DNA of 64,000 nucleotides from Flavobacteriaceae bacterium (GTDB lineage: Bacteria > Bacteroidota > Bacteroidia > Flavobacteriales > Flavobacteriaceae). Location of the stretch: contig JAUXPJ010000014.1 in NCBI GenBank assembly GCA_030683815.1, positions 124,001 through 188,000 of the forward strand, in the 5' to 3' direction. The notes below the pieces were generated by a model. It did not search any database. It was not told the DNA's origin and saw nothing but the letters and a program-made list of their open reading frames with translations. Positions 1-64,000 of this stretch are shown here, piece after piece; positions within the stretch are counted from its first letter, which is position 1; each line of letters starts with the position of its first letter. The translations under genes and the position numbers were made by a program.

Positions 1-846
1 GCCATTGATGATGCTCAAATTGATAAAGAAACGTTAGATTATATTATTGTTGCTCATAATTTTGGCGATGTAAAAAGTGCTTCCATTCAAAGTGATATAT
101 TGCCAAGTTTGGCATCAAGAGTCAAACATAAACTTCAAATTGAAAATCCAAATTGTGTTTGTTACGATATTTTATTTGGTTGCCCGGGTTGGGTTGAAGG
201 AGTCATTCAGGCGCATGCTTTTATCCAATCAAAAATGGCGAAAAAATGTTTGGTAATTGGTGCCGAAACACTTTCTAGGGTGTTAGATATGCATGATCGC
301 GATTCTATGATTTATTCTGATGGAGCCGGAGCTTGTATTGTTGAAGCAGTTGAGAGTGAAACTCCTGTCGGAATTATGAGTCATGCTACCCAAAGTCATA
401 CGATGGAAGAAGTCTATTATTTACATTTTGGGAACTCTTTTGATAAAACAGAAGATCCGAATGTCAGATATATCAAAATGAATGGAAGAAAAATTTATGA
501 ATATGCCCTTTCTAATGTTCCTTTAGCCATGAAACACGCCATGGAAAAATGTAATATTGATATACACGATGTTAAAAAAGTGTTTATTCATCAGGCAAAT
601 GAGAAAATGGATGAGGCCATCATTAAACGATTTTATCGATTGTTTAAATCGCCTACACCAGAAGATGTAATGCCAATGAGTATTCATAAATTAGGAAATA
701 GCTCAGTAGCGACAGTGCCAACTTTGTTTGATTTAGTTAGAAAAGGAAAGATTGAAAATCAAGAAATTCAGACTAATGATGTAATCATTTTAGCTTCAGT
801 TGGAGCCGGAATGAATATAAACGCAATTGTTTATAAATGTCAGTAA
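1..846 (+). CDS. 3-oxoacyl-ACP synthase III family protein (KAS III/FabH-like), 5' truncated by window edge
   Basis: The reading frame is open from base 1, so only the N-terminal part is missing; about 281 residues are visible. The KAS III catalytic triad can be read: Cys in DILFGCPGW, His in FIHQANEKMDEA and Asn in HKLGNSSVATVP. The C-terminal ASVGAGMNINAIVYK is the usual glycine-rich end of the fold. Such enzymes condense acyl-CoA with malonyl-ACP in the cytoplasm. The phrases DILFGCPGW and SHTMEEVYYLHFG differ from housekeeping FabH, so this may be a paralogue with another acyl substrate. An internal TTG at 100 is not the true start, because coding continues upstream of it. A hairpin terminator follows. 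Confidence 0.85.
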   Translation, partial: AIDDAQIDKETLDYIIVAHNFGDVKSASIQSDILPSLASRVKHKLQIENPNCVCYDILFGCPGWVEGVIQAHAFIQSKMAKKCLVIGAETLSRVLDMHDRDSMIYSDGAGACIVEAVESETPVGIMSHATQSHTMEEVYYLHFGNSFDKTEDPNVRYIKMNGRKIYEYALSNVPLAMKHAMEKCNIDIHDVKKVFIHQANEKMDEAIIKRFYRLFKSPTPEDVMPMSIHKLGNSSVATVPTLFDLVRKGKIENQEIQTNDVIILASVGAGMNINAIVYKCQ

Positions 847-905
847 AATAGAAATTATCAATTCATAATTTCATTAATAATATGTTTGATTAAACAATAT
901 TTTTT

Positions 906-934
906 AAAAGGGCAAAATCAGTTGTCCTTTTTTT
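906..934 (+). terminator. Rho-independent terminator after the KAS III-like gene
   Basis: AAAGGGCAA (907-915) pairs with TTGTCCTTT (922-930) across a six-base loop, with one G-T pair. It runs into a T tract. It lies 60 bases after the stop codon at 846. Confidence 0.6.
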
Positions 935-994
935 ATTTAATTAGTAAGACTACCTCAATATTTTCGTTAATTTAGCTTATAATTAAAGTCAACC

Positions 995-1735
995 ATGAAT
1001 TATTTAGAACATACCGGTAAGTATTTTATAATGCTTAAACAAGTGTTTAGAAAACCTCAAAAATGGTCTATTTTTAAGGGAATGCTTTTTAGAGAAATAG
1101 AAGATATAGGAATTAATTCCATCGGAATTACTGCTTTTATATCTTTTTTTGTTGGAGGAGTTGTGGTAATTCAGATGGCTTTAAACTTAGAAAACCCTTT
1201 TATTCCAAGATATTTGATTGGTTATGCAACCAGGATGTCTTTGGTTTTAGAATTTTCTCCAACCTTAATGTCCATTATTTTAGCAGGAAAAGTGGGTTCA
1301 TATATTACTTCTAGTATAGGAACAATGCGGGTTACAGAACAAATTGACGCTTTGGAAGTAATGGGTGTTAACTCATTAAATTACTTAGTGTTACCTAAAA
1401 TTATTGCATCCATCATATTTTATCCGTTAGTAGTAACTTTAGGAATATTTTTAGGAATTTATGGCGGAATGGTTGCAGGTGTTCTCACAGATTTAATCTC
1501 GATGCAAGATTATATCACAGGTTTACGAACTGATTTAGACCCATTTCACTTTACCTATTCTATGATTAAAACCGTGGTTTTTGCATTTGTTATTGCAACA
1601 ATTCCCGCTTATCACGGATATTATGTTTCCGGTGGTTCTTTAGAAGTTGGAAGAGCAAGTACAAAAGCAGTGGTTTGGACTAGTGTGGTAATCATCGTTT
1701 TAAACTATTTTCTAACACAAATGTTATTGAGCTAA
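995..1735 (+). CDS. MlaE-family ABC transporter permease
   Basis: This is a 246-residue integral membrane protein of the MlaE/YrbE family, the permease of an ABC system that moves phospholipid between membranes. Hydrophobic segments are visible from about residue 40 (GITAFISFFVGGVVV) to the C terminus. The conserved MlaE core is present: LAGKVGSYITSSIGTMRVTEQIDALEVMGVNSL. That core is given here in parts: AGKVGSYITSSIGT, then MRVTEQIDALEVMGV. The stop overlaps the ATG of the ATPase gene by one base (TAATG), so the two are almost certainly cotranscribed. No MlaD-type substrate-binding protein lies next to them, so it must be encoded elsewhere. Confidence 0.88.
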   Translation: MNYLEHTGKYFIMLKQVFRKPQKWSIFKGMLFREIEDIGINSIGITAFISFFVGGVVVIQMALNLENPFIPRYLIGYATRMSLVLEFSPTLMSIILAGKVGSYITSSIGTMRVTEQIDALEVMGVNSLNYLVLPKIIASIIFYPLVVTLGIFLGIYGGMVAGVLTDLISMQDYITGLRTDLDPFHFTYSMIKTVVFAFVIATIPAYHGYYVSGGSLEVGRASTKAVVWTSVVIIVLNYFLTQMLLS

Positions 1736-2502
1736 TGATAGAGGTAAAAAATTTATATAAAGAATTTAACGGAGTTGAAATATTGAAAGATATTTCGGCA
1801 ACTTTTGAAAATGGTAAAACAAGTTTAATTATCGGGCAAAGTGGCTCGGGAAAAACAGTATTACTTAAATGTTTATTAGGATTGTTTGAACCTGAAAAAG
1901 GTATTATATCTTTTGATGGAAGAATTTACGCTGATATTGAAATTAAGAAGATAAGAAAATTACGGGAAGAAATTGGCATGGTTTTTCAAGGAAGTGCTTT
2001 ATACGATTCATTAACGGTTGAAGAAAACGTGATGTTTCCAATTAAGATGTTTAAAAACCAAACTCCAAAAGAAATGTTATTACGCGTAAATGAAGTTTTG
2101 GAACGTGTAAATCTAGAAAATTCAAATAAAAAATATCCGGCAGAATTATCTGGCGGAATGAAAAAAAGAGTTGCAATTGCACGAGCAATAGTGATGAATC
2201 CCCGATATCTTTTTTGTGATGAACCAAATTCAGGTTTAGATCCTCAAACAGCTACTGTTATTGATAATTTAATTCATGAAATTACGGTTGAAAACGACAT
2301 TACAACTATTATTAACTCGCATGATATGAATTCTGTAATGGAAATCGGTGATAAAATTATTTTATTAAAAGATGGTTACAAAGCATGGGATGGCACTAAA
2401 AATGAAGTGTTCTATACCGATAATGAAGCAGTTACCTCATTCGTCTATTCCTCCAATTTATTTAAAAAAGTAAGGGAAGTTTATACAGGGAATATTAAAT
2501 AA
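1735..2502 (+). CDS. ABC transporter ATP-binding protein, MlaF type
   Basis: This is a 255-residue nucleotide-binding subunit, cytoplasmic and partner of the MlaE-like permease just upstream. Walker A is GQSGSGKT (residues 34-41). The Q-loop is in MVFQGSAL, the ABC signature is LSGGMKKR, Walker B is YLFCDEPNSGLD, and the switch histidine is in NSHDMNSV. Length and motifs match MlaF/Ttg2A proteins that drive retrograde or anterograde phospholipid transport. The start codon shares a base with the upstream stop. The tRNA promoter begins only about ten bases after the gene ends. Confidence 0.9.
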   Translation: MIEVKNLYKEFNGVEILKDISATFENGKTSLIIGQSGSGKTVLLKCLLGLFEPEKGIISFDGRIYADIEIKKIRKLREEIGMVFQGSALYDSLTVEENVMFPIKMFKNQTPKEMLLRVNEVLERVNLENSNKKYPAELSGGMKKRVAIARAIVMNPRYLFCDEPNSGLDPQTATVIDNLIHEITVENDITTIINSHDMNSVMEIGDKIILLKDGYKAWDGTKNEVFYTDNEAVTSFVYSSNLFKKVREVYTGNIK

Positions 2503-2510
2503 TAAATTGA

Positions 2511-2541
2511 TTTGTATAAATAAATAATACCCCTATATTTG
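2511..2541 (+). promoter_or_regulatory. Bacteroidetes-type promoter of tRNA-Lys
   Basis: TTTG at 2511-2514, a 19-base spacer and TATATTTG at 2534-2541 match the Bacteroidetes sigma-ABfr consensus (TTTG, about 19-21 bases, TAnnTTTG). The tRNA starts 15 bases later. This is the best promoter in the window. Confidence 0.75.
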
Positions 2542-2555
2542 CACCCTCAAAAAGA

Positions 2556-2628
2556 GACCGGTTAGCTCAGTAGGTAGAGCACAACACTTTTAATGTTGGG
2601 GTCCTGGGTTCGAGCCCCAGACCGGTCA
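2556..2628 (+). tRNA. tRNA-Lys, anticodon TTT
   Basis: A complete cloverleaf of 73 bases folds by eye. The acceptor stem is GACCGGT (2556-2562) with ACCGGTC (2621-2627). The D arm is GCTC/GAGC. The anticodon stem is CAACA/TGTTG with loop CTTTTAA, giving anticodon TTT at 2589-2591 for lysine. The T arm is CTGGG-TTCGAGC-CCCAG. The discriminator is A2628. CCA is not encoded and must be added after transcription. Confidence 0.97.
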
Positions 2629-2636
2629 CAAAAAAA

Positions 2637-2661
2637 CTCCGATTTTTCGGAGCTTTTTTTT
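2637..2661 (+). terminator. Terminator of tRNA-Lys
   Basis: CTCCGA (2637-2642), loop TTTT, TCGGAG (2647-2652), then a run of eight T. It lies eight bases after the tRNA. The manC-like gene converges from the other strand. Confidence 0.85.
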
Positions 2662-2672
2662 ATTCTTTAATT

Positions 2673-3749
2673 TTAAGAGTAATCAATCCCGAAATTATTT
2701 TTTACATCTATCGCAATTTGTTTGATATCTTGTTCTTGTTGTTTCGGGCAAATTAATATAACATCTTCGTTTTCAATGACAATGTAGTCATTTAATCCCT
2801 GAATCACCACTTTTTTATGGGAAGTAGTTTTTACCATATTATCAGATGCATTTCTAAAAATAGCCTCACCACCGATTAAGGCATTTTTTTGCGAATCTTT
2901 TTCTAATTTATCGTACAAAGAACCCCAAGTGCCTAAATCACTCCAACCAAAATCTACAGGCAAAACGTAGGCATTATAAGCTTTTTCCATGATGCCGTAG
3001 TCAATTGATATGTTTTCAGCTTTTTCATAATTTTCATTAATGAAGGATGCTTCTTTTTCGGTATTCCAAAAACATTTGCCCTTTTCAAATAATGCATTCA
3101 TTACCGGTAAATGTTTTTCAAAAGAAGACAAGATATTTTTTACGTTCCAAATAAAAATGCCGGCATTCCATAAATAGTTGCCGCTTTCAACAAATTTAAC
3201 AGCATTTTCTAAGTTTGGTTTTTCGGTAAATTGTTTAATTTTTTTTATGGGAGTTTCAGAATTTTCAAAGTTGATATATCCATATCCTGTGTTTGGTGAT
3301 GATGGCTTAATGCCTAAAGTCATTAAAATATCTTGTTTTTCACAAACATCAAAAGCTTTTTTTATATTTTGGATAAACTCATTTTCATCATCAATCCAAT
3401 GATCAGAAGGAGCAACAATCACCAGTGCATCCGAATTTAGATTATATATTTTTGATGATGCGTATAAAATACACGGGGCGGTATTTCTCATTACGGACTC
3501 TAACAAAATTTGATTTTTAGCGATAAGCGGGAGTTGTTCTAAAACAAGATTTTCATATTGTGCGTTGGTTGCAATCAAAATATTGGATGAAGGAATTAAT
3601 TTTTCTAATCGCTTAAAAGTTTTTTGAAGTAAAGATTCGCCGGTTCCTAACATATCGTGAAATTGCTTCGGAAACTTTTGCGTACTAACCGGCCAAAATC
3701 GACTGCCAACACCGCCGGCCATTATTAAAGCATAATAATTTTTGTTCAT
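2673..3749 (-). CDS. manC: Mannose-1-phosphate guanylyltransferase
   Basis: This 358-residue cytoplasmic enzyme makes GDP-mannose from mannose-1-phosphate and GTP for surface glycans. The N-terminal nucleotidyltransferase signature is AGGVGSRFWPVSTQKFPKQF, starting near residue 11. The motifs VAPSDHW and TEKPNLENA, the GNYLWNAGIFIW segment and VDFGWSDLGTWGSLY are all standard for the family. The protein lacks the C-terminal cupin (isomerase) domain of bifunctional ManC/AlgA, as its length shows. The gene converges with the tRNA and lies 15 bases downstream of the SprT-like gene, so it may be transcribed with it. Confidence 0.92.
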   Translation of the reverse strand: MNKNYYALIMAGGVGSRFWPVSTQKFPKQFHDMLGTGESLLQKTFKRLEKLIPSSNILIATNAQYENLVLEQLPLIAKNQILLESVMRNTAPCILYASSKIYNLNSDALVIVAPSDHWIDDENEFIQNIKKAFDVCEKQDILMTLGIKPSSPNTGYGYINFENSETPIKKIKQFTEKPNLENAVKFVESGNYLWNAGIFIWNVKNILSSFEKHLPVMNALFEKGKCFWNTEKEASFINENYEKAENISIDYGIMEKAYNAYVLPVDFGWSDLGTWGSLYDKLEKDSQKNALIGGEAIFRNASDNMVKTTSHKKVVIQGLNDYIVIENEDVILICPKQQEQDIKQIAIDVKNNFGIDYS

Positions 3750-3764
3750 AGTAATTTTAATTTT

Positions 3765-4361
3765 TCAGATGCTTTTAACAACTTCAACCTCCACATTCGG
3801 ATTGAATAAATAGTTTCTTTTAGATTTTAATTCAACACATTCAATTCGGACTCTTCTTTTACGTCCTTTTTTAAAAATATTTTCTTTAAAGTAAAATAAA
3901 CTTCCAAGAGGTAATTCAAATATATAATTCTTTCCATTCTTTTCGTTGAACTGCTTTAGAGCTAATGACAGTTTTACATCGCTGTCAGTACTTGCTTTTG
4001 GATTTTTGATATAGGAAGCTACTAAAGGTAACAATTCATTAGGAAACACTTCCGGATTGATAAAAGGCAACATCAAATGTTGAAAAGACCTTTTCCATTC
4101 TTTGCCATGAGGTTGTGCTTTTGGATGATCAGTAAAGGTGATAAAATGAGCCATTTCATGTAACAAAGTAATCAAAAATTGATACTTATTTAAATTATTG
4201 TTTAAAGAAATCTGATAACTGCCATTAGGCAATCTTCTAAAATCACCATGTTTTGTAATTCGTTGATTAACAATTTTTAATTTAAATAAATGTTGATTAA
4301 GTAACTCATTTATTTGATTAAAAGCAGGTTCTGGTAAAAAATTTCCAAGGAGGTTTTTCAT
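3765..4361 (-). CDS. SprT-like zinc metallopeptidase domain protein
   Basis: A 198-residue protein with the metal-binding motif HEMAH in TLLHEMAHFITFTDH (near residue 89), characteristic of SprT/Spartan-type zinc proteases. The DHPKAQPHGKEWKRSFQ segment supplies the third-ligand region found in this family. No C-terminal zinc ribbon is visible, and no signal peptide is present, so it should be cytoplasmic. The substrate is unknown; Spartan relatives cut DNA-protein crosslinks, but that role is only inferred. It lies ten bases from the upstream SDR gene on the same strand, so the two are probably cotranscribed. Confidence 0.82.
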   Translation of the reverse strand: MKNLLGNFLPEPAFNQINELLNQHLFKLKIVNQRITKHGDFRRLPNGSYQISLNNNLNKYQFLITLLHEMAHFITFTDHPKAQPHGKEWKRSFQHLMLPFINPEVFPNELLPLVASYIKNPKASTDSDVKLSLALKQFNEKNGKNYIFELPLGSLFYFKENIFKKGRKRRVRIECVELKSKRNYLFNPNVEVEVVKSI

Positions 4362-4370
4362 GCTGTAAAG

Positions 4371-5051
4371 TTAAGGAGTTGTACTCGATACTTGTAAAAC
4401 TTTGCCATTAAAATGTTTGTTTCCTTTTAATGAAAACTCTCCAATATAATGTGCCATTTCTTCGGCATTTACCGGAGCTTTATACAATGGAAATGCTTCT
4501 TTAAGCATTTCGGTCTGAACAGCTCCAAGTGCTAAAACATTAAATGAAATTCCAGAATTTTTATATTCTTCAGCTAATAATTCAGTTAAGGTTATTAAAG
4601 CTCCTTTTGAAGAAGTATAGGCAGCTAAACCGGCAAATTTTAAACTTCCTTGAACAGCTCCCATGCTACTGATGGTAACAACATGGCTTCCTTTATTTAA
4701 AAAAGGAATTAAGATGCGGGTTAACTCGGCAACCGCTAAAACGTTGACTTTATATACATTTAAAAAATCTTCAGCAGTTGTTTTAAAAAAAGGTTTATTG
4801 AGTAATTTCCCGGCGTTATGAATAACAATATCTACATGATTCCATGTTTTGTTAACATATGATTTTAAAGCTTTTAGGTCTTTATCGTTGGTAATGTCGG
4901 CTTTAAATGGCGTAACATTAGTCATTTTTAATTGAGTAATTGTTTCAACATTTCGCGCAATGGCAATTATTTGAAATTGAGGATTTGAGAAGTATTTAAC
5001 CAACTCTAAACCAATACCTCTGCTACAACCGCTTATAATAATATTCTTCAT
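4371..5051 (-). CDS. Short-chain dehydrogenase/reductase (classical SDR)
   Basis: A 226-residue NAD(P)-dependent oxidoreductase of unknown substrate. The dinucleotide-binding motif is SGCSRGIGLEL (residues 7-17), followed by HNAG at 78-81, catalytic Ser in TISSMG near 128, and Tyr145-x3-Lys149 in YTSSK. It is a complete classical SDR domain with no extra domain. It heads the run with the SprT-like gene. It is unlike the second SDR at 8175 in detail, so the two are not a recent duplication. Confidence 0.88.
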   Translation of the reverse strand: MKNIIISGCSRGIGLELVKYFSNPQFQIIAIARNVETITQLKMTNVTPFKADITNDKDLKALKSYVNKTWNHVDIVIHNAGKLLNKPFFKTTAEDFLNVYKVNVLAVAELTRILIPFLNKGSHVVTISSMGAVQGSLKFAGLAAYTSSKGALITLTELLAEEYKNSGISFNVLALGAVQTEMLKEAFPLYKAPVNAEEMAHYIGEFSLKGNKHFNGKVLQVSSTTP

Positions 5052-5122
5052 AAATGAAAGTTTAAAATTTATATTTTGAAGTTGGTTAAAAATAAGAAAT
5101 AAACAACAGAAAACAGCTTATT

Positions 5123-6640
5123 TTACTGGAAATTTATATGTTGATAAGCGCCTAAATCTGGAGATCCGGTTCTGTCTTTTCCCAAAATATCTTGTGGGAT
5201 TTGAATTGCTTTAGAAATGGCTCCTTTTTGGATTCCTGATGATAATTTTCCTATCATTAATTGATTTAATTGTGGGTTTTTAAAATCTGGAGGTTGATTA
5301 AAAATGATATTTTGATAATAGTTTATATTAGTAAATTGATACTGTAGTTTTGAGCTATACGAATTATTATAATCATCAAATTGGATTAAATTATTTTGAA
5401 AGTTGAAATTAAAATCGGCACCATCAACCTTGTCTAAAATTAATTCAATTCTGTTATTTCCATAAATAATGGAATTTGAAAAGTTAGCTTCCTTCAAATT
5501 TTTAGGAACCATAATTTGTTTATTTCCTTCAAAATAAGTGTAAAAATTATTGATTAAAACGGCAGGAAATTGTCGTAAACTGATATTCCAATAATTTACA
5601 AAAGTACAGTGTATAAAGTTATAAGTGCCTCCCATTGTGCACGCTAAAGATGAAAAACCAGCTTTATTGATAACTAAATTAGAGCCTTCAATATTAGATT
5701 CTCTTGCTAAAATTCCGTAGTTGGAATGATTGTAAATCTCCGTATTTTGAATTTTTAAAGTAGGAGTAGAGTTGCTCCCAATTGAATCGATTAGAATTCC
5801 GATAGTTCCATTTTTAATCAAAGTATGATTAATTTCATGATTTTTACTTCCTGCACGTAACCAAATTGCACCCCATTGACCAGCGATGTTTTCAAAATAA
5901 GGTTCTAGTCTATCACCCTCAATTTTTACTTTATTTTGAAGCGTTCCATTTATTTTTAATGTAGCGTTTTTATCGACAATCAAACCTGAATTGTTGTGAA
6001 AGTGGATTTTAGTTCCTGCTTCTACAGTAAGTGTTTTATTTTCCGGAACGGCACAATATCCGAAAATAACATAAGGTTTTGTGTTGGTCCAAGTGGTATT
6101 ATCAGCCAAATAAAAGCCGTTTATTTTGATGTCTTTACCATTTAAATCTTGACCTAAAGTAATAGTTTCAATAATTCCTTGAGCGTTTTTTGACGGAAAT
6201 AAAAAATGAGCATCTTGAACAAGTGTTATCAATTTTACGTTTTTTGAAAAGGAATTTCCTTTAAAAACAATGGAATCAGAATAAATAGGATTTGTAACTC
6301 TATTGTAGTCAATAGTAGTTTCAATAAAAATATAGATACTGTCTTTGGAAAGAATTTCTATATTTTGAAAAACTTTTCCTGGTTTTCCATCAATATTTAA
6401 TCGATAAAAAGAATTTTCTCCACGCCCCAACCCAACTGAAGGAATGAGAACATTTTGGTTACTTTTGTTATAAACTTTTAACCGATAAGTACTTGAGCTT
6501 TTTCCGGTAAAAACAGTATCGAGAAAAACAGTATCCTTAGAAAATGATAGATTTCCTTCGCTTTCTATTAAATCAAAATCCTTTCGGCAAGCGCCGAAAA
6601 AAATCGATAGAAGAAAAAGTAAAAGAAGTGTATTTTTCAA
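5123..6640 (-). CDS. Lipoprotein with predicted right-handed beta-helix repeats
   Basis: About 505 residues. A hydrophobic leader ends in the lipobox FFGAC, followed by RKDFD, so it should be a membrane lipoprotein. The middle section has repeated short Asn/Gly-rich beta-strand units (INGTLQNKVKIEG, LIKNGTIGILIDS, EIYNHSNYGILARES) like those of parallel beta-helix proteins, usually glycan-binding or surface structural. The C-terminal GSPDLGAYQH is a common end of such proteins. No ATG exists before the leader. TTG at 6640 gives a normal lipoprotein signal; TTG at 6667 would add nine residues. The function is not recognised. Confidence 0.7.
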   Translation of the reverse strand: MKNTLLLLFLLSIFFGACRKDFDLIESEGNLSFSKDTVFLDTVFTGKSSSTYRLKVYNKSNQNVLIPSVGLGRGENSFYRLNIDGKPGKVFQNIEILSKDSIYIFIETTIDYNRVTNPIYSDSIVFKGNSFSKNVKLITLVQDAHFLFPSKNAQGIIETITLGQDLNGKDIKINGFYLADNTTWTNTKPYVIFGYCAVPENKTLTVEAGTKIHFHNNSGLIVDKNATLKINGTLQNKVKIEGDRLEPYFENIAGQWGAIWLRAGSKNHEINHTLIKNGTIGILIDSIGSNSTPTLKIQNTEIYNHSNYGILARESNIEGSNLVINKAGFSSLACTMGGTYNFIHCTFVNYWNISLRQFPAVLINNFYTYFEGNKQIMVPKNLKEANFSNSIIYGNNRIELILDKVDGADFNFNFQNNLIQFDDYNNSYSSKLQYQFTNINYYQNIIFNQPPDFKNPQLNQLMIGKLSSGIQKGAISKAIQIPQDILGKDRTGSPDLGAYQHINFQ

Positions 6641-6702
6641 ATGTGAATATTTTATAAAAAGGTACAAAAATCTAAAACGAATAAACTATAAAAATAGTGT
6701 AA

Positions 6703-7737
6703 TTAGGGTTTCTTTTTTAGTTTAATCTCAAATAATTTACTCCAATTTTTACCCGTAACAAATAATCGATCAGTTTTTTTGTCATAAGCAATTCCGTTTA
6801 AGACATCTAAATCTGCGTGCTGTTCAACTAAATTTTTAAGCCCGTTTAAATTGGCGACACCTTCTACTTTTCCATTTTTTGGATCTACAATTAAAATAGA
6901 ATTCTGCTGATAGATATTAGCATAAATTTTTCCGTTAATATATTCTAATTCATTGAGCTGCTCTACTTTTCTTTTATTGGTGTATGCCTCAATAAAATAT
7001 TCTTCTTTTTGATTTTCCGGATTTAAGAACCAAATTCGTTCCGTTCCATCCGTTTTAATTAAATGATTTTCATCGTGCGTAAGCCCCCATCCTTCAACGC
7101 TTTTTTGATATGGAAAGTTTTTTTCAAGCGTAAAATTTTCAAGATCATAGATAAATCCAACGCCTTCCTTCCAAGTTAATTGATATATTTTTTGATTGAA
7201 AATGGTCAATCCTTCTCCAAAATATTTCTGGTCTAAATTTATTCTTTGAAGCACTTCTCCGGTTTCTAATTTCACTTTTCTCAGCGAAGATTTTCCGTAC
7301 TGACCAGAACTTTCATACAAAAATCCGTTGTAAAATTCTAATCCTTGGGTATATGAATTTTTATCATGAGGATAGGTATTGATAATTTCATACTCATAAA
7401 TTTCGGGCTCAGTATCGGCTAAAAAATAAATTTCTTTTGTGATTTCTTTTGATTTTCCTTCATAAAAAACGATGGCTTTTAAAGCGTGTTTTCCCAATCG
7501 ATAATTTTTGATATCAATAGTTGAAGTTAAATTTTGACTCGTTGAAATTTTTTCTTGATTGATATAAAACTGAAGAGAATCAATTGTTTTGTTATTTTTT
7601 TCTTCAACTTTTAAGGTCAATTCTTGGTTGATTTGAATTTTTTTGGGCGATTTTAAATCGAGTTTATAATCACTCTCGCAACCAATCAAAAGAAATAGAA
7701 GCATCAGAATTAATAAAGAGGTTTTTAAAGCATACAT
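6703..7737 (-). CDS. Glutaminyl-peptide cyclotransferase (glutamine cyclotransferase family) lipoprotein
   Basis: A 344-residue protein with a signal peptide ending LLIGC, so probably lipid-anchored outside the cytoplasm. Residues about 25-110 look like a beta-sandwich extension. From about 120 the plant-type glutamine cyclotransferase propeller is recognisable: YPHDKNSYTQGLEFYNGFLY, GEGLTIFNQKIYQLTWKEG, EGWGLTHDENHLIKTDGT and LNGIAYDKKTDRLFVTGKNW. This family converts N-terminal Gln of peptides to pyroglutamate, which protects exported proteins. It lies 62 bases from the beta-helix lipoprotein on the same strand. Confidence 0.85.
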   Translation of the reverse strand: MYALKTSLLILMLLFLLIGCESDYKLDLKSPKKIQINQELTLKVEEKNNKTIDSLQFYINQEKISTSQNLTSTIDIKNYRLGKHALKAIVFYEGKSKEITKEIYFLADTEPEIYEYEIINTYPHDKNSYTQGLEFYNGFLYESSGQYGKSSLRKVKLETGEVLQRINLDQKYFGEGLTIFNQKIYQLTWKEGVGFIYDLENFTLEKNFPYQKSVEGWGLTHDENHLIKTDGTERIWFLNPENQKEEYFIEAYTNKRKVEQLNELEYINGKIYANIYQQNSILIVDPKNGKVEGVANLNGLKNLVEQHADLDVLNGIAYDKKTDRLFVTGKNWSKLFEIKLKKKP

Positions 7738-7783
7738 TTTTATCAGATTTTTAATCCATATTTAATACAAATAAAATGTTTTA

Positions 7784-7817
7784 TTTGTTTGTATTTTCAA
7801 AAATATGGTTAAATTTG
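7784..7817 (+). promoter_or_regulatory. Promoter of rpmE2
   Basis: TAAATTTG at 7810-7817 matches the Bacteroidetes -7 element. TTTG copies at 7784-7787 and 7788-7791 lie 22 and 18 bases upstream. The L31 start codon is 36 bases downstream. Confidence 0.65.
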
Positions 7818-7853
7818 CAGTCTTAAAAATAAAATTTATTAAAGCGAGTTATA

Positions 7854-8105
7854 ATGAAAAAAGGAATTCACCCAGATAATTACAGAATGGTAGCATTTAA
7901 AGATATGTCAAACGAAGATGTGTTTTTAACTCGTTCAACGGCTAACTCAAGAGAAACCATTGATGTTGATGGAGTTGAGTATCCGGTAATAAAATTAGAG
8001 ATTTCTAGAACTTCACATCCATACTACACGGGTAAAACGAAGATGATTGATACTGCAGGACGTATAGATAAGTTTAAATCTAAATATGCAAAATTTCAAA
8101 AATAA
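7854..8105 (+). CDS. rpmE2: Type B 50S ribosomal protein L31
   Basis: An 83-residue ribosomal protein of the large subunit. MKKGIHPDNYRMVAFKDMSN, the STANSRETI segment and SRTSHPYYTGKTKMIDTAGRI are typical of L31 type B. The zinc-binding cysteines of type A L31 are absent, so this is the zinc-independent form. It is a single-gene unit with its own promoter and a strong terminator. Confidence 0.96.
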   Translation: MKKGIHPDNYRMVAFKDMSNEDVFLTRSTANSRETIDVDGVEYPVIKLEISRTSHPYYTGKTKMIDTAGRIDKFKSKYAKFQK

Positions 8106-8126
8106 AACAATCTGATACAATAATTG

Positions 8127-8154
8127 AAAGCTCCGAATTTCCGGAGCTTTTTTT
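8127..8154 (+). terminator. Terminator of rpmE2, probably bidirectional
   Basis: AAAGCTCCG (8127-8135) and CGGAGCTTT (8142-8150) form a 9-bp stem with loop AATTTC, followed by T's. The convergent SDR gene ends at 8175. A run of A precedes the stem, so it may work both ways. Confidence 0.85.
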
Positions 8155-8174
8155 ATAAATTAATTTTAAAGTAT

Positions 8175-8933
8175 TTATTCTCTGTGGAAGTAGTAGTTAT
8201 TAGCTTGTGCGACTGAAGTAACTACTAAATCATTAATACAAAGATGGCTTGAAAGGGTAGTGGTATAATAAATAATTTCAGCAATATCGTTTGCACTCAT
8301 CGGTTGAAAGCCATTGTAAACCGCTTTCGCTTTTTCTTTATCACCATGAAAACGAACTTCAGAAAATTCTGTTTCGGCACCACCAGGGGCAATTTGTGTA
8401 ACTTTAATTCCGTATTCCAATAAATCGATACGCATTGCTTTAGAAAGGGCATCTACTGCATATTTTGAAGCACAATACACATTTCCTTTTTGATAAACTT
8501 CTTTTCCGGCGGTAGAACCAATATTGATAATATGACCTTTTTGCCGAGCAATCATTAATGGAATTACTTCTTTTGAAACGTATAATAAGCCCTTTACATT
8601 GGTGTCTAGCATTCGATCCCAATCATCAATGTTTCCATCTTGAATCTTATCTAAACCACTAGCTAAACCGGCATTGTTAATGAGTACATCTATTTTTTTC
8701 CAATTTTCCGGCAGATTAAAAAAAGCATTTTTAACCGCTAATTGATTGCGAACATCCAGTTCAATTGGCAAGACTTTGACGTTATATTTTTTAGAGAGTT
8801 CTTCTGCTAAAAAGTTGATTCGATCAATTCTTCTGGCTGAAATGATTAAATCATGACCATTTTTAGCAAAAAGTTCGGCAGTTGCTTTTCCAAATCCGGA
8901 ACTCGCGCCAGTGATACAAATTATTTTTTTCAT
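8175..8933 (-). CDS. SDR family NAD(P)-dependent oxidoreductase, YdfG-like
   Basis: A 252-residue classical SDR. The cofactor motif is TGASSGFGKATA (8-19), NNAG at 86-89, catalytic Ser near 140, and Tyr153-x3-Lys157 in YCASK. The ending AEIIYYTTTLSSHLCINDLVVTS and the ISARR motif at 31-35 resemble the YdfG group, which reduces 3-hydroxy acids such as serine or malonic semialdehyde. The substrate is inferred only. It lies downstream of gcvP but is separated from it by a terminator-like hairpin, so it is probably transcribed alone. Confidence 0.87.
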   Translation of the reverse strand: MKKIICITGASSGFGKATAELFAKNGHDLIISARRIDRINFLAEELSKKYNVKVLPIELDVRNQLAVKNAFFNLPENWKKIDVLINNAGLASGLDKIQDGNIDDWDRMLDTNVKGLLYVSKEVIPLMIARQKGHIINIGSTAGKEVYQKGNVYCASKYAVDALSKAMRIDLLEYGIKVTQIAPGGAETEFSEVRFHGDKEKAKAVYNGFQPMSANDIAEIIYYTTTLSSHLCINDLVVTSVAQANNYYFHRE

Positions 8934-8960
8934 TTTTGTTTTATTGATTTTTCGAAATTA

Positions 8961-8988
8961 AAAAAATCCCGAGTAAACTCAGGATTTT
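8961..8988 (-). terminator. Terminator of gcvP
   Basis: On the minus strand an AAAATCC/GGATTTT stem is extended by GAGT/ACTC with one mismatch, and ends in a T run (the A run at 8959-8966 on the plus strand). It sits between the gcvP stop and the SDR start. Confidence 0.6.
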
Positions 8989-9015
8989 CATTAAATATTT
9001 ATCAAATAATAACCA

Positions 9016-11862
9016 TTACATATAATCTTCAATCGGATTACAGGTGCAAATCAGATTGCGATCTCCGTAAGCATCATCAACTCTTCTTACCGATGGCCAA
9101 AATTTATTTTCAGCAATATAAGGTAAAGGAAAAGCAGCTTGCTGGCGTGTATAATCAAATGCCCAATTGTTGTTTGTCAACAATTGTTGGGTATGAGGCG
9201 CATTTTTTAAAACGTTGTTTTTTTGATCGATTGTGTGATTTAAAATTTCATTTTTGATAGCAATTAATACCTCAGCAAATCGATCCATTTCCATTTTACT
9301 TTCACTTTCTGTTGGTTCAATCATCAAGGTTCCTGCAACTGGAAAAGAAACAGTAGGAGCGTGGTAACCGTAATCCATTAAGCGTTTTGCGACATCAACA
9401 ACTTCAATTCCGTTAACTTTAAATTCTCTGAAATCAACAATCATTTCATGAGCCACCATATTGTTTTCTCCTGTGTAAAGAATCTTGTAATGAGGCTCTA
9501 AAAGCGCTTTTAAATAGTTGGCATTTAAAATTGCCATTTTAGTTGCATCCGTTAAACCATCGCTTCCCATCATTTTAATATATCCATAGGAAATAACATT
9601 TACATAGGCAGAACCCCAGGGAGCATCAGAAATAGCATCAATTGGCGTTGAACCACCGGTAGGAATAACAGGATTTGTAGGTAAAAACGGCGCTAAATGT
9701 GAAGCTACACAAATTGGACCAACTCCAGGCCCGCCACCACCATGAGGAATTGCAAAAGTTTTATGAAGATTTAAGTGACAAACATCTGCTCCGATAGTTG
9801 CCGGATTTGTTAATCCAACCTGAGCATTCATATTAGCACCATCCATATAAACTTGTCCGCCATTTTCATGAATTATTTTTGATATTTCTTTAATGGTACT
9901 TTCAAAAACACCGTGAGTAGATGGGTAAGTTACCATTAAACAGGCTAAATTATCTTTATGTAAGATTGCTTTTTCTCTTAAATCTTCTACATCAATATTT
10001 CCATTTTCGGTAGTTTTGGTAACCACCACTTTCATTCCTGCCATCACCGCTGATGCAGGGTTTGTTCCGTGTGCTGATGAAGGAATTAAGCAAATATTTC
10101 TATGAGATTGGTCAATAGATTTTAAATAAGCTCTGATCACCATTAAACCGGCATACTCACCTTGAGCTCCTGAATTTGGTTGAAGAGAAGTAGCTGTAAA
10201 TCCGGTAATTTTATTTAAATCATTTTCCAACTCTTTAAATAATTCTTGATAACCGGTGGCTTGTTCAATCGGTACAAATGGGTGAATTTTACCCCAAGAA
10301 CCCGTACTTAATGGAATCATTTCTGAAGCTGCATTAAGTTTCATTGTACAAGAACCTAATGAAATCATGGAATGATTTAATGATAAATCTTTGCGCTCTA
10401 ACATCTTGATATAGCGCATCATCTCAGTTTCTGAATGATATTTATTAAATACTTCATTGGTTAAAAATGAAGATTTTCTGGCTAAACTTGAAGGTATAAC
10501 TTCTTTACTTACAGCTTTAGAAAGTACAATTGTTTCTTTTCCTTCGGCTTCAGCTAAAATGGATAAAATTTGGTTAATATCTCTTAATCTGGCGGTTTCA
10601 TTGATAGAAATTCCAATAGTCTTTTCATTGATGATTAAAAAATTTACCTCATTTTTTTCAGAGATTTCTTTTACTTTTTGAGATGATGTAACACTAATTG
10701 TCAAAGTGTCAAAATAAATTTTATTGTGTTGTTTTAATCCTAAATTTGAAATTTCATTGGCTAAAGTATGGGTTAAATGATGAATTTTTTGAGCGATATA
10801 TTTCAACCCACTTTCACCATGATAAACCGCGTACATGCCTGCCATCACTGCTAATAAAACTTGCGAAGTACAAATATTTGAAGTGGCTTTTTCACGTTTA
10901 ATATGTTGCTCACGAGTTTGAAGTGCCATGCGAAGTGCTCTATTTCCATCAGCATCAATGGTAACTCCAATAATACGACCAGGAATAGCGCGTTTGTATT
11001 CATCTTTGGTGGCAAAAAAAGCAGCGTGTGGACCACCGTAACCCATAGGAATGCCAAAACGTTGAGTGGTTCCCACCACCACATCTGCACCCCACTCACC
11101 TGGTGGTTTTAAAAGAGCTAAACTCAATAAATCGGCGGCTACAACTAATTTTGTTTGATTTTCTTTTGCTTTATTTACAAAGTTGGTATAATCATACACT
11201 TCTCCATTTTTTGCGGGATATTGTATGATGGCTCCAAAAACATCGGCTGTAAATTCAAATGTTTCATGATTGCCAAACACTAAATTAATTCCTAACGGAT
11301 TAGAGCGTGTTTTTAACACTGAAATTGTTTGTGGAAATACTTCATCTGAAACAAAAAAAGTAGTCGCATCTGCTTTTACCTGTTCCTTTGATCTTGAATT
11401 AAATAACATCAACATCGCCTCGGCGGCTGAGGTTCCTTCGTCTAAAAGCGAAGCATTGGTCAACTCCATTCCTGTTAAATCGGTGACCATAGTTTGGTAA
11501 TTTAACAGCGCTTCCAATCGACCTTGTGAAATTTCTGCCTGATAAGGAGTATAGGCAGTGTACCAGCCTGGATTTTCAAAGATATTACGTTGGATAACTG
11601 CCGGTAAAGTTGCCGGATGATATCCCAATCCGATGTAGGATTTGTAAACTTTATTTTTTAATGATAATTGATGGATGTGCTGACTGTAATCTGATTCACA
11701 AATGGCATCAGATAAATCTAATTTTTTGGGCAATCTAATATCAGCAGGAATGGTCTTTGAGATGAGTTCATTAAGTGTTTGAACACCAATGGTGTTTAAC
11801 ATTTCTTGGATATTTTCTTGCTTTGGACCAATATGGCGAAGTACAAATGAATCTGTTTGCAT
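9016..11862 (-). CDS. gcvP: Glycine dehydrogenase (decarboxylating), P protein of the glycine cleavage system
   Basis: A 948-residue pyridoxal-phosphate enzyme that decarboxylates glycine and passes the aminomethyl group to lipoylated H protein. It is the full-length homodimeric form with both halves fused. The first half starts FVLRHIGPKQENIQEML and contains TPYQAEISQGRLEALLNYQ. The second half carries the PLP lysine in HLNLHKTFAIPHGGGGPG. The C-terminal RRVDDAYGDRNLICTC is typical. gcvT and gcvH are not in the window. A possible -7 element is at 11891-11898 on the minus strand. Confidence 0.97.
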   Translation of the reverse strand: MQTDSFVLRHIGPKQENIQEMLNTIGVQTLNELISKTIPADIRLPKKLDLSDAICESDYSQHIHQLSLKNKVYKSYIGLGYHPATLPAVIQRNIFENPGWYTAYTPYQAEISQGRLEALLNYQTMVTDLTGMELTNASLLDEGTSAAEAMLMLFNSRSKEQVKADATTFFVSDEVFPQTISVLKTRSNPLGINLVFGNHETFEFTADVFGAIIQYPAKNGEVYDYTNFVNKAKENQTKLVVAADLLSLALLKPPGEWGADVVVGTTQRFGIPMGYGGPHAAFFATKDEYKRAIPGRIIGVTIDADGNRALRMALQTREQHIKREKATSNICTSQVLLAVMAGMYAVYHGESGLKYIAQKIHHLTHTLANEISNLGLKQHNKIYFDTLTISVTSSQKVKEISEKNEVNFLIINEKTIGISINETARLRDINQILSILAEAEGKETIVLSKAVSKEVIPSSLARKSSFLTNEVFNKYHSETEMMRYIKMLERKDLSLNHSMISLGSCTMKLNAASEMIPLSTGSWGKIHPFVPIEQATGYQELFKELENDLNKITGFTATSLQPNSGAQGEYAGLMVIRAYLKSIDQSHRNICLIPSSAHGTNPASAVMAGMKVVVTKTTENGNIDVEDLREKAILHKDNLACLMVTYPSTHGVFESTIKEISKIIHENGGQVYMDGANMNAQVGLTNPATIGADVCHLNLHKTFAIPHGGGGPGVGPICVASHLAPFLPTNPVIPTGGSTPIDAISDAPWGSAYVNVISYGYIKMMGSDGLTDATKMAILNANYLKALLEPHYKILYTGENNMVAHEMIVDFREFKVNGIEVVDVAKRLMDYGYHAPTVSFPVAGTLMIEPTESESKMEMDRFAEVLIAIKNEILNHTIDQKNNVLKNAPHTQQLLTNNNWAFDYTRQQAAFPLPYIAENKFWPSVRRVDDAYGDRNLICTCNPIEDYM

Positions 11863-11938
11863 TACTTTTTATTTTGTTTGTTTTGATGTGCAAAATTACT
11901 GAAATTAAATATAAATAAGCATCTTAAAAAGGGAAAAT

Positions 11939-11990
11939 AGTTCTTGTTACGGTAACTCTTAAGGAACTAAAATTAAACTCCGTTAGGAGT
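11939..11990. repeat. Two adjacent short hairpins in the gap after the BRCT gene
   Basis: AGTTC (11939-11943) with GAACT (11964-11968) enclose GTTAC-G-GTAAC (11946-11956). Next comes a perfect ACTCC-GTTA-GGAGT hairpin at 11977-11990. No T run follows, so these are not ordinary terminators. They could be REP-like elements or the 3' end of the BRCT transcript. Confidence 0.4.
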
Positions 11991-12026
11991 GAAATGTTGG
12001 TAAAAATTCCAATTATTTGGTTAATC

Positions 12027-12506
12027 TTAGTTGAGTTGCAATTCTGAATTTGATTCTTTTAAAAAAGGTTTGAAATCAGGAAAATAGTTCAAAAGTTCTT
12101 CTTCGGTTATAACCTTTACGTTCAGATAATAAGCACTTTTTAGTTTTAAGGAATCGATATTTGATTTACCTACTATTAAAATATCTATTGAACTATTGAA
12201 TATTTTTTCAATTATTGCTCCATTTTCCCACAATAACTTTGCTAAATTATTTCTGGTTTTGAAATATTTTAATTCGCCGGTAATCACAACTTTTTTAGTA
12301 GAAAAAAAATGATGATTGTAAATCAGTTCTTTTTTTGGAAATTGAAAGAAGCTGTCAATTTTTTTCGGATTTCTATACCCATGTTTTTTGTAGAAACTTT
12401 TCTTTTGAGAAGAATTTTGACTTTTATTAAAGTACGATGATACAATAAGATATAGAATCGAAATAAAGATTATAATACCCATAATAATTATTAAAAAGGA
12501 ACTCAT
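12027..12506 (-). CDS. Membrane-anchored BRCT domain protein
   Basis: A 159-residue protein. Residues 2-26 form one hydrophobic segment (FLIIIMGIIIFISILYLIVS), followed by a basic linker. Residues about 68-148 read as a BRCT domain: KKVVITGELKYFKTRNNLAKLL, then WENGAIIEKIFNSSIDILIVG, then SAYYLNVKVITEEELLNYF. The pattern matches the BRCT of NAD-dependent DNA ligase and DNA polymerase III epsilon-like proteins. BRCT domains bind DNA ends or phosphopeptides and are normally cytoplasmic, so a membrane anchor is odd. The function is unknown. It stands alone between gcvP and the zinc-ribbon-family gene. Confidence 0.68.
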   Translation of the reverse strand: MSSFLIIIMGIIIFISILYLIVSSYFNKSQNSSQKKSFYKKHGYRNPKKIDSFFQFPKKELIYNHHFFSTKKVVITGELKYFKTRNNLAKLLWENGAIIEKIFNSSIDILIVGKSNIDSLKLKSAYYLNVKVITEEELLNYFPDFKPFLKESNSELQLN

Positions 12507-12592
12507 AGCAAATGATTAGAAATCAAATATATAAAATACTTTTAAATAAAAAAAACCTTCAATTGAGTGGCTTTTAAATTTTATAGGATGTT

Positions 12593-13366
12593 TTATGAAA
12601 GTAAACTTTCAATAGATTCTCTTACTTCTTCAGCCAAAACAGAATCAACTAAAATTCGTCCACTATGCTCATCGGTAATAATTTTTTTACGAGAAGCAAT
12701 TTCAATTTGAATTTGTGGCGGAATGGTAAAAAATGAACCCCCGGAAGCGCCCCTTTCAATAGCAACTACCGCTAAACCGTTAATTACTTTAGAACGAATT
12801 TTTTTGTATGCTTTCAATAATTGTTCATCAATTAAATTGCCATATTCGTCAGATTTGCTTAATAAAATATTTTCTTCTTTTTCAGTCTCCTTCATAATTG
12901 CATCTAACTCAGATTTTTTATGACCTAAATGCTGCATTAATCCAGCGGTTTTTTCATTTATTTCAGCAATTAATTCGCTTTTTTGAGAAATTTTCAGCGC
13001 AAACTCGTTAATACGTTTTTCAGCCAATTTAATTTCTAAATCTTGGTATTCAATTTCTTTGGATAAAGATTCAAACTCACGATTGTTGCGAACATTTTTT
13101 TGTTGATCAGTGTATTTTTTAGCCATTTCTTTATGAGAATCAATCGCTAATTTTTTAACCTTAATTTCATCTTCAAGTTGCTCAACTTCTGTCTGAATTT
13201 TAGATAAACGAGTATTTAAACCAGCTACTTCATCTTCTAAATCTTCCACTTCTAAAGGAAGTTCACCTCTTACGCTTCTTAATTCATCAATTTTAGAGTC
13301 AATGATTTGTAAAGCGTACAGTGCTTTTAATTTCTCTTCAACGGTAACTTCTTTCTGTTTAGCCAT
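12593..13366 (-). CDS. Coiled-coil protein of the C4-type zinc ribbon family, lacking the cysteines
   Basis: A 257-residue protein. Residues about 10-185 are a long charged coiled coil. The C-terminal domain (GASGGSFFTIPPQIQIEI, then ITDEHSGRILV) aligns by eye with the C4 zinc ribbon of this family, where the usual pattern is CGGC then CxxCGRIL. Here the cysteine positions are Ser or other residues, and the whole protein has no Cys, so zinc binding is unlikely. The family is often next to nif3-like genes, as here: its start is two bases from the Nif3 stop. A role in translation or RNA handling has been suggested for relatives, but is not shown by sequence. Confidence 0.8.
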   Translation of the reverse strand: MAKQKEVTVEEKLKALYALQIIDSKIDELRSVRGELPLEVEDLEDEVAGLNTRLSKIQTEVEQLEDEIKVKKLAIDSHKEMAKKYTDQQKNVRNNREFESLSKEIEYQDLEIKLAEKRINEFALKISQKSELIAEINEKTAGLMQHLGHKKSELDAIMKETEKEENILLSKSDEYGNLIDEQLLKAYKKIRSKVINGLAVVAIERGASGGSFFTIPPQIQIEIASRKKIITDEHSGRILVDSVLAEEVRESIESLLS

Positions 13367-13368
13367 CT

Positions 13369-14463
13369 TTATAAGTAATATATTGGATTTGTATTTGTTT
13401 CTGATAAAATGATTGCAAAATTAGCAATTTTTTTTGTAAGATACTCAACTAATAAATTTTTTGTGAATTGCTCACTTTCAAAGTGACCGATATCAATCAA
13501 TAAAATGTTATTTTCTGCTCGGTAAAATTCGTGATATTTTAAATCGGATGTGATAAAAGCATCAGCTCCGGCTGCAATTGCATTTTCAATAGCAAAACTT
13601 CCAGAGCCTCCTAAAACAGCTACTCTCTTGATCTTTTTATGAAGAATTTTTGAATGACGAACACAAGCCGTATTCATATTTTTCTTAACTGATTTTAAGA
13701 ATTCATCTTCATCCAACGCTTTCGAAAGTTCTCCGATCATTCCCAAACCAATATGCTGATTTTTATTGTTTAAAGTTATCATTTCATACGCCACTTCTTC
13801 ATATGGATGATTTTTAAATAAAGTTTCTAAAATAGATTGTTCTAGGTGTTTTTCAAAAATGACTGTTATACAAGTTTCATTTTCTTGATGAGTAATTCCT
13901 TTTTGGCCTATGGTCGGATTTGCCGTTTCATTGGCTTTATAAGTTCCAAATCCATCGATATTAAAACTGCAATGATCATAATTTCCAATACTTCCAGCTC
14001 CAGCCCCAAAAAGTGCCAATCGTAATTTTTCAGCATTTTTTACAGGGACATAAGTAGTAAGTTTTTGAATTGTCTGTGTCTTCGGAATTAAAATTTTCGG
14101 ATTGTTTAAGCCCAATATTTCGCAAATTTTAGCATTTACTCCAACCATAGAATTGTCTAAAGCGGTATGAATCGCATAAATGGCGATGTTATGTTGAATG
14201 GCTTTTATAACAACGCGTTCCACATAATTTTTACCGGTTAACTTTTTTAATCCGGAGAAAATAATGGGATGAAAACTGATAATCAAATTACAATTTTTAG
14301 CGATTGCTTCATCAACTACACTTTCTAAAGTATCAAGAGCAACTAGAACTCCGGTAACTTTTTCATCAGGATTTCCTACTAAAAGTCCAACATTATCAAA
14401 ATCTTCGGCATATGATAGCGGAGCAATTTCTTCAACTATTTTAGTTATTTCTCGAATTGTCAT
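13369..14463 (-). CDS. Nif3-like dinuclear metal centre hexameric protein
   Basis: A 364-residue NIF3/YbgI family protein with the central inserted domain (about residues 125-230) seen in the longer bacterial forms. Signature segments are APLSYAEDFDNVGLLVGNP near the N terminus, SFHPIIFSGLKKL, AIYAIHTALDNS and, at the C terminus, DLKYHEFYRA and IDIGHFESEQF. The His and Glu residues there are family metal ligands. The biochemical role is unsettled; GTP cyclohydrolase-like activities have been proposed. The ATG at 14463 was chosen over one at 14568 because a good promoter lies at 14481-14512 and family similarity begins there. Confidence 0.9.
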   Translation of the reverse strand: MTIREITKIVEEIAPLSYAEDFDNVGLLVGNPDEKVTGVLVALDTLESVVDEAIAKNCNLIISFHPIIFSGLKKLTGKNYVERVVIKAIQHNIAIYAIHTALDNSMVGVNAKICEILGLNNPKILIPKTQTIQKLTTYVPVKNAEKLRLALFGAGAGSIGNYDHCSFNIDGFGTYKANETANPTIGQKGITHQENETCITVIFEKHLEQSILETLFKNHPYEEVAYEMITLNNKNQHIGLGMIGELSKALDEDEFLKSVKKNMNTACVRHSKILHKKIKRVAVLGGSGSFAIENAIAAGADAFITSDLKYHEFYRAENNILLIDIGHFESEQFTKNLLVEYLTKKIANFAIILSETNTNPIYYL

Positions 14464-14480
14464 AAAAATGATTAAGTATT

Positions 14481-14512
14481 CAAAGTTAAAATATTCAAGC
14501 GAATAAATGCAA
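14481..14512 (-). promoter_or_regulatory. Promoter of the nif3-like/zinc-ribbon-family operon
   Basis: Reading the minus strand, TTG (14512-14510), 21 bases, then TAACTTTG (14488-14481) matches the Bacteroidetes promoter. It fixes the Nif3 start at 14463, 18 bases away. Confidence 0.6.
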
Positions 14513-14533
14513 TTCTTTTGTATTTTCGCATCA

Positions 14534-15556
14534 ATGAAGGCATTACGAAAATTACTTTTTCCTTTCACAATTCTTTATGGATTCATCACTTGGATTCGAA
14601 ACAAATGCTATGATTATGGTGTTTTAAAATCTTATTCGTTTAATATCCCCGTCATTTGTGTTGGAAATTTAAGTGTTGGCGGTACCGGTAAAACGCCTCA
14701 AACAGAATATTTGATAAGATTGTTGAGTTCTCATAAAAAAATGGCGGTTTTAAGTAGGGGATATCAACGAAAAACGACTGGTTTTTTACTTGCCAAAGAA
14801 GGTTTAACAGCAATTGATTTAGGCGATGAACCTTTTCAATATTTTCAAAAATTTCCAGAAATTGTTGTTGCAGTTGATGAAAGAAGAGTCAATGGAATTC
14901 AGCAATTGTTGAAATTACCCAATCCGCCAGAAGTTATTTTATTAGATGATGCTTTTCAACATAGAAGCGTAAAACCGGGTTTATCAATTTTATTGACTCC
15001 TTTTGATGATTTATTTGTAGATGATTATATGCTGCCGGCTGGTAATTTAAGAGAATATCAATCGGGTTATAAAAGGGCTGATATCGTGATTGTTACCAGA
15101 TCTCCAGAAGAAATTTCGGCAGCAATTCAGTCAAAAATTAAAAGTAGATTAAAATTAGAACAATATCAACAATTGTATTTCAGCAGTATTTCATATAACG
15201 AAACTTTAAAAGGCGGAAAAAGCAGTTTATCTATAAATGATTTAACTAATTACGAAGTTTTATTAATTACAGGAATTGCAAATCCTCAGCAGTTACTTGC
15301 TTTTTTACAAAAAAAGGAAATCAAATTTGAACATATTCAATTTGCAGATCATCATTTGTTTTCTGAACAAGACATCGATAAAATTAAACAAGATTTTCAT
15401 CAATTTTCATCCGAAAAGAAAATAATTTTGACAACTGAAAAAGATTATGTTCGTATATTTGCCCGCTTGGAAAATTGTTATTTCATTTCCATCGAAACAA
15501 TTATTATAAATAATGAAGCAGATTTTAGTAAAAAAATATTGAATTATGTGGGATAA
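14534..15556 (+). CDS. lpxK: Tetraacyldisaccharide 4'-kinase
   Basis: A 340-residue inner-membrane kinase that phosphorylates the 4' position of the lipid A disaccharide. The N-terminal hydrophobic helix (LLFPFTILYGFITWI) is followed by VGNLSVGGTGKTPQTEYLI, the P-loop near residue 50. LSRGYQRKTTG, GDEPF and LLDDAFQHR are further family motifs. The ATG at 14534 fits LpxK N termini; an upstream ATG at 14507 lies before a possible -7 element (TATTTTCG, 14521-14528). The gene overlaps the next by 11 bases, so lipid A kinase and a purine salvage enzyme share a transcript. Confidence 0.93.
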   Translation: MKALRKLLFPFTILYGFITWIRNKCYDYGVLKSYSFNIPVICVGNLSVGGTGKTPQTEYLIRLLSSHKKMAVLSRGYQRKTTGFLLAKEGLTAIDLGDEPFQYFQKFPEIVVAVDERRVNGIQQLLKLPNPPEVILLDDAFQHRSVKPGLSILLTPFDDLFVDDYMLPAGNLREYQSGYKRADIVIVTRSPEEISAAIQSKIKSRLKLEQYQQLYFSSISYNETLKGGKSSLSINDLTNYEVLLITGIANPQQLLAFLQKKEIKFEHIQFADHHLFSEQDIDKIKQDFHQFSSEKKIILTTEKDYVRIFARLENCYFISIETIIINNEADFSKKILNYVG

Positions 15557-16358
15557 AGTTCAGGAAACTGTTGAGTTTTTAAAAAATAAAGGAATTACTA
15601 AACCTGATTATGGAATTATATTAGGAACTGGTTTAGGTAGTTTAGTCGATAATATTGATGTTGAAATAAAATTGTCATATGGCGAGATTATTAATTTCCC
15701 GGTTTCTACTGTTGAAGGTCATTCCGGTGAATTAATTTTCGGAATTTTAGGAGGCAAGAAAGTCTTGGCTATGAAAGGAAGATTTCACTATTATGAAGGT
15801 TGGGATATGCAACAAGTTACCTTTCCTGTAAGAGTGATGAAATATTTGGGTGTTGATAATTTAATTGTATCTAATGCCTCTGGCGGTGTAAATCCAGCTT
15901 TCAAAGTTGGAGATATCATGATTATTTCTGACCATGTCAATTTTATGCCGGAACATCCTTTACGCGGTCAAAATGACAAACGTTTCGGACCTCGATTTGT
16001 GGATATGCATGAGCCCTACAGTCAGAAAATGATTGCTAAAATGGAAGCTATTGCCGCAGAAAATAACATTAAAATTCAGAAAGGAATTTATTTAGCGCTT
16101 CAAGGTCCAACTTTTGAAACGCCTGCAGAATATATGATGGTGAAAGCTGTTGGTGCCGATGCGGTGGGCATGTCAACCGTTCCTGAAGTAATTGTTGCCA
16201 AACATATGGGAATGACTTGCTTCGGACTTTCAGTTATTACTGATATGGGTGGTGAAGGTCATGTGGTGGCGGTATCTCATGAAGAGGTGCAACATGTTGC
16301 CAAAATAGCTGAAAAGGTAGTGGCTAAATTGGTAAAACAATTTGTGGCTGAATTCTAA
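15546..16358 (+). CDS. Purine nucleoside phosphorylase (inosine/guanosine type)
   Basis: A 270-residue trimeric-type PNP that splits purine nucleosides with phosphate. Motifs: ILGTGLGSLVDNI (phosphate binding), FPVSTVEGHSGELIFG, MKGRFHYYEGW, SNASGGVNPAFKVGD, and ALQGPTFETPAEY with GADAVGMSTVPE (base site). Glu in TFETPAE and Asn in SVITDMGG context fit the inosine/guanosine-preferring class; in this protein the latter segment reads LSVITDMGGEG. The start overlaps lpxK by 11 bases. After the stop the housekeeping block ends and a long non-coding stretch begins. Confidence 0.94.
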   Translation: MWDKVQETVEFLKNKGITKPDYGIILGTGLGSLVDNIDVEIKLSYGEIINFPVSTVEGHSGELIFGILGGKKVLAMKGRFHYYEGWDMQQVTFPVRVMKYLGVDNLIVSNASGGVNPAFKVGDIMIISDHVNFMPEHPLRGQNDKRFGPRFVDMHEPYSQKMIAKMEAIAAENNIKIQKGIYLALQGPTFETPAEYMMVKAVGADAVGMSTVPEVIVAKHMGMTCFGLSVITDMGGEGHVVAVSHEEVQHVAKIAEKVVAKLVKQFVAEF

Positions 16359-16724
16359 AAAACTAAATTATACCGAATTAATTTTGATAATACCGGAATA
16401 AAAATTTCAGCATTACATCCTTCGTAACTGCATTAACCATTGTAAAATTGAAATCAATAGAAATTGATAGTGCAACTGGAATTACCGGATTAATCAATTG
16501 AAATATCGATTATGTTTTGCTATGCCTGTTCGCATCGCTAATTAGGGGTGCTCGGGGCAATATATTTCAATTTCAATTTTATCTCATTAAAATATTTTCA
16601 AACTATATCGGCATTAAGTTATCGGCATTATCCCATAATTTGGAAGGACTCAATAATATTTCCGTATTGTATAAGCTACAATTTATTCCGATACAGGCAA
16701 ATGGTTCGATTAAATATTTTTTAA

Positions 16725-16790
16725 CGTATCTAATTGATAATCATATATATATATATATGATTATTTCAAAAAAACGAATTTATAGATACG
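16725..16790. repeat. Nested inverted repeats, possible cruciform
   Basis: CGTATCTA (16725-16732) pairs with TAGATACG (16783-16790). Between them is a perfect 28-bp palindrome, 16737-16764, with an alternating AT core flanked by ATAATC and GATTAT. Confidence 0.7.
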
Positions 16791-16809
16791 ATTATTCAAA
16801 ATAATTGTT

Positions 16810-16817
16810 TAAATTTG
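16810..16817 (+). promoter_or_regulatory. Possible -7 element for the lipoprotein-protease pair
   Basis: TAAATTTG matches TAnnTTTG, but no TTTG lies at the right distance upstream. It would leave a leader of about 85 bases. Confidence 0.35.
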
Positions 16818-16903
16818 GGACACTATTTAATGATTTTTACAGAATTAATGGGTTCTGTTTTGGAAAAATATGAAAATTAGAACTCGCCATAAAATAAAAA
16901 AGC

Positions 16904-17374
16904 ATGAAAACAATATTCAAAATTTTATTTCTATGTGGCACGATACTTCTTACGGCTTTTAGTTGTGAGAAAGAAGAAGTAATCTGTGAAGGAGATAATG
17001 CGCAACATGTTGAAACCTTCTACTCAGATGAGTTTGAAAGGATACCCTGTAGTCTTCATAATATTGATACTGACAACAAAGTGGTGAATCTTGTGATAAA
17101 GACACAGGCCGATTTTGAAAAATACCTCTCCTGTTCCTCTCAACTTCCGGCTATTGACTTTAAAAAATATTTCATTCTGGTCGGACGTTACCGACACCAC
17201 CAATGTGCAATATTTGACAGTCAAGAGGTGCTAATTTGCGACAATAAACTTTTTTATAAGGTGCGGATGCTTGAACAAGATTGTTTAGCATTTACAGATG
17301 TGTTTTACGTAACGGTAATAGAAAGGGAATACGTTAACTTGCCCGTAAAATTTGATGTTAAATTTATGAATTAA
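16904..17374 (+). CDS. Small cysteine-containing lipoprotein of unknown function
   Basis: 156 residues. The signal peptide MKTIFKILFLCGTILLTAFSC ends in a lipobox (LTAFSC), so the mature protein should be lipidated. Seven cysteines follow in the mature part (for example IPCSL, YLSCSSQ, HHQCAIF, VLICDN, EQDCLAF), enough for disulfides in the periplasm or at the surface. No domain is recognised. It ends four bases before the S8 protease gene, so it may be an inhibitor, chaperone or anchor for that protease; this is inferred from position only. Confidence 0.65.
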   Translation: MKTIFKILFLCGTILLTAFSCEKEEVICEGDNAQHVETFYSDEFERIPCSLHNIDTDNKVVNLVIKTQADFEKYLSCSSQLPAIDFKKYFILVGRYRHHQCAIFDSQEVLICDNKLFYKVRMLEQDCLAFTDVFYVTVIEREYVNLPVKFDVKFMN

Positions 17375-17378
17375 GACT

Positions 17379-19784
17379 ATGATGATAAGAACAATAGTTT
17401 TCACAGTCATTCTTCTTTCTGGTTTAAATGTGGCAGTTGCACAGGAACATTACTACTGGGCTTATGGAAAGAAATATCCCTTAGAGCTTCATACAGAAAA
17501 AAACTATGTTTTGATGCATGGTCAAAATAAAGTAACAATCGCTCAAGGGCTAGGGTTAACAGAACAAGATATTACAGATCTTAAGCCGATTATTGTTAGT
17601 CAGACAATTAATAGAAGTCGCTCCAACATATACAGAGAGGATAACTTGTACTGGGGTTTTGTAAACCGTTCCATCGACAAAGAAAAAATCAAATCTTCGG
17701 ATATTATTTATGCTGCACCTTCATTTATGGTAAATGGCAAAGAAGTAAGTTTGTCACAATATTTTTATGTGAAACTGAAGCACGAAAAGGATTTCATACT
17801 TTTAGAAGACTTGGTAAAGCAAACTAAAGTGGAAATTGTTGGGAATGACAGTTTTATGCCATTGTGGTACATTTTATCTTGTGATAAAAATTCAAAAGGC
17901 AATGCACTGGAAATGGCAAACTTTTTTTACGAAACAGGGCATTTTTCTTCTGCTCAACCTGATTTGATGGAAGATTTAAATATTAGCTGTACGAATGATC
18001 CTTTATTCAATCAACAGTGGCATTTGAATAATACAGGACAGGCAAACGGTATAATTGGCAACGACATTAGAATTTGTCAGGCATGGAACATTACAATGGG
18101 CTGTGCAAACGTAGTGGTTGCTGTTTTAGATCATGGTTTGGAATTTAACCATCCGGATTTTAACAACATTAGTCCAATTAGCTTTGATTCAGAAACAGGT
18201 ACTGTTCCAAGCGTAGTCAGAGGAGAACATGGTGTGGCTGTTGCAGGGGTGATAGGAGCCTCTGCAAATAATAATTTAGGTGTGGCCGGTGTTGCACCTA
18301 GTGTTCAATTGATGTCTATCAGTAATTCATTAGCAGCAACCCCTTTTTCACGTCTAAATAGGGCAGCAGGAATTAATTTTGCATGGCAAAATGGAGCGGC
18401 CGTAATTAATAATAGTTGGATGTCCGCTGTAATTCATCAAGAGATAGACGATGCTATACAAAATGCGACAACACTTGGTAGAAACGGACTAGGAACTATT
18501 GTTGTGTTTGCAAGCGGCAACGAAAACAGTAGTTTTATTAGTTATCCTTCAAATAATCCTCGGGTAATATCCGTTGGTGCAATAGGCCGGACTGCAAGTC
18601 GTGCCAGTTTCTCAAACTATGGGACAGGATTAGACGTTGTGGCACCTGGTGTAAGTATAAGTACAACGGACAGGCAAGGCGCATTTGGATATAATACAAC
18701 TGCTGGAACAGGTGGTGATTATACAATAATAAATGGAACATCCTTTGCCTCCCCTCAGGTTGCCGGTATAGCCGCGTTGATTTTATCAGTAAATCCCAAC
18801 TTAACCCTACAACAAGTTCGCAACATTATTGAAAGCACTACTGATAAAGTTGGGGGCGTAACTTATACGCTTGGTGCTGGCGAACAAACCGCATTAACAT
18901 GGAATAATCAGATGGGCTATGGAAAAGTGAACGCTTTAAGGGCACTTCAAGAAGTATATCCCATTACCGGACCTTCAACTGTCTGTAGCATTGGAAACTT
19001 TGCTATACAAAATCAACCTGTCGGCACCACAGTATCATGGAGTAGCAGCAACCCCAATGGCTTAACTATTGATTTCTCAACAGGAGTTGCCACACGCGTG
19101 AACAATTTTCACGGGCAAATTACTATAACGGCGGCTACTATAAACAGTAGTTGCGGAGTCGCTAATATTACAAGAGACGTTTGGGTGGGGAATCCTCCAG
19201 CTAATATGAATACATTAATATGGACAGGTATCCGCGGTGTTAATCCGGTAAGCACAACTCCCGATACAACCTATATTTTTAATGTCGATCAAGTTCCGAA
19301 CACAACATCCTATACATGGGTATTGCCACATGGTTTTAGTGTGTTGTTTGGCGGTTCAAATACCACAACCGAACCAAGCATCTATATCACAACCTCTACA
19401 ACAAGCGGAACCTATATGTTGCACTGTACTGCAAACAATGCTTGCGGATCGAGTTGGACAAATGCCCTGACCATTAATAACGAAACCGGAGGTGGTGGTG
19501 GACCAATTCCATTGATTGTTTACCCGAACCCAGCATCCTCAATCTTAATTATCGAAGAAGCAACGACTGACTCAGAAAGCTTATTGGGACAATCAAGAGG
19601 TAACGCTGAAACAACCGAATTCAATGTTCAACTTTTTGATTACCACGGAAGCCTAAGAAAATCCGGTCAATCAAAAAATAGAAAATTAGAGGTTAACACA
19701 GACGACCTCCCAGATGGATTTTATATTCTAAAGATAATGACTCCTTTGGGGACTGAACATAGACATATCAGCATTAAACATTAG
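17379..19784 (+). CDS. Secreted S8 (subtilisin-like) serine protease with T9SS sorting domain
   Basis: 801 residues. A signal peptide ends near AVAQ (residue 22), and a propeptide-like region runs to about 200. The peptidase S8 domain (about 210-515) has catalytic Asp251 in VAVLDHGLEFNHPDF, His284 in GEHGVAVAGV, Asn381 in FASGNENSS and Ser455 in NGTSFASPQVAG. Residues about 525-710 are Ser/Thr-rich PKD/Ig-like modules. A GGGGG linker then leads to a T9SS type A C-terminal domain (IVYPNPASSILII, LPDGFYILKIMT). It should be exported by the Por system and may be surface bound. Its base composition looks less AT-rich than its neighbours', consistent with transfer. Confidence 0.9.
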   Translation: MMIRTIVFTVILLSGLNVAVAQEHYYWAYGKKYPLELHTEKNYVLMHGQNKVTIAQGLGLTEQDITDLKPIIVSQTINRSRSNIYREDNLYWGFVNRSIDKEKIKSSDIIYAAPSFMVNGKEVSLSQYFYVKLKHEKDFILLEDLVKQTKVEIVGNDSFMPLWYILSCDKNSKGNALEMANFFYETGHFSSAQPDLMEDLNISCTNDPLFNQQWHLNNTGQANGIIGNDIRICQAWNITMGCANVVVAVLDHGLEFNHPDFNNISPISFDSETGTVPSVVRGEHGVAVAGVIGASANNNLGVAGVAPSVQLMSISNSLAATPFSRLNRAAGINFAWQNGAAVINNSWMSAVIHQEIDDAIQNATTLGRNGLGTIVVFASGNENSSFISYPSNNPRVISVGAIGRTASRASFSNYGTGLDVVAPGVSISTTDRQGAFGYNTTAGTGGDYTIINGTSFASPQVAGIAALILSVNPNLTLQQVRNIIESTTDKVGGVTYTLGAGEQTALTWNNQMGYGKVNALRALQEVYPITGPSTVCSIGNFAIQNQPVGTTVSWSSSNPNGLTIDFSTGVATRVNNFHGQITITAATINSSCGVANITRDVWVGNPPANMNTLIWTGIRGVNPVSTTPDTTYIFNVDQVPNTTSYTWVLPHGFSVLFGGSNTTTEPSIYITTSTTSGTYMLHCTANNACGSSWTNALTINNETGGGGGPIPLIVYPNPASSILIIEEATTDSESLLGQSRGNAETTEFNVQLFDYHGSLRKSGQSKNRKLEVNTDDLPDGFYILKIMTPLGTEHRHISIKH

Positions 19785-20002
19785 GGACTGTTTCTAAAAA
19801 CATAATTATGTAAAACACAAAACCTTATTATGATTTTTGGTGATGAAGAATCTGAGATTTTAAAACGCTTATATATAGTTATTTATCAACTATTTTTGAC
19901 CACATTATCCATTTTAAAATACAATTGTTAAATATTCAGTTAGCGCAGATTTTCAATCCGTGCTTAGTATTTCTTACTTGTTTTTATACAGAATTCTATG
20001 AT

Positions 20003-20896
20003 TTAAATCAAATTTTTATGTAAGGTTTTGATGATTCCATCGACAAGTCCGATTTTTGGAACATATATTTTTTCTGTATTACTCCATTCCATAGCCGATA
20101 GATAAATTTTTAATGCAGGAATAATAACGTCTGCACGATCAGGATTTAATGAATATTTAATAATACGTTCTTCATAAGTTAAAGAACTTAAATAATCAAA
20201 TTGTGTTTTTAAATAATCAAACGAGAGTGGTTTGTTTTGCAATTTTCCAGAGAGTTTAAATATTTTATTGATATTTCCTCCAGAACCGATAATTGAAAGT
20301 TTATGGGTTTCTTTCGTATTTTGAATGACCCAATTTTTAGCAGATTGCCATTCATGATCTTCTTGTTTTTTCTTGTTGAGTAATCGTACAGTACCGATTT
20401 TAAATGATTTTGATGTAATCATTTTTCCTTTTTCAAACAAGGTAAATTCTGTACTTCCTCCGCCAACATCAACATAGAGATGAGATTTGTCATTGTTAAT
20501 AAGTTCTTTTATATCGGTTAGTGAAATAATTTTAGCTTCTGTTTTTCCATCAATAATATCAATCTTAATGGAAGTTTTTAGGAAGATTTCCTCAATAATT
20601 TTCTTTCCATTTGACGCTTCTCTAATAGCAGATGTGGCGCACGCCTTAAACTTTTCAACTTTATGAATACTCATAATCAGTTTAAAAGAGTTCATGGCAT
20701 TAATCATTCGTTGGATATTTTCTTCGGATATTTCACCTTTTATAAAAGTGTCAGCTCCCAAACGAATTGGAACCCTTACTAAGGAAGATTTTCTGAAAAG
20801 AGGTTCTAAATTTTCTTGAATTACAACATTTGATATTAATAAACGAACACCGTTTGAACCGATATCAATTGCTGCATATTTTTTTAATTCCAACAC
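20003..20896 (-). CDS. Ppx/GppA family phosphatase (exopolyphosphatase-like)
   Basis: A 297-residue actin-fold hydrolase. The phosphate-binding motifs are YAAIDIGSNGVRLLIS (near residue 7) and YVDVGGGSTEFTLF (near 140). ATSAIREASNGK and GSGGNINKIF also fit the family. It would hydrolyse inorganic polyphosphate or pppGpp in the cytoplasm. It is the short, single-module form without the C-terminal HD domain of E. coli Ppx. The first codon is GTG at 20896, directly after the sixA stop, so the pair is coupled. sixA and ppx adjacency is common in Bacteroidetes. Confidence 0.85.
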   Translation of the reverse strand: MLELKKYAAIDIGSNGVRLLISNVVIQENLEPLFRKSSLVRVPIRLGADTFIKGEISEENIQRMINAMNSFKLIMSIHKVEKFKACATSAIREASNGKKIIEEIFLKTSIKIDIIDGKTEAKIISLTDIKELINNDKSHLYVDVGGGSTEFTLFEKGKMITSKSFKIGTVRLLNKKKQEDHEWQSAKNWVIQNTKETHKLSIIGSGGNINKIFKLSGKLQNKPLSFDYLKTQFDYLSSLTYEERIIKYSLNPDRADVIIPALKIYLSAMEWSNTEKIYVPKIGLVDGIIKTLHKNLI

Positions 20897-20900
20897 TAAT

Positions 20901-21401
20901 TTATTCTTTTTTTATTTTGTGAAACTTAGGAAATTCAACTAAAATTGTTTCTCCTTTTTTAATGTTTTTCCAATGATTTTCATCAAATTTTATTCCAACT
21001 ACCCCAGCTGTTGGAACGTTATCTATAGTTTGATTTCCAAATTCATTTACAAAATCATTGATACCATGATTGTGACTAAATATGATGGCTGTATCAAAAT
21101 CATCATCCAAAGCGTAAATAGTTTTTAACAAATATCCATCACTGAAACTATATAAAGAACGGTTAATTTTCAAATTGGTGAGCGGATAACCTAAGGTATC
21201 TGAAAAGATGATGGCTGTATGTAAAGCTCTGTTGGCGCTACTTGAAATAAATACATCAGGTTTTTTAATTTTATTTTTTAAGACAGATGCAATTAAATAA
21301 GCATCACTGATACCTCGTTCCGTTAACGGACGGTCATAATCTTTTACTTCATTGAAATCCCAAGATGATTTGGCGTGGCGAACAATGTAAAGTGTTTTCA
21401 T
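20901..21401 (-). CDS. sixA: SixA-like histidine phosphatase
   Basis: 166 residues of the histidine phosphatase (phosphoglycerate mutase) superfamily. The catalytic RHA motif is in LYIVRHAKSSWDF at the N terminus and the second histidine is in IIFSHNHGINDF. DRPLTERGISDA and SSSANRALHTA are SixA-like. SixA of E. coli removes phosphate from histidine phosphotransfer proteins; the substrate here is unknown. It precedes ppx by four bases. An 8-9 bp tandem repeat lies directly upstream. Confidence 0.82.
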   Translation of the reverse strand: MKTLYIVRHAKSSWDFNEVKDYDRPLTERGISDAYLIASVLKNKIKKPDVFISSSANRALHTAIIFSDTLGYPLTNLKINRSLYSFSDGYLLKTIYALDDDFDTAIIFSHNHGINDFVNEFGNQTIDNVPTAGVVGIKFDENHWKNIKKGETILVEFPKFHKIKKE

Positions 21402-21408
21402 TTTAATA

Positions 21409-21486
21409 TGTTTGTAATGTTAAAATGTTTTTAAAGTTATAATGTTATAATGTTTGTAATGTTATAATGTTTGTAATGTTTTATTC
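21409..21486. repeat. Tandem 8/9-bp ATGTT-type repeat
   Basis: Units of the type ATGTTTGTA, ATGTTAAA, ATGTTATA repeat about nine times between sixA and the orphan gene. The unit length varies from 7 to 10 bases. A related nonamer run (ATGTTCTTA) recurs near 28785. Confidence 0.75.
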
Positions 21487-21584
21487 TACTGGTGTGAGCG
21501 TCACTCACATACTTATCTGTTTTTGCAATAGTATGATGAATGCGTTTTTAGTTAATTTTCAAATATTAATAAATATTTACATTA

Positions 21585-21956
21585 TTAAACTTTTACTTTT
21601 CTTTTCATCCATTTAATATAATCTTCAAGATTTCTTTCATACCATTCACTAGTAATTAAATATAGATCATCACCATTTTTAAATACTTCTGCGTAATATC
21701 TTGTATGATCTTTTGTCATTCTATTTTCAAGAATTGATAATTTTGTATCAATTTTTTTTAATATAGGATAATTCATGTCAAAAGTGAATTTACTATAATT
21801 ATCTTCTTGTAATTTTTTGATTTCAGTTTCTGGAATTAATTTCTCTATAAGTATGATAGGTAGAGTTTCTCTGACTAATTTTCCTATTTTTTCATTTTTT
21901 AATTCAATTTCTGGAAGATTAATTATTTTAAATAACAAGTCTATTTTTAGGTTCAT
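21585..21956 (-). CDS. Hypothetical protein, orphan between two repeat tracts
   Basis: A 123-residue, Lys/Glu/Ile-rich soluble protein without signal peptide, membrane segment or cysteine. No family is recognised. The C-terminal part (DLYLITSEWYERNLEDYIKW) is Trp/Tyr-rich and could be a small alpha+beta domain. The spacer downstream holds the ATGTT-type repeat and the spacer upstream holds GCTTATT heptamers, so the gene sits alone between two short tandem repeat tracts. It may be an accessory gene acquired into a housekeeping run. Confidence 0.55.
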   Translation of the reverse strand: MNLKIDLLFKIINLPEIELKNEKIGKLVRETLPIILIEKLIPETEIKKLQEDNYSKFTFDMNYPILKKIDTKLSILENRMTKDHTRYYAEVFKNGDDLYLITSEWYERNLEDYIKWMKRKVKV

Positions 21957-22102
21957 ATTTCAAAATTTATATGTTGATTTCTTTACAAGCACTATCAGGT
22001 ATAAAATGATTAATGAGTGAATTTTTGATAAGCTCTGCACAACCTCGAAATACATTTTGTCAACTTATTAAAAAACATCTACTTTATCGAGCATTTCCTT
22101 TT

Positions 22103-22144
22103 GCTTACTGCTTATTGCTTATTGCTTATTGCTTACTGCCTAAT
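22103..22144. repeat. Heptamer tandem repeat GCTTA(C/T)T
   Basis: Six adjacent 7-bp units: GCTTACT, GCTTATT three times, GCTTACT, GCCTAAT. It lies between the orphan gene and pdxH. Confidence 0.85.
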
Positions 22145-22164
22145 TTCTTCCAAATATAAAAAAT

Positions 22165-22812
22165 TTAAGGAGCTAAACGCGTTATTTTCCAGTCAAAATT
22201 TTCTTGCAAAGCATATAAAATTCTATCATGCATTCTGTTAGGACGTCCTTGCCAAAACTCTATTGAAACAGGTTTTACCAGATATCCCCCCCAAAAATCA
22301 GGACGTGGAATTTCTTTTCCTTCAAATTGTTTTTCAAATTCTTTTAAACGATTGTCTAAATATGCTCTCGATGGTACTTCTTGACTTTGGTCAGATGCCC
22401 AAGAGCCCAATTTACTGCCATCTGGTCTTGATTCAAAATAACCGTCGGATAAATTTTCTGAAAGTTTTTCAGCAAATCCTTTAATAATGATTTGACGCTC
22501 TAATTGATGCCAAAAAAAAGAAATACTTATTTTTGGATTTTTCGCAATGGCTTTACCTTTATCACTGTTGTAATTGGTGTAAAAGATGAATCCTTCCCAA
22601 GTAAAACGTTTCAATAAAACAATGCGCGATTTTGGAAAACCATCTAATTCTAAAGTAGTAACATTCATAGTGTTGGCTTCTTCAACGGCGCCAGATTCTT
22701 CCACTTCAAAATACCATTTTTGAAATAGTTCCATCGGATTTTCGGGAATATTACTCTCTAATAATTCCTGTTTTTGATATATTTTTCTTCTACTTCCTAA
22801 ATCTTTATCCAT
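22165..22812 (-). CDS. pdxH: Pyridoxamine 5'-phosphate oxidase
   Basis: A 215-residue FMN enzyme that oxidises pyridoxine or pyridoxamine 5'-phosphate to PLP. Family motifs: SRIVLLKRFTWEGFIFYTNY (FMN and substrate site), SFFWHQLERQIIIKG, ESRPDGSKLGSWASDQSQ and the C-terminal EFWQGRPNRMHDRILY and ITRLAP. Length and order are normal. The start shares a base with the stop of the sodium symporter gene upstream. PLP made here serves several enzymes in the window such as GcvP and HemL, but no regulatory link is visible. Confidence 0.96.
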   Translation of the reverse strand: MDKDLGSRRKIYQKQELLESNIPENPMELFQKWYFEVEESGAVEEANTMNVTTLELDGFPKSRIVLLKRFTWEGFIFYTNYNSDKGKAIAKNPKISISFFWHQLERQIIIKGFAEKLSENLSDGYFESRPDGSKLGSWASDQSQEVPSRAYLDNRLKEFEKQFEGKEIPRPDFWGGYLVKPVSIEFWQGRPNRMHDRILYALQENFDWKITRLAP

Positions 22813-24254
22813 TATGATGCTTTTTTGACAGCTAAAGTTAATCCGATAAAAGTTAACAATCCGTTAAATATAAGAATTTCAAATCCAAATTCATACCCAA
22901 ACCATAATTTGCTATTATTGTTCATTACGATGCTTATCACAACAGATAAAATAGAAATTACCGGCACCAATTTATCTCTGATATTGAATTTGGTAAAAAG
23001 TCCAAAAGCAAATAAACCAAGTAGCGGACCGTAGGTAAATCCGGCAAATTTAAAAAGTTTAGCGATAACACTTTCATCAGCAATGAGATATCTAAAACTG
23101 ATAATTACAACGATAAATACTAAGGTAAAAAGGATGTGAATTTTTTTACGAACCGCAATTTGTTTGACTTCTGTAAATCTTTTTTCAATATCTAAAATGT
23201 CAATACTAAAAGAAGTTGTCAGGGCAGTTAAGGCACTGTCAGCACTGGAGTACGCCGCAGCAATTAATCCTAAGATAAAGAAAATGGCAACTGTTGTACC
23301 TAAATAACCGTTTGCTAAAGTTGGAAAAAGCGCATCTTTATGAGCATCAATTCCGTTTTGTTGTGCGTAAGTTGTTAGTAAAACGCCCAATATTAGAAAG
23401 AAAAGATTTACAATAGTTAAAACAATTGTGAACCAAAACATATTTTTTTGGGCATCTTTTAAACTACGACAAGTAAGATTTTTTTGCATCATATCTTGGT
23501 CCAAACCTGTCATAACTATGGCGATAAAAGCACCAGATAAAAATTGTTTCCAGAAATAATTTACAGAACTGACATCCTCAAAAAAGAAAGTTTTTGACAA
23601 AGAATTACTGCTGATAAAATTAACAAAATTACTGCCGTTTAAACCTAAATCATCAGACAAAATAACAATACAAACTCCGACCGAAATTAGCATAAAGAAG
23701 GTTTGGAGCGTATCAGTCCAAATAATGGTTTTAATACCCGATTTAAAAGTATAAACCCAAATTAGGAATATTGTTAAAGAAACGGTTATCCAATAATCGA
23801 TATTTAAAGCATCAAAAACTAATAATTGTAACACATTTGCAACAAGAAATAACCTAAAACTTGCACCAATTGTTCTGGAAATTAAAAAATACCAAGCACC
23901 CGTTTTGTATGAATATGTTCCAAATCTGGTTTCTAGATAAGTGTAAATGGTAGTTAAATTTAGTCGATAATATAATGGAAGTAAAACAGTTGCAATGACA
24001 AAATAACCAACAATATAACCCAATACCACTTGCATATAACTAAACTGAGAAGATTCTACCCAGCCCGGAACTGAAATAAAAGTTACACCCGATAACGAGG
24101 CACCAATCATTCCGAAGGCAACAACATACCAAGGCGAATTTTTTTTGGCTTTAAAGAATACTTCGTTACTATCAACAGTTTTGGTGAATAAAGAAACAAT
24201 GATGAGTAAACCGAAATAAGCAGCGATTAATAATAAGATAAGATGTGGTTGCAT
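22812..24254 (-). CDS. Sodium:solute symporter family protein
   Basis: A 480-residue inner-membrane protein of the SSS family with about 13 hydrophobic helices. Recognisable parts are the first helix (HLILLLIAAYFGLLIIVS), FGMIGASLSGVTFISVPGWV, YFLISRTIGASFRLFLVA and GLIAAAYSSADSALTALTTSF, where the Ser/Ala run corresponds to the sodium site. The substrate cannot be told from sequence. ATG at 24254 was chosen; the longer frame starts with TTG at 24278 and runs into the recR promoter. It overlaps pdxH by one base. Confidence 0.88.
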   Translation of the reverse strand: MQPHLILLLIAAYFGLLIIVSLFTKTVDSNEVFFKAKKNSPWYVVAFGMIGASLSGVTFISVPGWVESSQFSYMQVVLGYIVGYFVIATVLLPLYYRLNLTTIYTYLETRFGTYSYKTGAWYFLISRTIGASFRLFLVANVLQLLVFDALNIDYWITVSLTIFLIWVYTFKSGIKTIIWTDTLQTFFMLISVGVCIVILSDDLGLNGSNFVNFISSNSLSKTFFFEDVSSVNYFWKQFLSGAFIAIVMTGLDQDMMQKNLTCRSLKDAQKNMFWFTIVLTIVNLFFLILGVLLTTYAQQNGIDAHKDALFPTLANGYLGTTVAIFFILGLIAAAYSSADSALTALTTSFSIDILDIEKRFTEVKQIAVRKKIHILFTLVFIVVIISFRYLIADESVIAKLFKFAGFTYGPLLGLFAFGLFTKFNIRDKLVPVISILSVVISIVMNNNSKLWFGYEFGFEILIFNGLLTFIGLTLAVKKAS

Positions 24255-24292
24255 AATTTTATTAAGTGATGTAAGCAAAGAAACTAAAAATA

Positions 24293-24324
24293 TTGTAATG
24301 TTTTATACTGATTATGTACATTTG
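24293..24324 (+). promoter_or_regulatory. Promoter of recR
   Basis: TTG at 24293-24295, 21 bases, TACATTTG at 24317-24324. The start codon at 24329 is only five bases further, so the mRNA may be nearly leaderless. Confidence 0.6.
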
Positions 24325-24328
24325 TGCC

Positions 24329-24946
24329 ATGAATTTTTCATCCAAAATATTAGAAGATGCTGTAAACGAGATTTCTCATTTGCCGGGTATTGGAAAACGA
24401 ACGGCTTTACGCTTGGTTCTTCACCTGTTGAAACAACCAAAAGAAAGAACGAAGCACTTGTCAAAAGCATTAAACAGATTGGTTGACGATATAAAATATT
24501 GCGAAAAGTGCCATAATTTGTCAGATGTTGAAATTTGTGAAATATGTGCAAATCCAAAAAGAAATGAAAGTATTATTTGTGTTGTTGAAGATGTGAGAGA
24601 TGTAATGGCTATTGAAAATACTACTCAGTTTAGAGGATTATACCATGTTTTAGGAGGAAAAATTTCTCCGATGGATGGAATTGGACCACATAATTTAACC
24701 ATTCAAAATTTGGTTGATAAAGTAAATAATAGTGAAATACAAGAAATAATTTTGGCCTTGAGTTCAACTATTGAAGGAGATACCACCAATTTTTATATAT
24801 ACAAACAACTGCAAGAAACGAATGTTAAAATATCGACCATCGCAAGAGGTATTTCGGTTGGAAATGAATTAGAATATACCGATGAAATTACACTTGGAAG
24901 AAGTATTTTAAACCGAATTCCGTTTGAAAACTCCCTTAAAATTTGA
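24329..24946 (+). CDS. recR: Recombination protein RecR
   Basis: A 205-residue protein of the RecFOR pathway, loading RecA at gaps in the chromosome. A helix-hairpin-helix ([18 protein letters not shown]) is followed by a four-Cys zinc motif ([16 protein letters not shown]), the Toprim domain ([13 protein letters not shown]) and the C-terminal [24 protein letters not shown] at 24329 is preferred over 24314 because the latter lies before the -7 element. The stop TGA overlaps a TTG start of the glycosyltransferase gene. Confidence 0.95.
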
Positions 24947-26121
24947 AAAAACTTTCCGTCATAATTATAAGTTATAATGTTCAGCATTTTTTAAATCTTT
25001 GTTTACAAAGTGTTAAACAAGCAATAAAATCAATTGATGCAGAGATTATTGTGGTTGATAATCATTCAAGCGATGCGAGTTGCGAAATGACTCGCTCGAA
25101 CTATCCTGAAGTTATTCTTGTTGAAAATAAGGTAAATTTCGGGTTTTCAAAAGCCAATAATCAAGGTGTTTCTTTGGCAAAAGGAGAATATGTTTTAATT
25201 CTTAATCCGGATACTGTTTTGGCTGAAGATACTTTTGAAAAAATAATTTCATTTGCAGATAAACAAGGAAAATTTGGCGCTTTAGGAGTGAAATTAATTG
25301 ATGGAACCGGAAAATATTTACCTGAAAGCAAACGAAATATTCCCACTCCAAGAAGATCTTTTTTAAAATTAGTGCGTAATTCATCCCGTAAAATGGAATA
25401 TTATGCAAATCAAATTAGTGAAAATAAAAATGCTGAAGTGCCAATTTTAGTTGGTGCTTTTATGTTGTTAAAACGGGAAACTTATCTAAAAGTCGGCGGA
25501 TTTGATGAACGATTCTTTATGTATGGTGAAGATATCGATCTGTGTTATCAATTATTAGAATTAGGTTATAAAAACTATTATTTCGGCGATGTTCAGGCAA
25601 TTCATTATAAAGGTGAGAGTACCCAAAAAGACATCAAATACCTAAAATATTTTTATGGTGCGATGAAATTATTTTATCGCAAACATTTTAAAATCAATAA
25701 AATATATGATTATATAATGAGTTTCGGAATTCGTATTTGGTTTTGGGTGAAGTATTTATCATTACTTTTTTTAAGAGAAAAAGAAGATAAAGTTCAAAGT
25801 GTACTTTATGTTGGAACAGAAGAAAATATTTTTACAAAACTAAATTTAATATATCCAAACAGTCAAACTTTTATTTTCCCGATTTGCACAACAAGAGTCG
25901 TTTCACGATTTGATGATTTAGAGCATTTAAATCGTTTAATAGGCGAACACCAAATACAAGAAATAATTTTTGATAGTGAATCGCTGTCCTTTTCTCGAAT
26001 CATTTTCTTTATATCTCAACTAAATAGAAAAGGCCTAATGTTTAAAATTAAGCCTTCAAATACTGATTATATAATTGGTAGTAATTGCCCTATTGGTAAA
26101 GGAATAATCGAAAAATTATAG
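24943..26121 (+). CDS. Family 2 glycosyltransferase with C-terminal extension
   Basis: 392 residues. The GT-A domain starts at once with [16 protein letters not shown]; the metal-binding region is LNPDTV near residue 90, and the acceptor motif [20 protein letters not shown] follows near 185. It resembles rhamnosyltransferases of surface polysaccharide synthesis. A hydrophobic stretch near residue 260 ([15 protein letters not shown]) could anchor it. Residues 280-392 are an extra domain resembling a Rossmann-like sugar-nucleotide module. The start is TTG, in a 4-base TTGA overlap with recR; no ATG is available. Confidence 0.85.
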
Positions 26122-26122
26122 A

Positions 26123-28180
26123 TTACTTTTCAATTAAAATTCTAGCATCAACCGCTATAATTTCTTTAGCATTTCCTAAAAGCGGATTTAAATCTAACTC
26201 AGCAATTTCAGGAGCAATCATCACTAAAGCACTTATATTTCTGATGTATTGGGCCAAAGCATTGATATCAATACCTTGCTGATTTCTGATTCCTTTTAAG
26301 ATTGAAAATGCTTGTAATTCTTCTATCATTTCAACTGATTCTTCTGCTGAAATTGGAGCTAACCGAACGGAAGTGTCTTTTAAAACTTCAATAAAAATAC
26401 CTCCCATACCGCATAAAACCATATGTCCAAATCCTGATTCGCGTTTAGCGCCAATGAAGAGTTCCATTCCTTTTTTCATTTGCTGAATCAGTACGCCTTT
26501 TGCCTCTTTAATCAACATTAACGATTCAAAAGCTTCAGCCAAAGTAACTTCATTGTTAATATTTAAAACTACACCACCCACATCAGATTTATGAACCGGA
26601 CCCACTACTTTCATCACCAAAGGATATTTTAAATTTTCTGCTTCTTTAATAGCTTCAGAAATAGCATAAACGGTTTTTTCTTGAACAACAGGTATATTGG
26701 CTGCTTTTAAAATTTGTTGCACCAAATCTGGATGTAAATATCCATCAACCGAATTATCAATTATTTTTCTGACGATTTCAACTGCAATTTTTTCTGATTC
26801 AATGACACCTAAATTTGGCTTAGAAGTGTAAAACACTTTCGCTAAAGCTTCGCCAAAAAGAACTTCATCAGGAAAATTGATGCGTCCTTTTGAGATAAAA
26901 AATTCAATTTCTTCTTTTACATTGATGACCGATGGTAAAATGGGGAATATCGGTTTCTTGCACGATTGCATTTTTTGATGCAACAATTCGTACACATCAA
27001 AAACCTTGAACAATCCCGGACTTCCAAAAATGACCGCCATCGTGTCGATATTTTCAAAATCATTTTCGCAAGCATCGATAATAGCGCCCAATTGTTCAGC
27101 AGTTCCGGTGGCTAAAAAGTCAATCGGATTGGCAACAGAAGAACCGGGGAAAAGTTTTGTCAACAATTCTTCGGATTTTTTTCCTTCAATAGTCGGAACT
27201 TCCAATCCGTTTTTAGATAAAGCATCGGTTAACATCACTGCCGGTCCGCCGGCATGCGTTATAATGGCGATTCTTTTTCCAGTCAATTCAGGATGCATAA
27301 AAATGGATGCTACGTTAATCAACTCCATTCTGCCGTAACAACGCACAATTCCTGCTTTTCTAAATAAAGCATCAACTGCTGCATCAGAATTGGCTAAAGC
27401 TCCGGTATGAGAAGAAGCTGCTCTGCTGCCGGCATCTGAACTTCCTGCTTTGATGGCTGCAATTTTACAACCTTTTTGAATCAGAGAAGTGGCGTGTTTT
27501 AACAATTTCTGCGGATTGTTGATACTTTCGATATACAGTAATTTTACTTTTGAATCAGTTGATGGATTAAAAGTTTCATCCATATGTTCAATGATTTCTT
27601 CCACGCCAATTTGAGCACTGTTTCCAACCGAATAAATACTGGAAAATGTTAAACCGGATGCCATCGCAGCTTCCATAATAAATACTGCTGTTGCACCGGA
27701 ACCAGAGATTAAATCAACACCTTTTGGATCCAATTTAGGAATTGGCGTCGTAAAAACTCCAGTATAATGTTGGTTGATGAGTCCGATATTATTGGGGCCT
27801 AACAAAGTTCCACCTGCTTTTTCAATCAAATCAACGATTTCTTTTTCTAATTGCGCTCCTTCTTCGTCTTTTTCACTAAATCCCGAAGAAAAAATGATAA
27901 AACCTTTAGCGTTCTTTTGTTGGGTTAGAATTTTAACCGTTTCAACAGTATATTTTGCCGCAATAGCGATGATTGCTACATCTACATCCGGCAATTGAGA
28001 AACATCCGTAAAACTGGGGATTCCCTGAACGCTGGTTTGTTTCGGATTTACAACATATAGTTTTCCTTGAAAATGTTGGTCGATTAAATTTTTTAAAACG
28101 CGTCCACCCGGACTATGAATATTGTCCGAACCACCAACAATTACAATACTTTCCGGCTTAAGAAATTTTGGATGTAGCAT
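26123..28180 (-). CDS. ADP-forming acyl-CoA ligase (acetate-CoA ligase family), fused alpha-beta
   Basis: 685 residues. Order: CoA-binding domain (IVIVGGSDNIHSPGGRVLKNL), succinyl-CoA ligase-like domains with the phospho-His region SSHTGALANSDAAVDALF (near residue 255), then an ATP-grasp beta part (from about 465) ending LDLNPLLG. Enzymes of this type convert acyl-CoA, ADP and phosphate to acid, CoA and ATP. It is nine bases downstream of iorB and in one run with iorA, suggesting it acts on aryl- or acyl-CoA made by the 2-oxoacid oxidoreductase. This is the single-chain form; in archaea the subunits are often separate. Confidence 0.9.
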   Translation of the reverse strand: MLHPKFLKPESIVIVGGSDNIHSPGGRVLKNLIDQHFQGKLYVVNPKQTSVQGIPSFTDVSQLPDVDVAIIAIAAKYTVETVKILTQQKNAKGFIIFSSGFSEKDEEGAQLEKEIVDLIEKAGGTLLGPNNIGLINQHYTGVFTTPIPKLDPKGVDLISGSGATAVFIMEAAMASGLTFSSIYSVGNSAQIGVEEIIEHMDETFNPSTDSKVKLLYIESINNPQKLLKHATSLIQKGCKIAAIKAGSSDAGSRAASSHTGALANSDAAVDALFRKAGIVRCYGRMELINVASIFMHPELTGKRIAIITHAGGPAVMLTDALSKNGLEVPTIEGKKSEELLTKLFPGSSVANPIDFLATGTAEQLGAIIDACENDFENIDTMAVIFGSPGLFKVFDVYELLHQKMQSCKKPIFPILPSVINVKEEIEFFISKGRINFPDEVLFGEALAKVFYTSKPNLGVIESEKIAVEIVRKIIDNSVDGYLHPDLVQQILKAANIPVVQEKTVYAISEAIKEAENLKYPLVMKVVGPVHKSDVGGVVLNINNEVTLAEAFESLMLIKEAKGVLIQQMKKGMELFIGAKRESGFGHMVLCGMGGIFIEVLKDTSVRLAPISAEESVEMIEELQAFSILKGIRNQQGIDINALAQYIRNISALVMIAPEIAELDLNPLLGNAKEIIAVDARILIEK

Positions 28181-28188
28181 ATTGTTGA

Positions 28189-28773
28189 TTATTTAATTAC
28201 TGTTGATGCTAATTCTTGTCCTTTTTTGAATGCTTCAATGTTGATATTTACAACGCGCTCTCCTTTGCGATTAAATAAATCCGTAATTGCTTTTAACAAA
28301 CCTGCTTCATCAATGGGAAGTAGGGAAGAAGCAGCTCCTAACATCACTACATTGGCAGCTTTTGATGTTCCAATTTTTTTAGCTTCTTCTGTTGCGTTGA
28401 TAATTAAATGATTTGGATATGTTTTAATCTTGTTAAATAAGTCTTCCATTTCTGGATAATTCGGAATATTTACAAATGGTTCAGCATCTGTAATTAACCA
28501 GCCATCTTCTTTTAAATAAGATAAATAGCGCAATAATTCCATCGGCTCCACAGAAATAATCATATCAGCTTTTCCGAATGGAATCAAATCAGAAAAAACC
28601 TCCTTGTCAGAAATTCTCACATGCGATTGTACCGCTCCGCCGCGCTGACTCATTCCGTGAACTTCAGATTGTTTGATATATAAATTGTTATTAAATGCAG
28701 CCATATCTAAAATGGTTGAGATGGTCAAAATTCCTTGTCCACCAACTCCTGCAATAATGATATTTGTTTTCAT
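28189..28773 (-). CDS. iorB: Indolepyruvate oxidoreductase subunit beta
   Basis: A 194-residue gamma-type domain protein of the 2-oxoacid:ferredoxin oxidoreductase family. The N-terminal glycine motif AGVGGQGILTISTIL and SEVHGMSQRGGAVQSHVR are diagnostic. With IorA it oxidises aryl pyruvates to aryl-acetyl-CoA in the cytoplasm. Its start is 183 bases from iorA; that spacer is filled with short tandem repeats. It precedes the acyl-CoA ligase by nine bases. Confidence 0.9.
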   Translation of the reverse strand: MKTNIIIAGVGGQGILTISTILDMAAFNNNLYIKQSEVHGMSQRGGAVQSHVRISDKEVFSDLIPFGKADMIISVEPMELLRYLSYLKEDGWLITDAEPFVNIPNYPEMEDLFNKIKTYPNHLIINATEEAKKIGTSKAANVVMLGAASSLLPIDEAGLLKAITDLFNRKGERVVNINIEAFKKGQELASTVIK

Positions 28774-28784
28774 GTATGTTGAGT

Positions 28785-28954
28785 TTGTAATGTTCTTAAT
28801 GTTCTTAATGTTTGAAAGTTATTTACTAGTATTTGGTATCAAGTATCTGGTATCAAGTATCTGGTATCAAGTACTAACTAAATTTTTCATTTTTAATTAT
28901 TCATTATCAATTTACTTTTGCCTACTGCCTACTGCCTACTGCTTACTGCTTTTT
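28785..28954. repeat. Cluster of three short tandem repeat tracts between iorA and iorB
   Basis: Tract 1 (about 28785-28825): nonamers of the ATGTTCTTA type. Tract 2 (28829-28877): seven heptamers GTATTTG, GTATCAA, GTATCTG, GTATCAA, GTATCTG, GTATCAA, GTACTAA. Tract 3 (28920-28954): GCCTACT three times, GCTTACT, GCTTTTT. The spacer has no ORF worth calling. Confidence 0.9.
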
Positions 28955-28956
28955 GC

Positions 28957-30564
28957 CTAACTCAAAGTATTAAATTTTTTGATGAAATCTTTGCGTTCTT
29001 TTGGCAACTGAACACAAGCGCGTTGTGCAATAATAACGGAAACACCTTTGTAATTCATTTCATCGCGTAAAAGCGTTACATTTTCTTCGTGATTTTTACT
29101 GAGCGGAACAATTACTTTTAAATGTTCTGGCTCCACACCAATTCCCAAACAGATATCTTTTAACCTTCCTAAAGCAGCAGAATCTTGCGCACCAGTCATT
29201 GCCGAGGCAGAATTATCAGAAATAATAACCGTAATAGGCGATTTTTCATAAACAGCGTCTAACAATCCTGTCATGCCAGAGTGTGTAAAAGTAGAATCTC
29301 CAATGATGGCAATGGCCGGAAAAACACCGGCATCGGCGGCGCCTTTAGCCATGGTGATGGAAGCGCCCATATCAATGGCTGTGTTGATGATATTATGTGG
29401 CGGTAAAACGCCCAGAGTATAACAACCGATATCAGCAAAAACTTGTTTAGTCCCTATTTCTGGGATAAGTGTTTGAAGTGCGTTAAACACGTCGCCATGA
29501 CCACAACCAACACATAATTGCGGAGGTCTATTTGCTACAATTGCAGGAATTTCTTTTGGTGTACTTTCTTTTAAACCCAATGATTTTGCAACGATATTCG
29601 GATTTAATTCTCCCGTTCTATTAACGTGTCCGGATAATCGGCCGATTACTTTTGGGTCCTCACCAAAATAATCGCCAATCATTTCCTCCACTAACGGATA
29701 TCCTTCTTCCAGCACTAAAATTTTATCGCAGGTTTTGAACAATTCTTTTACTTTCTTTCTCGGTAAAGGATATTGAGTTACTTTCAAAATTGAATAGGGA
29801 CATTTATCTTCAAAATTTTCCATCAGATAATTATAACCTAATCCACAGGCAATAATTCCTAAAGATTTATCTTTTCCAATGGTTAAAGTATTGTTTGATG
29901 AACTCTCTGCAATGGCTTCAATTTTTGGTTGAATGTCTAGCAGATTTTGATATAAACCACGAGCATAACTCGGAATTAAAGCAAATCTGGAAGTATTTTC
30001 CGGTAATTTTAATTCGTTTTGAGCGATGCGGTCTTGCGTATTTACAAAAGATCTGGAGTGCGATAAGCGAGTAACGGTTCTCAATAAAACGGGTAATTTT
30101 AATTCTTCGGATAAATCAAATGCGTAACGCGTTAAGTCGTACATTTCTTGTTGATTGGAGGGTTCTAAAATCGGAATCATCGCAAATTTTCCGTAGAATC
30201 TGGAATCTTGTTCATTTTGTGAGGAATGCATTGATGGGTCATCAGCAACCACCACTACCAATCCTCCATTAACACCGGAAATTGACATATTCATAAAAAC
30301 ATCCGCAGCTACATTTAAACCCACATGTTTCATCACTGTTAAAGTTCTTTTTCCGGCGTATGACATTCCTAAAGCGGCTTCCATGGCGGTTTTTTCGTTA
30401 ACTGACCAGATGGAATGAATATTGAGTTCTTTGGCTAATTTTGATTTTTGTATGTATTCGGTTATTTCGGTTGATGGAGTTCCCGGATAAGCGTAAACAC
30501 CTGATAATCCAGCATCTATAGCTCCTTGTGCAAGAGCTTCATTTCCTAAAAAAAGAGTTCTCAT
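28957..30564 (-). CDS. iorA: Indolepyruvate ferredoxin oxidoreductase subunit alpha, no C-terminal ferredoxin domain
   Basis: 535 residues. The N-terminal domain (GAIDAGLSGVYAYPGTPSTEI) and the C-terminal TPP-binding domain are present. The TPP site is in PQLCVGCGHGDVF and IIGDSTFTHSGMTGLLDA with ISDNSASAMTG. Oxidation of indolepyruvate-like acids gives acyl-CoA and reduced carrier. Archaeal IorA proteins are longer and end in a two-cluster ferredoxin domain; here the protein ends soon after QRACVQLP and only the CVGCGH pair is cysteine-rich, so electrons must leave another way. ATG at 30564 is used; an ORF reaches 30612. Confidence 0.9.
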   Translation of the reverse strand: MRTLFLGNEALAQGAIDAGLSGVYAYPGTPSTEITEYIQKSKLAKELNIHSIWSVNEKTAMEAALGMSYAGKRTLTVMKHVGLNVAADVFMNMSISGVNGGLVVVVADDPSMHSSQNEQDSRFYGKFAMIPILEPSNQQEMYDLTRYAFDLSEELKLPVLLRTVTRLSHSRSFVNTQDRIAQNELKLPENTSRFALIPSYARGLYQNLLDIQPKIEAIAESSSNNTLTIGKDKSLGIIACGLGYNYLMENFEDKCPYSILKVTQYPLPRKKVKELFKTCDKILVLEEGYPLVEEMIGDYFGEDPKVIGRLSGHVNRTGELNPNIVAKSLGLKESTPKEIPAIVANRPPQLCVGCGHGDVFNALQTLIPEIGTKQVFADIGCYTLGVLPPHNIINTAIDMGASITMAKGAADAGVFPAIAIIGDSTFTHSGMTGLLDAVYEKSPITVIISDNSASAMTGAQDSAALGRLKDICLGIGVEPEHLKVIVPLSKNHEENVTLLRDEMNYKGVSVIIAQRACVQLPKERKDFIKKFNTLS

Positions 30565-30611
30565 TATGTAAAGTGTAATTATAGTTTTCAAATTATATGC
30601 AAATTTAGGCA

Positions 30612-30658
30612 TAAAAAAACACTTAATCTATCCAGATTTGAATTAGAATAAGTGCTTT
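30612..30658 (-). terminator. Terminator of hemH
   Basis: Seen from the minus strand, AAAAGCACTTATTCTAA pairs imperfectly with the TTAAGTGTTTTTTT side and ends in a T run. CACTTA (30620-30625) and TAAGTG (30649-30654) are the core. It separates hemH from iorA. Confidence 0.55.
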
Positions 30659-30682
30659 TGAGGTTTTGTTCAATCATTAAAT

Positions 30683-31705
30683 TTAAGAAATTTTCCATTG
30701 ATTGATCCAATCAGCAACAACAGTTGCCCAAGCTCCATTATCGTTTAAACAATCAATTCTATGAAAAGATTCCCCTCCGTTTTCCAAAAAAGATTCTTTG
30801 GCTTCCATGCCAATTTCTTCAATGGTTTCAAGGCAATCAGACACAAAAGCCGGAGTAATAATGGCTAATTTTTTTACACCTTTTTGCGCAAAATGCTCAA
30901 TAGTTTCATCGGTATAAGGTTGAATCCAAGGATCTTTTCCCAATCGTGATTGAAATGTTGTAGTGTAACTATCTTCTTTTAATTGAAGATATTCTACGGT
31001 TAATCTGGTTGTTTCATAACATTGATGTCGGTAGCAAAATTTGTGTGCTTCTGAATGATTTTGACAACACTGACCATCAATTTTACAATGCGATTTGGTG
31101 ATATCAGATTTTTGAATATGACGTTCCGGAATTCCGTGGTATGAAAAAATTAAATGGTCGTATTTAAATCCGTTTAAACTTTCTTTTAAGCTATCTCCTA
31201 AAACTTTTATGTATTCTGGTTTGTTGTAAAATGCAGGGAAATCAACAATTGTTATTTGTGGGAAATATTTCTTTCTGACTTCCTCCACTTTCACCAAAAT
31301 GGTTTCGGTTGTAGCCATTGCAAACTGCGGATAAAGAGGCAGAATAAGCACTTCTGTAACTCCTTTATTTGCCAATTCTGCAATACCAAATTGAATACTC
31401 GGATTTCCGTAACGCATCGCTAATACGACAGGAATATCGGTTTTAGGAGAAACTTTATCTCTTAATCTTTCCGACAATACAATTAAAGGAGAGCCTTCAT
31501 TCCACCAAACTTTTTGATAGGCAGCGGCTGATTTCTCAGGTCTGGTTCTAAGAATAATTCCTTTAACTAATAATAGACGGGATAAATATGGGATATCAAT
31601 AACCCTTTCATCCATTAAAAATTCTGCTAAATATTTTTTTACATCTTTTTTAGTTGGGCTGTCTGGCGACCCTAAATTTACTAAAAGAACTCCTTTTTTA
31701 CTCAA
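30683..31705 (-). CDS. hemH: Ferrochelatase
   Basis: A 340-residue enzyme that inserts iron into porphyrin, the last step of heme synthesis. Catalytic His is in IFSYHGIPERHIQKSD and the C-terminal Glu region in AFVSDCLETIEEIG. Between them is an insertion with five cysteines: HCKIDGQCCQNHSEA then FCYRHQCYE. Some bacterial ferrochelatases hold a 2Fe-2S cluster, but in other positions. The start is TTG at 31705, overlapping the AraC stop by eight bases, so the two are coupled. Confidence 0.94.
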   Translation of the reverse strand: MSKKGVLLVNLGSPDSPTKKDVKKYLAEFLMDERVIDIPYLSRLLLVKGIILRTRPEKSAAAYQKVWWNEGSPLIVLSERLRDKVSPKTDIPVVLAMRYGNPSIQFGIAELANKGVTEVLILPLYPQFAMATTETILVKVEEVRKKYFPQITIVDFPAFYNKPEYIKVLGDSLKESLNGFKYDHLIFSYHGIPERHIQKSDITKSHCKIDGQCCQNHSEAHKFCYRHQCYETTRLTVEYLQLKEDSYTTTFQSRLGKDPWIQPYTDETIEHFAQKGVKKLAIITPAFVSDCLETIEEIGMEAKESFLENGGESFHRIDCLNDNGAWATVVADWINQWKIS

Positions 31706-32594
31706 TTTTACTTAATTTATGTAGTGAATATTGTTTTGGTGTAATTCCAAATTTTCGTTTAAAGGCGGCAATAAAATGAGTGGCAGAACTATATCCGACT
31801 TCACCTGCAATTTCATTAATATTTTGCTGATTGTCATCTAATAATTTACGTGCAAATTCCATTTTATAATGAAACAAATAGGTAAAAACGGGCAAACCAT
31901 AATGTTCTTTAAATCCTTCCTTTAATTTTTTAATATTTAAACCCACTTCTTCAGATAAATCTTCCAAAGAGGGGGGATTAATCATATCTTTGATGATAAT
32001 TTCCCGAACTTTCTTAAGTTTTGAAATATCTGTAGAGTTAGGAACAAAAGGACATTGTTCAATAGTTGGATCTACAGCATCATTGAAATAAATTGATAAA
32101 ATTTCATAAATCTTTCCTCTGTAAAATAAGGTTTGCAATGATTTTTTAATCTTATTATCGATGATTTGTTCTAAATGGGTGGCAATTTCAGCATTGAAAA
32201 CTTTTGGAGTTATAATGGGTTGATTGCTTTTAAAATTATTAAAAATGGCTATTTCTTCATCATCAACATTGAAAATATTATGGAAATGATTGATGTTAAT
32301 AAAAATGGCTAACATTTCTGAATCAGCTTTAATGTCAAAAAATAAATTAATTGGTACGTCTTTAAAAAACACTAAATAAGAATTATAAGCATCAATTTGT
32401 ACGCTGCAATGAGGCATATTAAAAGCAACATTAGAACTTCCCTTTAGACTGAAGAAAAATTGAATGTAATTTGAATCAATTTGGTGAGTTGATTTGATAC
32501 TTTCAGCCGATTCATTTTTAAGATGTAAAATCAACTTATTATTGCTGTCATTACAAATAAGTTCAGTATTTTTGTCGATAGTTTTTGAGTTCAT
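31698..32594 (-). CDS. AraC-family transcriptional regulator, probable heme-gene regulator
   Basis: 298 residues. The C-terminal AraC helix-turn-helix pair is clear: SLEDLSEEVGLNIKKLKEGF and INEIAGEVGYSSATHFIAAF, ending FKRKFGITPKQY. The N-terminal 200 residues are an unassigned sensor part with a cupin-like beta pattern. It is cotranscribed with hemH and diverges from hemA across a 184-base region containing two TGAT-N4-ATCA boxes, so control of heme synthesis is likely. ATG at 32594 is preferred; another at 32624 would add ten residues. Confidence 0.85.
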   Translation of the reverse strand: MNSKTIDKNTELICNDSNNKLILHLKNESAESIKSTHQIDSNYIQFFFSLKGSSNVAFNMPHCSVQIDAYNSYLVFFKDVPINLFFDIKADSEMLAIFININHFHNIFNVDDEEIAIFNNFKSNQPIITPKVFNAEIATHLEQIIDNKIKKSLQTLFYRGKIYEILSIYFNDAVDPTIEQCPFVPNSTDISKLKKVREIIIKDMINPPSLEDLSEEVGLNIKKLKEGFKEHYGLPVFTYLFHYKMEFARKLLDDNQQNINEIAGEVGYSSATHFIAAFKRKFGITPKQYSLHKLSKIE

Positions 32595-32640
32595 CTTTCG
32601 TGAATTTGAGTACAAAATAACCATTAATTTTTCATAAAAA

Positions 32641-32687
32641 TACTGATTTTTATCATTAAATCACTGTTTTTATGATTTAAATCAGTA
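32641..32687. promoter_or_regulatory. Two TGAT-N4-ATCA palindromes between the AraC gene and hemA
   Basis: TGATTTTTATCA (32644-32655) and TGATTTAAATCA (32673-32684) have the FNR/CRP-type TGAT-N4-ATCA layout, centres 29 bp apart. An outer 9-bp inverted repeat TACTGATTT (32641-32649) / AAATCAGTA (32679-32687) also encloses the region. Confidence 0.5.
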
Positions 32688-32745
32688 AATTCGTTATTCG
32701 ATATTTATTGTGCTTTTAGCGATATATTTTTTAAATATCTAATGT

Positions 32746-32753
32746 TACATTTG
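32746..32753 (+). promoter_or_regulatory. -7 element of hemA
   Basis: TACATTTG matches TAnnTTTG, 25 bases before the hemA ATG. No TTTG is found at the usual distance upstream, which would fit an activator-dependent promoter. Confidence 0.55.
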
Positions 32754-32778
32754 TTGCGTAAAAATAAAATTTAAGTCC

Positions 32779-34035
32779 ATGTTGCAAGGAATTACAACCA
32801 AAACACTTTACAATGTAGGGTTGAGTTATAAAAAGGCAGATGTTGCCACTCGTGGAAATTTCAGTATTTCAAAAGAAGATCAAAAAACTTTATTAGAAAC
32901 GGCTAAAAAAAGAGGTATAAAAGGTATTTATGTACTTTCTACCTGTAATAGAACTGAAATATTCGGTTTTTCGGATCATCCATTTCAGTTAATTGATTTG
33001 TTGTGTAAGTTTTCAAAAGGAACTGTTGAAGAGTTTATAAAAGTCGCGCATATCAACAAGAACAACCATGCGGTTAGCCATCTTTTTAGAATAGCAACTG
33101 GTTTAGAAAGTCAAATTTTAGGCGATTATGAAATTGTCGGTCAGTTAAAAGAAGCTTACTATTTAGCAAAAGAACTGAATACGTTGAATGTTTATCTAGA
33201 ACGTATCTTTAATTTGGCGCTTCAAGCCAGCAAAGAAGTTAAGAACACTACCGATTTAAGTTCTGGAACCACCACTGTCTCTTATGCGGCTGTTCAATAT
33301 ATTAAAGATCATGTTGCCGATTTTTCCGATAAAAAAATAGTGCTTTATGGCTTAGGCGATATCGGGAAAAATACTGCCAAAAACATTGTAGAATATTTTC
33401 AACATTTCAACATTACAATTGTCAATAGAACTTTTGAAAAAGCTGCTGATTTTGCCAATAAGCACCAATTAAATGTGGCATCTCATTCAGAATTGAAATC
33501 AATTATCAGCGAAACAGATATTCTGATAGTTGCAACCAGCGCTCCGCAACCCACCATTACCGAAGAATTTTTGGTTAATCATAAAAATTTGTTGATTTTA
33601 GATTTAGCTATCCCTAGAAATGTTGAACCATCGTTGGGAGAAAAATCTGGTATTACTTTAATAGATGTGGATGAATTATCAAAAGAAACCGATAAAACCA
33701 TCGAAAAAAGGCAACAGCAAGTTCCGATTGCAGAAGCTGTCATCAGTAAATATATGCAAGAATTAGACGAGTGGTTAGCATTCAGACGACTTACTCCAGC
33801 TTTAAATTCGCTTAAAAAATCGTTAGAAACTATTCAGCAGGAAGTTATTGAGCATCATCAGAAAAAATATGAAACGTTCAATGCGGAACATGCAGAAATG
33901 GTTACTTCACAAATCGTTAATAGAATCACAGCACAATTTGCCCGCCATTTAAAAGATGAAAATACACAAGTAAACAAAAGTATTGAGATGATGCAAAAAG
34001 TGTTTAATTTACAAGAAGAATCAATCAATGCATAA
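32779..34035 (+). CDS. hemA: Glutamyl-tRNA reductase
   Basis: 418 residues; first committed step of C5 heme synthesis, reducing glutamyl-tRNA to glutamate-1-semialdehyde with NADPH. Catalytic Cys56 is in STCNRTEIFG, tRNA/NADPH motifs are LSSGTTTVSYAAVQYI, LYGLGDIGKNTAKNI, and VNRTFEKAADFA, and the dimer helix is C-terminal. It leads the run hemA-hemC-hemD-hemB-hemL-hemE-hemN and overlaps hemC by eight bases. Two TGAT-N4-ATCA boxes and a -7 element lie upstream, so expression is probably regulated. Confidence 0.95.
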   Translation: MLQGITTKTLYNVGLSYKKADVATRGNFSISKEDQKTLLETAKKRGIKGIYVLSTCNRTEIFGFSDHPFQLIDLLCKFSKGTVEEFIKVAHINKNNHAVSHLFRIATGLESQILGDYEIVGQLKEAYYLAKELNTLNVYLERIFNLALQASKEVKNTTDLSSGTTTVSYAAVQYIKDHVADFSDKKIVLYGLGDIGKNTAKNIVEYFQHFNITIVNRTFEKAADFANKHQLNVASHSELKSIISETDILIVATSAPQPTITEEFLVNHKNLLILDLAIPRNVEPSLGEKSGITLIDVDELSKETDKTIEKRQQQVPIAEAVISKYMQELDEWLAFRRLTPALNSLKKSLETIQQEVIEHHQKKYETFNAEHAEMVTSQIVNRITAQFARHLKDENTQVNKSIEMMQKVFNLQEESINA

Positions 34036-34948
34036 AATTATTAGAATAGGAACCCGTTCAAGTGAACTCGCTTTATGGCAAGCAAATTTAGTAGCAAAAC
34101 AATTAAAAGATAAAGGATATAATTCAGAAATAGTTGAAATCGATTCAAAAGGAGATATCGTTTTAGATAAACCGCTGTACCGTTTAGGTGTAGTTGGTGT
34201 ATTTACCAGAAATTTAGATATCGCCATGTTAAAAGGAGAAATTGATGTCGCAGTTCATTCCTTAAAAGATGTCCCAACCGATTTGCCCGAAGGAATTGTT
34301 CAAGCTGCAGTTTTAGAACGCGCCAATTACCACGATATTTTGGTGTTTAAAAATGATATTGATTTTTTAAATGAAGAAAATGCGATTCTTGCCACCGGGA
34401 GTTTGCGCAGAAAAGCCCAATGGCTCGATAAATATCCAACTCATACAGTGGTAGATTTAAGAGGAAATGTAAATACGCGACTTCAAAAACTGCAAGATAA
34501 TTTTTGGAATGGCGCTATTTTTGCCGCTGCAGGATTAGAACGTATCAATCTTTTGCCTAAAAATCATATTGTTTTAGATTGGATGTTACCTGCACCGGCT
34601 CAAGGAGCCATTATGATAACTGCCCTTGAAAAAGATGCCGGAATTCTTCAAATCTGTGCTCAGTTAAATCATCAAAACACAGCGATTGCCGTAAATATGG
34701 AACGTGAGTTTTTGAATACGATGGAGGGCGGATGTACCGCTCCAATTGCTGCTTTAGCGATAATTGAAAAGGATGTTGTTATTTTTAGAGGTGCTTTATT
34801 TAGTTTGGATGGAAGCCATAAACTAGAGTTTTTAGAAAGAATTCAGTTGAATGAAATTAAAGATACAGGAAAAATTTGCGCTGAAAAAATGCTGGAAAAT
34901 GGTGGCGCTAAGATGATGGCAGCAATTAAAATGGAGATGAATAAATAA
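34028..34948 (+). CDS. hemC: Porphobilinogen deaminase (hydroxymethylbilane synthase)
   Basis: 306 residues; joins four porphobilinogen molecules into hydroxymethylbilane. Family motifs: RIGTRSSELALWQA, HSLKDVPTDLPEG, ATGSLRRKAQW, VVDLRGNVNTRLQKL, APAQGAI and the dipyrromethane-carrying Cys in EGGCTAPIAAL. Length is normal. It overlaps hemA and is followed after nine bases by hemD. Confidence 0.96.
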   Translation: MHKIIRIGTRSSELALWQANLVAKQLKDKGYNSEIVEIDSKGDIVLDKPLYRLGVVGVFTRNLDIAMLKGEIDVAVHSLKDVPTDLPEGIVQAAVLERANYHDILVFKNDIDFLNEENAILATGSLRRKAQWLDKYPTHTVVDLRGNVNTRLQKLQDNFWNGAIFAAAGLERINLLPKNHIVLDWMLPAPAQGAIMITALEKDAGILQICAQLNHQNTAIAVNMEREFLNTMEGGCTAPIAALAIIEKDVVIFRGALFSLDGSHKLEFLERIQLNEIKDTGKICAEKMLENGGAKMMAAIKMEMNK

Positions 34949-34957
34949 TTTTTGTTG

Positions 34958-35632
34958 ATGAAGAGTCCGGAAATTCAAATATTATCAACCAAAAAATTGA
35001 CAGCATTGCAACGCAATTTGTTAAAATATCCATTGATATTAATTGATGAAGATTTTGTAAAAATAGAGTTTGTTGAAATTCAAAAAGAAGATATTAAATA
35101 TTGTTCATCAACTGTAATTTTCACCAGTCAAAATGCCGTAAAAAGTTTGTTAGATGACCTTGAAAAAAGCGAATTATGCTTTGAAAAAATATTTTGCGTT
35201 GGTGAAAAAACAAAACAATATTTAGAAAAGAACAACTTTGAAGTAACACATTTTGAGCATTACAGCAAAAATTTAGCCGATTATATTGTAAATCAAAAAG
35301 AAATTAATGAAGTAACTTTTTTTTGCGGAAACAGTCGGTTAGATGAACTTCCAAATACATTAAAAACCAATCATATTAAAGTAAATGAAGTGGTTGTTTA
35401 TAAAACAGTCCTCAATCAAATACCAATTACAAATACGTTTGATGGCATTTTATTTTTCAGTCCATCGGGTGTTCAAAGTTATTTAATGGCAAAAAATTCA
35501 GTTAAACCTAAAGCATTTTGTATCGGTACAACCACTGCTTTATCTGCTTCTAATTATTTTAATGAAATAGTTGTTGTTGATAATCCAACCATAGAAGATG
35601 TTATTCATAAAGTAAATCAATATTATGTTTAG
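34958..35632 (+). CDS. hemD: Uroporphyrinogen-III synthase
   Basis: 224 residues, closing and inverting hydroxymethylbilane to uroporphyrinogen III. The family is poorly conserved; supporting segments are [38 protein letters not shown] and [13 protein letters not shown] with [10 protein letters not shown]. Position between hemC and hemB is the strongest evidence. ATG at 34958 is used instead of a TTG six bases upstream. It overlaps hemB by eight bases. Confidence 0.88.
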
Positions 35633-36590
35633 AACCAGAAGACTTAGAAAAAACGAAAATATTCGTCGATTAGTAAGAGAAAATAAATTATCTGTTGATG
35701 ATTTAATTTATCCTTTATTTATTGAAGAAGGAGAAAATATTGAGAAAGAAATTGCTTCCATGCCCGGTATCAAACGTTTTTCTTTGGATAGAATTAAATC
35801 AGAACTGGATGAAGTAGCCGAATTAAAAATTCCGGCGGTTTTATTATTCGGAATACCGGCAGCAAAAGATGATTCAGGTTCAGAAACTTGGAATGATAAT
35901 GGCGTCATTCAACAGGCTATTCGATATATCAAGAAAAATTATCCAAGTTTATATGTCATTACCGATGTTTGTTTTTGCGAATATACTTCGCACGGACATT
36001 GCGGTATCATCCACGATAACGATGTTGATAATGATGCTACTTTGCCCAATATTGCCAAACAGGTTATTTCACATGTAAAAGCCGGAGCAGATATGGTGGC
36101 GCCATCAGGAATGATGGATGGAACCATTCAAACCATTCGTGAAGCTTTGGATGAATCAGGTTTTTATCAAATTCCGATTATGTCGTACGCTGTGAAATTT
36201 TCATCTGCTTATTACGGGCCGTTTAGGGATGCTGCCGATTCTGCACCCACTTTTGGGGATAGAAAAACCTATCAAATGGATCCCGCAAATAGAAGAGAAG
36301 CCATGCTTGAAGCAGGTTATGATGATTTGGAAGGTGCCGATATTTTAATGGTAAAACCTGCATTATCGTATTTGGATATCATTAGAGATGTTCGCAACGA
36401 GTTTGATAAACCCGTTGCCTGTTACAATGTAAGTGGTGAATATGCCATGATTAAAGCAGCCGCAGAAAAAGGTTGGATTGATGGCGAAAAAGTGATGATG
36501 GAAACCTTGCTTTCTATGAAACGCGCCGGTGCCGATATCATTATCACCTATTTTGCAAAAGAAGTAGCTAAAGTTTTAAAAAACAGTTAA
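35625..36590 (+). CDS. hemB: Porphobilinogen synthase (delta-aminolevulinic acid dehydratase)
   Basis: 321 residues; condenses two 5-aminolevulinate molecules. Active lysines are in [16 protein letters not shown] and [11 protein letters not shown]. The metal site reads [14 protein letters not shown], with three cysteines, so the enzyme is of the zinc-dependent type. [10 protein letters not shown] and [13 protein letters not shown] are also typical. It is followed by hemL after ten bases. Confidence 0.96.
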
Positions 36591-36600
36591 TAAGATTTTA

Positions 36601-37902
36601 ATGGAAAAGATTTTTAAAAAATCAGAAAAATTATACCAAGAAGGTTTGGTGCATTTGGTGGGAGCGGTAAACTCACCAGTTAGAGCATTTAAATCGGTAG
36701 GAGGAAATCCCTTGTTCATCAAAAAAGCAAAAGGAAGCACCATTATTGATGCAGATGGAAATCGTTATGTTGATTATGTTCTTTCATACGGACCCATGAT
36801 TTTAGGTCATCGACATAAAAAAGTGCAAAAAGCTATTATGAAGGCGTTGAAAAATGGCTATTCTTTTGGTGCGTCATCAGAAGATGAAATAAAATTGGCT
36901 AAAATTATTTGTGATGCATTTCCATCTACAGATAAAGTTCGCTTTGTAAACTCAGGAACTGAGGCTGTTTTCAGTGCCATTCGTTTGGCGCGTGCTTTTG
37001 CAGAAAAAGATAAAATCATCAAGTTTTCGGGTTGTTATCACGGACATTCAGATTCGCTTTTGGTGGCTGCCGGTTCCGGACTTGCTACTTTAAGTATTCC
37101 CGGAAGTAAAGGAGTTCCTGCGGATGCCGTAAAAGATACCTTGATTGCAGAATACAATAATATTGAAAGTGTGAAGCAACTGATTGCGCAGCATAAAGAT
37201 ATTGCCGCGGTAATTATTGAGCCGGTTGCCGGAAATATGGGCGTGGTGCTGCCAAAAGACAACTTCTTAAAAGAGTTGAAAATCTTGTTAGATGAACATC
37301 ATATTTTATTGATTGCTGATGAGGTAATGACCGGTTTCCGTTCCAAATTTGGAGGAGCCATTGACTTTTTTGATGTACAACCAGACATCGTTTGCTTGGG
37401 TAAAGTAATCGGTGGAGGTTTTCCCGTTGGAGCGTATGCCGCCAGAAATGAAATTATGGAAATGGTTTCACCTTTAGGTCCGGTGTATCAAGCGGGAACT
37501 TTATCGGGTAATCCAATTGCGATGGCTTCCGGTATTGCCACGTTAAAAGAACTAAAAAAACAAAATCCGTATGATCAATTTAATTTAAATGCGGAGAGAT
37601 TAGAACAAATCATATTAGATGCTGCTAAAGAAAATGGCATTGATGTAGTGGTAAACCGATTTGGTTCGATGATCAATCCGTTCTTTACAAAAGAAGAAGT
37701 AATAGATTTTAAATCAGCTCAAACAAGTGATACAGAAGCATTTGGAATTTTCTTCTGGGAATTAATTCAAAACGGATTGTTTATTCCGCCTTCCCAATTT
37801 GAATCATGGTTTTTATCATCCGCTTTAACAGAAGAAGATTTTGAAAAAACAACAAAAGCAATCAATGCCGCGATGAAGAAAGTGGCGGAATCAAGAAAAT
37901 AG
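36601..37902 (+). CDS. hemL: Glutamate-1-semialdehyde 2,1-aminomutase
   Basis: 433 residues; a PLP enzyme that makes 5-aminolevulinate, second step of the C5 pathway. The PLP lysine is in CLGKVIGGGFPVGAY, the Asp in LIADEVMTGFR, and N-terminal GGVNSPVRAFK appears here as GAVNSPVRAFKSVGG. RFVNSGTEAVFSAIRLAR is also diagnostic. The stop TAG is itself the first bases of the GTATCAA/GTATCTG repeat tract, so the repeat abuts the gene exactly. The following gene is not a heme gene. Confidence 0.96.
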   Translation: MEKIFKKSEKLYQEGLVHLVGAVNSPVRAFKSVGGNPLFIKKAKGSTIIDADGNRYVDYVLSYGPMILGHRHKKVQKAIMKALKNGYSFGASSEDEIKLAKIICDAFPSTDKVRFVNSGTEAVFSAIRLARAFAEKDKIIKFSGCYHGHSDSLLVAAGSGLATLSIPGSKGVPADAVKDTLIAEYNNIESVKQLIAQHKDIAAVIIEPVAGNMGVVLPKDNFLKELKILLDEHHILLIADEVMTGFRSKFGGAIDFFDVQPDIVCLGKVIGGGFPVGAYAARNEIMEMVSPLGPVYQAGTLSGNPIAMASGIATLKELKKQNPYDQFNLNAERLEQIILDAAKENGIDVVVNRFGSMINPFFTKEEVIDFKSAQTSDTEAFGIFFWELIQNGLFIPPSQFESWFLSSALTEEDFEKTTKAINAAMKKVAESRK

Positions 37903-37943
37903 TATCAAGTATCTGGTATCAAGTATCTGGTATCAAGTATCAA
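37902..37943. repeat. GTATCAA/GTATCTG heptamer tract after hemL
   Basis: Six adjacent units: GTATCAA, GTATCTG, GTATCAA, GTATCTG, GTATCAA, GTATCAA. The first base is the last base of the hemL stop codon. The same units occur at 28829-28877. Confidence 0.92.
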
Positions 37944-37972
37944 ATACAAGTGGATTAAATTAAGATAATTAT

Positions 37973-38326
37973 ATGCACAATTTTAAGGAATTAAATAGTT
38001 GGAAAGAAGCAAAAGATTTAAGTGTCTTAATTATTAAGTTAACTTCGACCTTTCCTATTTCTGAAATCTATGGAATTTCAGCTCAAATTAATAGAGCCGC
38101 AGTTTCAATTCCTTCAAACATTGCAGAGGGAGCAGGGAGAAATGGTGATAAAGATTTTGCAAGATTTATAGGAATCGCAATTGGTTCTTCCTTTGAACTA
38201 GAAACGCAACTTATTATTGCAAATGAACTTTCCTATTTGAATAATGAAAAATCTGACGAATTGATATTGAAGTTAAATAGTATTCAAAAAATGCTGGTTA
38301 ATTTCCAAAAACATTTAAGTAAATAA
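37973..38326 (+). CDS. Four-helix-bundle protein of the 23S rRNA intervening-sequence (S23/IVP) family
   Basis: 117 residues. The family core RAAVSIPSNIAEGAGR (near residue 42) and LNSWKEAKDLSVLIIKL are clear; the remainder forms helices. Members are found inside 23S rRNA intervening sequences of Leptospira and others, and as stand-alone genes; related folds serve as Avd accessory proteins in diversity-generating retroelements. The molecular function is unknown; no reverse transcriptase or rRNA is present here. It interrupts the heme run and is flanked by GTATCTG-type heptamers, direct on both sides and inverted on the right, so it may be a small mobile cassette. Confidence 0.88.
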   Translation: MHNFKELNSWKEAKDLSVLIIKLTSTFPISEIYGISAQINRAAVSIPSNIAEGAGRNGDKDFARFIGIAIGSSFELETQLIIANELSYLNNEKSDELILKLNSIQKMLVNFQKHLSK

Positions 38327-38328
38327 TT

Positions 38329-38409
38329 GTATCACGTTTCTAGTATTTAGTATCAAGACAGATGAATGTTATGAATACCAGATACCAGATACCAGATACC
38401 AGATACCAT
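38329..38409. repeat. Degenerate direct and inverted heptamers after the four-helix-bundle gene
   Basis: Direct degenerate units GTATCAC, GTTTCTA, GTATTTA, GTATCAA fill 38329-38356, starting two bases after the stop. Then ATACCAG repeats four times and ends ATACCAT (38375-38409). ATACCAG is the reverse complement of CTGGTAT, the junction of the upstream tract. Confidence 0.9.
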
Positions 38410-38415
38410 AAAGAA

Positions 38416-39447
38416 ATGATAAAAAACGATTTATTTTTAAGAGCCCTAAAAGGAGAAACAGTAGAGCGTCCACCGGTTTGGTTGATGCGTCAGGCAGGAA
38501 GATATTTACCGGAATTTATTGCATTACGTGACCAATATGACTTTTTTACCCGATGTCAAACGCCGGAATTAGCGTCAGAAATTACGGTTCAACCCATCAG
38601 AAGATATGGAATGGATGCCGCTATTTTATTTTCTGATATACTGGTGGTTCCTCAAGCCATGGATATTGAAGTGATTATGAAAGAAAATACAGGACCTTTC
38701 ATTCCAAAGCCAATTCGTTCTCAAAAAGACGTGGATGCTATTCAAATTCCGGATGTAAATATTGAATTAGGTTATGTAATGGAAGCCATCAAAATGACCA
38801 AAGAAATGTTGAATGATGACATTCCGCTCATCGGTTTTGCTGGCTCACCGTGGACAATTTTATGTTATGTAGTTCAAGGTCAGGGTTCAAAATCGTATGA
38901 TATTGCTAAAGGATTTTGTTTTGAACATCCAGCTGCAGCACATATGTTATTGCAAAAAATTACCGATACAACTATTGCATATCTAAAAGCAAAAGTAGCG
39001 GCTGGTGTAAATGCAGTTCAAGTTTTTGATAGCTGGGGAGGAATGTTATCTCCAGTTGATTATCAAGAATTTTCATGGAAATACATCAACCAAATTATAG
39101 AAGCGTTAAAAGATGATGCTCCTGTAATTGCCTTTGGTAAAGGTTGTTGGTTTGCATTGGAAGAAATGTCTAAATCTAATGCTTCTGCCTTAGGAGTAGA
39201 TTGGACGATTACTCCGAAAATGGCACGTCAGTTAACCGGTGGAAATATTACATTACAAGGTAATTTTGATCCATCACGCTTATTATCACCACCGGCAGTT
39301 ATCAAGAAAATGGTTACAGAAATGATTGATGAATTTGGAAAAGATAAATTAGTGGCTAATCTTGGGCATGGTATTTTGCCAAATATACCTTTAGATAATG
39401 CCAAAGCATTTGTTGATGCTGTTAAGGAATATCAAGTTAAAAATTAA
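38416..39447 (+). CDS. hemE: Uroporphyrinogen decarboxylase
   Basis: 343 residues; makes coproporphyrinogen III. Motifs: [16 protein letters not shown] near the N terminus, [40 protein letters not shown] and [14 protein letters not shown] at 38416 was chosen because the frame upstream (from 38362) merely translates the ATACCAG repeat. The heptamer tract ends seven bases before this start, so it occupies the ribosome-binding region. A further repeat-rich spacer separates it from hemN. Confidence 0.96.
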
Positions 39448-39488
39448 AAATGAATAATTAAAAAGTGATAAGAAATAATAATTTTAAT

Positions 39489-39540
39489 TTTTGACTTTTA
39501 ACTTTTCAACTTTATTACATTATTACTTTTCAACTTTAAA
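39489..39540. repeat. Degenerate TTNACTT repeats between hemE and hemN
   Basis: TTGACTT, TTAACTT and later CTTTTCAACTTT-like pieces recur in an AT-rich 100-base spacer. The 7-bp period is clear only for the first units. Confidence 0.5.
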
Positions 39541-39549
39541 CAATTTAAA

Positions 39550-40914
39550 ATGAACACAAAACTAATTCAAAAATACAATATTCCCGGACCTCGTTATACG
39601 AGTTATCCGACCGTTCCATTTTGGGATGCAGAAGGAATAGCTATGGAAGATTGGAAGAAAACGCTTGTAAAATCGTTTAATGAAAGTAATGATGAAGAAG
39701 GGATTAGTCTTTACATTCATTTGCCCTATTGTGAGAGTTTATGTACGTTTTGTGCGTGTCATAAGCGAATTACGAAACAACATTCAGTAGAAGATCCGTA
39801 TATCGATACTCTTTTAAAAGAATGGGATTTATATTGTGACTTATTCGATAAAAAACCAAAAATCAGAGAAATTCATTTAGGTGGAGGAACACCCACATTT
39901 TTTTCTGCTGAAAATTTAGAGCGATTAATTAACGGATTGTTTAAACGTGCTGAAAAATTTGAAATTTATGATTTCAGTTTTGAAGGCCACCCAAATAAAA
40001 CATCTGAAAAACAACTGCAAACTATGTTTGATTTAGGGTTCAGACGCAATAGTTTCGGTATTCAAGATTATGATCCAAAAGTTCAAATAGCAATTCATAG
40101 AATTCAATCATTTGAGCAAGTAAAGTCGGTTCATGAATTATCAAGAGAGATTGGTTATCAATCGATTGGGCATGATTTAATCTTTGGATTGCCATTTCAA
40201 AATGAAGTGAGTATTCGAAATACCATTAAAAATACCGTTGCTTTAAGACCCGATAGAATTGCATATTATAGTTATGCTCATGTGCCTTGGATTAAAGGTG
40301 TTGGGCAACGTGGTTTTGAAGATCAAGATTTACCTAAAGATGAAGAAAAACGTTATTTATACGAATTAGGCAAGCAACTTTTTTTTGATGCTGGATATGT
40401 TGAAGTTGGAATGGATCATTTTGCTTTACCAACTGATTCATTATGTAAAGCGATGAAAAAAAAGACTTTACATCGTAATTTCATGGGTTATACCGCCGGA
40501 AAAACACAATTGATGATTGGTTTAGGCGTGTCTTCAATCAGTGATTCCTGGTATAGTTTTGCTCAAAATGAGAAGAAGGAAGAAGATTATATGGAGCGGG
40601 TAAACAATGGAGAATTACCAATTTTCAGAGGCCATTTATTAACTCAAAAAGATTTAATTGTTAGAAAGCACATTTTAAACATTATGTGTCATTTGGAAAC
40701 GAATTGGGATGATGTAAACATGCGGTTAGAAGAAATGCCACAAATAATTAAACGGTTAGACGAACTAATTCAAGATAAAGTGTTGAGAGTAGAAGGTAGT
40801 ACTTTAAAAGTTTCTGATGAAGGAAGAATGTTTATTCGTAATATTTGTATGGCTTTTGATTTGAGATTAATTGAAAATCAACCGGAAATTAGAATTTTTT
40901 CGATGACTATTTAA
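39550..40914 (+). CDS. hemN: Oxygen-independent coproporphyrinogen III oxidase
   Basis: 454 residues; radical SAM enzyme converting coproporphyrinogen III to protoporphyrinogen IX without oxygen. The cluster motif is PYCESLCTFCACHKR (C-x3-C-x2-C-x-C), followed by HLGGGTPTFFSAENL and RNSFGIQDYDPKVQ. KYNIPGPRYTSYPTVPFW at the N terminus is the HemN signature that separates it from HemW. It closes the heme run. The presence of an anaerobic enzyme fits the FNR-like boxes before hemA, but this link is inferred. Confidence 0.95.
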   Translation: MNTKLIQKYNIPGPRYTSYPTVPFWDAEGIAMEDWKKTLVKSFNESNDEEGISLYIHLPYCESLCTFCACHKRITKQHSVEDPYIDTLLKEWDLYCDLFDKKPKIREIHLGGGTPTFFSAENLERLINGLFKRAEKFEIYDFSFEGHPNKTSEKQLQTMFDLGFRRNSFGIQDYDPKVQIAIHRIQSFEQVKSVHELSREIGYQSIGHDLIFGLPFQNEVSIRNTIKNTVALRPDRIAYYSYAHVPWIKGVGQRGFEDQDLPKDEEKRYLYELGKQLFFDAGYVEVGMDHFALPTDSLCKAMKKKTLHRNFMGYTAGKTQLMIGLGVSSISDSWYSFAQNEKKEEDYMERVNNGELPIFRGHLLTQKDLIVRKHILNIMCHLETNWDDVNMRLEEMPQIIKRLDELIQDKVLRVEGSTLKVSDEGRMFIRNICMAFDLRLIENQPEIRIFSMTI

Positions 40915-41023
40915 AGTAAAGCACTGAAATAGTTCTCCTTTTTTTTTACGTTAAATAAGAAAATCTTATGGTTTAATATCATTAAATGATAGCACCCCTT
41001 TTTTAACTACTTTTAATAATCCG

Positions 41024-41031
41024 TAAATTTG
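41024..41031 (+). promoter_or_regulatory. -7 element of the E2 gene
   Basis: TAAATTTG matches TAnnTTTG and lies 20 bases before the start codon. Confidence 0.55.
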
Positions 41032-41051
41032 TATTCTAAAAATAAACGATA

Positions 41052-42341
41052 ATGGCAAAAGTTGAGATTAAACTCCCTAAAATGGGTGAAAGCGTTTCTG
41101 AAGCAACCCTAACCACATGGTTAAAAAATGTGGGAGATACTATAAAATTAGATGACGGTATTGCAGAAGTAGCTACCGATAAGGTAGATACTGAAGTGCC
41201 AAGTGAAATTGAGGGCGTTTTAGTTGAACAACTTTTTAAAGTAGGAGATATTCTTAAGGTTGATCAGGCGTTTGCGATTGTGGAAATTGAAGGAGCTGAT
41301 AGTTCAGAAGTAGTTAATGTTCCTGAAATTATAGAAATGAAACAAGAAGAAATTAAAGTTGAAAGCCCTTCAATTAACAATAGTATTGATACTTCAAATC
41401 AGGGTACGGATAAATTTTATTCACCTTTAGTTAAAAATATTGCTGCAAAAGAAAATATTTCTTTAGCTGAACTAGATGCTGTTAAAGGTTCAGGATCAGA
41501 TAATCGCTTAACCAAAAATGATTTATTAGAGTATTTAAAAATCAGAAATAATGTTAATCAAACTCAAACAGTTCAAGTTGTAGAAGCAGCCGAAGTTAAA
41601 AAGATTGCGAGTACTCCAATTACTATTTCATCTGGAGATGAAATTATTGAAATGACGCGTATGGGTAAATTGATTTCACAACACATGACGCATTCAGTCC
41701 ATACATCTGCTCATGTACAATCATTTATTGAAGTTGATGTAACCAATATGGTGAAGTGGAGAGAGAAAGTAAAAAATAAATTTCAAAAAGCTGAAGGAGA
41801 GAAACTTACCTTTACACCTATATTATTACAAACAGTTGCAAAAACCTTACGTGATTACCCGATGATGAATATTTCTGTTGATGGTGATAATATCATTAAA
41901 AAGAAATCAATTAATTTAGGAATGGCAACTTCTTTGGATGATGGAAATTTAATAGTACCCGTAATCAAAAATGCTGATCAGTTAAATATTGTCGGGATGG
42001 CAAAATCTGTAAACGATTTGGCCAACAGAGCTAGAAATAATCAGTTAAAACCTGATGATATTCAAGGTGGAACTTTCACTGTTACTAATATTGGTTCCTT
42101 CGGAAGTATTTTTGGGACTCCAATTATTAACCAACCTCAAGTAGGAATTTTAGCATTGGGAGCTATCCGAAAAGTGCCTTCTGTAATTGAAACGGAAGAT
42201 GGTGATTTTATCGGAATCAGACACAAAATGTATTTATCAATTTCTTATGACCATCGTGTTGTAAATGGTGCATTAGGAGGTTTATTTGTTAAAAGAGTTG
42301 CTGAGTATTTAGAACAATTTGACATCAATCAAGATATATAA
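41052..42341 (+). CDS. Dihydrolipoamide acyltransferase (E2) of a 2-oxoacid dehydrogenase
   Basis: 429 residues. One lipoyl domain (residues 1-76) has the lipoylated Lys in EVATDKVDTEVPSE. A linker leads to the E3-binding domain (FYSPLVKNIAAKENI, near 122) and then the catalytic domain (about 195-429) with SYDHRVVNGALGGLF. The catalytic pattern is HxxxNG; Asn replaces the commoner Asp, as also in some active E2 proteins. The single lipoyl domain and sequence resemble the branched-chain or oxoglutarate type more than pyruvate E2. E1 and E3 genes are not in the window. Confidence 0.9.
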   Translation: MAKVEIKLPKMGESVSEATLTTWLKNVGDTIKLDDGIAEVATDKVDTEVPSEIEGVLVEQLFKVGDILKVDQAFAIVEIEGADSSEVVNVPEIIEMKQEEIKVESPSINNSIDTSNQGTDKFYSPLVKNIAAKENISLAELDAVKGSGSDNRLTKNDLLEYLKIRNNVNQTQTVQVVEAAEVKKIASTPITISSGDEIIEMTRMGKLISQHMTHSVHTSAHVQSFIEVDVTNMVKWREKVKNKFQKAEGEKLTFTPILLQTVAKTLRDYPMMNISVDGDNIIKKKSINLGMATSLDDGNLIVPVIKNADQLNIVGMAKSVNDLANRARNNQLKPDDIQGGTFTVTNIGSFGSIFGTPIINQPQVGILALGAIRKVPSVIETEDGDFIGIRHKMYLSISYDHRVVNGALGGLFVKRVAEYLEQFDINQDI

Positions 42342-42371
42342 AACAGCAATTAAATAGATTATGAGTTTTAT

Positions 42372-42379
42372 TATATTTG
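42372..42379 (+). promoter_or_regulatory. -7 element of the CoA-binding protein gene
   Basis: TATATTTG, 29 bases before the ATG at 42409. No good upstream element is seen. Confidence 0.45.
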
Positions 42380-42408
42380 TTTAATCATCAATTGAAAAAA
42401 GTGTGTTT

Positions 42409-42777
42409 ATGGGATTAAAAACATTGGTAATTGGAGCTTCTCTTAACGAGGATAGATATTCAAATATGGCAGTTAGACTTTTAACTGATTATCAACATGA
42501 AGTAGTTGCTTTTGGATTAAAAAGTGGAGCTATTTCTGGTGTTTCTATAGATTCTGAGTTGAAAAATTATGAAAACATAGATACAGTTAGCATGTATTTA
42601 AATCCGACAAGACAAAAAGAATTTTACAATTACATCATTTCTTTAAAACCGCGAAGAGTTATCTTTAATCCGGGAACTGAAAATAATGAATTTCAGCAAC
42701 TTTTATTTAAAGAAGGAATTCAATTTGAAGAAGCTTGTACTTTGGTGCTTTTAAGAACGAATCAATTCGACAACTAA
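42409..42777 (+). CDS. CoA-binding domain protein, YccU-like
   Basis: 122 residues, a single Rossmann-type CoA-binding domain. Signs are TLVIGASLNEDRYSNMAVRLL at the N terminus, SMYLNPTRQKEFYNYI and RVIFNPGTENNEF, then EACTLVLLRTNQF. Such proteins bind CoA but their activity is unknown. ATG at 42409 is used rather than a GTG six bases upstream. It is a single-gene unit, converging with the rnz operon. Confidence 0.85.
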   Translation: MGLKTLVIGASLNEDRYSNMAVRLLTDYQHEVVAFGLKSGAISGVSIDSELKNYENIDTVSMYLNPTRQKEFYNYIISLKPRRVIFNPGTENNEFQQLLFKEGIQFEEACTLVLLRTNQFDN

Positions 42778-42829
42778 TTTTTAGATTTTTCTAATCCATC
42801 TTTTTAGTTTGATAATTACTGAAAACTTA

Positions 42830-43759
42830 CTAATCAGCCGGGAAAATTTCAAAAACTTTTCCTTCTTCAGCCAAATGAGTATTCTCAAAAAATGCAGAAG
42901 CCTCTTGTTGAAATCGAGTTAAATCTCTATACCGACTGGAATAATGTCCCAAAATAAGTGTTTTAACCAGGGCTTGTTGAGCAATCATTCCTGCTTCTTC
43001 AGCAGTTGAATGCATGGTTGTTTTAGCTGTTTCTTTTTTGTCTTTTAAAAAAGTGCTTTCGTGGTATAATAAATCTACATTTTTGATGATAGGAACAATT
43101 TCCGGGTCATAAATAGTATCACTGCAAAAAGCATAACAAATTGGTTTTGACGGAAGCGTTGTGAGTAAATCATTGTTGATAATTGTTCCTTTTTCAGAAA
43201 TAAAATCATTTCCTTTTTTGATGTTATGATAATGACAAATTTCAATTTCCGGATATTTTAAAATGGCTGTCATATTTAAGTGTAATTCTTTCGGAGATTT
43301 TTCTTTAAATAGAAATCCGTTGGTATAAACTCTATGTTTTAAAGGGATTGTTTCAACGGTTATTTTGTCATCTTCAAAAATTAATTCACTTTTTTTACTT
43401 CCCAATTCATGAAATATCAGCGGATATTTTGTCCATGAATTTGATAATTTAAATTGAAGCGTTACAATTTCTTTAATACCTTTTGGTCCGTAAATATGAA
43501 GTTCCTGTTCTCTGTTATAAAGGTTAAAAGTAGATAATAAACCCACTAATCCGAAAAAATGATCACCGTGTAAATGCGATATAAATATATGATTTATTCT
43601 GGAAAATTTAATTTTATATTTTCTTAACTGAACCTGAGTTCCTTCTCCGCAATCAATTAAAAAAGAGTGATTTTTAATGTCTAAAAATTGAGCGGTTGGA
43701 TGTGCGAAAGTACGGGGTGTTGCAGAATGACAACCTAAAATAGTGAGTTTTAGACTCAT
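42830..43759 (-). CDS. rnz: Ribonuclease Z
   Basis: 309 residues; metallo-beta-lactamase-fold nuclease that cuts tRNA 3' trailers. The zinc motif is ISHLHGDHFFGL; other ligands are in LLYHESTF and LILGHYSSRY. FLIDCGEGTQVQLRKYKIKF is the RNase Z core. It is needed in this genome because the tRNA here lacks an encoded CCA. It overlaps the small T9SS protein gene by four bases (ATGA). Confidence 0.95.
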   Translation of the reverse strand: MSLKLTILGCHSATPRTFAHPTAQFLDIKNHSFLIDCGEGTQVQLRKYKIKFSRINHIFISHLHGDHFFGLVGLLSTFNLYNREQELHIYGPKGIKEIVTLQFKLSNSWTKYPLIFHELGSKKSELIFEDDKITVETIPLKHRVYTNGFLFKEKSPKELHLNMTAILKYPEIEICHYHNIKKGNDFISEKGTIINNDLLTTLPSKPICYAFCSDTIYDPEIVPIIKNVDLLYHESTFLKDKKETAKTTMHSTAEEAGMIAQQALVKTLILGHYSSRYRDLTRFQQEASAFFENTHLAEEGKVFEIFPAD

Positions 43760-44127
43760 TTAATGACTAATCTTTTGGAGATTATTTCGTTGGTTGTTTG
43801 TAGTGAATATAGATACATACCGGGATTTAAGTCATTTTTATAAAAGTCAAATTGATTCTCTCCTTTTTGAACATTTAACTTATCTGAAAAAACAGTTTTT
43901 CCTAATAGATTTTTTATGGTAAAAGAAACTTCTTGATCTTTAACCGATATAAAAGAAATGGTAGTTTTAACACTAAATGGATTGGGTGAAGCAATTATTT
44001 CTGAAATAGTTGGTGGTATTTGAGATAATTGCACATCGATATAACCTAATTTTAATGAAGTAAAATCAGCCATACCAAAAACAAAAGTTGTTGTTAAAAA
44101 GATAAGAATAAAAAGTATTTTTTTCAT
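43756..44127 (-). CDS. Small secreted protein consisting mainly of a T9SS type A sorting domain
   Basis: 123 residues. A signal peptide (KKILFILIFLTTTFVFG) is followed by about 25 residues and then a C-terminal domain: IIASPNPFSVKTTISF, VSFTIKNLLGKTVFSDKL and LNPGMYLYSLQT, ending SKRLVIK. This is the T9SS sorting signal with almost no cargo. ATG at 44127 is used; the codon before is TTG. It lies in the pyr-rnz gene run, 15 bases after the STAS-like gene. The role of such a short protein is unknown. Confidence 0.78.
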   Translation of the reverse strand: MKKILFILIFLTTTFVFGMADFTSLKLGYIDVQLSQIPPTISEIIASPNPFSVKTTISFISVKDQEVSFTIKNLLGKTVFSDKLNVQKGENQFDFYKNDLNPGMYLYSLQTTNEIISKRLVIK

Positions 44128-44142
44128 CAATAAGCAATTGTT

Positions 44143-44475
44143 TTAAAATCCTAAATCACGTTCAATATCCTCCATTTCTAAAATATCTTTTGCTTCAGTT
44201 AGGGTAGGAGCAACTATTAATTCGTCAGGCAAATCATCAAAATCTATACCATTTACAATTATTATAAAAGACAACTTTTTGTTTCGATGTTTTTCTGATA
44301 CCTTCAAAAATACAAATAAATCTTTTAAATTGATGTTAAAATTTTTAGAAAAATCAATAATAAGATGTTCATCCTGAATTTCTTCGTACTTTTCATTGAA
44401 ATCATTGAAGAATAAGTCAACCGTTTTTTCTTCGGGTTGAATAAAAGTGTACAATTTTTTTTTTGTTATTTTCAT
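44143..44475 (-). CDS. Small STAS-like protein of unknown role
   Basis: 110 residues, soluble, no signal peptide. The pattern EHLIIDFSKNFNINLKDLFVF followed by KKLSFIIIVNG and IVAPTLTEAKDILEME resembles a STAS (anti-sigma antagonist) fold. The usual phosphorylatable Ser is not obvious. Given in two parts the first segment is EHLIIDFSKNF and NINLKDLFVF. It is conserved in position next to rnz in relatives, as far as memory goes. The start shares one base with the pyrB stop (TGATG), so it is in the pyr operon. Confidence 0.6.
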   Translation of the reverse strand: MKITKKKLYTFIQPEEKTVDLFFNDFNEKYEEIQDEHLIIDFSKNFNINLKDLFVFLKVSEKHRNKKLSFIIIVNGIDFDDLPDELIVAPTLTEAKDILEMEDIERDLGF

Positions 44476-45407
44476 CAATTGCGTTTAATTTTTTCTGCTA
44501 ATAAATAAATAACTGCCATCCTCACTGCTACCCCATTTTCTACTTGATTTAAAATTACAGAATGTTCAGAATCAGCCACATCACTTGTAATTTCTACTCC
44601 GCGATTTATAGGTCCAGGATGCATCAATACAATCTTTTTATCCAAAGAATCTAACATTTTTTTATTGATGCCAAAAAGTTGTGTGTATTCTCTTACTGAA
44701 GGAAAATAATTGATATCCATTCGTTCATGCTGAACTCTTAAAACATTGGCAACATCACACCATTGAAGCGCTTTTCGAATATCTGTTTCAACTTCAACTC
44801 CCAAACTTGTAATATGCTTAGGGATTAAAGTCAACGGGCCGCAAACTTTTATTTGAGCTCCTTGTAATTTAAGCGCAAAAATATTGGATAGCGCCACTCT
44901 AGAATGAAGAATATCACCAACAATAACCACTTTCTTACCGGAAACTTCTCCTAAATTTTCTTGAATGGTATAAGAATCCAGCAAAGCTTGAGTTGGATGT
45001 TCATGGGTTCCGTCACCCGCATTGATAATAGTTGCGCCTACATTTTTTGATAAGAAAACTCCAGCTCCAACATAAGGATGTCGCATCACTATCATATCTA
45101 CTTTCATAGAAAGGATATTGTTGGCAGTATCAATTAAAGTTTCGCCTTTAGAAACAGAAGATTGACTTGCAGAAAAGTTGATAACATCTGCAGAAAGTCT
45201 TTTTTCGGCCAATTCAAAAGATAATTTGGTGCGAGTACTATTTTCAAAAAATAAATTGGCAATCGTAATATCTCTTAAAGAGGGAACTTTTTTGATGGGT
45301 CTATTAATGATTTCCTTAAAATGAGTAGCGGTTTTAAAAATAAGTTCGATATCATTTTTGTTGAGGTCTTTGATGCCTAATAAATGAGGTACGCTTAATG
45401 AGTTCAT
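44475..45407 (-). CDS. pyrB: Aspartate carbamoyltransferase, catalytic chain
   Basis: 310 residues; makes N-carbamoyl-aspartate in pyrimidine synthesis. Carbamoyl-phosphate site FFENSTRTKLSFELA, the SVSKGETLIDT loop, DGTHEHPTQALLDSY and HPGPINRGVEI are all present. No regulatory pyrI gene is seen. It lies two bases after pyrR. Confidence 0.97.
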   Translation of the reverse strand: MNSLSVPHLLGIKDLNKNDIELIFKTATHFKEIINRPIKKVPSLRDITIANLFFENSTRTKLSFELAEKRLSADVINFSASQSSVSKGETLIDTANNILSMKVDMIVMRHPYVGAGVFLSKNVGATIINAGDGTHEHPTQALLDSYTIQENLGEVSGKKVVIVGDILHSRVALSNIFALKLQGAQIKVCGPLTLIPKHITSLGVEVETDIRKALQWCDVANVLRVQHERMDINYFPSVREYTQLFGINKKMLDSLDKKIVLMHPGPINRGVEITSDVADSEHSVILNQVENGVAVRMAVIYLLAEKIKRN

Positions 45408-45408
45408 T

Positions 45409-45951
45409 TTACGAAATATTAGTGATATAAACGGCGTCTTGCTGGTCTCTTTCTGTCCAAAATATTTTTACTTTTTCTTGGTTGATAACATCAACTTGTC
45501 GGCCACTGTAATCTGGTTGAATAGGAAGTTCCCTGCTAAATCGTCTGTCAATTAACACCATTAATTCAATGGTTTTTGGTCGTCCAAAAGATTGAATAGC
45601 CGTTAATGCAGCTCTAATGCTTCTGCCAGAAAATAATACATCATCAATAAAAACCACATTTTTATTTTCAACAACAAAATCAATGTTTGTTTTATTGGCT
45701 TCTAAAGGTTTATCACTACGTCTAAAATCATCTCTATAAAAAGTGATATCCAGTTGACCGTATAAAATATCATTTAATTGATAATCATTTTTTAAAATTG
45801 AAATCAATCTTTCAGCTAAAAAAACGCCTCTAGGTTGTAATCCAATTAAAACGGTATTTTCTAAATTTGGGTGATTTTCAATTAATTGACAAGCGAGTCG
45901 ATGTAAAATTATTTGAATTTCAGATGAGTTGATAAGAATTTTATGACCCAT
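45409..45951 (-). CDS. pyrR: Bifunctional pyr regulator / uracil phosphoribosyltransferase
   Basis: 180 residues. The PRPP loop is VVFIDDVLFSGRSIRAAL, and LIGLQPRGVFLAERL and LMVLIDRRFSRELPI are PyrR-specific. In Firmicutes it binds pyr mRNA; in Bacteroidetes the role is less sure. ATG at 45951 is used; the longer frame opens with TTG. It leads pyrR-pyrB-STAS-T9SS-rnz on one transcript. Confidence 0.93.
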   Translation of the reverse strand: MGHKILINSSEIQIILHRLACQLIENHPNLENTVLIGLQPRGVFLAERLISILKNDYQLNDILYGQLDITFYRDDFRRSDKPLEANKTNIDFVVENKNVVFIDDVLFSGRSIRAALTAIQSFGRPKTIELMVLIDRRFSRELPIQPDYSGRQVDVINQEKVKIFWTERDQQDAVYITNIS

Positions 45952-45976
45952 AATTGCTTTCAAATCGTTGGTTTTA

Positions 45977-45984
45977 CAAATGTA
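45977..45984 (-). promoter_or_regulatory. -7 element of the pyrR operon
   Basis: TACATTTG on the minus strand, 25 bases before the pyrR ATG. Confidence 0.5.
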
Positions 45985-46083
45985 ACATTTTTCTGTTAAT
46001 TAATTTGTTAAAAAGATTTTTACCTTTTAACCTTTGATTTTAACGGTTGTTGTAATTTTATTTCAGATTAATATCAATATATA

Positions 46084-47151
46084 ATGACTGATAGTACTTC
46101 GGATGACAATATGTTTTCTATAGAAAAATTTGAATCAATGTTAAAAACCAATGAGGTTTATTTCTTTGATTCAGAAGAGTTTGTTGATATTATTCATCAT
46201 TATTTTGATATTGGAAAAGACAATCTTGCCAATCAGGCCATTAAATTAGGATTAACACAACATCCTAGCTCTTTTGAGTTGAAATTATTGAAAGCTGAAC
46301 AACTAATTAATGAAGACAAAACAGAAGAAGCAAATTTATTATTAAATGAATTGTATCATATTGAGCCAACTCATGAACAATTATTTTTATTAAAAGCGAC
46401 GATGTTTTCTAAAAATTTACAGTTTAAAAAGGCTATTCAAATGCTGCGAAAAGCATTAAAATATACAGATGATGAAGCTGAGGTTTTATTCTTAATTGGC
46501 ATGGAGTTTATGTATCAAGAAGAATATGATGAAGCTGAAAAATATTTTAGAGCAGTTTTAGCCATTGATTCTGATGATGATCAGGTATTAAATAATCTCA
46601 TTTTTTGTTATGAAATTCAAGAACGATATGCTGTTGCAGAAGATTTTTTACTTGAGTATATAGAGCAAAGTCCGTATAGTGAAGTAGCTTGGTTTCAATT
46701 AGGAAAACAATACTATGCTCAAAAAAAATATCATGATGCTATAAAAGCATATGAATATGCATTGGTTATAGAGGATAGATTTGTTGGTGCATATATTGAA
46801 AAAGGAAAAACATTTGAAAAACTTAAAAAGTATGAAGATGCTATTTATAATTATACGATTACCTTAAAATTAGAAGATCCTTCTGCTTATATATATTTTA
46901 AAATTGGCAAATGTTATGAAGGTTTAAACTCATTTGAAAAAGCAGTCATTTTTCACAGAAAAGCTGTTCATGAAGATCCTCAGTTTGAAAAAAGTTGGTT
47001 GGCTTTAATAAAATTATTTATCAAAAAAAATCAATTTCAAAATGCTTTATTCGTTGTTGAAAATGCCATAGAAATTGATGAGTATAATTCACAGTTTTTA
47101 AAAAATAAAGAAAAAATACTTCAACAGCTAAATAGAAATATTCCTCTTTAA
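46084..47151 (+). CDS. Tetratricopeptide repeat protein
   Basis: 355 residues, no signal peptide, acidic N terminus. TPR units with the A-Y-A type spacing run over most of its length: for example EEYDEAEKYFRAVLAID, KKYHDAIKAYEYALVIE, KKYEDAIYNYTITLKLE and NSFEKAVIFHRKAVHED. TPR arrays mount protein complexes; no partner can be named. It stands alone, with a divergent pyrR upstream and the heptamer-rich spacer downstream. Confidence 0.9.
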   Translation: MTDSTSDDNMFSIEKFESMLKTNEVYFFDSEEFVDIIHHYFDIGKDNLANQAIKLGLTQHPSSFELKLLKAEQLINEDKTEEANLLLNELYHIEPTHEQLFLLKATMFSKNLQFKKAIQMLRKALKYTDDEAEVLFLIGMEFMYQEEYDEAEKYFRAVLAIDSDDDQVLNNLIFCYEIQERYAVAEDFLLEYIEQSPYSEVAWFQLGKQYYAQKKYHDAIKAYEYALVIEDRFVGAYIEKGKTFEKLKKYEDAIYNYTITLKLEDPSAYIYFKIGKCYEGLNSFEKAVIFHRKAVHEDPQFEKSWLALIKLFIKKNQFQNALFVVENAIEIDEYNSQFLKNKEKILQQLNRNIPL

Positions 47152-47182
47152 ATTTTTTAATAATTGATAATGAATAATAATA

Positions 47183-47348
47183 AGCAATAGGCAGTTAGCA
47201 GTATCAGTTATCAGTAGGTAATAGGTGTTGTAAGCATATAATGCAATAAAGTTAAAAAGTTATGCCTTATTCATTTCCAAATTTCTTTATTTATTTTTAA
47301 TTGTCCATTGTTAATTATCAATTGTCCATTTTACATACTCAATACTCA
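47183..47348. repeat. Degenerate heptamer tracts between the TPR gene and DUF368 gene
   Basis: Left tract (about 47183-47230): AGCAATA, GGCAGTT, AGCAGTA, TCAGTTA, TCAGTAG, GTAATAG. Right tract: ATTGTCC, ATTGTTA, ATTATCA, ATTGTCC, ATTTTAC (47300-47334) then ATACTCA twice (47335-47348). All have a 7-base period. Confidence 0.8.
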
Positions 47349-47390
47349 AATCTAAGATAATTGATATTAATTTTCGTATTAATAAAATAG

Positions 47391-47398
47391 TACATTTG
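47391..47398 (+). promoter_or_regulatory. -7 element of the DUF368 operon
   Basis: TACATTTG, 17 bases before the ATG at 47416. Confidence 0.5.
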
Positions 47399-47415
47399 TT
47401 TTTAAAAAAATAAAA

Positions 47416-48345
47416 ATGAAAATAAGAACTGTTAAAGACTATTTTATCATTACGCTTAAAGGAATTGCTATGGGCGCCGCCGATGTTGTTCCGGGGGTTT
47501 CCGGCGGAACCATTGCTTTTATTTCCGGCATTTACGAAGAGCTGTTAGAAACCATCAATGCTTTCAACTTTGGATTGATTAAAGTTTTTAAATCTGGAGG
47601 CATCAAAAAAGTTTGGAAAGCCATTAATGGCAATTTTTTAATTTCGCTTTTATCGGGTATATTTTTGAGTATCATTTCATTGGCAAAATCAATTTCTTGG
47701 TTGTTAGAAAATAAACCAATTTTGGTTTGGTCATTTTTCTTCGGATTGGTCTTAGCCAGTATATTTTTTGTAGGAAAACAAATAGCCCAATGGAATTATA
47801 AAATTTTTATCGGACTTATAATTGGCGCCATATTTGCCTATTTTATTACGATTCTCAGACCGATGGTTACTGAAAGTTCATCCAGTCTGTTTTATTTTTT
47901 TGCGGGTTCTTTAGCCATCATTGCCATGATTTTACCCGGCATTTCAGGTTCTTTTATTTTAGTATTATTAGGCGCTTATAAACCAATATTACAAGCAATT
48001 CATGAAAAAAACCTGCAATTACTTTTAATTGTTGCAGCCGGTGCAGTTGTTGGTTTACTCAGTTTTTCTCGCATCTTAAAATGGTTATTCAATCATTACA
48101 AAAATTTAACTTTGGCGGTTTTAACCGGATTTTTAATAGGGTCACTCAATAAAATTTGGCCTTGGAAAGAGGTGTTAGAAACCAAAGAAATCAACGGAAA
48201 GTTAATCGTTTTAAACGAACAAAGTATCTCGCCGTATAATTATGCAGGCGATAATCAACTTTTTTATGCTTTGGCTTTAGCTTTATTCGGATTTTTACTT
48301 ATATTGATACTCGAAAAAATGGCTGCCAATAAATCTGTTTATTAA
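47416..48345 (+). CDS. DUF368 family polyprenyl-phosphate transporter, copy 1
   Basis: 309 residues with about eight hydrophobic helices. The family motif AADVVPGVSGGTIAFISGIY is near residue 22 and its inverted second copy is MILPGISGSFILVLLGAY near 174. DUF368 (PopT) proteins were shown in other bacteria to flip undecaprenyl phosphate back across the membrane for reuse in wall synthesis; the assignment here is by family. The stop shares a base with the next ATG. It is the shorter of two tandem paralogues. Confidence 0.88.
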   Translation: MKIRTVKDYFIITLKGIAMGAADVVPGVSGGTIAFISGIYEELLETINAFNFGLIKVFKSGGIKKVWKAINGNFLISLLSGIFLSIISLAKSISWLLENKPILVWSFFFGLVLASIFFVGKQIAQWNYKIFIGLIIGAIFAYFITILRPMVTESSSSLFYFFAGSLAIIAMILPGISGSFILVLLGAYKPILQAIHEKNLQLLLIVAAGAVVGLLSFSRILKWLFNHYKNLTLAVLTGFLIGSLNKIWPWKEVLETKEINGKLIVLNEQSISPYNYAGDNQLFYALALALFGFLLILILEKMAANKSVY

Positions 48346-49370
48346 TGATAAAAAACCGCTCGTTACTCGATAATGTAACCTTGTTTTTCAAGGGATTATT
48401 GATGGGTGCTGCCAATAAAGTACCCGGAGTTTCCGGCGGAATGGTTTCTTTTGTCTTGAATTTTTATGAAGAAATGATTTATTCATTTCAAAAAGTAAAC
48501 AAAAAGGCCTTTAAACTATTGCTGAACGGCAGGTTCAAAAGTTTTCATAATTATATCAATGGCGATTTTTTATTCTTAATTATTGCCGGTAATGTAGTCA
48601 GTTATTTCAGCATTTCATTAATCATAGATTACTATTTGTTACATTACGAATTGTACGTTTGGAGTGTTTTTTTCGGATTGATAATTGGATCTATTTACTA
48701 CATCAGTAAAGGTTTTGATGATTGGACTTCTAAAAATATTACGGCATCAATCATTGGAATATCAATCGGTGTTGCCATCAGTTTTATGAATCCTGCTAAG
48801 GGAAATGACAATTTGTGGTTTGTGTTTTTCTGCGGAATTATCGGCGTTACCGGAATGACTTTGCCTGGTTTATCGGGCTCATTTATACTGATTTTATTGG
48901 GAAATTATGTCTTGCTTTTGGTCGATTCTGTAACCGAACTTTACAATACCATTATTGAAATTTTAACCGGCGATTTCAGTTTTATCAGCAATCCGCCAAG
49001 AATTAGATATTTACAAATTATCACCGTTTTTACAGCCGGTTCAACTTTCGGATTGGTGGTAACATCCCATATTTTAGGATATATTTTAAAACGATGGCAT
49101 CAATTGGTAACTGCTCTAATTATCGGATTTATTACCGGTTCTTTAGGCATTGTTTGGCCATGGAAAAATGTAATTTATAAAATAGAAGATGGACATTTTC
49201 TTTTTGGTAAAATGGGAAATAAAGTAGTAGAGAGTTACCAAAGATATCTGCCAAATTTTACTTCAACAGAAACATGGTATGCCATTTTATTTATTTTCCT
49301 CGGATTTTTATTGGTTTTAATATTGGATTATTATGGACAAAAATTGCGGGCAAGAAAAGCAAAACGTTAG
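48345..49370 (+). CDS. DUF368 family polyprenyl-phosphate transporter, copy 2
   Basis: 341 residues, paralogue of the gene before it. Motif copies are AANKVPGVSGGMVSFVLNFY near the N terminus and MTLPGLSGSFILILLGNY in the middle. The first motif has Asn-Lys in place of Asp-Val of copy 1, so the two may differ in function or form a hetero-dimer. It overlaps aroE by 38 bases, an unusually long overlap, since no later aroE start fits. Confidence 0.88.
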   Translation: MIKNRSLLDNVTLFFKGLLMGAANKVPGVSGGMVSFVLNFYEEMIYSFQKVNKKAFKLLLNGRFKSFHNYINGDFLFLIIAGNVVSYFSISLIIDYYLLHYELYVWSVFFGLIIGSIYYISKGFDDWTSKNITASIIGISIGVAISFMNPAKGNDNLWFVFFCGIIGVTGMTLPGLSGSFILILLGNYVLLLVDSVTELYNTIIEILTGDFSFISNPPRIRYLQIITVFTAGSTFGLVVTSHILGYILKRWHQLVTALIIGFITGSLGIVWPWKNVIYKIEDGHFLFGKMGNKVVESYQRYLPNFTSTETWYAILFIFLGFLLVLILDYYGQKLRARKAKR

Positions 49371-50097
49371 TTTCGGATTGATAGGAAAAAATATTCCGTA
49401 TTCATTCTCCAAAAAATATTTTACAGAAAAATTTCATCAGTTAAATTTAACGAATCACGAATTTCATAATTTTGATATAGACGATTTAGATAAATTGCCA
49501 GTTGTTTTAAAAAATTATCCAAATTTAAAAGGATTGAGTGTAACAATACCTTATAAAGAACAAATCATCAATTTATTAGATGAAATATCGCCGGAAGCTG
49601 AAGAAATAAGAGCGGTCAACTGTGTCAAAATAATCAATCAAACACGGATTGGATACAATACAGATATTTTCGGATTTGAAAATTCTTTTAAATCCTTACT
49701 GAAACCAACACATCAAAAAGCGATGGTTTTAGGAACCGGTGGCGCTTCAAAAGCCATCAAATTTGTTTTAAAAAAATTGGACATTCCATTTATTTCGGTG
49801 TCTAGAAACCCTAAAAAAACGCATGAAATCTCTTATAATTCATTAACTGATAAGGTGATGAAAGATTATCAAATTATTATTAATTGTACGCCTGTCGGAA
49901 CATTTCCATCAGTAAATGAATTTCCGCAAATTCCCTATGAAAGTTTAACATCAAATCATTTTTTGTTTGATTTAATTTATAATCCTTCTGAAACAATGTT
50001 TCTTGCAAAAGGAAAAGAAAGAGGCGCTTTGATTAAAAATGGATTGGAAATGTTGGAACTTCAAGCTGAAAAATCTTGGGAAATTTGGTCAGAGTAA
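49333..50097 (+). CDS. aroE: Shikimate dehydrogenase
   Basis: 254 residues; reduces 3-dehydroshikimate with NADPH in aromatic amino acid synthesis. Substrate motifs FGLIGKNIPYSFSKKYF, LSVTIPYKEQIINLL (catalytic Lys) and YNTDIFGFENSF, the cofactor loop LGTGGASKAIKF and the closing LEMLELQAEKSWEIW are present. The only usable ATG (49333) is inside the upstream gene. The chain is slightly short for the family, which is common in Bacteroidetes. Confidence 0.94.
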   Translation: MDKNCGQEKQNVSFGLIGKNIPYSFSKKYFTEKFHQLNLTNHEFHNFDIDDLDKLPVVLKNYPNLKGLSVTIPYKEQIINLLDEISPEAEEIRAVNCVKIINQTRIGYNTDIFGFENSFKSLLKPTHQKAMVLGTGGASKAIKFVLKKLDIPFISVSRNPKKTHEISYNSLTDKVMKDYQIIINCTPVGTFPSVNEFPQIPYESLTSNHFLFDLIYNPSETMFLAKGKERGALIKNGLEMLELQAEKSWEIWSE

Positions 50098-50227
50098 TAG
50101 CTTAATTTCAAATACTTGGCAATTAATCTTCAAAGAGGTTAAATAAAAAGAGAATTTTTCGTTTCTTTGTTAACCGCAAAATATCTATTAGATATAGTGT
50201 GTATTTAGGAACCTTAAACATTATAAA

Positions 50228-52138
50228 ATGTTAGAAAACATTCAAGAAAATCTGCACGAGTCAGAGGTAAGTCCCGAAACTGTTCATGAACAGGAAATCG
50301 AAAAAACGGAAGAAAAAGAAGAATTAGATTTAGAAGTTGCTGTTAATGAAGATGTTGTAGTAAACGAGCAAGCACCTCCAATAGGAGCTGAAAATCCTAC
50401 TGAAGAAAATCTGACAGTTTCAATACCAGATGTTATAGATTATTCATCTATGACGATGGAACAACTTTTAGCTGAGCTTCAAACAATATTAAACAATTAT
50501 GAAGTTCATGAAATTAAGCGAAATATCGACTTAATTAAAAAGGAGTTTAATAAAAAACACAGTCAACTGCTTCAAGAAACTAAAAAAGCATTTTTAGAGG
50601 ATGGAAATGAATCTATCGATTTTCATTTCAACAATCCTTTAAAACAAGAATTTGACAGTTTATATGCAGATTATGCTACAGAACGCAGAAAATATTACAC
50701 TGAACTTGATGCAGCATTAAAACAAAATTTAACTGCAAGAACTGCCATCATTGAGCAACTTAAAAACTTAATTGACGATGGCGATTCATCGGTTATGTAT
50801 AAAGATTTTAAAAATCTTCAGCAACGGTGGAATGAAATTGGCGCAGTACCCAGAAATAGATATAATGATACTTGGAAAACTTACCAACATCATGTGGAGC
50901 GTTTTTACGATTTATTACATATCAACAAAGATTTAAGAGATTTAGACTTTAGGCATAATCTCGAAGAAAAACAAAAATTGATTGTTGTTGCTGAAGGATT
51001 ATTTCAAAGTGACGATATTGAGTATGCGTTTAGGGAGCTTCAAATGTTGCATAAAGTTTGGAAAGAGTTGGGCCCTGTTGATCGCGAACACAGAGATGAA
51101 GTTTGGGAACAGTTCAGCAATCTTACCAAGGCAATTCATGATAAAAGACAAGATTTTTACAAAGGATTAAAAGAAGGTTTTGAAGAAAATATTATTAAAA
51201 AAGAGCACTTAATTGCAGCGATAAAAGCCATAGATTTTACGCAAAATAAAACACATTCTGACTGGCAAAAATGCATTACTAAAATTGAACAATTTCGCAA
51301 AGAATTTATTGAAATCACTAATATCCCTCGTAAAAAAAATGATGAATTGTGGAATAAATTTAAAGATGCTACTCGCGCTTTTAATAAAGGAAAAAACGAT
51401 TTTTATAAAGAAATCAAACATGAACAGCAAGATAATTTATCTTTGAAAATACAGTTGGTTGAAAAAGCAAAAGCTTTAAAAGATAGCGAAGATTTAGAAA
51501 AAACTGCTGAAATATTAAAAAAAATTCAGTTAGATTGGAAGAAAATTGGTCATGTCCCCAAAAAATATTCTGATAAACTTTGGAAAGAATTTAAAGATGC
51601 TTGCAATGATTTCTTTAATAGATATCATAAAGTTCAGGATGCAGACAATCAAGAGCAATTAGTTTCATTTTCAAAGAAAAAAGAATTTTATGAGCAATTC
51701 AAAAATAGGGTAGATGCAGATGAAGAAATTCCTTATGAAGAGTTGAAAGAAATTATCAATCAATGGAGAAATTTAGGCAGTTTACCTCATAATCTCAAAC
51801 ACATTGAAATTAAATTTAATAAACTTTTAGATAAAGTATTTGGTAAGCTTTCAATTGATAGCAATACTAAAGAAATACTCAAGTTTAAAAATATTATGGA
51901 GAGCTTCTTACAGCAAAAAAATTACCGTAAATTAGATAATGAACAATTGTTTTTACGCAAGAAAATTGAAGATATTACCCGAGAGGTAAAACAATTAGAA
52001 AATAATGTCAGTTTTATTTCAAACGCAACAGAAGATAATCCGTTCATTATGAAAGTGCGAAAGGATATCGAAAAAAATCAAGAAAATTTAGAGTTGTGGA
52101 AAGAGAAACTCAAGTTCTTAGCCGGCTTAGATTATTAA
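50228..52138 (+). CDS. DUF349 domain protein
   Basis: 636 residues, acidic N terminus (about 75 residues rich in Glu), then mostly helix. At least five DUF349-type units are visible, each with a W-x6-9-P-x-W pattern: QRWNEIGAVPRNRYNDTW, HKVWKELGPVDREHRDEVW, RKEFIEITNIPRKKNDELW, DWKKIGHVPKKYSDKLW and INQWRNLGSLPHNLKHIE. The function of the family is unknown. The C-terminal 120 residues form a coiled coil. It is alone on its transcript and ends at the composite terminator. Confidence 0.85.
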   Translation: MLENIQENLHESEVSPETVHEQEIEKTEEKEELDLEVAVNEDVVVNEQAPPIGAENPTEENLTVSIPDVIDYSSMTMEQLLAELQTILNNYEVHEIKRNIDLIKKEFNKKHSQLLQETKKAFLEDGNESIDFHFNNPLKQEFDSLYADYATERRKYYTELDAALKQNLTARTAIIEQLKNLIDDGDSSVMYKDFKNLQQRWNEIGAVPRNRYNDTWKTYQHHVERFYDLLHINKDLRDLDFRHNLEEKQKLIVVAEGLFQSDDIEYAFRELQMLHKVWKELGPVDREHRDEVWEQFSNLTKAIHDKRQDFYKGLKEGFEENIIKKEHLIAAIKAIDFTQNKTHSDWQKCITKIEQFRKEFIEITNIPRKKNDELWNKFKDATRAFNKGKNDFYKEIKHEQQDNLSLKIQLVEKAKALKDSEDLEKTAEILKKIQLDWKKIGHVPKKYSDKLWKEFKDACNDFFNRYHKVQDADNQEQLVSFSKKKEFYEQFKNRVDADEEIPYEELKEIINQWRNLGSLPHNLKHIEIKFNKLLDKVFGKLSIDSNTKEILKFKNIMESFLQQKNYRKLDNEQLFLRKKIEDITREVKQLENNVSFISNATEDNPFIMKVRKDIEKNQENLELWKEKLKFLAGLDY

Positions 52139-52141
52139 ATA

Positions 52142-52215
52142 AAAAAATCCCGTATAAATGCACTGCCCCCAAATAGTGTCTAACTTTTTGGGTGCAGTCT
52201 AAAACGGGATTTTTT
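52142..52215. terminator. Bidirectional terminator with a second palindrome in its loop
   Basis: AAAAAATCCCGT (52142-52153) and ACGGGATTTTTT (52204-52215) form a perfect 12-bp stem between convergent genes. The 50-base loop holds a second inverted repeat, ACTGCCCCCAAATAGT (52162-52177) with ACTTTTTGGGTGCAGT (52183-52198), 14 of 16 matched. Confidence 0.85.
52162..52198. mobile_element. Possible remnant of insertion-sequence ends
   Basis: The two 16-base arms with five bases between look like the left and right terminal repeats of an insertion sequence joined together (arms of the ACTGCnCCCAAAnAGT type). No transposase is present. It may be an excision scar or a miniature element. Confidence 0.4.
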
Positions 52216-52219
52216 ATTG

Positions 52220-52483
52220 TTATTTAACGATATACTTTTTGACCAAATCTATATAACCTTGTTTGGCTTCATCTTCGCTTAATCTGGTGAGCTGCAACCA
52301 GGCATTGAGCTTAAAAGCATTAATCAGTTCAACATTACTATTAGCTGATTTGTAATTTGATCCACTTGTTGCTTGTTTGTAATAAGCATAAAGTTTCAAC
52401 ATAACATCTGGCGGTAATTTTATAGATGATGAAGATGCTTTTAAAAAAGCTGTTTCAAATTCTTTATCTAAATCTGTCTTCAT
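52220..52483 (-). CDS. Acyl-CoA-binding protein (ACBP family)
   Basis: 87 residues, cytoplasmic, helical. The ACBP pattern can be read: DLDKEFETAFLKASSSS, LPPDVMLKLYAYYKQATSGS, then FKLNAWLQLTRLSEDEAKQGY. In the family these helices bind long acyl-CoA. ATG at 52483 is used; the frame reaches a TTG at 52492. It lies next to psd and cdsA, so a link to phospholipid synthesis is plausible. Confidence 0.85.
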   Translation of the reverse strand: MKTDLDKEFETAFLKASSSSIKLPPDVMLKLYAYYKQATSGSNYKSANSNVELINAFKLNAWLQLTRLSEDEAKQGYIDLVKKYIVK

Positions 52484-52492
52484 GTAGATCAA

Positions 52493-53143
52493 CTATTTGG
52501 AAGCAATAATATCAATTCCTCCTTTTACTTTCTGATTTAAATGTACGTTTAATTTTGTATTTAATGGCAGATAAATATCAATTCTTGAACCAAATTTAAT
52601 AAATCCGGCATCAGTTCCTTGTACAACTTGCATTCCTTCAACGGCATAATTTACGATTCTTTTGGCTAAAGCACCGGCAATTTGACGGTATAAAACATCG
52701 CCAAAAACTTCATTTTCAATAACAATAGTAGTTCTTTCATTTTCTGTTGATGCCTTCGGATGCCAGGCAACTAAATATTTTCCGGGATGATATTTGCTGT
52801 ATTTCACCAATCCACTCATTATATAACGGGTAACATGAACATTGATAGGCGACATAAAAATGGAAACCTGTAAGCGTTTATCTTTGAAATATTCGGGTTC
52901 AAAAACTTCTTCAATAACCACCACTTTACCATCAACAGGAACAATAATTTGTTGCTTGTTGATGTTTGTATTTATCTTCGGATTTCTAAAAAATTGTAAA
53001 ATCAACACATAGAATAACAATATGACAATAGACAAAACACTTTGCAGCCAAGGTAATTCTACATAACTATCGACTAGTAATACAGATCCACCGGCAAAAA
53101 ATGAGGAAATTGCTATTATTTTAAAACCTTCTTTATGAAACAT
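52493..53143 (-). CDS. psd: Phosphatidylserine decarboxylase family protein
   Basis: 216 residues with two hydrophobic segments at the N terminus (IIAISSFFAGGSVLLV and LSIVILLFYVLILQF). The chain has IFMSPINVHVTRYIMSG, HPGKYLVAWHPKAS, TVIENEVFGDVLYRQIAG and the self-cleavage site FIKFGSRIDIYLP, where Gly-Ser gives the pyruvoyl group. It makes phosphatidylethanolamine. ATG at 53143 is preferred because the longer frame (53203) runs inside cdsA. It overlaps cdsA by 11 bases. Confidence 0.93.
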   Translation of the reverse strand: MFHKEGFKIIAISSFFAGGSVLLVDSYVELPWLQSVLSIVILLFYVLILQFFRNPKINTNINKQQIIVPVDGKVVVIEEVFEPEYFKDKRLQVSIFMSPINVHVTRYIMSGLVKYSKYHPGKYLVAWHPKASTENERTTIVIENEVFGDVLYRQIAGALAKRIVNYAVEGMQVVQGTDAGFIKFGSRIDIYLPLNTKLNVHLNQKVKGGIDIIASK

Positions 53144-53960
53144 TATATGATATAAATTGTAAGTAAATAAATATAAATGGCGCTGCAAATATAACACTAT
53201 CAAGTCGATCTAAAAAACCACCATGACCCGGAATAAAATCTCCGCTATCTTTAACGCCTGCCTGTCTTTTAAACATCGATTCAATTAAATCTCCCAACAC
53301 TCCAAAAGTGCTCACAATAAAAGCAATCACAAACCATTGTAAAAGTGTATAGGAATCAAAAAAAGTGGATAAAATATAGCTTCCTGCAAAAGCAGCAAGC
53401 ATACCGCCTAAAAATCCTTCAATGGTTTTATTGGGAGAAATACGTTCTAATAATTTATGTTTTCCAAAATTGCTTCCAATAATGTACGCAAAAGTATCAT
53501 TGGTCCAAATTAAAAGAAAAACACCCAGAATTGTTGTGTTGATGTATTGAATATTCGGATTTAAAAAAGGTATTTGCGCAATTAAAGTAAACGGAACCGC
53601 AATATAAATTACCGATAAAAATATCTTTCCTAAATGGTTGACAACTTCTTCTTTTTTATAGAAGAGGATTGATACAAAAGTGACAAAAATTGTTAAAAAC
53701 AGCAAAACTCCCGCATATCGAAATAAACCAATATAAGGAACTTCTTCAACATTAAAAATATTTCCAAAAATAAACATCATCACCCCAATTATATAGGGAA
53801 ATACACTCTTTAATTTTATTAAACGGTTAAATTCGTAAATGCAGAAAAGCATTAAAATAAAAAAAAGTCCAATAAAGGTAAGTTTGTGAAAAAGAATGCA
53901 AAAAATGAGCGTTCCTGCAAACCAAAAAGCAGACTTAGCACGGGTTAAAAAGTTTTTCAT
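53133..53960 (-). CDS. cdsA: Phosphatidate cytidylyltransferase
   Basis: 275 residues, about seven membrane helices. The family signature is SMFKRQAGVKDSGDFIPGHGG then FLDRLDSVIFAAP near the C terminus; written shorter: MFKRQAGVKDSG and IPGHGGFLDRLD. It makes CDP-diacylglycerol, the precursor of phosphatidylserine and phosphatidylglycerol, so it feeds the Psd encoded next. It is two bases from the LUD gene stop. Confidence 0.94.
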   Translation of the reverse strand: MKNFLTRAKSAFWFAGTLIFCILFHKLTFIGLFFILMLFCIYEFNRLIKLKSVFPYIIGVMMFIFGNIFNVEEVPYIGLFRYAGVLLFLTIFVTFVSILFYKKEEVVNHLGKIFLSVIYIAVPFTLIAQIPFLNPNIQYINTTILGVFLLIWTNDTFAYIIGSNFGKHKLLERISPNKTIEGFLGGMLAAFAGSYILSTFFDSYTLLQWFVIAFIVSTFGVLGDLIESMFKRQAGVKDSGDFIPGHGGFLDRLDSVIFAAPFIFIYLQFISYNVS

Positions 53961-53961
53961 A

Positions 53962-54558
53962 TTATAAATCTTCTACTAAAAGCAAATATAGGTTTTTAGA
54001 ATTAGTATATCCGTAATTTAAAAAATTGTCATTTTGCATGGGAGTAAAATTTTTGATAGCACCAATATTTGTCGGGATATTTCCACGGTTTCTGTTATTG
54101 ATACCACACAAACCATCGCTTGTAGTATTTACAATTTGACTTGTTTTGGCATAAACGATGAAATGATTAGAAAAATCAGCTAATTTATGTTCTTTTAACT
54201 GATTGGAAGAAAATAATAAGCTGCCATTTTCAGATATAAGCTGCTCACATTTTGTCAAAAATGGAGAATTTTCATTGATTACGTTTATTAAATTAATCGG
54301 AATTGTACTTGTAAATTGAATTAAAGTTGAATCAAAACAAGTGATACTATACCAATGATTTTCTTTGACAATTTGATGAAGGTTATTTAAAGCTTCTTCC
54401 GGAGATGTACAGTACAAAAATTTACCTCCATTATTGATGAAGTTATGAACAAAAAAATCATCTAAAGATAAGTTAACGGGATGTTCTTTGATCTCCTTTT
54501 CTTCAGATGATTTATTTCGAAAATTAAATAATTGTTCTAATTTTTTTAAAAAACTCAT
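53962..54558 (-). CDS. LUD domain protein (LutC/YkgG-like)
   Basis: 198 residues, cytoplasmic. The LUD pattern is NNGGKFLYCTSPEEALNNL, LFSSNQLKEHKLADFSNHF and GINNRNRGNIPTNIGA. LutC proteins belong to the L-lactate oxidation complex, but the cysteine-rich LutA and LutB partners are absent and the gene is in a lipid-ftsH context. Its role here is therefore unclear. Confidence 0.78.
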   Translation of the reverse strand: MSFLKKLEQLFNFRNKSSEEKEIKEHPVNLSLDDFFVHNFINNGGKFLYCTSPEEALNNLHQIVKENHWYSITCFDSTLIQFTSTIPINLINVINENSPFLTKCEQLISENGSLLFSSNQLKEHKLADFSNHFIVYAKTSQIVNTTSDGLCGINNRNRGNIPTNIGAIKNFTPMQNDNFLNYGYTNSKNLYLLLVEDL

Positions 54559-54599
54559 TTTTACCGCCGAATAGGCTCAAAAATACAAAAAGTATTGAT

Positions 54600-56612
54600 T
54601 TATTCGGCAGTATCTGTTGAATTTTCAAGTGTTTCAGCAGAATTATTTTCGTTTAATTTTGTAGTTTTAATTTCTTTTTTATCCTCTACTTCTTTTTCAA
54701 AAGGTCTTTTCCCAAAAATCAATTCTAAATCATCTTTAAAAATGACTTCTTTTTCCAAAAGTTGTTCCGCTAAAGCGGTTAGTTTATCTTTATTTTCAGA
54801 TAAAATTTCAAGAGCTCGTGAATATTGTTTTTCAATTAAAATTGAAATTTCTTTATCTATAGTTTGAGCGGTTTCTTCACTATAAGGTTTAGAAAAAGTA
54901 TATTCTGCTTGATTTGATGAATCATAATAGGTAATATTCCCTAATTTTTCATTCAATCCATAAATAGTAACCATGGCTCTGGCTTGTTTAGTAACTTTTT
55001 CTAAATCGCTTAACGCGCCGGTTGAAATTTTATCGAAAATAATTTTTTCAGCAGCTCTGCCACCTAAAGTTGCACACATTTCATCTAACATTTGATCTGT
55101 TTGAACAATCATGCGTTCTTCTGGCAAATACCAAGCAGCGCCTAATGATTGACCACGCGGAACAATAGTAACTTTTACCAACGGAGCAGCATGTTCTAAT
55201 AACCAACTTACCGTTGCATGGCCGGCCTCATGAAAAGCAATAGTGCGTTTTTCTCCTTTTGTGATGATTTTATTTTTCTTTTCTAATCCGCCAACAATAC
55301 GATCAACAGCATCTAGAAAGTCTTGATGTTCCACTGCTTTTTTACCTTTTCTGGCGGCAATTAAAGCAGCTTCATTACAAACATTAGCAATATCAGCACC
55401 AGAGAAACCGGGAGTTTGTTTTGATAAAAACTCAACATCAACGCTTTCATCAATTTTAATAGGTTTTAAATGAACTGCAAATATTTCTGCCCTTTCATGT
55501 AGGTCGGGTAAATCGACATAAATTTGGCGGTCAAATCGACCCGCTCTCAACAGTGCTTTATCTAACACATCAGCTCGGTTGGTAGCCGCTAAAACAATGA
55601 CGTTGGAGTCTGTTCCAAATCCATCCATTTCGGTTAATAACTGATTTAAAGTACTTTCTCTTTCATCATTTCCACCTGTAAAATTACTTTTACCACGCGC
55701 TCTTCCAATGGCATCAATTTCATCAATAAAAATAATTGAGGGTGCTTTTTGTTGCGCTTGTTTAAATAAATCGCGCACTCTTGAGGCACCAACACCCACA
55801 AACATCTCCACAAAATCTGAACCTGATAAGGAGTAAAAAGGGACATGAGCTTCGCCGGCTACCGCTTTTGCCAATAAAGTTTTTCCGGTACCCGGAGGTC
55901 CCACTAATAAAGCGCCTTTGGGTATTTTACCGCCTAAAGCAGTATATTTTTCCGGGTTTTTAAGAAAATCTACTATTTCTTGTACCTCTTCTTTGGCACC
56001 TTCCAATCCGGCTACATCTTTAAAAGTGGTTTTCACTAAAGTGTCTTGATCAAACAATTTGGCTTTTGATTTTCCGATGTTGAAAATTTGTCCACCTCCG
56101 CCTCCGGCACCGCCAGACATTCTTCGCATAAAATAAAGCCAAACTCCTATAAAAAGTAGAATGGGCAAAAAGCTGATTAAAATCTCACTCCATTTACTCG
56201 ATTCTTCAAATTTAACTTCAACAGGATGTCCTTTTTCACTTTCTTTTTGCAAAAATTCTTGAAAAAGTTTTAAATCGCCGTATTGTAATTGGTAATTTGG
56301 TCCCATATTTGGGGTACCAAAAACACCTTTTTTGGCATTTTTTTTATGAATTTCTTTTTCTAATGCTTGAGAAGTTAAATAAACACCTGCGGTTCTATCT
56401 TGTGCAAAAACTACTATTTTTTGAACATCATTATCGTTTAAATATTTTTCAAAATTGGTGAGTGAAATTTTGAAATTTTCATCACTTGAGCCAGAATTTT
56501 GAAAAAACATGAGAATAAGGAATACAAAAGCAGCCGTATAAAACCAATTGATGTTGAATTTTGGTTTCTGAGTCAATTTTCCTTTTTTATCTTGATTGTC
56601 TGGTGTATTCAT
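54600..56612 (-). CDS. ftsH: ATP-dependent zinc metalloprotease FtsH
   Basis: 670 residues, inner membrane, quality control of membrane and regulatory proteins. Two N-terminal helices ([15 protein letters not shown] and [18 protein letters not shown]) flank a periplasmic loop. The AAA domain has Walker [15 protein letters not shown], Walker [15 protein letters not shown], and the [21 protein letters not shown]. The protease site is [15 protein letters not shown]. The C terminus is acidic and Glu/Thr-rich. It is 32 bases from rsfS on the same strand. Confidence 0.97.
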
Positions 56613-56643
56613 CTATATATTTTAAATTGAAGATAATAATATT

Positions 56644-57006
56644 TTATGATATATGCGTTATTGTTGCGTCGCCCCAAAGCCCTTCAATATCGTAAAATTC
56701 GCGAGTTTTCTTTTGAAAAACATGAACCACCACATTGATATAATCTAACAAAACCCATTCAGCGTTTTGTTCGCCTTCTACATGCCAAGGATGGTCTTTG
56801 AGTTGTTTGCCGGTTAATTTTTGAACTGCGCCCGTAATAGCATTTACGTGTGTATTGGAGGTTCCGGAGCAAATTATAAAATAATCACATACTGAGTTTT
56901 CAATTTTTCTTAAATCGAGCAATTGTACTTCCTGTCCTTTTACTTCATCAATTCCCTTTAAAATTACTGAGATTAAACTGTCTATACTTTTTGTTTTTTT
57001 TGTCAT
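56644..57006 (-). CDS. rsfS: Ribosomal silencing factor RsfS
   Basis: 120 residues; binds L14 of the large subunit and blocks subunit joining when nutrients are scarce. Motifs: VQLLDLRKIENSVCDYFIICSG, DHPWHVEGEQNAEWVLLDY and VVHVFQKKTREFYDIEGLW; shorter: VCDYFIICSG and WVLLDYINVVVHVF. Usual length. It leads the ftsH unit; a -7 element (TAACTTTG) lies at 57029-57036. Confidence 0.95.
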   Translation of the reverse strand: MTKKTKSIDSLISVILKGIDEVKGQEVQLLDLRKIENSVCDYFIICSGTSNTHVNAITGAVQKLTGKQLKDHPWHVEGEQNAEWVLLDYINVVVHVFQKKTREFYDIEGLWGDATITHIS

Positions 57007-57028
57007 TAAAAAATTTTTAGTTTTGATG

Positions 57029-57036
57029 CAAAGTTA
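57029..57036 (-). promoter_or_regulatory. -7 element of rsfS-ftsH
   Basis: TAACTTTG on the minus strand, 22 bases before the rsfS start. The upstream element is weak. birA diverges from the same region. Confidence 0.45.
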
Positions 57037-57087
57037 TTGTTTTTTTACTTGTAAATTACAGATTCAATCGAAGCCATAATTTTCACG

Positions 57088-57819
57088 ATGAATATAATCA
57101 AACTTAATGCCATTGATTCTACCAATGAATTTCTAAAAAGATTAAAGAGAGAAACTCCTCTAATTGATTTTACTGTTGTTACAGCTGAATTTCAAACAAA
57201 AGGAAAAGGTCAGATGGACACTGTTTGGGATTCTGAATCTGGTAAGAATTTGATGGTGAGTGTTTTAAAAAAACTTGATCATTTAGATGTTTCCTTGCAA
57301 TTTTATATAAGTATAGCCACTTCATTGGCAGTTTATAAAACCTTAAAACAATTTATTCCTGAAAAATTAGCCGTTAAATGGCCAAACGACATTTTGTCAG
57401 ATAATTATAAAATTGCCGGTATCTTAATTGAAAATTCGGTTACCGGTCATCAAATTTCCAACACCATTATTGGAATAGGAATCAATGTGAATCAGTTGAA
57501 TTTTTCTTCAGCAATTCAAAAAGTGACTTCTCTTCAACTGTTGCTCAAAGCTGAAGTCAATCGGGATTTAGTATTGAATTTACTTTTAATCAACTTAGAA
57601 AATGAGCTTTCAAGAGTTATACAATATGATTTTGAAGCGCTGAAAAATGAATATGAAAGTTTATTGTATAAAAAAGGAATTCCTACGATGTTTGAAGACC
57701 ATAGAAATTCAAAATTTGCAGGAATTATTAAAAGTGTTTCAGAATCCGGTAAACTCACAGTTGAAATAGAAAATAACGGGTTAAAATCATTCAGTTTAAA
57801 AGAAATCAAATTCTTGTAA
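57088..57819 (+). CDS. birA: Biotin-[acetyl-CoA carboxylase] ligase
   Basis: 243 residues; joins biotin to the carrier protein. Ligase motifs: DSTNEFLKRL, AEFQTKGKGQMDTVWDSESG then KNLMVSVL, KWPNDILSDNYKIAGILIEN and GIGINVNQL. There is no N-terminal helix-turn-helix, so it cannot act as the BirA repressor. TAATTTTC at 57077-57084 is a weak -7 element only four bases before the ATG. It converges with the SRPBCC gene. Confidence 0.93.
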   Translation: MNIIKLNAIDSTNEFLKRLKRETPLIDFTVVTAEFQTKGKGQMDTVWDSESGKNLMVSVLKKLDHLDVSLQFYISIATSLAVYKTLKQFIPEKLAVKWPNDILSDNYKIAGILIENSVTGHQISNTIIGIGINVNQLNFSSAIQKVTSLQLLLKAEVNRDLVLNLLLINLENELSRVIQYDFEALKNEYESLLYKKGIPTMFEDHRNSKFAGIIKSVSESGKLTVEIENNGLKSFSLKEIKFL

Positions 57820-57821
57820 AC

Positions 57822-58211
57822 TTAAAGTTTATCCATATTTTCTGATAAAGTATCAATAAATTTTGAAAGTGGCCCTTTTAACATCATCGCCATCATCGGA
57901 TTAAAATTTCCATCAAAAAATAATTGAATAGCTGATTGTGAATCATTTAATTCATCAATTTGAGCTGTTAAAGTAAATGGTAATTTACTGCTTGCTGCAC
58001 CCAAAACTATTTTATGATAAGGTTCTTTTTCTTTCAACACCAATCTAATTTCCGGCATTCCTTTTAAAGCAAAAACAAATGAATTTTCATCAGCCTCAAA
58101 TTTTTCTGTTGATGAAGGCATTATTTGCTTAAAATTTTCAACATTGGTTAATAAGTCAAAAAGTTCTTTTGATGATTTATTGACGTTTTTTTTTTGACTT
58201 TCTAAATTCAT
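57822..58211 (-). CDS. SRPBCC (START-like) domain protein
   Basis: 129 residues, soluble. The fold pattern starts LFDLLTNVENFKQIMPSS, continues FVFALKGMPEIRLVLKEK and ends with a long C-terminal helix PLSKFIDTLSENMDKL. Such domains bind hydrophobic ligands; ligand unknown. It is ten bases after pyrE on the same strand, so cotranscription with pyrE is likely. Confidence 0.78.
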   Translation of the reverse strand: MNLESQKKNVNKSSKELFDLLTNVENFKQIMPSSTEKFEADENSFVFALKGMPEIRLVLKEKEPYHKIVLGAASSKLPFTLTAQIDELNDSQSAIQLFFDGNFNPMMAMMLKGPLSKFIDTLSENMDKL

Positions 58212-58221
58212 ATTTTATTCT

Positions 58222-58863
58222 TTAATTCAACCATCTACTTGGTTTTTTACACCAATTATTTAAAGCATCTATTTCTTTTTCTGATATGTAATTACTATCT
58301 AAAGCTTGTTCAATTAATATTGGATAATTACTTAAAGTTAGTAGTTTTACATTTTCATTATTGAAATTTTGAGCCGATTCTTCAAATTCATAAGAAAAAA
58401 TAGCGACCATTCCTTTGACATTTGCCCCGGCTTCTTTTAAAGCATTCACGGCATTTAAACTACTTTTTCCGGTACTGATCAAATCTTCAATGACCACCAC
58501 ATTACTCCCTTTTTCTAAAAATCCTTCAATCTGGTTTTGTTTTCCATGACTTTTTGGCTCTGGTCGAACATATACAAAAGGAAGTCCTAATTCTTCTGCA
58601 ACCAAAACGCCAATTCCAATCGCTCCGGTAGCTACACCGGCAATTACATCAGGTTTGCCAAATTCTTCCATAATGAGTTTGGCAAAATTCTGACGGATAT
58701 GATTTCGAATCATTGGATAAGACAGAATAATTCTGTTATCACAATAAATGGGTGATTTCCAACCAGATGCCCATGTAAATGGATTAGAAGGTTGAATTTT
58801 TACGGCTTTAATCTGCAAAAGTAACTCAGCAATTTTTTTTGCAATATCTTTGTCTTTTATCAT
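58222..58863 (-). CDS. pyrE: Orotate phosphoribosyltransferase
   Basis: 213 residues; makes OMP from orotate and PRPP. Motifs: PFTWASGWKSPIYCDNR, VIAGVATGAIGIGVLVAEEL, YVRPEPKSHGKQNQIEG and the PRPP loop VVVIEDLISTGKSSLNAV. ATG at 58863 is used, not one at 58905. The start codon lies only five bases from the -7 element TACATTTG (58875-58868, minus strand), so the mRNA may be leaderless. It diverges from the NUDIX gene with overlapping 5' ends. Confidence 0.95.
   Translation of the reverse strand: MIKDKDIAKKIAELLLQIKAVKIQPSNPFTWASGWKSPIYCDNRIILSYPMIRNHIRQNFAKLIMEEFGKPDVIAGVATGAIGIGVLVAEELGLPFVYVRPEPKSHGKQNQIEGFLEKGSNVVVIEDLISTGKSSLNAVNALKEAGANVKGMVAIFSYEFEESAQNFNNENVKLLTLSNYPILIEQALDSNYISEKEIDALNNWCKKPSRWLN
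58845..58852 (+). promoter_or_regulatory. -7 element of the NUDIX gene
   Basis: TATCTTTG on the plus strand, inside the first codons of pyrE, 18 bases before the ATG at 58871. Confidence 0.45.
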
Positions 58864-58867
58864 GCTG

Positions 58868-58875
58868 CAAATGTA
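58868..58875 (-). promoter_or_regulatory. -7 element of pyrE
   Basis: TACATTTG on the minus strand, four bases upstream of the pyrE ATG. It contains the likely NUDIX start codon (58871) on the other strand. Confidence 0.5.
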
Positions 58876-59476
58876 TAAAGTTTTTGTAAAAGAATATCCA
58901 ATCATATTAACGGATTCAAAAAATAATCTGAATCATATCATTATAATACCTTTTGAGTCTGTTGAAATTGAAAAAATGGTATCACTTTTAGAACAAGATT
59001 TAATGAAAGAAATTTACCTTTATCATCCTGATTTAGAGTTGATGTGGACTAAATTTCAATCCTATTTTAAAGTAATCGAAGCGGCTGGCGGATTGGTCAA
59101 AAATGAATTTGATGAAGTTTTAATGATTTATCGTTTTGATAAGTGGGATCTTCCAAAAGGTAAAATTGATAAAAGAGAAACGCGCGAGACGACCGCTTTA
59201 AGAGAGGTTAAAGAGGAATGTAATGTAAAAAATTTAGAGATTGTAAAACCATTAAGTACTACTTATCATATTTACTCTGAAAATGAAAATGAACGAGTTT
59301 TAAAAATTTCACATTGGTTTGAAATGAAAAGTACATCAGCAGAAAATTTAATTCCGCAAAAAGAGGAAGGCATTACAATAGTAAAATATATCGATAAAAA
59401 TATGCGGAATGAGATATTGTGTAACACTTATACCAATATCAAAATTTTGTTTGATGAAGTACAATTTAAACAGTAG
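58871..59476 (+). CDS. NUDIX hydrolase
   Basis: 201 residues from ATG 58871; an ATG at 58862 adds three. The Nudix box is GKIDKRETRETTALREVKEE then CNV (near residue 103), with all Gly/Glu/Arg positions of GX5EX7REUXEEXGU kept except the last Gly, where Cys-Asn stands. The N-terminal 75 residues are a separate small domain. Substrate unknown. It shares a divergent control region with pyrE, which could link it to nucleotide metabolism. Confidence 0.85.
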   Translation: MYKVFVKEYPIILTDSKNNLNHIIIIPFESVEIEKMVSLLEQDLMKEIYLYHPDLELMWTKFQSYFKVIEAAGGLVKNEFDEVLMIYRFDKWDLPKGKIDKRETRETTALREVKEECNVKNLEIVKPLSTTYHIYSENENERVLKISHWFEMKSTSAENLIPQKEEGITIVKYIDKNMRNEILCNTYTNIKILFDEVQFKQ

Positions 59477-59517
59477 TTTTGCGTTTGAAATTTAATGTTG
59501 TAAGAAATAGAAATTGA

Positions 59518-60135
59518 ATGAAAAATATCAATCGTTTTACAGTCCTTTATTATCAATATCTTAAAAGAACAGGGCTTTTCCGATTTTTAGTTCGTAATAT
59601 CATCAACCTTTCAGTCATTATAGCTGTAGTTGTTGCTTTAGTTTATTTTGTGGAAAGATATATCATTACAACCAAAGAAGTTTTTATTCATATTGTTGAT
59701 AATGTGAGTGGTATTTATGTGTATTTGCTTTTTGGTTTATCGGAAACTTTTCTTGGGTTAATTCCGCCAGATTTATTTATTGTTTGGGCTGAACCGGAAG
59801 CTACTACGATGGGGATTAGCCCTTGGTGGATTGTTTTTTTACTATCAGTTTTATCGTATGTGGGTGGTTTATTGGCCTTTTTTATAGGAAGATTTTTAAA
59901 CAGAATTCCGGCAGTAAACACTTGGTTATTGACCAAACATCAAAAATTAGTGATTAATTTGCAAAAATGGGGCGGAATTTTTATTGTTTTTGCGGCACTT
60001 CTTCCCTTGCCTTATTCTATGGCTACGCTTTTAGCCGGCTTAACTTCTTATCCGCTAAAATGGTTGTTATATCTCGGGGTTTTTAGAATTCTTCGTTTCT
60101 TTATTTATGCGATTTTTCTTTTTTACTTTTTTTAG
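59518..60135 (+). CDS. DedA/VTT-family membrane protein
   Basis: 205 residues, about five hydrophobic segments. The VTT core is visible: FGLSETFLGLIPPDLFIVW, VLSYVGGLLAFFIGRFL, WGGIFIVFAALLPLPYSMATLLAGL and YPLKWLLYLGVFRILRFF. Shorter core: IFIVFAALLPLPYSMA. DedA members (UptA) flip undecaprenyl phosphate; others move phospholipid. With the two DUF368 genes this makes three candidate lipid-carrier flippases in the window. The start is supported by spacing only. Confidence 0.85.
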   Translation: MKNINRFTVLYYQYLKRTGLFRFLVRNIINLSVIIAVVVALVYFVERYIITTKEVFIHIVDNVSGIYVYLLFGLSETFLGLIPPDLFIVWAEPEATTMGISPWWIVFLLSVLSYVGGLLAFFIGRFLNRIPAVNTWLLTKHQKLVINLQKWGGIFIVFAALLPLPYSMATLLAGLTSYPLKWLLYLGVFRILRFFIYAIFLFYFF

Positions 60136-60168
60136 AAGTGTATTTTTAAATGGCTGTAAAGCTACTCG

Positions 60169-60621
60169 TTATTCTAAAACTACTTTCGGAACTAAAGCTG
60201 AAACATCACCATTATTTCTGATAATATCACGAATAATACTTGAACTGATAAAAGAAGTTCTTGCACTTGTCAATAAAAAGATGGTTTCAATTTTAGACAT
60301 CACACGATTGGTATGTGCAATGGCTTTTTCAAACTCAAAATCAGCAGGATTTCGTAATCCTCTTAAAATATAATCGATGTTATTTTTTTTGCAAAAATCA
60401 ACGGTTAAACCTTGGTAAGTTGTAATTTCTATTTTATCAATCCCTTTAAAAGTTTTTTCTATAAAATGAATGCGTTGCTCCAACGAAAACATATATTTTT
60501 TATCGTAATTATTGCCAATGGCGATAACAATTTTATCAAATAAAGGAATCGCCCGTTGAATGATATCTACATGCCCGAGCGTAATTGGATCAAAAGAACC
60601 CGGAAAAACCACTTTTTTCAT
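60169..60621 (-). CDS. coaD: Phosphopantetheine adenylyltransferase
   Basis: 150 residues; fourth step of coenzyme A synthesis. The nucleotidyltransferase motif is AVFPGSFDPITLGHVDII, here VVFPGSFDPITLGHVDII, and RGLRNPADFEFE and LLTSARTSFISSSIIRDI are family motifs. Its start is six bases from the ddl stop, so they are cotranscribed. Confidence 0.97.
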   Translation of the reverse strand: MKKVVFPGSFDPITLGHVDIIQRAIPLFDKIVIAIGNNYDKKYMFSLEQRIHFIEKTFKGIDKIEITTYQGLTVDFCKKNNIDYILRGLRNPADFEFEKAIAHTNRVMSKIETIFLLTSARTSFISSSIIRDIIRNNGDVSALVPKVVLE

Positions 60622-60626
60622 ATTTT

Positions 60627-61601
60627 TTATTTTAAAGCCATTTCAATGGCATTGGTAAATAATGCTGTTTGTGAAATTCCGGCTTTTGCTGCTTGTTGCG
60701 GTAAAATACTTTCTTGTGTTAAACCCGGAACGGTATTCATTTCTAAAAAATAAGGTTCATCGCCAATTAAAATAAATTCAGATCTTGTAAATCCCTTCAT
60801 ATTTAACGAAATATACAGTTTTTTAGCTATTTTCTCCGTATTTTCTTGTTGTTTTTTTGAAATACGGGCTGGTGTAATTTCTTGCGATTTCCCCAAATAT
60901 TTAGCTTCATAATCAAAAAATTCATTTTCAGAAACAATTTCGGTGATGGGCAATACCACAACTTCGTTGTTGTATTCAATAACGCCCACAGAAACTTCGG
61001 TTCCGTCTAAAAAAGATTCAATCAAAATTTCAGTGTCTTCGGCAAAAGCTTTTTCAATAGCATTTTTTAACTGATGTTGTTCATTTACTTTTGATATTCC
61101 AAAGCTAGAACCTGCATTATTTGGTTTTACAAAACACGGCAAACTTACTTTTTTTATAATTTCGGTTTCATCAATAGTTTTCCCTTTATTTAAATAATAA
61201 GAAACGGCTGTTTTTGCCCCATAAGATTTGGCGACACTTAAACAATCACGTTTGTTAAAGGTAAGTGCCATTTGATAAAAAGAAGCAGAAGTATGTTTAA
61301 TTCCTAATAATTTAAAATAAGCTAAAATAGTTCCGTCTTCGCCGGGAGTTCCATGAATTGCATTAAATACAACATCAAAAGTGATTGTTTTGCCATTAAT
61401 AGTCGCAGAAAAATCATGTTTATTGATAGGAAATTCATTGCCATTTTCATCGACCAAAACCCATTTATCGATTAAAATATGAACACGAAAAGAGTTAAAT
61501 AAGTTTCTATCGATATTGTTATAAACCATTTCGCCACTCTTGAGTGAAATGTCAACTTCCGAAGAGTAACCTCCCATGATAATGGCTACATTTTTTTTCA
61601 T
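60627..61601 (-). CDS. ddl: D-alanine--D-alanine ligase
   Basis: 324 residues; ATP-grasp enzyme of peptidoglycan synthesis. NVAIIMGGYSSEVDISLKSG at the N terminus, HGTPGEDGTILAYFKLLGI, PCFVKPNNAGSSFGISKV, EVSVGVIEYN and EMNTVPGLTQESILPQ are present. ATG at 61601 matches family starts; the frame opens at 61634. A -7 element TAAATTTG lies at 61623-61630 on the minus strand. Confidence 0.96.
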   Translation of the reverse strand: MKKNVAIIMGGYSSEVDISLKSGEMVYNNIDRNLFNSFRVHILIDKWVLVDENGNEFPINKHDFSATINGKTITFDVVFNAIHGTPGEDGTILAYFKLLGIKHTSASFYQMALTFNKRDCLSVAKSYGAKTAVSYYLNKGKTIDETEIIKKVSLPCFVKPNNAGSSFGISKVNEQHQLKNAIEKAFAEDTEILIESFLDGTEVSVGVIEYNNEVVVLPITEIVSENEFFDYEAKYLGKSQEITPARISKKQQENTEKIAKKLYISLNMKGFTRSEFILIGDEPYFLEMNTVPGLTQESILPQQAAKAGISQTALFTNAIEMALK

Positions 61602-61622
61602 ATAAGTAATTTTGCCTAAAGA

Positions 61623-61630
61623 CAAATTTA
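61623..61630 (-). promoter_or_regulatory. -7 element of ddl-coaD
   Basis: TAAATTTG on the minus strand, 21 bases before the ddl ATG. Confidence 0.5.
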
Positions 61631-61663
61631 TCAAAATATACTAATAACTATCTTATCCTTTGT

Positions 61664-61671
61664 TATCTTTG
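61664..61671 (+). promoter_or_regulatory. -7 element of the PASTA-rluD operon
   Basis: TATCTTTG, 20 bases before the ATG at 61692. It diverges from the ddl promoter. Confidence 0.5.
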
Positions 61672-61691
61672 TTCAAAACATTGAAAAAAAT

Positions 61692-62297
61692 ATGAGTTTT
61701 ATTAATTTTCTTAAGAGTAAAGAGTTTTTAAATCAGTTAATTCTTGCAGTAATTGCACTGTTTTTATTTGTAATTGTGGCACTTTTTTGGTTGAAATTTA
61801 AAACAAATCATTATCAAAAAATTGAAGTTCCTGCATTGGTTGGGGTTGAGATGGAACAGGCTGAAGCGCTTTTATCTAATCTTGATTTACGCTATGAAGT
61901 GATAGATTCTACCAAATACAATCCCGAATTTCCAGGAAATTCAGTAATAGAGCAAAGTCCGATAGCCGGCAGTTTTGTAAAAGAAAATCGAAAAATATAT
62001 TTAAAATTAAATCCGTCATCCTATGAATTGATATCGGTTCCAGATGTTTATGGTAAAACAAATCGACAAGCAACAGCTTTACTTTTATCGGTTGGTTATA
62101 GAGTGGGTGAAAATCCGACCTATGTAAATGATATTGCTTTAGATGTAGTTCGCGGATTATTATATAACGGAAAGGAAGTTAAGGCTGGTCAAAAAATACC
62201 CAGAAATTCAAAGTTGGAATTTATTTTAGGCGATGGTGGAAATCCGGTTAAAAAAGATAGTACAATAATCATAGAAGAAGCAGATGGAGGATTTTAA
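61692..62297 (+). CDS. PASTA domain membrane protein
   Basis: 201 residues. One helix (LILAVIALFLFVIVALFWL, residues 16-34) places the rest outside the cytoplasm. Two to three PASTA units follow: EVPALVGVEMEQAEALLSNL, then SVPDVYGKTNRQATALLLSV, with QSPIAGSFVKENRKIYLKL between. PASTA domains bind peptidoglycan stem peptides. No kinase domain is attached. It overlaps the RluD-type gene by 14 bases, a pairing seen in related genomes; with ddl across the divergent promoter it points to wall synthesis. Confidence 0.9.
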   Translation: MSFINFLKSKEFLNQLILAVIALFLFVIVALFWLKFKTNHYQKIEVPALVGVEMEQAEALLSNLDLRYEVIDSTKYNPEFPGNSVIEQSPIAGSFVKENRKIYLKLNPSSYELISVPDVYGKTNRQATALLLSVGYRVGENPTYVNDIALDVVRGLLYNGKEVKAGQKIPRNSKLEFILGDGGNPVKKDSTIIIEEADGGF

Positions 62298-63318
62298 ATT
62301 GGAAGAATTAGAACAAGAAGAACTTTACGAACATTATAAATACACAGCTACACAAGGTCAGGAACCTTTGAGAGTCGATAAATTTTTGATGAACTTCATC
62401 GAAAATGCCACACGAAATAAAGTACAGCAAGCTATCAAAGCGGGCAATGTTTTGGTCAATGAACAAACGGTAAAAGCCAATTACAAAGTCAAGCCATTTG
62501 ATGTGATTCGGGTAGTTTTGGCGCATCCGCCACATGAAAATTTGTTGGTTCCGGAAGATATTCCGCTAGATATTGTTTTTGAAGATGATGAAGTGATAGT
62601 GGTTAATAAACCTGCCGGAATGGTAGTGCATCCCGGTCATGGAAATTATTCTGGGACTTTGGTAAACGGATTGATTTTTCACATCGAAAAGTTGCCAAAA
62701 AACAGTAATGAACGTCCCGGATTGGTGCATCGTATTGATAAAGATACCAGCGGATTGTTGGTAGTTGCAAAGTCCGATTTTACCATGGCTCATCTCGCCA
62801 AACAATTTTTTGACAAAAAAACAAATCGAGTGTATAATGCGTTGGTATGGGGAAATGTAGAAAATGATGAAGGAACTATTGAAGGTCATATCGGCAGAAG
62901 TTTAAAAAACCGACTTCAAATGAGCGTTTTTCCCAATGGTGAACACGGTAAACCAGCCATTACACATTATAAAGTTTTGGAACGTTTTAATTATGTTACC
63001 TTAGTTGAATGTCGTTTAGAAACTGGTAGAACGCATCAAATTAGAGCGCATTTTAAACACATTGGTCACACCTTGTTTAATGATGAGCGTTATGGTGGAG
63101 ATCAAGTTTTAAAAGGAACCACTTTTACCAAATACAAACAGTTTGTGGAAAATTGCTTTAAAGTGTTGCCGCGACAGGCATTACACGCCAAAACACTCGG
63201 ATTCAGGCATCCCATCACTAAAGAGATGCTGAATTTTGATTCTAATTTGCCACAAGATATGTTGGATGTGTTAGAAAAATGGCGCAATTATACGCTGAAT
63301 CAGAAAGATGAATCATGA
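62284..63318 (+). CDS. rluD: RluA-family 23S rRNA pseudouridine synthase (RluD-like)
   Basis: 344 residues. An N-terminal S4 domain (LRVDKFLMNFIENATRNKVQQ, then GNVLVNEQTVKANYKV) leads to the catalytic domain with Asp in PGLVHRIDKDTSGLLVVAK and the GRTHQIRAHF motif. RluD modifies helix 69 of 23S rRNA; the exact target here is inferred. It overlaps the PASTA gene and the CAT-like gene (ATGA). Confidence 0.93.
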   Translation: MEDFKLEELEQEELYEHYKYTATQGQEPLRVDKFLMNFIENATRNKVQQAIKAGNVLVNEQTVKANYKVKPFDVIRVVLAHPPHENLLVPEDIPLDIVFEDDEVIVVNKPAGMVVHPGHGNYSGTLVNGLIFHIEKLPKNSNERPGLVHRIDKDTSGLLVVAKSDFTMAHLAKQFFDKKTNRVYNALVWGNVENDEGTIEGHIGRSLKNRLQMSVFPNGEHGKPAITHYKVLERFNYVTLVECRLETGRTHQIRAHFKHIGHTLFNDERYGGDQVLKGTTFTKYKQFVENCFKVLPRQALHAKTLGFRHPITKEMLNFDSNLPQDMLDVLEKWRNYTLNQKDES

Positions 63319-63944
63319 AACCATTTGATATCCACAATTGGAATAGAGTAAATCAATATCAATTTTTTAAAAATTTTGATGATCCCTATTTTGGTCTCAC
63401 TTGTAATTTAGATATAACTAATTTATACCGCTATTGCAAGGAAAATAAAGTGTCGTTTTCATTGGCATGTTTATTTTATGCGATGAAAGCTGCCAATGAA
63501 ATAACTGAATTTCGATTGAGAATTGTCAATGATGAAGTGGTTGAATTTGATTCGATTGAAATTGGTTCTACTTTTTTAAACGATGATAATTCATTCTTTT
63601 TTGGACTTTTCAATAATGAAAAAACACTTTTTGATTTTGATGCCAAAGGAAAAGAAATCGTAAATAAATTTAAAACCGATAAAATTTTTGAAGAACATTG
63701 GGATAAAATTGATTTGATTTTTGGATCAACCATTCCGTGGATTTCTTTCACATCCATTAAACACGCCAAAAATAAGGAACGCGAAAAAAGCGGTATTCCT
63801 AAATTTGTTTTTGGTAAAAGATTTCAACAAAATGATAAACTGTTACTGCCATTTGCCGTAGAAGTTCATCACGCATTAATGGATGGATTTCATGTGGGGC
63901 AATTGGTGGAAAAATTTCAACAAAAAATTGATAATCTAAGTTAA
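63315..63944 (+). CDS. Chloramphenicol acetyltransferase-like (CatA family) protein
   Basis: 209 residues, cytoplasmic trimer-type fold. The catalytic motif is VEVHHALMDGFHVGQL near the C terminus (HHAxxDG). NWNRVNQYQFFKNFDDPYF at the start and STIPWISFTSIKH match the family. It is in a housekeeping operon, so it may acetylate a metabolite; drug resistance cannot be inferred. The ATGA overlap with rluD fixes the start. Confidence 0.88.
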   Translation: MKPFDIHNWNRVNQYQFFKNFDDPYFGLTCNLDITNLYRYCKENKVSFSLACLFYAMKAANEITEFRLRIVNDEVVEFDSIEIGSTFLNDDNSFFFGLFNNEKTLFDFDAKGKEIVNKFKTDKIFEEHWDKIDLIFGSTIPWISFTSIKHAKNKEREKSGIPKFVFGKRFQQNDKLLLPFAVEVHHALMDGFHVGQLVEKFQQKIDNLS

Positions 63945-63954
63945 AGAAAAAACA

Positions 63955-64000
63955 ATGGACAAATTTAAAATGCTGATATCACCGGCCAAATCAATGGATT
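63955..64000 (+). CDS. yaaA: YaaA-like peroxide stress protein, 3' truncated by window edge
   Basis: Only about 15 codons are visible. The residues MLISPAKSMD match the conserved N terminus of YaaA/DUF328 proteins, which limit iron-driven DNA damage under peroxide. ATG at 63955 or 63970 could be used. It follows the CAT-like gene by ten bases. Confidence 0.65.
   Translation, partial: MDKFKMLISPAKSMD

Follow-up and report, generated by a model that had tools for sequence, protein, structure and literature searches.

Some of the closest described systems lie in rRNA genes. In Coxiella, the intervening sequence (IVS) of the 23S rRNA gene contains an S23p ORF preceded by three tandem heptamers, whose copy number is reported to vary by strain (PMC4990558), and IVP ORFs are described from inserts in both the 16S and 23S genes of CPR bacteria (PMC11270868). 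The title of the paper on the X. campestris IVP structure names an assembly of five four-helix bundles. Homology to the same protein family, PF05635, is stated for the Avd accessory protein of diversity-generating retroelements (PMC10053308).

Heptanucleotide repeats have been described in Beggiatoaceae, Cyanobacteria and Bacteroidetes (PMC4679880). Published words include TAACTGA in Beggiatoaceae (PMC4679880), GGGAATC and GGGGATT in Xanthomonas/Nostoc (PMC4692102) and GGACCGG in Geobacter (PMC2700814). The Xanthomonas heptamers are given as mostly intergenic, typically of four units and near the upstream ORF, with 70 and 75 inverted pairs, and the Xanthomonas/Nostoc repeats as generally unassociated with mobile elements (PMC4692102). 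The term S23 is absent from the main texts of these three papers, and the repeats are not linked there to IVP/S23 genes. A literature search of freely readable journal papers revealed none that joins the PF05635 family with such arrays outside rRNA, which is weak evidence.

The IVP unit analyzed in this work is located between hemL and hemE in the genome of a Flavobacteriaceae bacterium, within a window of 64,000 nucleotides (the whole stretch of DNA under analysis; Table 1). The names hemL, hemE, groES, groEL, carB, accB and accC were assigned by reading of translations, annotated plasmids excepted. The last base of the hemL stop codon TAG, which ends at 37902, is also the first G of the left array, and the GTATC units of this array start at 37902, 37909, 37916, 37923, 37930 and 37937. 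The degenerate direct heptamers begin two bases past the IVP stop codon. The ATACCA of the right array ends at 38408, with the ATG of hemE seven bases on at 38416; as the right array can be read in frame, the ORF caller places the start of hemE at 38362.

Table 1. Features of the IVP unit, its host genes and two arrays without an IVP gene (positions within the window)
Feature	Position	Strand	Basis
hemL, upstream host gene	36601..37902	+	ORF call; name by reading of translation
Left array, six GTATCNN heptamers from the hemL stop codon, and degenerate tail	37902..37946	+	Sequence; lag-7 segment
IVP/S23 four-helix-bundle gene, 117 aa, PF05635	37973..38326	+	ORF call, profile search, dN/dS
Four degenerate direct heptamers (GTATCAC, GTTTCTA, GTATTTA, GTATCAA)	38329..38356	+	Sequence
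Right array, five ATACCAG-type heptamers, reverse complement of left array	38375..38409	-	Sequence; lag-7 score 27; RNA-fold pairing with left array
hemE, downstream host gene	38416..39447	+	ORF call; name by reading of translation
Period-7 array without IVP, between hemE and the next gene; halves mutually inverted by eye	39434..39513	.	Lag-7 segment
Solo array, GTATCAA/GTATCTG beside CTACTGC-type heptamers, without IVP	28829..28956	.	Word search, lag-7 segment

The protein matches PF05635 (23S_rRNA_IVP) with E=2.8e-37 (127.6 bits vs a cut-off of 33.8) and also TIGR02436 (122.8 bits vs a cut-off of 24). The profile search revealed PF05635 alone and no transposase, integrase or nuclease domain. 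Comparison of the protein with 50,697 phage records gave no match at E<=0.001, and carriage of the unit by phages was rejected on this ground. The original prediction for this locus had placed the hemL stop codon, the six GTATC units, the IVP ORF and both 3' arrays exactly to the base; its assignment of the gene to the S23/IVP family agrees with the profile matches, and its statement that the unit lies outside rRNA holds, with hemL and hemE as neighbours and no Rfam match in the locus.

The unit had also been predicted to be inserted, and its distribution in relatives bears this out. Comparison of the own genome (G000) with its congeners G001, G002 and G003 revealed three states of the hemL-hemE site: the GTATC unit is present in G000 and G002, a different IVP gene with GCYAA-type arrays occupies the site in G001, and the site is empty in G003, where only 22 nt without array or IVP separate the two genes. 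Upstream of hemE, an IVP gene was found in only four of the 30 genomes examined (own included). The G003 junction, examined by eye for a target-site duplication, is too diverged. At a second site, groES-groEL, G000 and G002 again carry an IVP unit and G001 contains only a solo array, the word of which is that of its own hemL-hemE unit; this site was not found in G003.

Divergence at these sites is uneven. Between the groES-groEL loci of G000 and G002 the IVP blocks are 98-100% identical, compared with 86-93% for the full groES and groEL blocks, 93% for the right spacer and 70% for the left array, and dS is 0.028 for the IVP gene vs 0.41 for groEL. We read this case as a recent exchange. At hemL-hemE the corresponding values are 0.25 for the IVP gene vs 0.78-0.95 for its neighbours, and two further inter-genome pairs also have IVP dS below that of the neighbours (0.20 vs 0.62-0.83; 0.81 vs 1.46-1.79). 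Since IVP dS is lower in all four inter-genome pairs, it could instead reflect constraint on synonymous sites. In a fifth pair, from two contigs of G001, IVP dS is above that of one short neighbour. The dN/dS ratio of the IVP gene was 0.11-0.34 in five pairs, one of which has two differences only, and 0.13 for the window gene compared with its G002 copy; these ratios indicate that the IVP protein is under purifying selection.

Six IVP genes were found in the own genome. A strong lag-7 run is present on either side of four of them (L001, the window unit L002, L004 and L005), each with a different word; an 8-nt period was seen to the left of L003, and no clear array was seen at L006. Because the words differ, periodicity and inverted matching were measured without a preset word. 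A strong period-7 run was defined as a self-match run of at least 12 at lag 7, and an inverted match, of the left flank with the reverse complement of the right, as a score of at least 14; control flanks 700-900 nt away (far flanks) and dinucleotide shuffles were used for comparison. IVP genes were accepted at a score of at least 40 over at least 70 model positions. The Flavobacteriales set (relatives and own genome; part of the listed IVP places) comprised 103 matches, corresponding to 102 IVP genes and, after removal of duplicates, to 98. For the second set one genome per species was scanned and the best 80 of at least 590 confirmed stretches were taken, which belong to many phyla by record title. 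Full 120-nt flanks were available for 96 of the 98 and 78 of the 80 genes.

Lag-7 runs were detected in 46.9% of 192 near flanks of the Flavobacteriales set, compared with 0.5% of 189 far flanks and 0.5% of shuffles. Other lags gave 0-3% (lags 5, 6, 9, 10 and 11), 8.9% (lag 8) and 32% (lag 14) in the near flanks. Such a run was present on at least one side of 59/96 loci and on both sides of 31/96. The left flank matched the reverse complement of the right one in 68/96 loci vs 2/96 with swapped partners, 3/96 with shuffled flanks and 20/96 for direct matching; the window unit itself scored 25 in the inverted comparison and 6.5 with swapped partners. The second set (best 80 of at least 590) gave the same picture, with lag-7 runs in 41.7% of 156 flanks vs 2.0% of 150 far flanks, on at least one side of 44/78 loci and on both sides of 21/78, and with inverted matching in 49/78 loci, vs 2/78 for swapped partners and 9/78 for direct matching. 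On the inward-running strand, the paired arrays contain much G (0.29) and little C (0.10). Both the paired-array architecture and its generality around IVP genes are well shown by these comparisons.

The original prediction had raised the question whether GTATCAA/GTATCTG tracts flank IVP genes in general. This word is confined to one IVP lineage, and GTATCTG was therefore ruled out as a general mark of IVP genes; what does recur elsewhere is the inverted period-7 design, with 37 of 96 Flavobacteriales loci and 34 of 78 second-set loci (best 80 of at least 590) having no period-7 array on either side at the threshold used. The objection that the original prediction would have faced from IVP genes without heptamer flanks thus applies to the exact word and to this minority of loci, but not to the overall design. 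Units of 8 or 9 nt were found at L003, L100, L151 and L155, with equal length on both sides in the last three, and the arrays are direct rather than inverted at L157, L178 and L210. Of 14 IVP loci of cyanobacterial plasmids, also with 120-nt flanks, a lag-7 run was found at ten, six of which have it on both sides, and a further two (L165, L168) have an 8-nt period. The Nostoc edaphicum unit, for example, has AGTAGGG on the left and CCCTACT on the right. Two of the plasmid units separate cas6 from cas4, and a third separates cas10 from a gene of the Cmr3 family. An Rfam scan of 100 of the 192 IVP loci (L001-L020 and the best 80 of at least 590) gave no rRNA match within the flanks, so that a location in rRNA was ruled out for the loci scanned. 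One FMN riboswitch was seen in the same scan.

The position of the units relative to their neighbours is also regular. In the 170 of 192 loci that were readable, both neighbours run in the direction of the IVP gene in 135 cases and against it in four, with 24 mixed cases and seven with distant neighbours; orientation was read by a simple ORF caller, which makes errors in G+C-rich DNA. Relative to the end of the upstream stop codon, the left array begins at a median position of -1.5 nt (n=100; quartiles -10 and 7); the median distance from the end of the right array to the downstream start codon is 9 nt (n=83; quartiles 1.5 and 17.5). Thus, IVP units span the gap from a stop codon to the next start codon in the sense orientation of the operon, a pattern to which the window unit conforms.

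This sense orientation would suit an element acting at the RNA level, in which the arrays are selected to pair in mRNA, RNase III cuts the stem, and the IVP insert is processed out with the operon unharmed. In the predicted fold of the window unit, the outer stem indeed joins both arrays (z -5.9, 0/100 shuffles as stable), and the Coxiella 23S IVS, with its terminal inverted repeats and its tandem heptamers before the S23p ORF, is cut by RNase III in vitro (PMC4990558). At least 15 left-right flank pairs are formed in 86% of 188 loci, compared with 62% when partners are swapped. However, mismatches between the arms deviate in the wrong direction for a stem of this kind (76 sense-compatible, G-U, vs 113 antisense-compatible; p=0.009, 101 loci), and the sense fold is more stable than the antisense fold in just 102/188 loci. 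A selected RNA stem is not supported by these data. Pairing in mRNA would also leave the lineage-specific words and the dispersed solo arrays unexplained, and we consider this explanation unlikely.

The specificity of the words was analyzed in the 138 of 192 IVP genes that have arrays, two genes being taken as located at different sites when they had no homologous neighbour within 1.6 kb. At least 0.25 of the 7-mers were common in 7/10 different-site pairs with IVP identity of at least 0.7, in 10/46 with identity of 0.6-0.7 and in 68/8882 with identity below 0.5. The mean overlap in the 56 different-site pairs with identity of at least 0.6 was 0.203, about 20-fold above the permutation mean of 0.010 (maximum 0.054; 0/2000 permutations). 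These pairs are non-independent, three of the seven best coming from one trio of plasmid loci, and one of the 56 (L081/L110, overlap 0) is truly a single site, as contig ends can split one site in two. Within these limits, the element ends are found together with the gene at different sites, in pairs sharing no neighbour. Since IVP genes of one genome have different words, the word is not set by the host genome. By this comparison, the array word tracks the lineage of the IVP gene and not the site.

Arrays were also found away from IVP genes. That the word of the window unit occurs more often than by chance is evident in the own genome, where GTATCNNGTATCNNGTATC had 33 matches and the reversed control none. 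Counts of triple GTATC units in 60 genomes were 33 in G000, 18 in G002, eight in G001, and one each in G005 and G021, with zero in the other 55, including G003; the reversed control had two matches in G016 and six in G022. By position, only about 6/33 matches in G000 and about 2/18 in G002 belong to the unit's own arrays, and the eight in G001 occur with no GTATC-flanked gene among the IVPs fetched. Arrays of the resident word are thus dispersed in both genomes that carry the GTATC unit, G000 and G002. Some of the solo arrays in G000 (L044, L061) form inverted pairs that enclose a short spacer and lack an IVP gene.

Two further words were less useful. GCYAA had matches in 18/60 genomes and, among the 21 genomes without IVP in the listed matches, in G035 alone (one match). 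Several genomes with GCYAA matches have no matching flank in the IVP set (G052 with 140 matches, G005 with 29, G014 with 18; also G027, G031 and G037), and the reversed control had 38 matches in seven genomes, all of them IVP carriers. At least six matches were found in 3/4 genomes with a flank match vs 6/30 without (p=0.048). GCYAA was therefore set aside as a second genome-wide test, as it tracks the fetched IVPs only partly and its control is not zero. The candidate third lineage word CAATTGNCAATTGN is palindromic, occurs in 5/60 genomes and was uninformative.

Such dispersed arrays might be mere products of replication slippage in intergenic gaps that the genome can spare, where IVP genes simply happen to land. 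The own genome, with arrays lacking an IVP, would fit this explanation. Among repeats of 5-11 nt, moreover, heptanucleotides are the most frequent class in most genomes, and polymerase slippage has been proposed for them (cited in PMC4679880). Yet arrays are rare away from IVP genes. Upstream of hemE a lag-7 run was found in all four of the 30 genomes that have an IVP there and in 1/26 of those that do not. Five IVP-rich relatives, sampled over 400 kb outside the listed IVP places, yielded five intergenic lag-7 arrays, and six IVP-free genomes, also sampled over 400 kb, yielded none, a difference that is weak when taken alone. In the same 400 kb of the IVP-rich relatives lag 7 was not in excess over other lags (lag 6 gave six arrays). 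With so few period-7 arrays away from IVP genes in the relatives, the excess sits at the IVP genes themselves. The own genome is richer, with six lag-7 arrays in the window by the same script, at least one of which is the left array of the unit itself. Slippage is further opposed by the mostly inverted arrangement of left and right arrays, by the tracking of the IVP lineage by the word, and by the absence of an array from the empty G003 site; we regard it as improbable. The one IVP-less hemE region with a lag-7 run (G020) has, by eye, an inverted heptamer pair.

It is no less improbable that the IVP protein regulates operon translation by binding to heptamers in 5' untranslated regions, with the arrays as its regulon and the IVP units autoregulated: right arrays do stop just ahead of start codons, the protein is under purifying selection and a translational role has been proposed for TAACTGA heptamer arrays (MacGregor 2015, PMC4679880), but no common function was seen among the host operons looked at (hem, groES-groEL, carA-carB, accB-accC and cas; names partly by reading), the presence of an IVP at a site switches within the genus, and the IVP genes of one genome have different words.

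On balance, we lean towards the view that the unit at 37902-38409 is a mobile element riding in operons, an intergenic counterpart of the 23S rRNA IVS, in which a protein bridging the inverted word arrays would favour their copying. The IVP protein probably reads its own heptamer. Each of the entries 2gsc and 2rld, two solved IVP homologues, contains five chains. The protein, which in a solved homologue forms a ring of five four-helix bundles, would recognise the lineage word once in 7 nt, with roughly one unit for each subunit, in the way that spaced triplets are read by the TRAP ring. A ring reading evenly spaced words would account for the fixed period and for words that vary between lineages and are fixed within one. 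By bringing the two inverted arrays together, the protein would give the unit defined ends, and this bridging would help the unit, as well as arrays alone, to be copied into further intergenic gaps, the chemistry being left to host replication, repair or recombination enzymes.

The proposal that the locus is an undescribed transposable or repeat-maintaining unit is largely supported by the inverted period-7 arrays around IVP genes of many phyla, by the words that track IVP lineage and by the dispersed arrays in G000 and G002; its mobility part stays where sequence comparison puts it, namely that IVP units are likely mobile. We put forward more tentatively the broader idea that IVP units are pan-bacterial mobile elements without a transposase, in which a pentameric four-helix-bundle protein reads a lineage-specific 7-nt word and the arrays both form the ends and spread alone; the rRNA IVS would then be the rRNA-borne branch of these elements, and the elements would be the source of many of the unexplained heptanucleotide repeats of bacteria.

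The recurrence of this layout around IVP genes of very different bacteria, with a separate word for each lineage, suggests a type of mobile DNA unit that is widespread and has not been described. By the features of transposable elements, the window unit has occupied and empty sites in close relatives and encodes no transposase, integrase or nuclease. It resembles REPIN-RAYT systems, in which a small gene likewise has inverted copies of a short sequence on its two sides and further copies occur in the genome away from the gene. The RAYT protein belongs to the tyrosine transposases, and REPs are palindromic. In contrast, the IVP protein has no recognised nuclease, the profile search revealed no RAYT (Y1/HUH) transposase domain in the window protein, and the repeats are tandem 7-mers. 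There is also a likeness to Avd. One cyanobacterial IVP protein scores against the bAvd and DivGenRetAVD models (E-values of 1.5e-8 and 1.4e-6), in both cases with a score short of the cut-off; the window protein gave no Avd match at E<=1, and no reverse transcriptase or template repeat is named in the annotation of the 14 plasmid regions.

The rRNA IVS with an S23p/IVP ORF (Coxiella and Leptospira; 16S and 23S genes of CPR bacteria) contain a gene of the same family, sense to the host transcript, and have terminal inverted repeats. The window unit likewise has its IVP ORF in sense orientation inside terminal inverted repeats, but it is not in an rRNA gene. More generally, the IVP units studied here differ from rRNA IVS in their location outside rRNA (100/192 loci scanned), in having arrays on both sides, in their lineage-specific words and in the solo arrays found elsewhere in the genome. 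The origin and spread of rRNA IVS thereby become approachable in ordinary operons.

As to the published heptanucleotide repeats, a direct likeness was found in Xanthomonas codiaei. Its genome has 470 triple-unit matches to the published word GGGANTN, with a control of 0, and the same word, as GGGATTAGGGAATC, is also found where an IVP gene begins, between accB and accC (names by reading); no array was seen on the right side of this gene. The widespread PF05635 family has no known function, and there is no agreed explanation for heptanucleotide repeats; the association reported here joins the two, with strong statistics in two samples, and provides many IVP proteins with a predicted target word. 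The arrays of Xanthomonas, Nostoc and Geobacter, earlier taken as regulatory or structural, may accordingly be ends or traces of such elements.

In the paired arrays, which lie on both sides of a 23S_rRNA_IVP (PF05635) gene, a strong excess of G over C was revealed at both ends on the strand running inward (101 loci); in the left arrays, this strand contained a G fraction of 0.29 and a C fraction of 0.10.

The right array of the unit located between hemL and hemE (host genes here are named by reading of their translations) is open in the hemE reading frame at window positions 38362–38415, as found by ORF calling. If hemE started at 38362, HemE would gain the translated array (14 residues). Block comparison revealed that G002, a genome of the same genus, also has both this ATG and the array.

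Heptamer arrays without an IVP gene were found in the window as well. The two arrays of the pair listed below both consist of mixed heptamers.

Solo heptamer arrays in the window, found by period-7 segment scan
Feature	Window position	Detail
Array pair, no IVP gene	47157–47226 and 47287–47358	60 bp between arrays
Solo array, no IVP gene	22102–22142	TGCTTAC/TGCTTAT heptamers

In G001, another genome of the genus, the groES-groEL gap contains a solo array (L290) with the same word as the array at hemL-hemE (L110); by eye, the latter apparently extends into the final HemL residues. The G001 assembly also contains two IVP copies (L104 and L114) that are 87% identical and share an array word, and their 66-codon neighbour is 98.5% identical between the copies. 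This pair may have arisen by duplication, strain mixture or an assembly effect. Triple-unit matches to GCYAA, the word type at hemL-hemE in G001, numbered 140 in the relative G052, far above every other genome; among the loci fetched, no IVP flank from G052 matched GCYAA.

In several proteobacterial records among the genome contigs, IVP genes were located directly ahead of a gene read as carB (L180, L200, L183 and L175), three of them with GGGACC-type arrays. This position is a recurrent IVP site.
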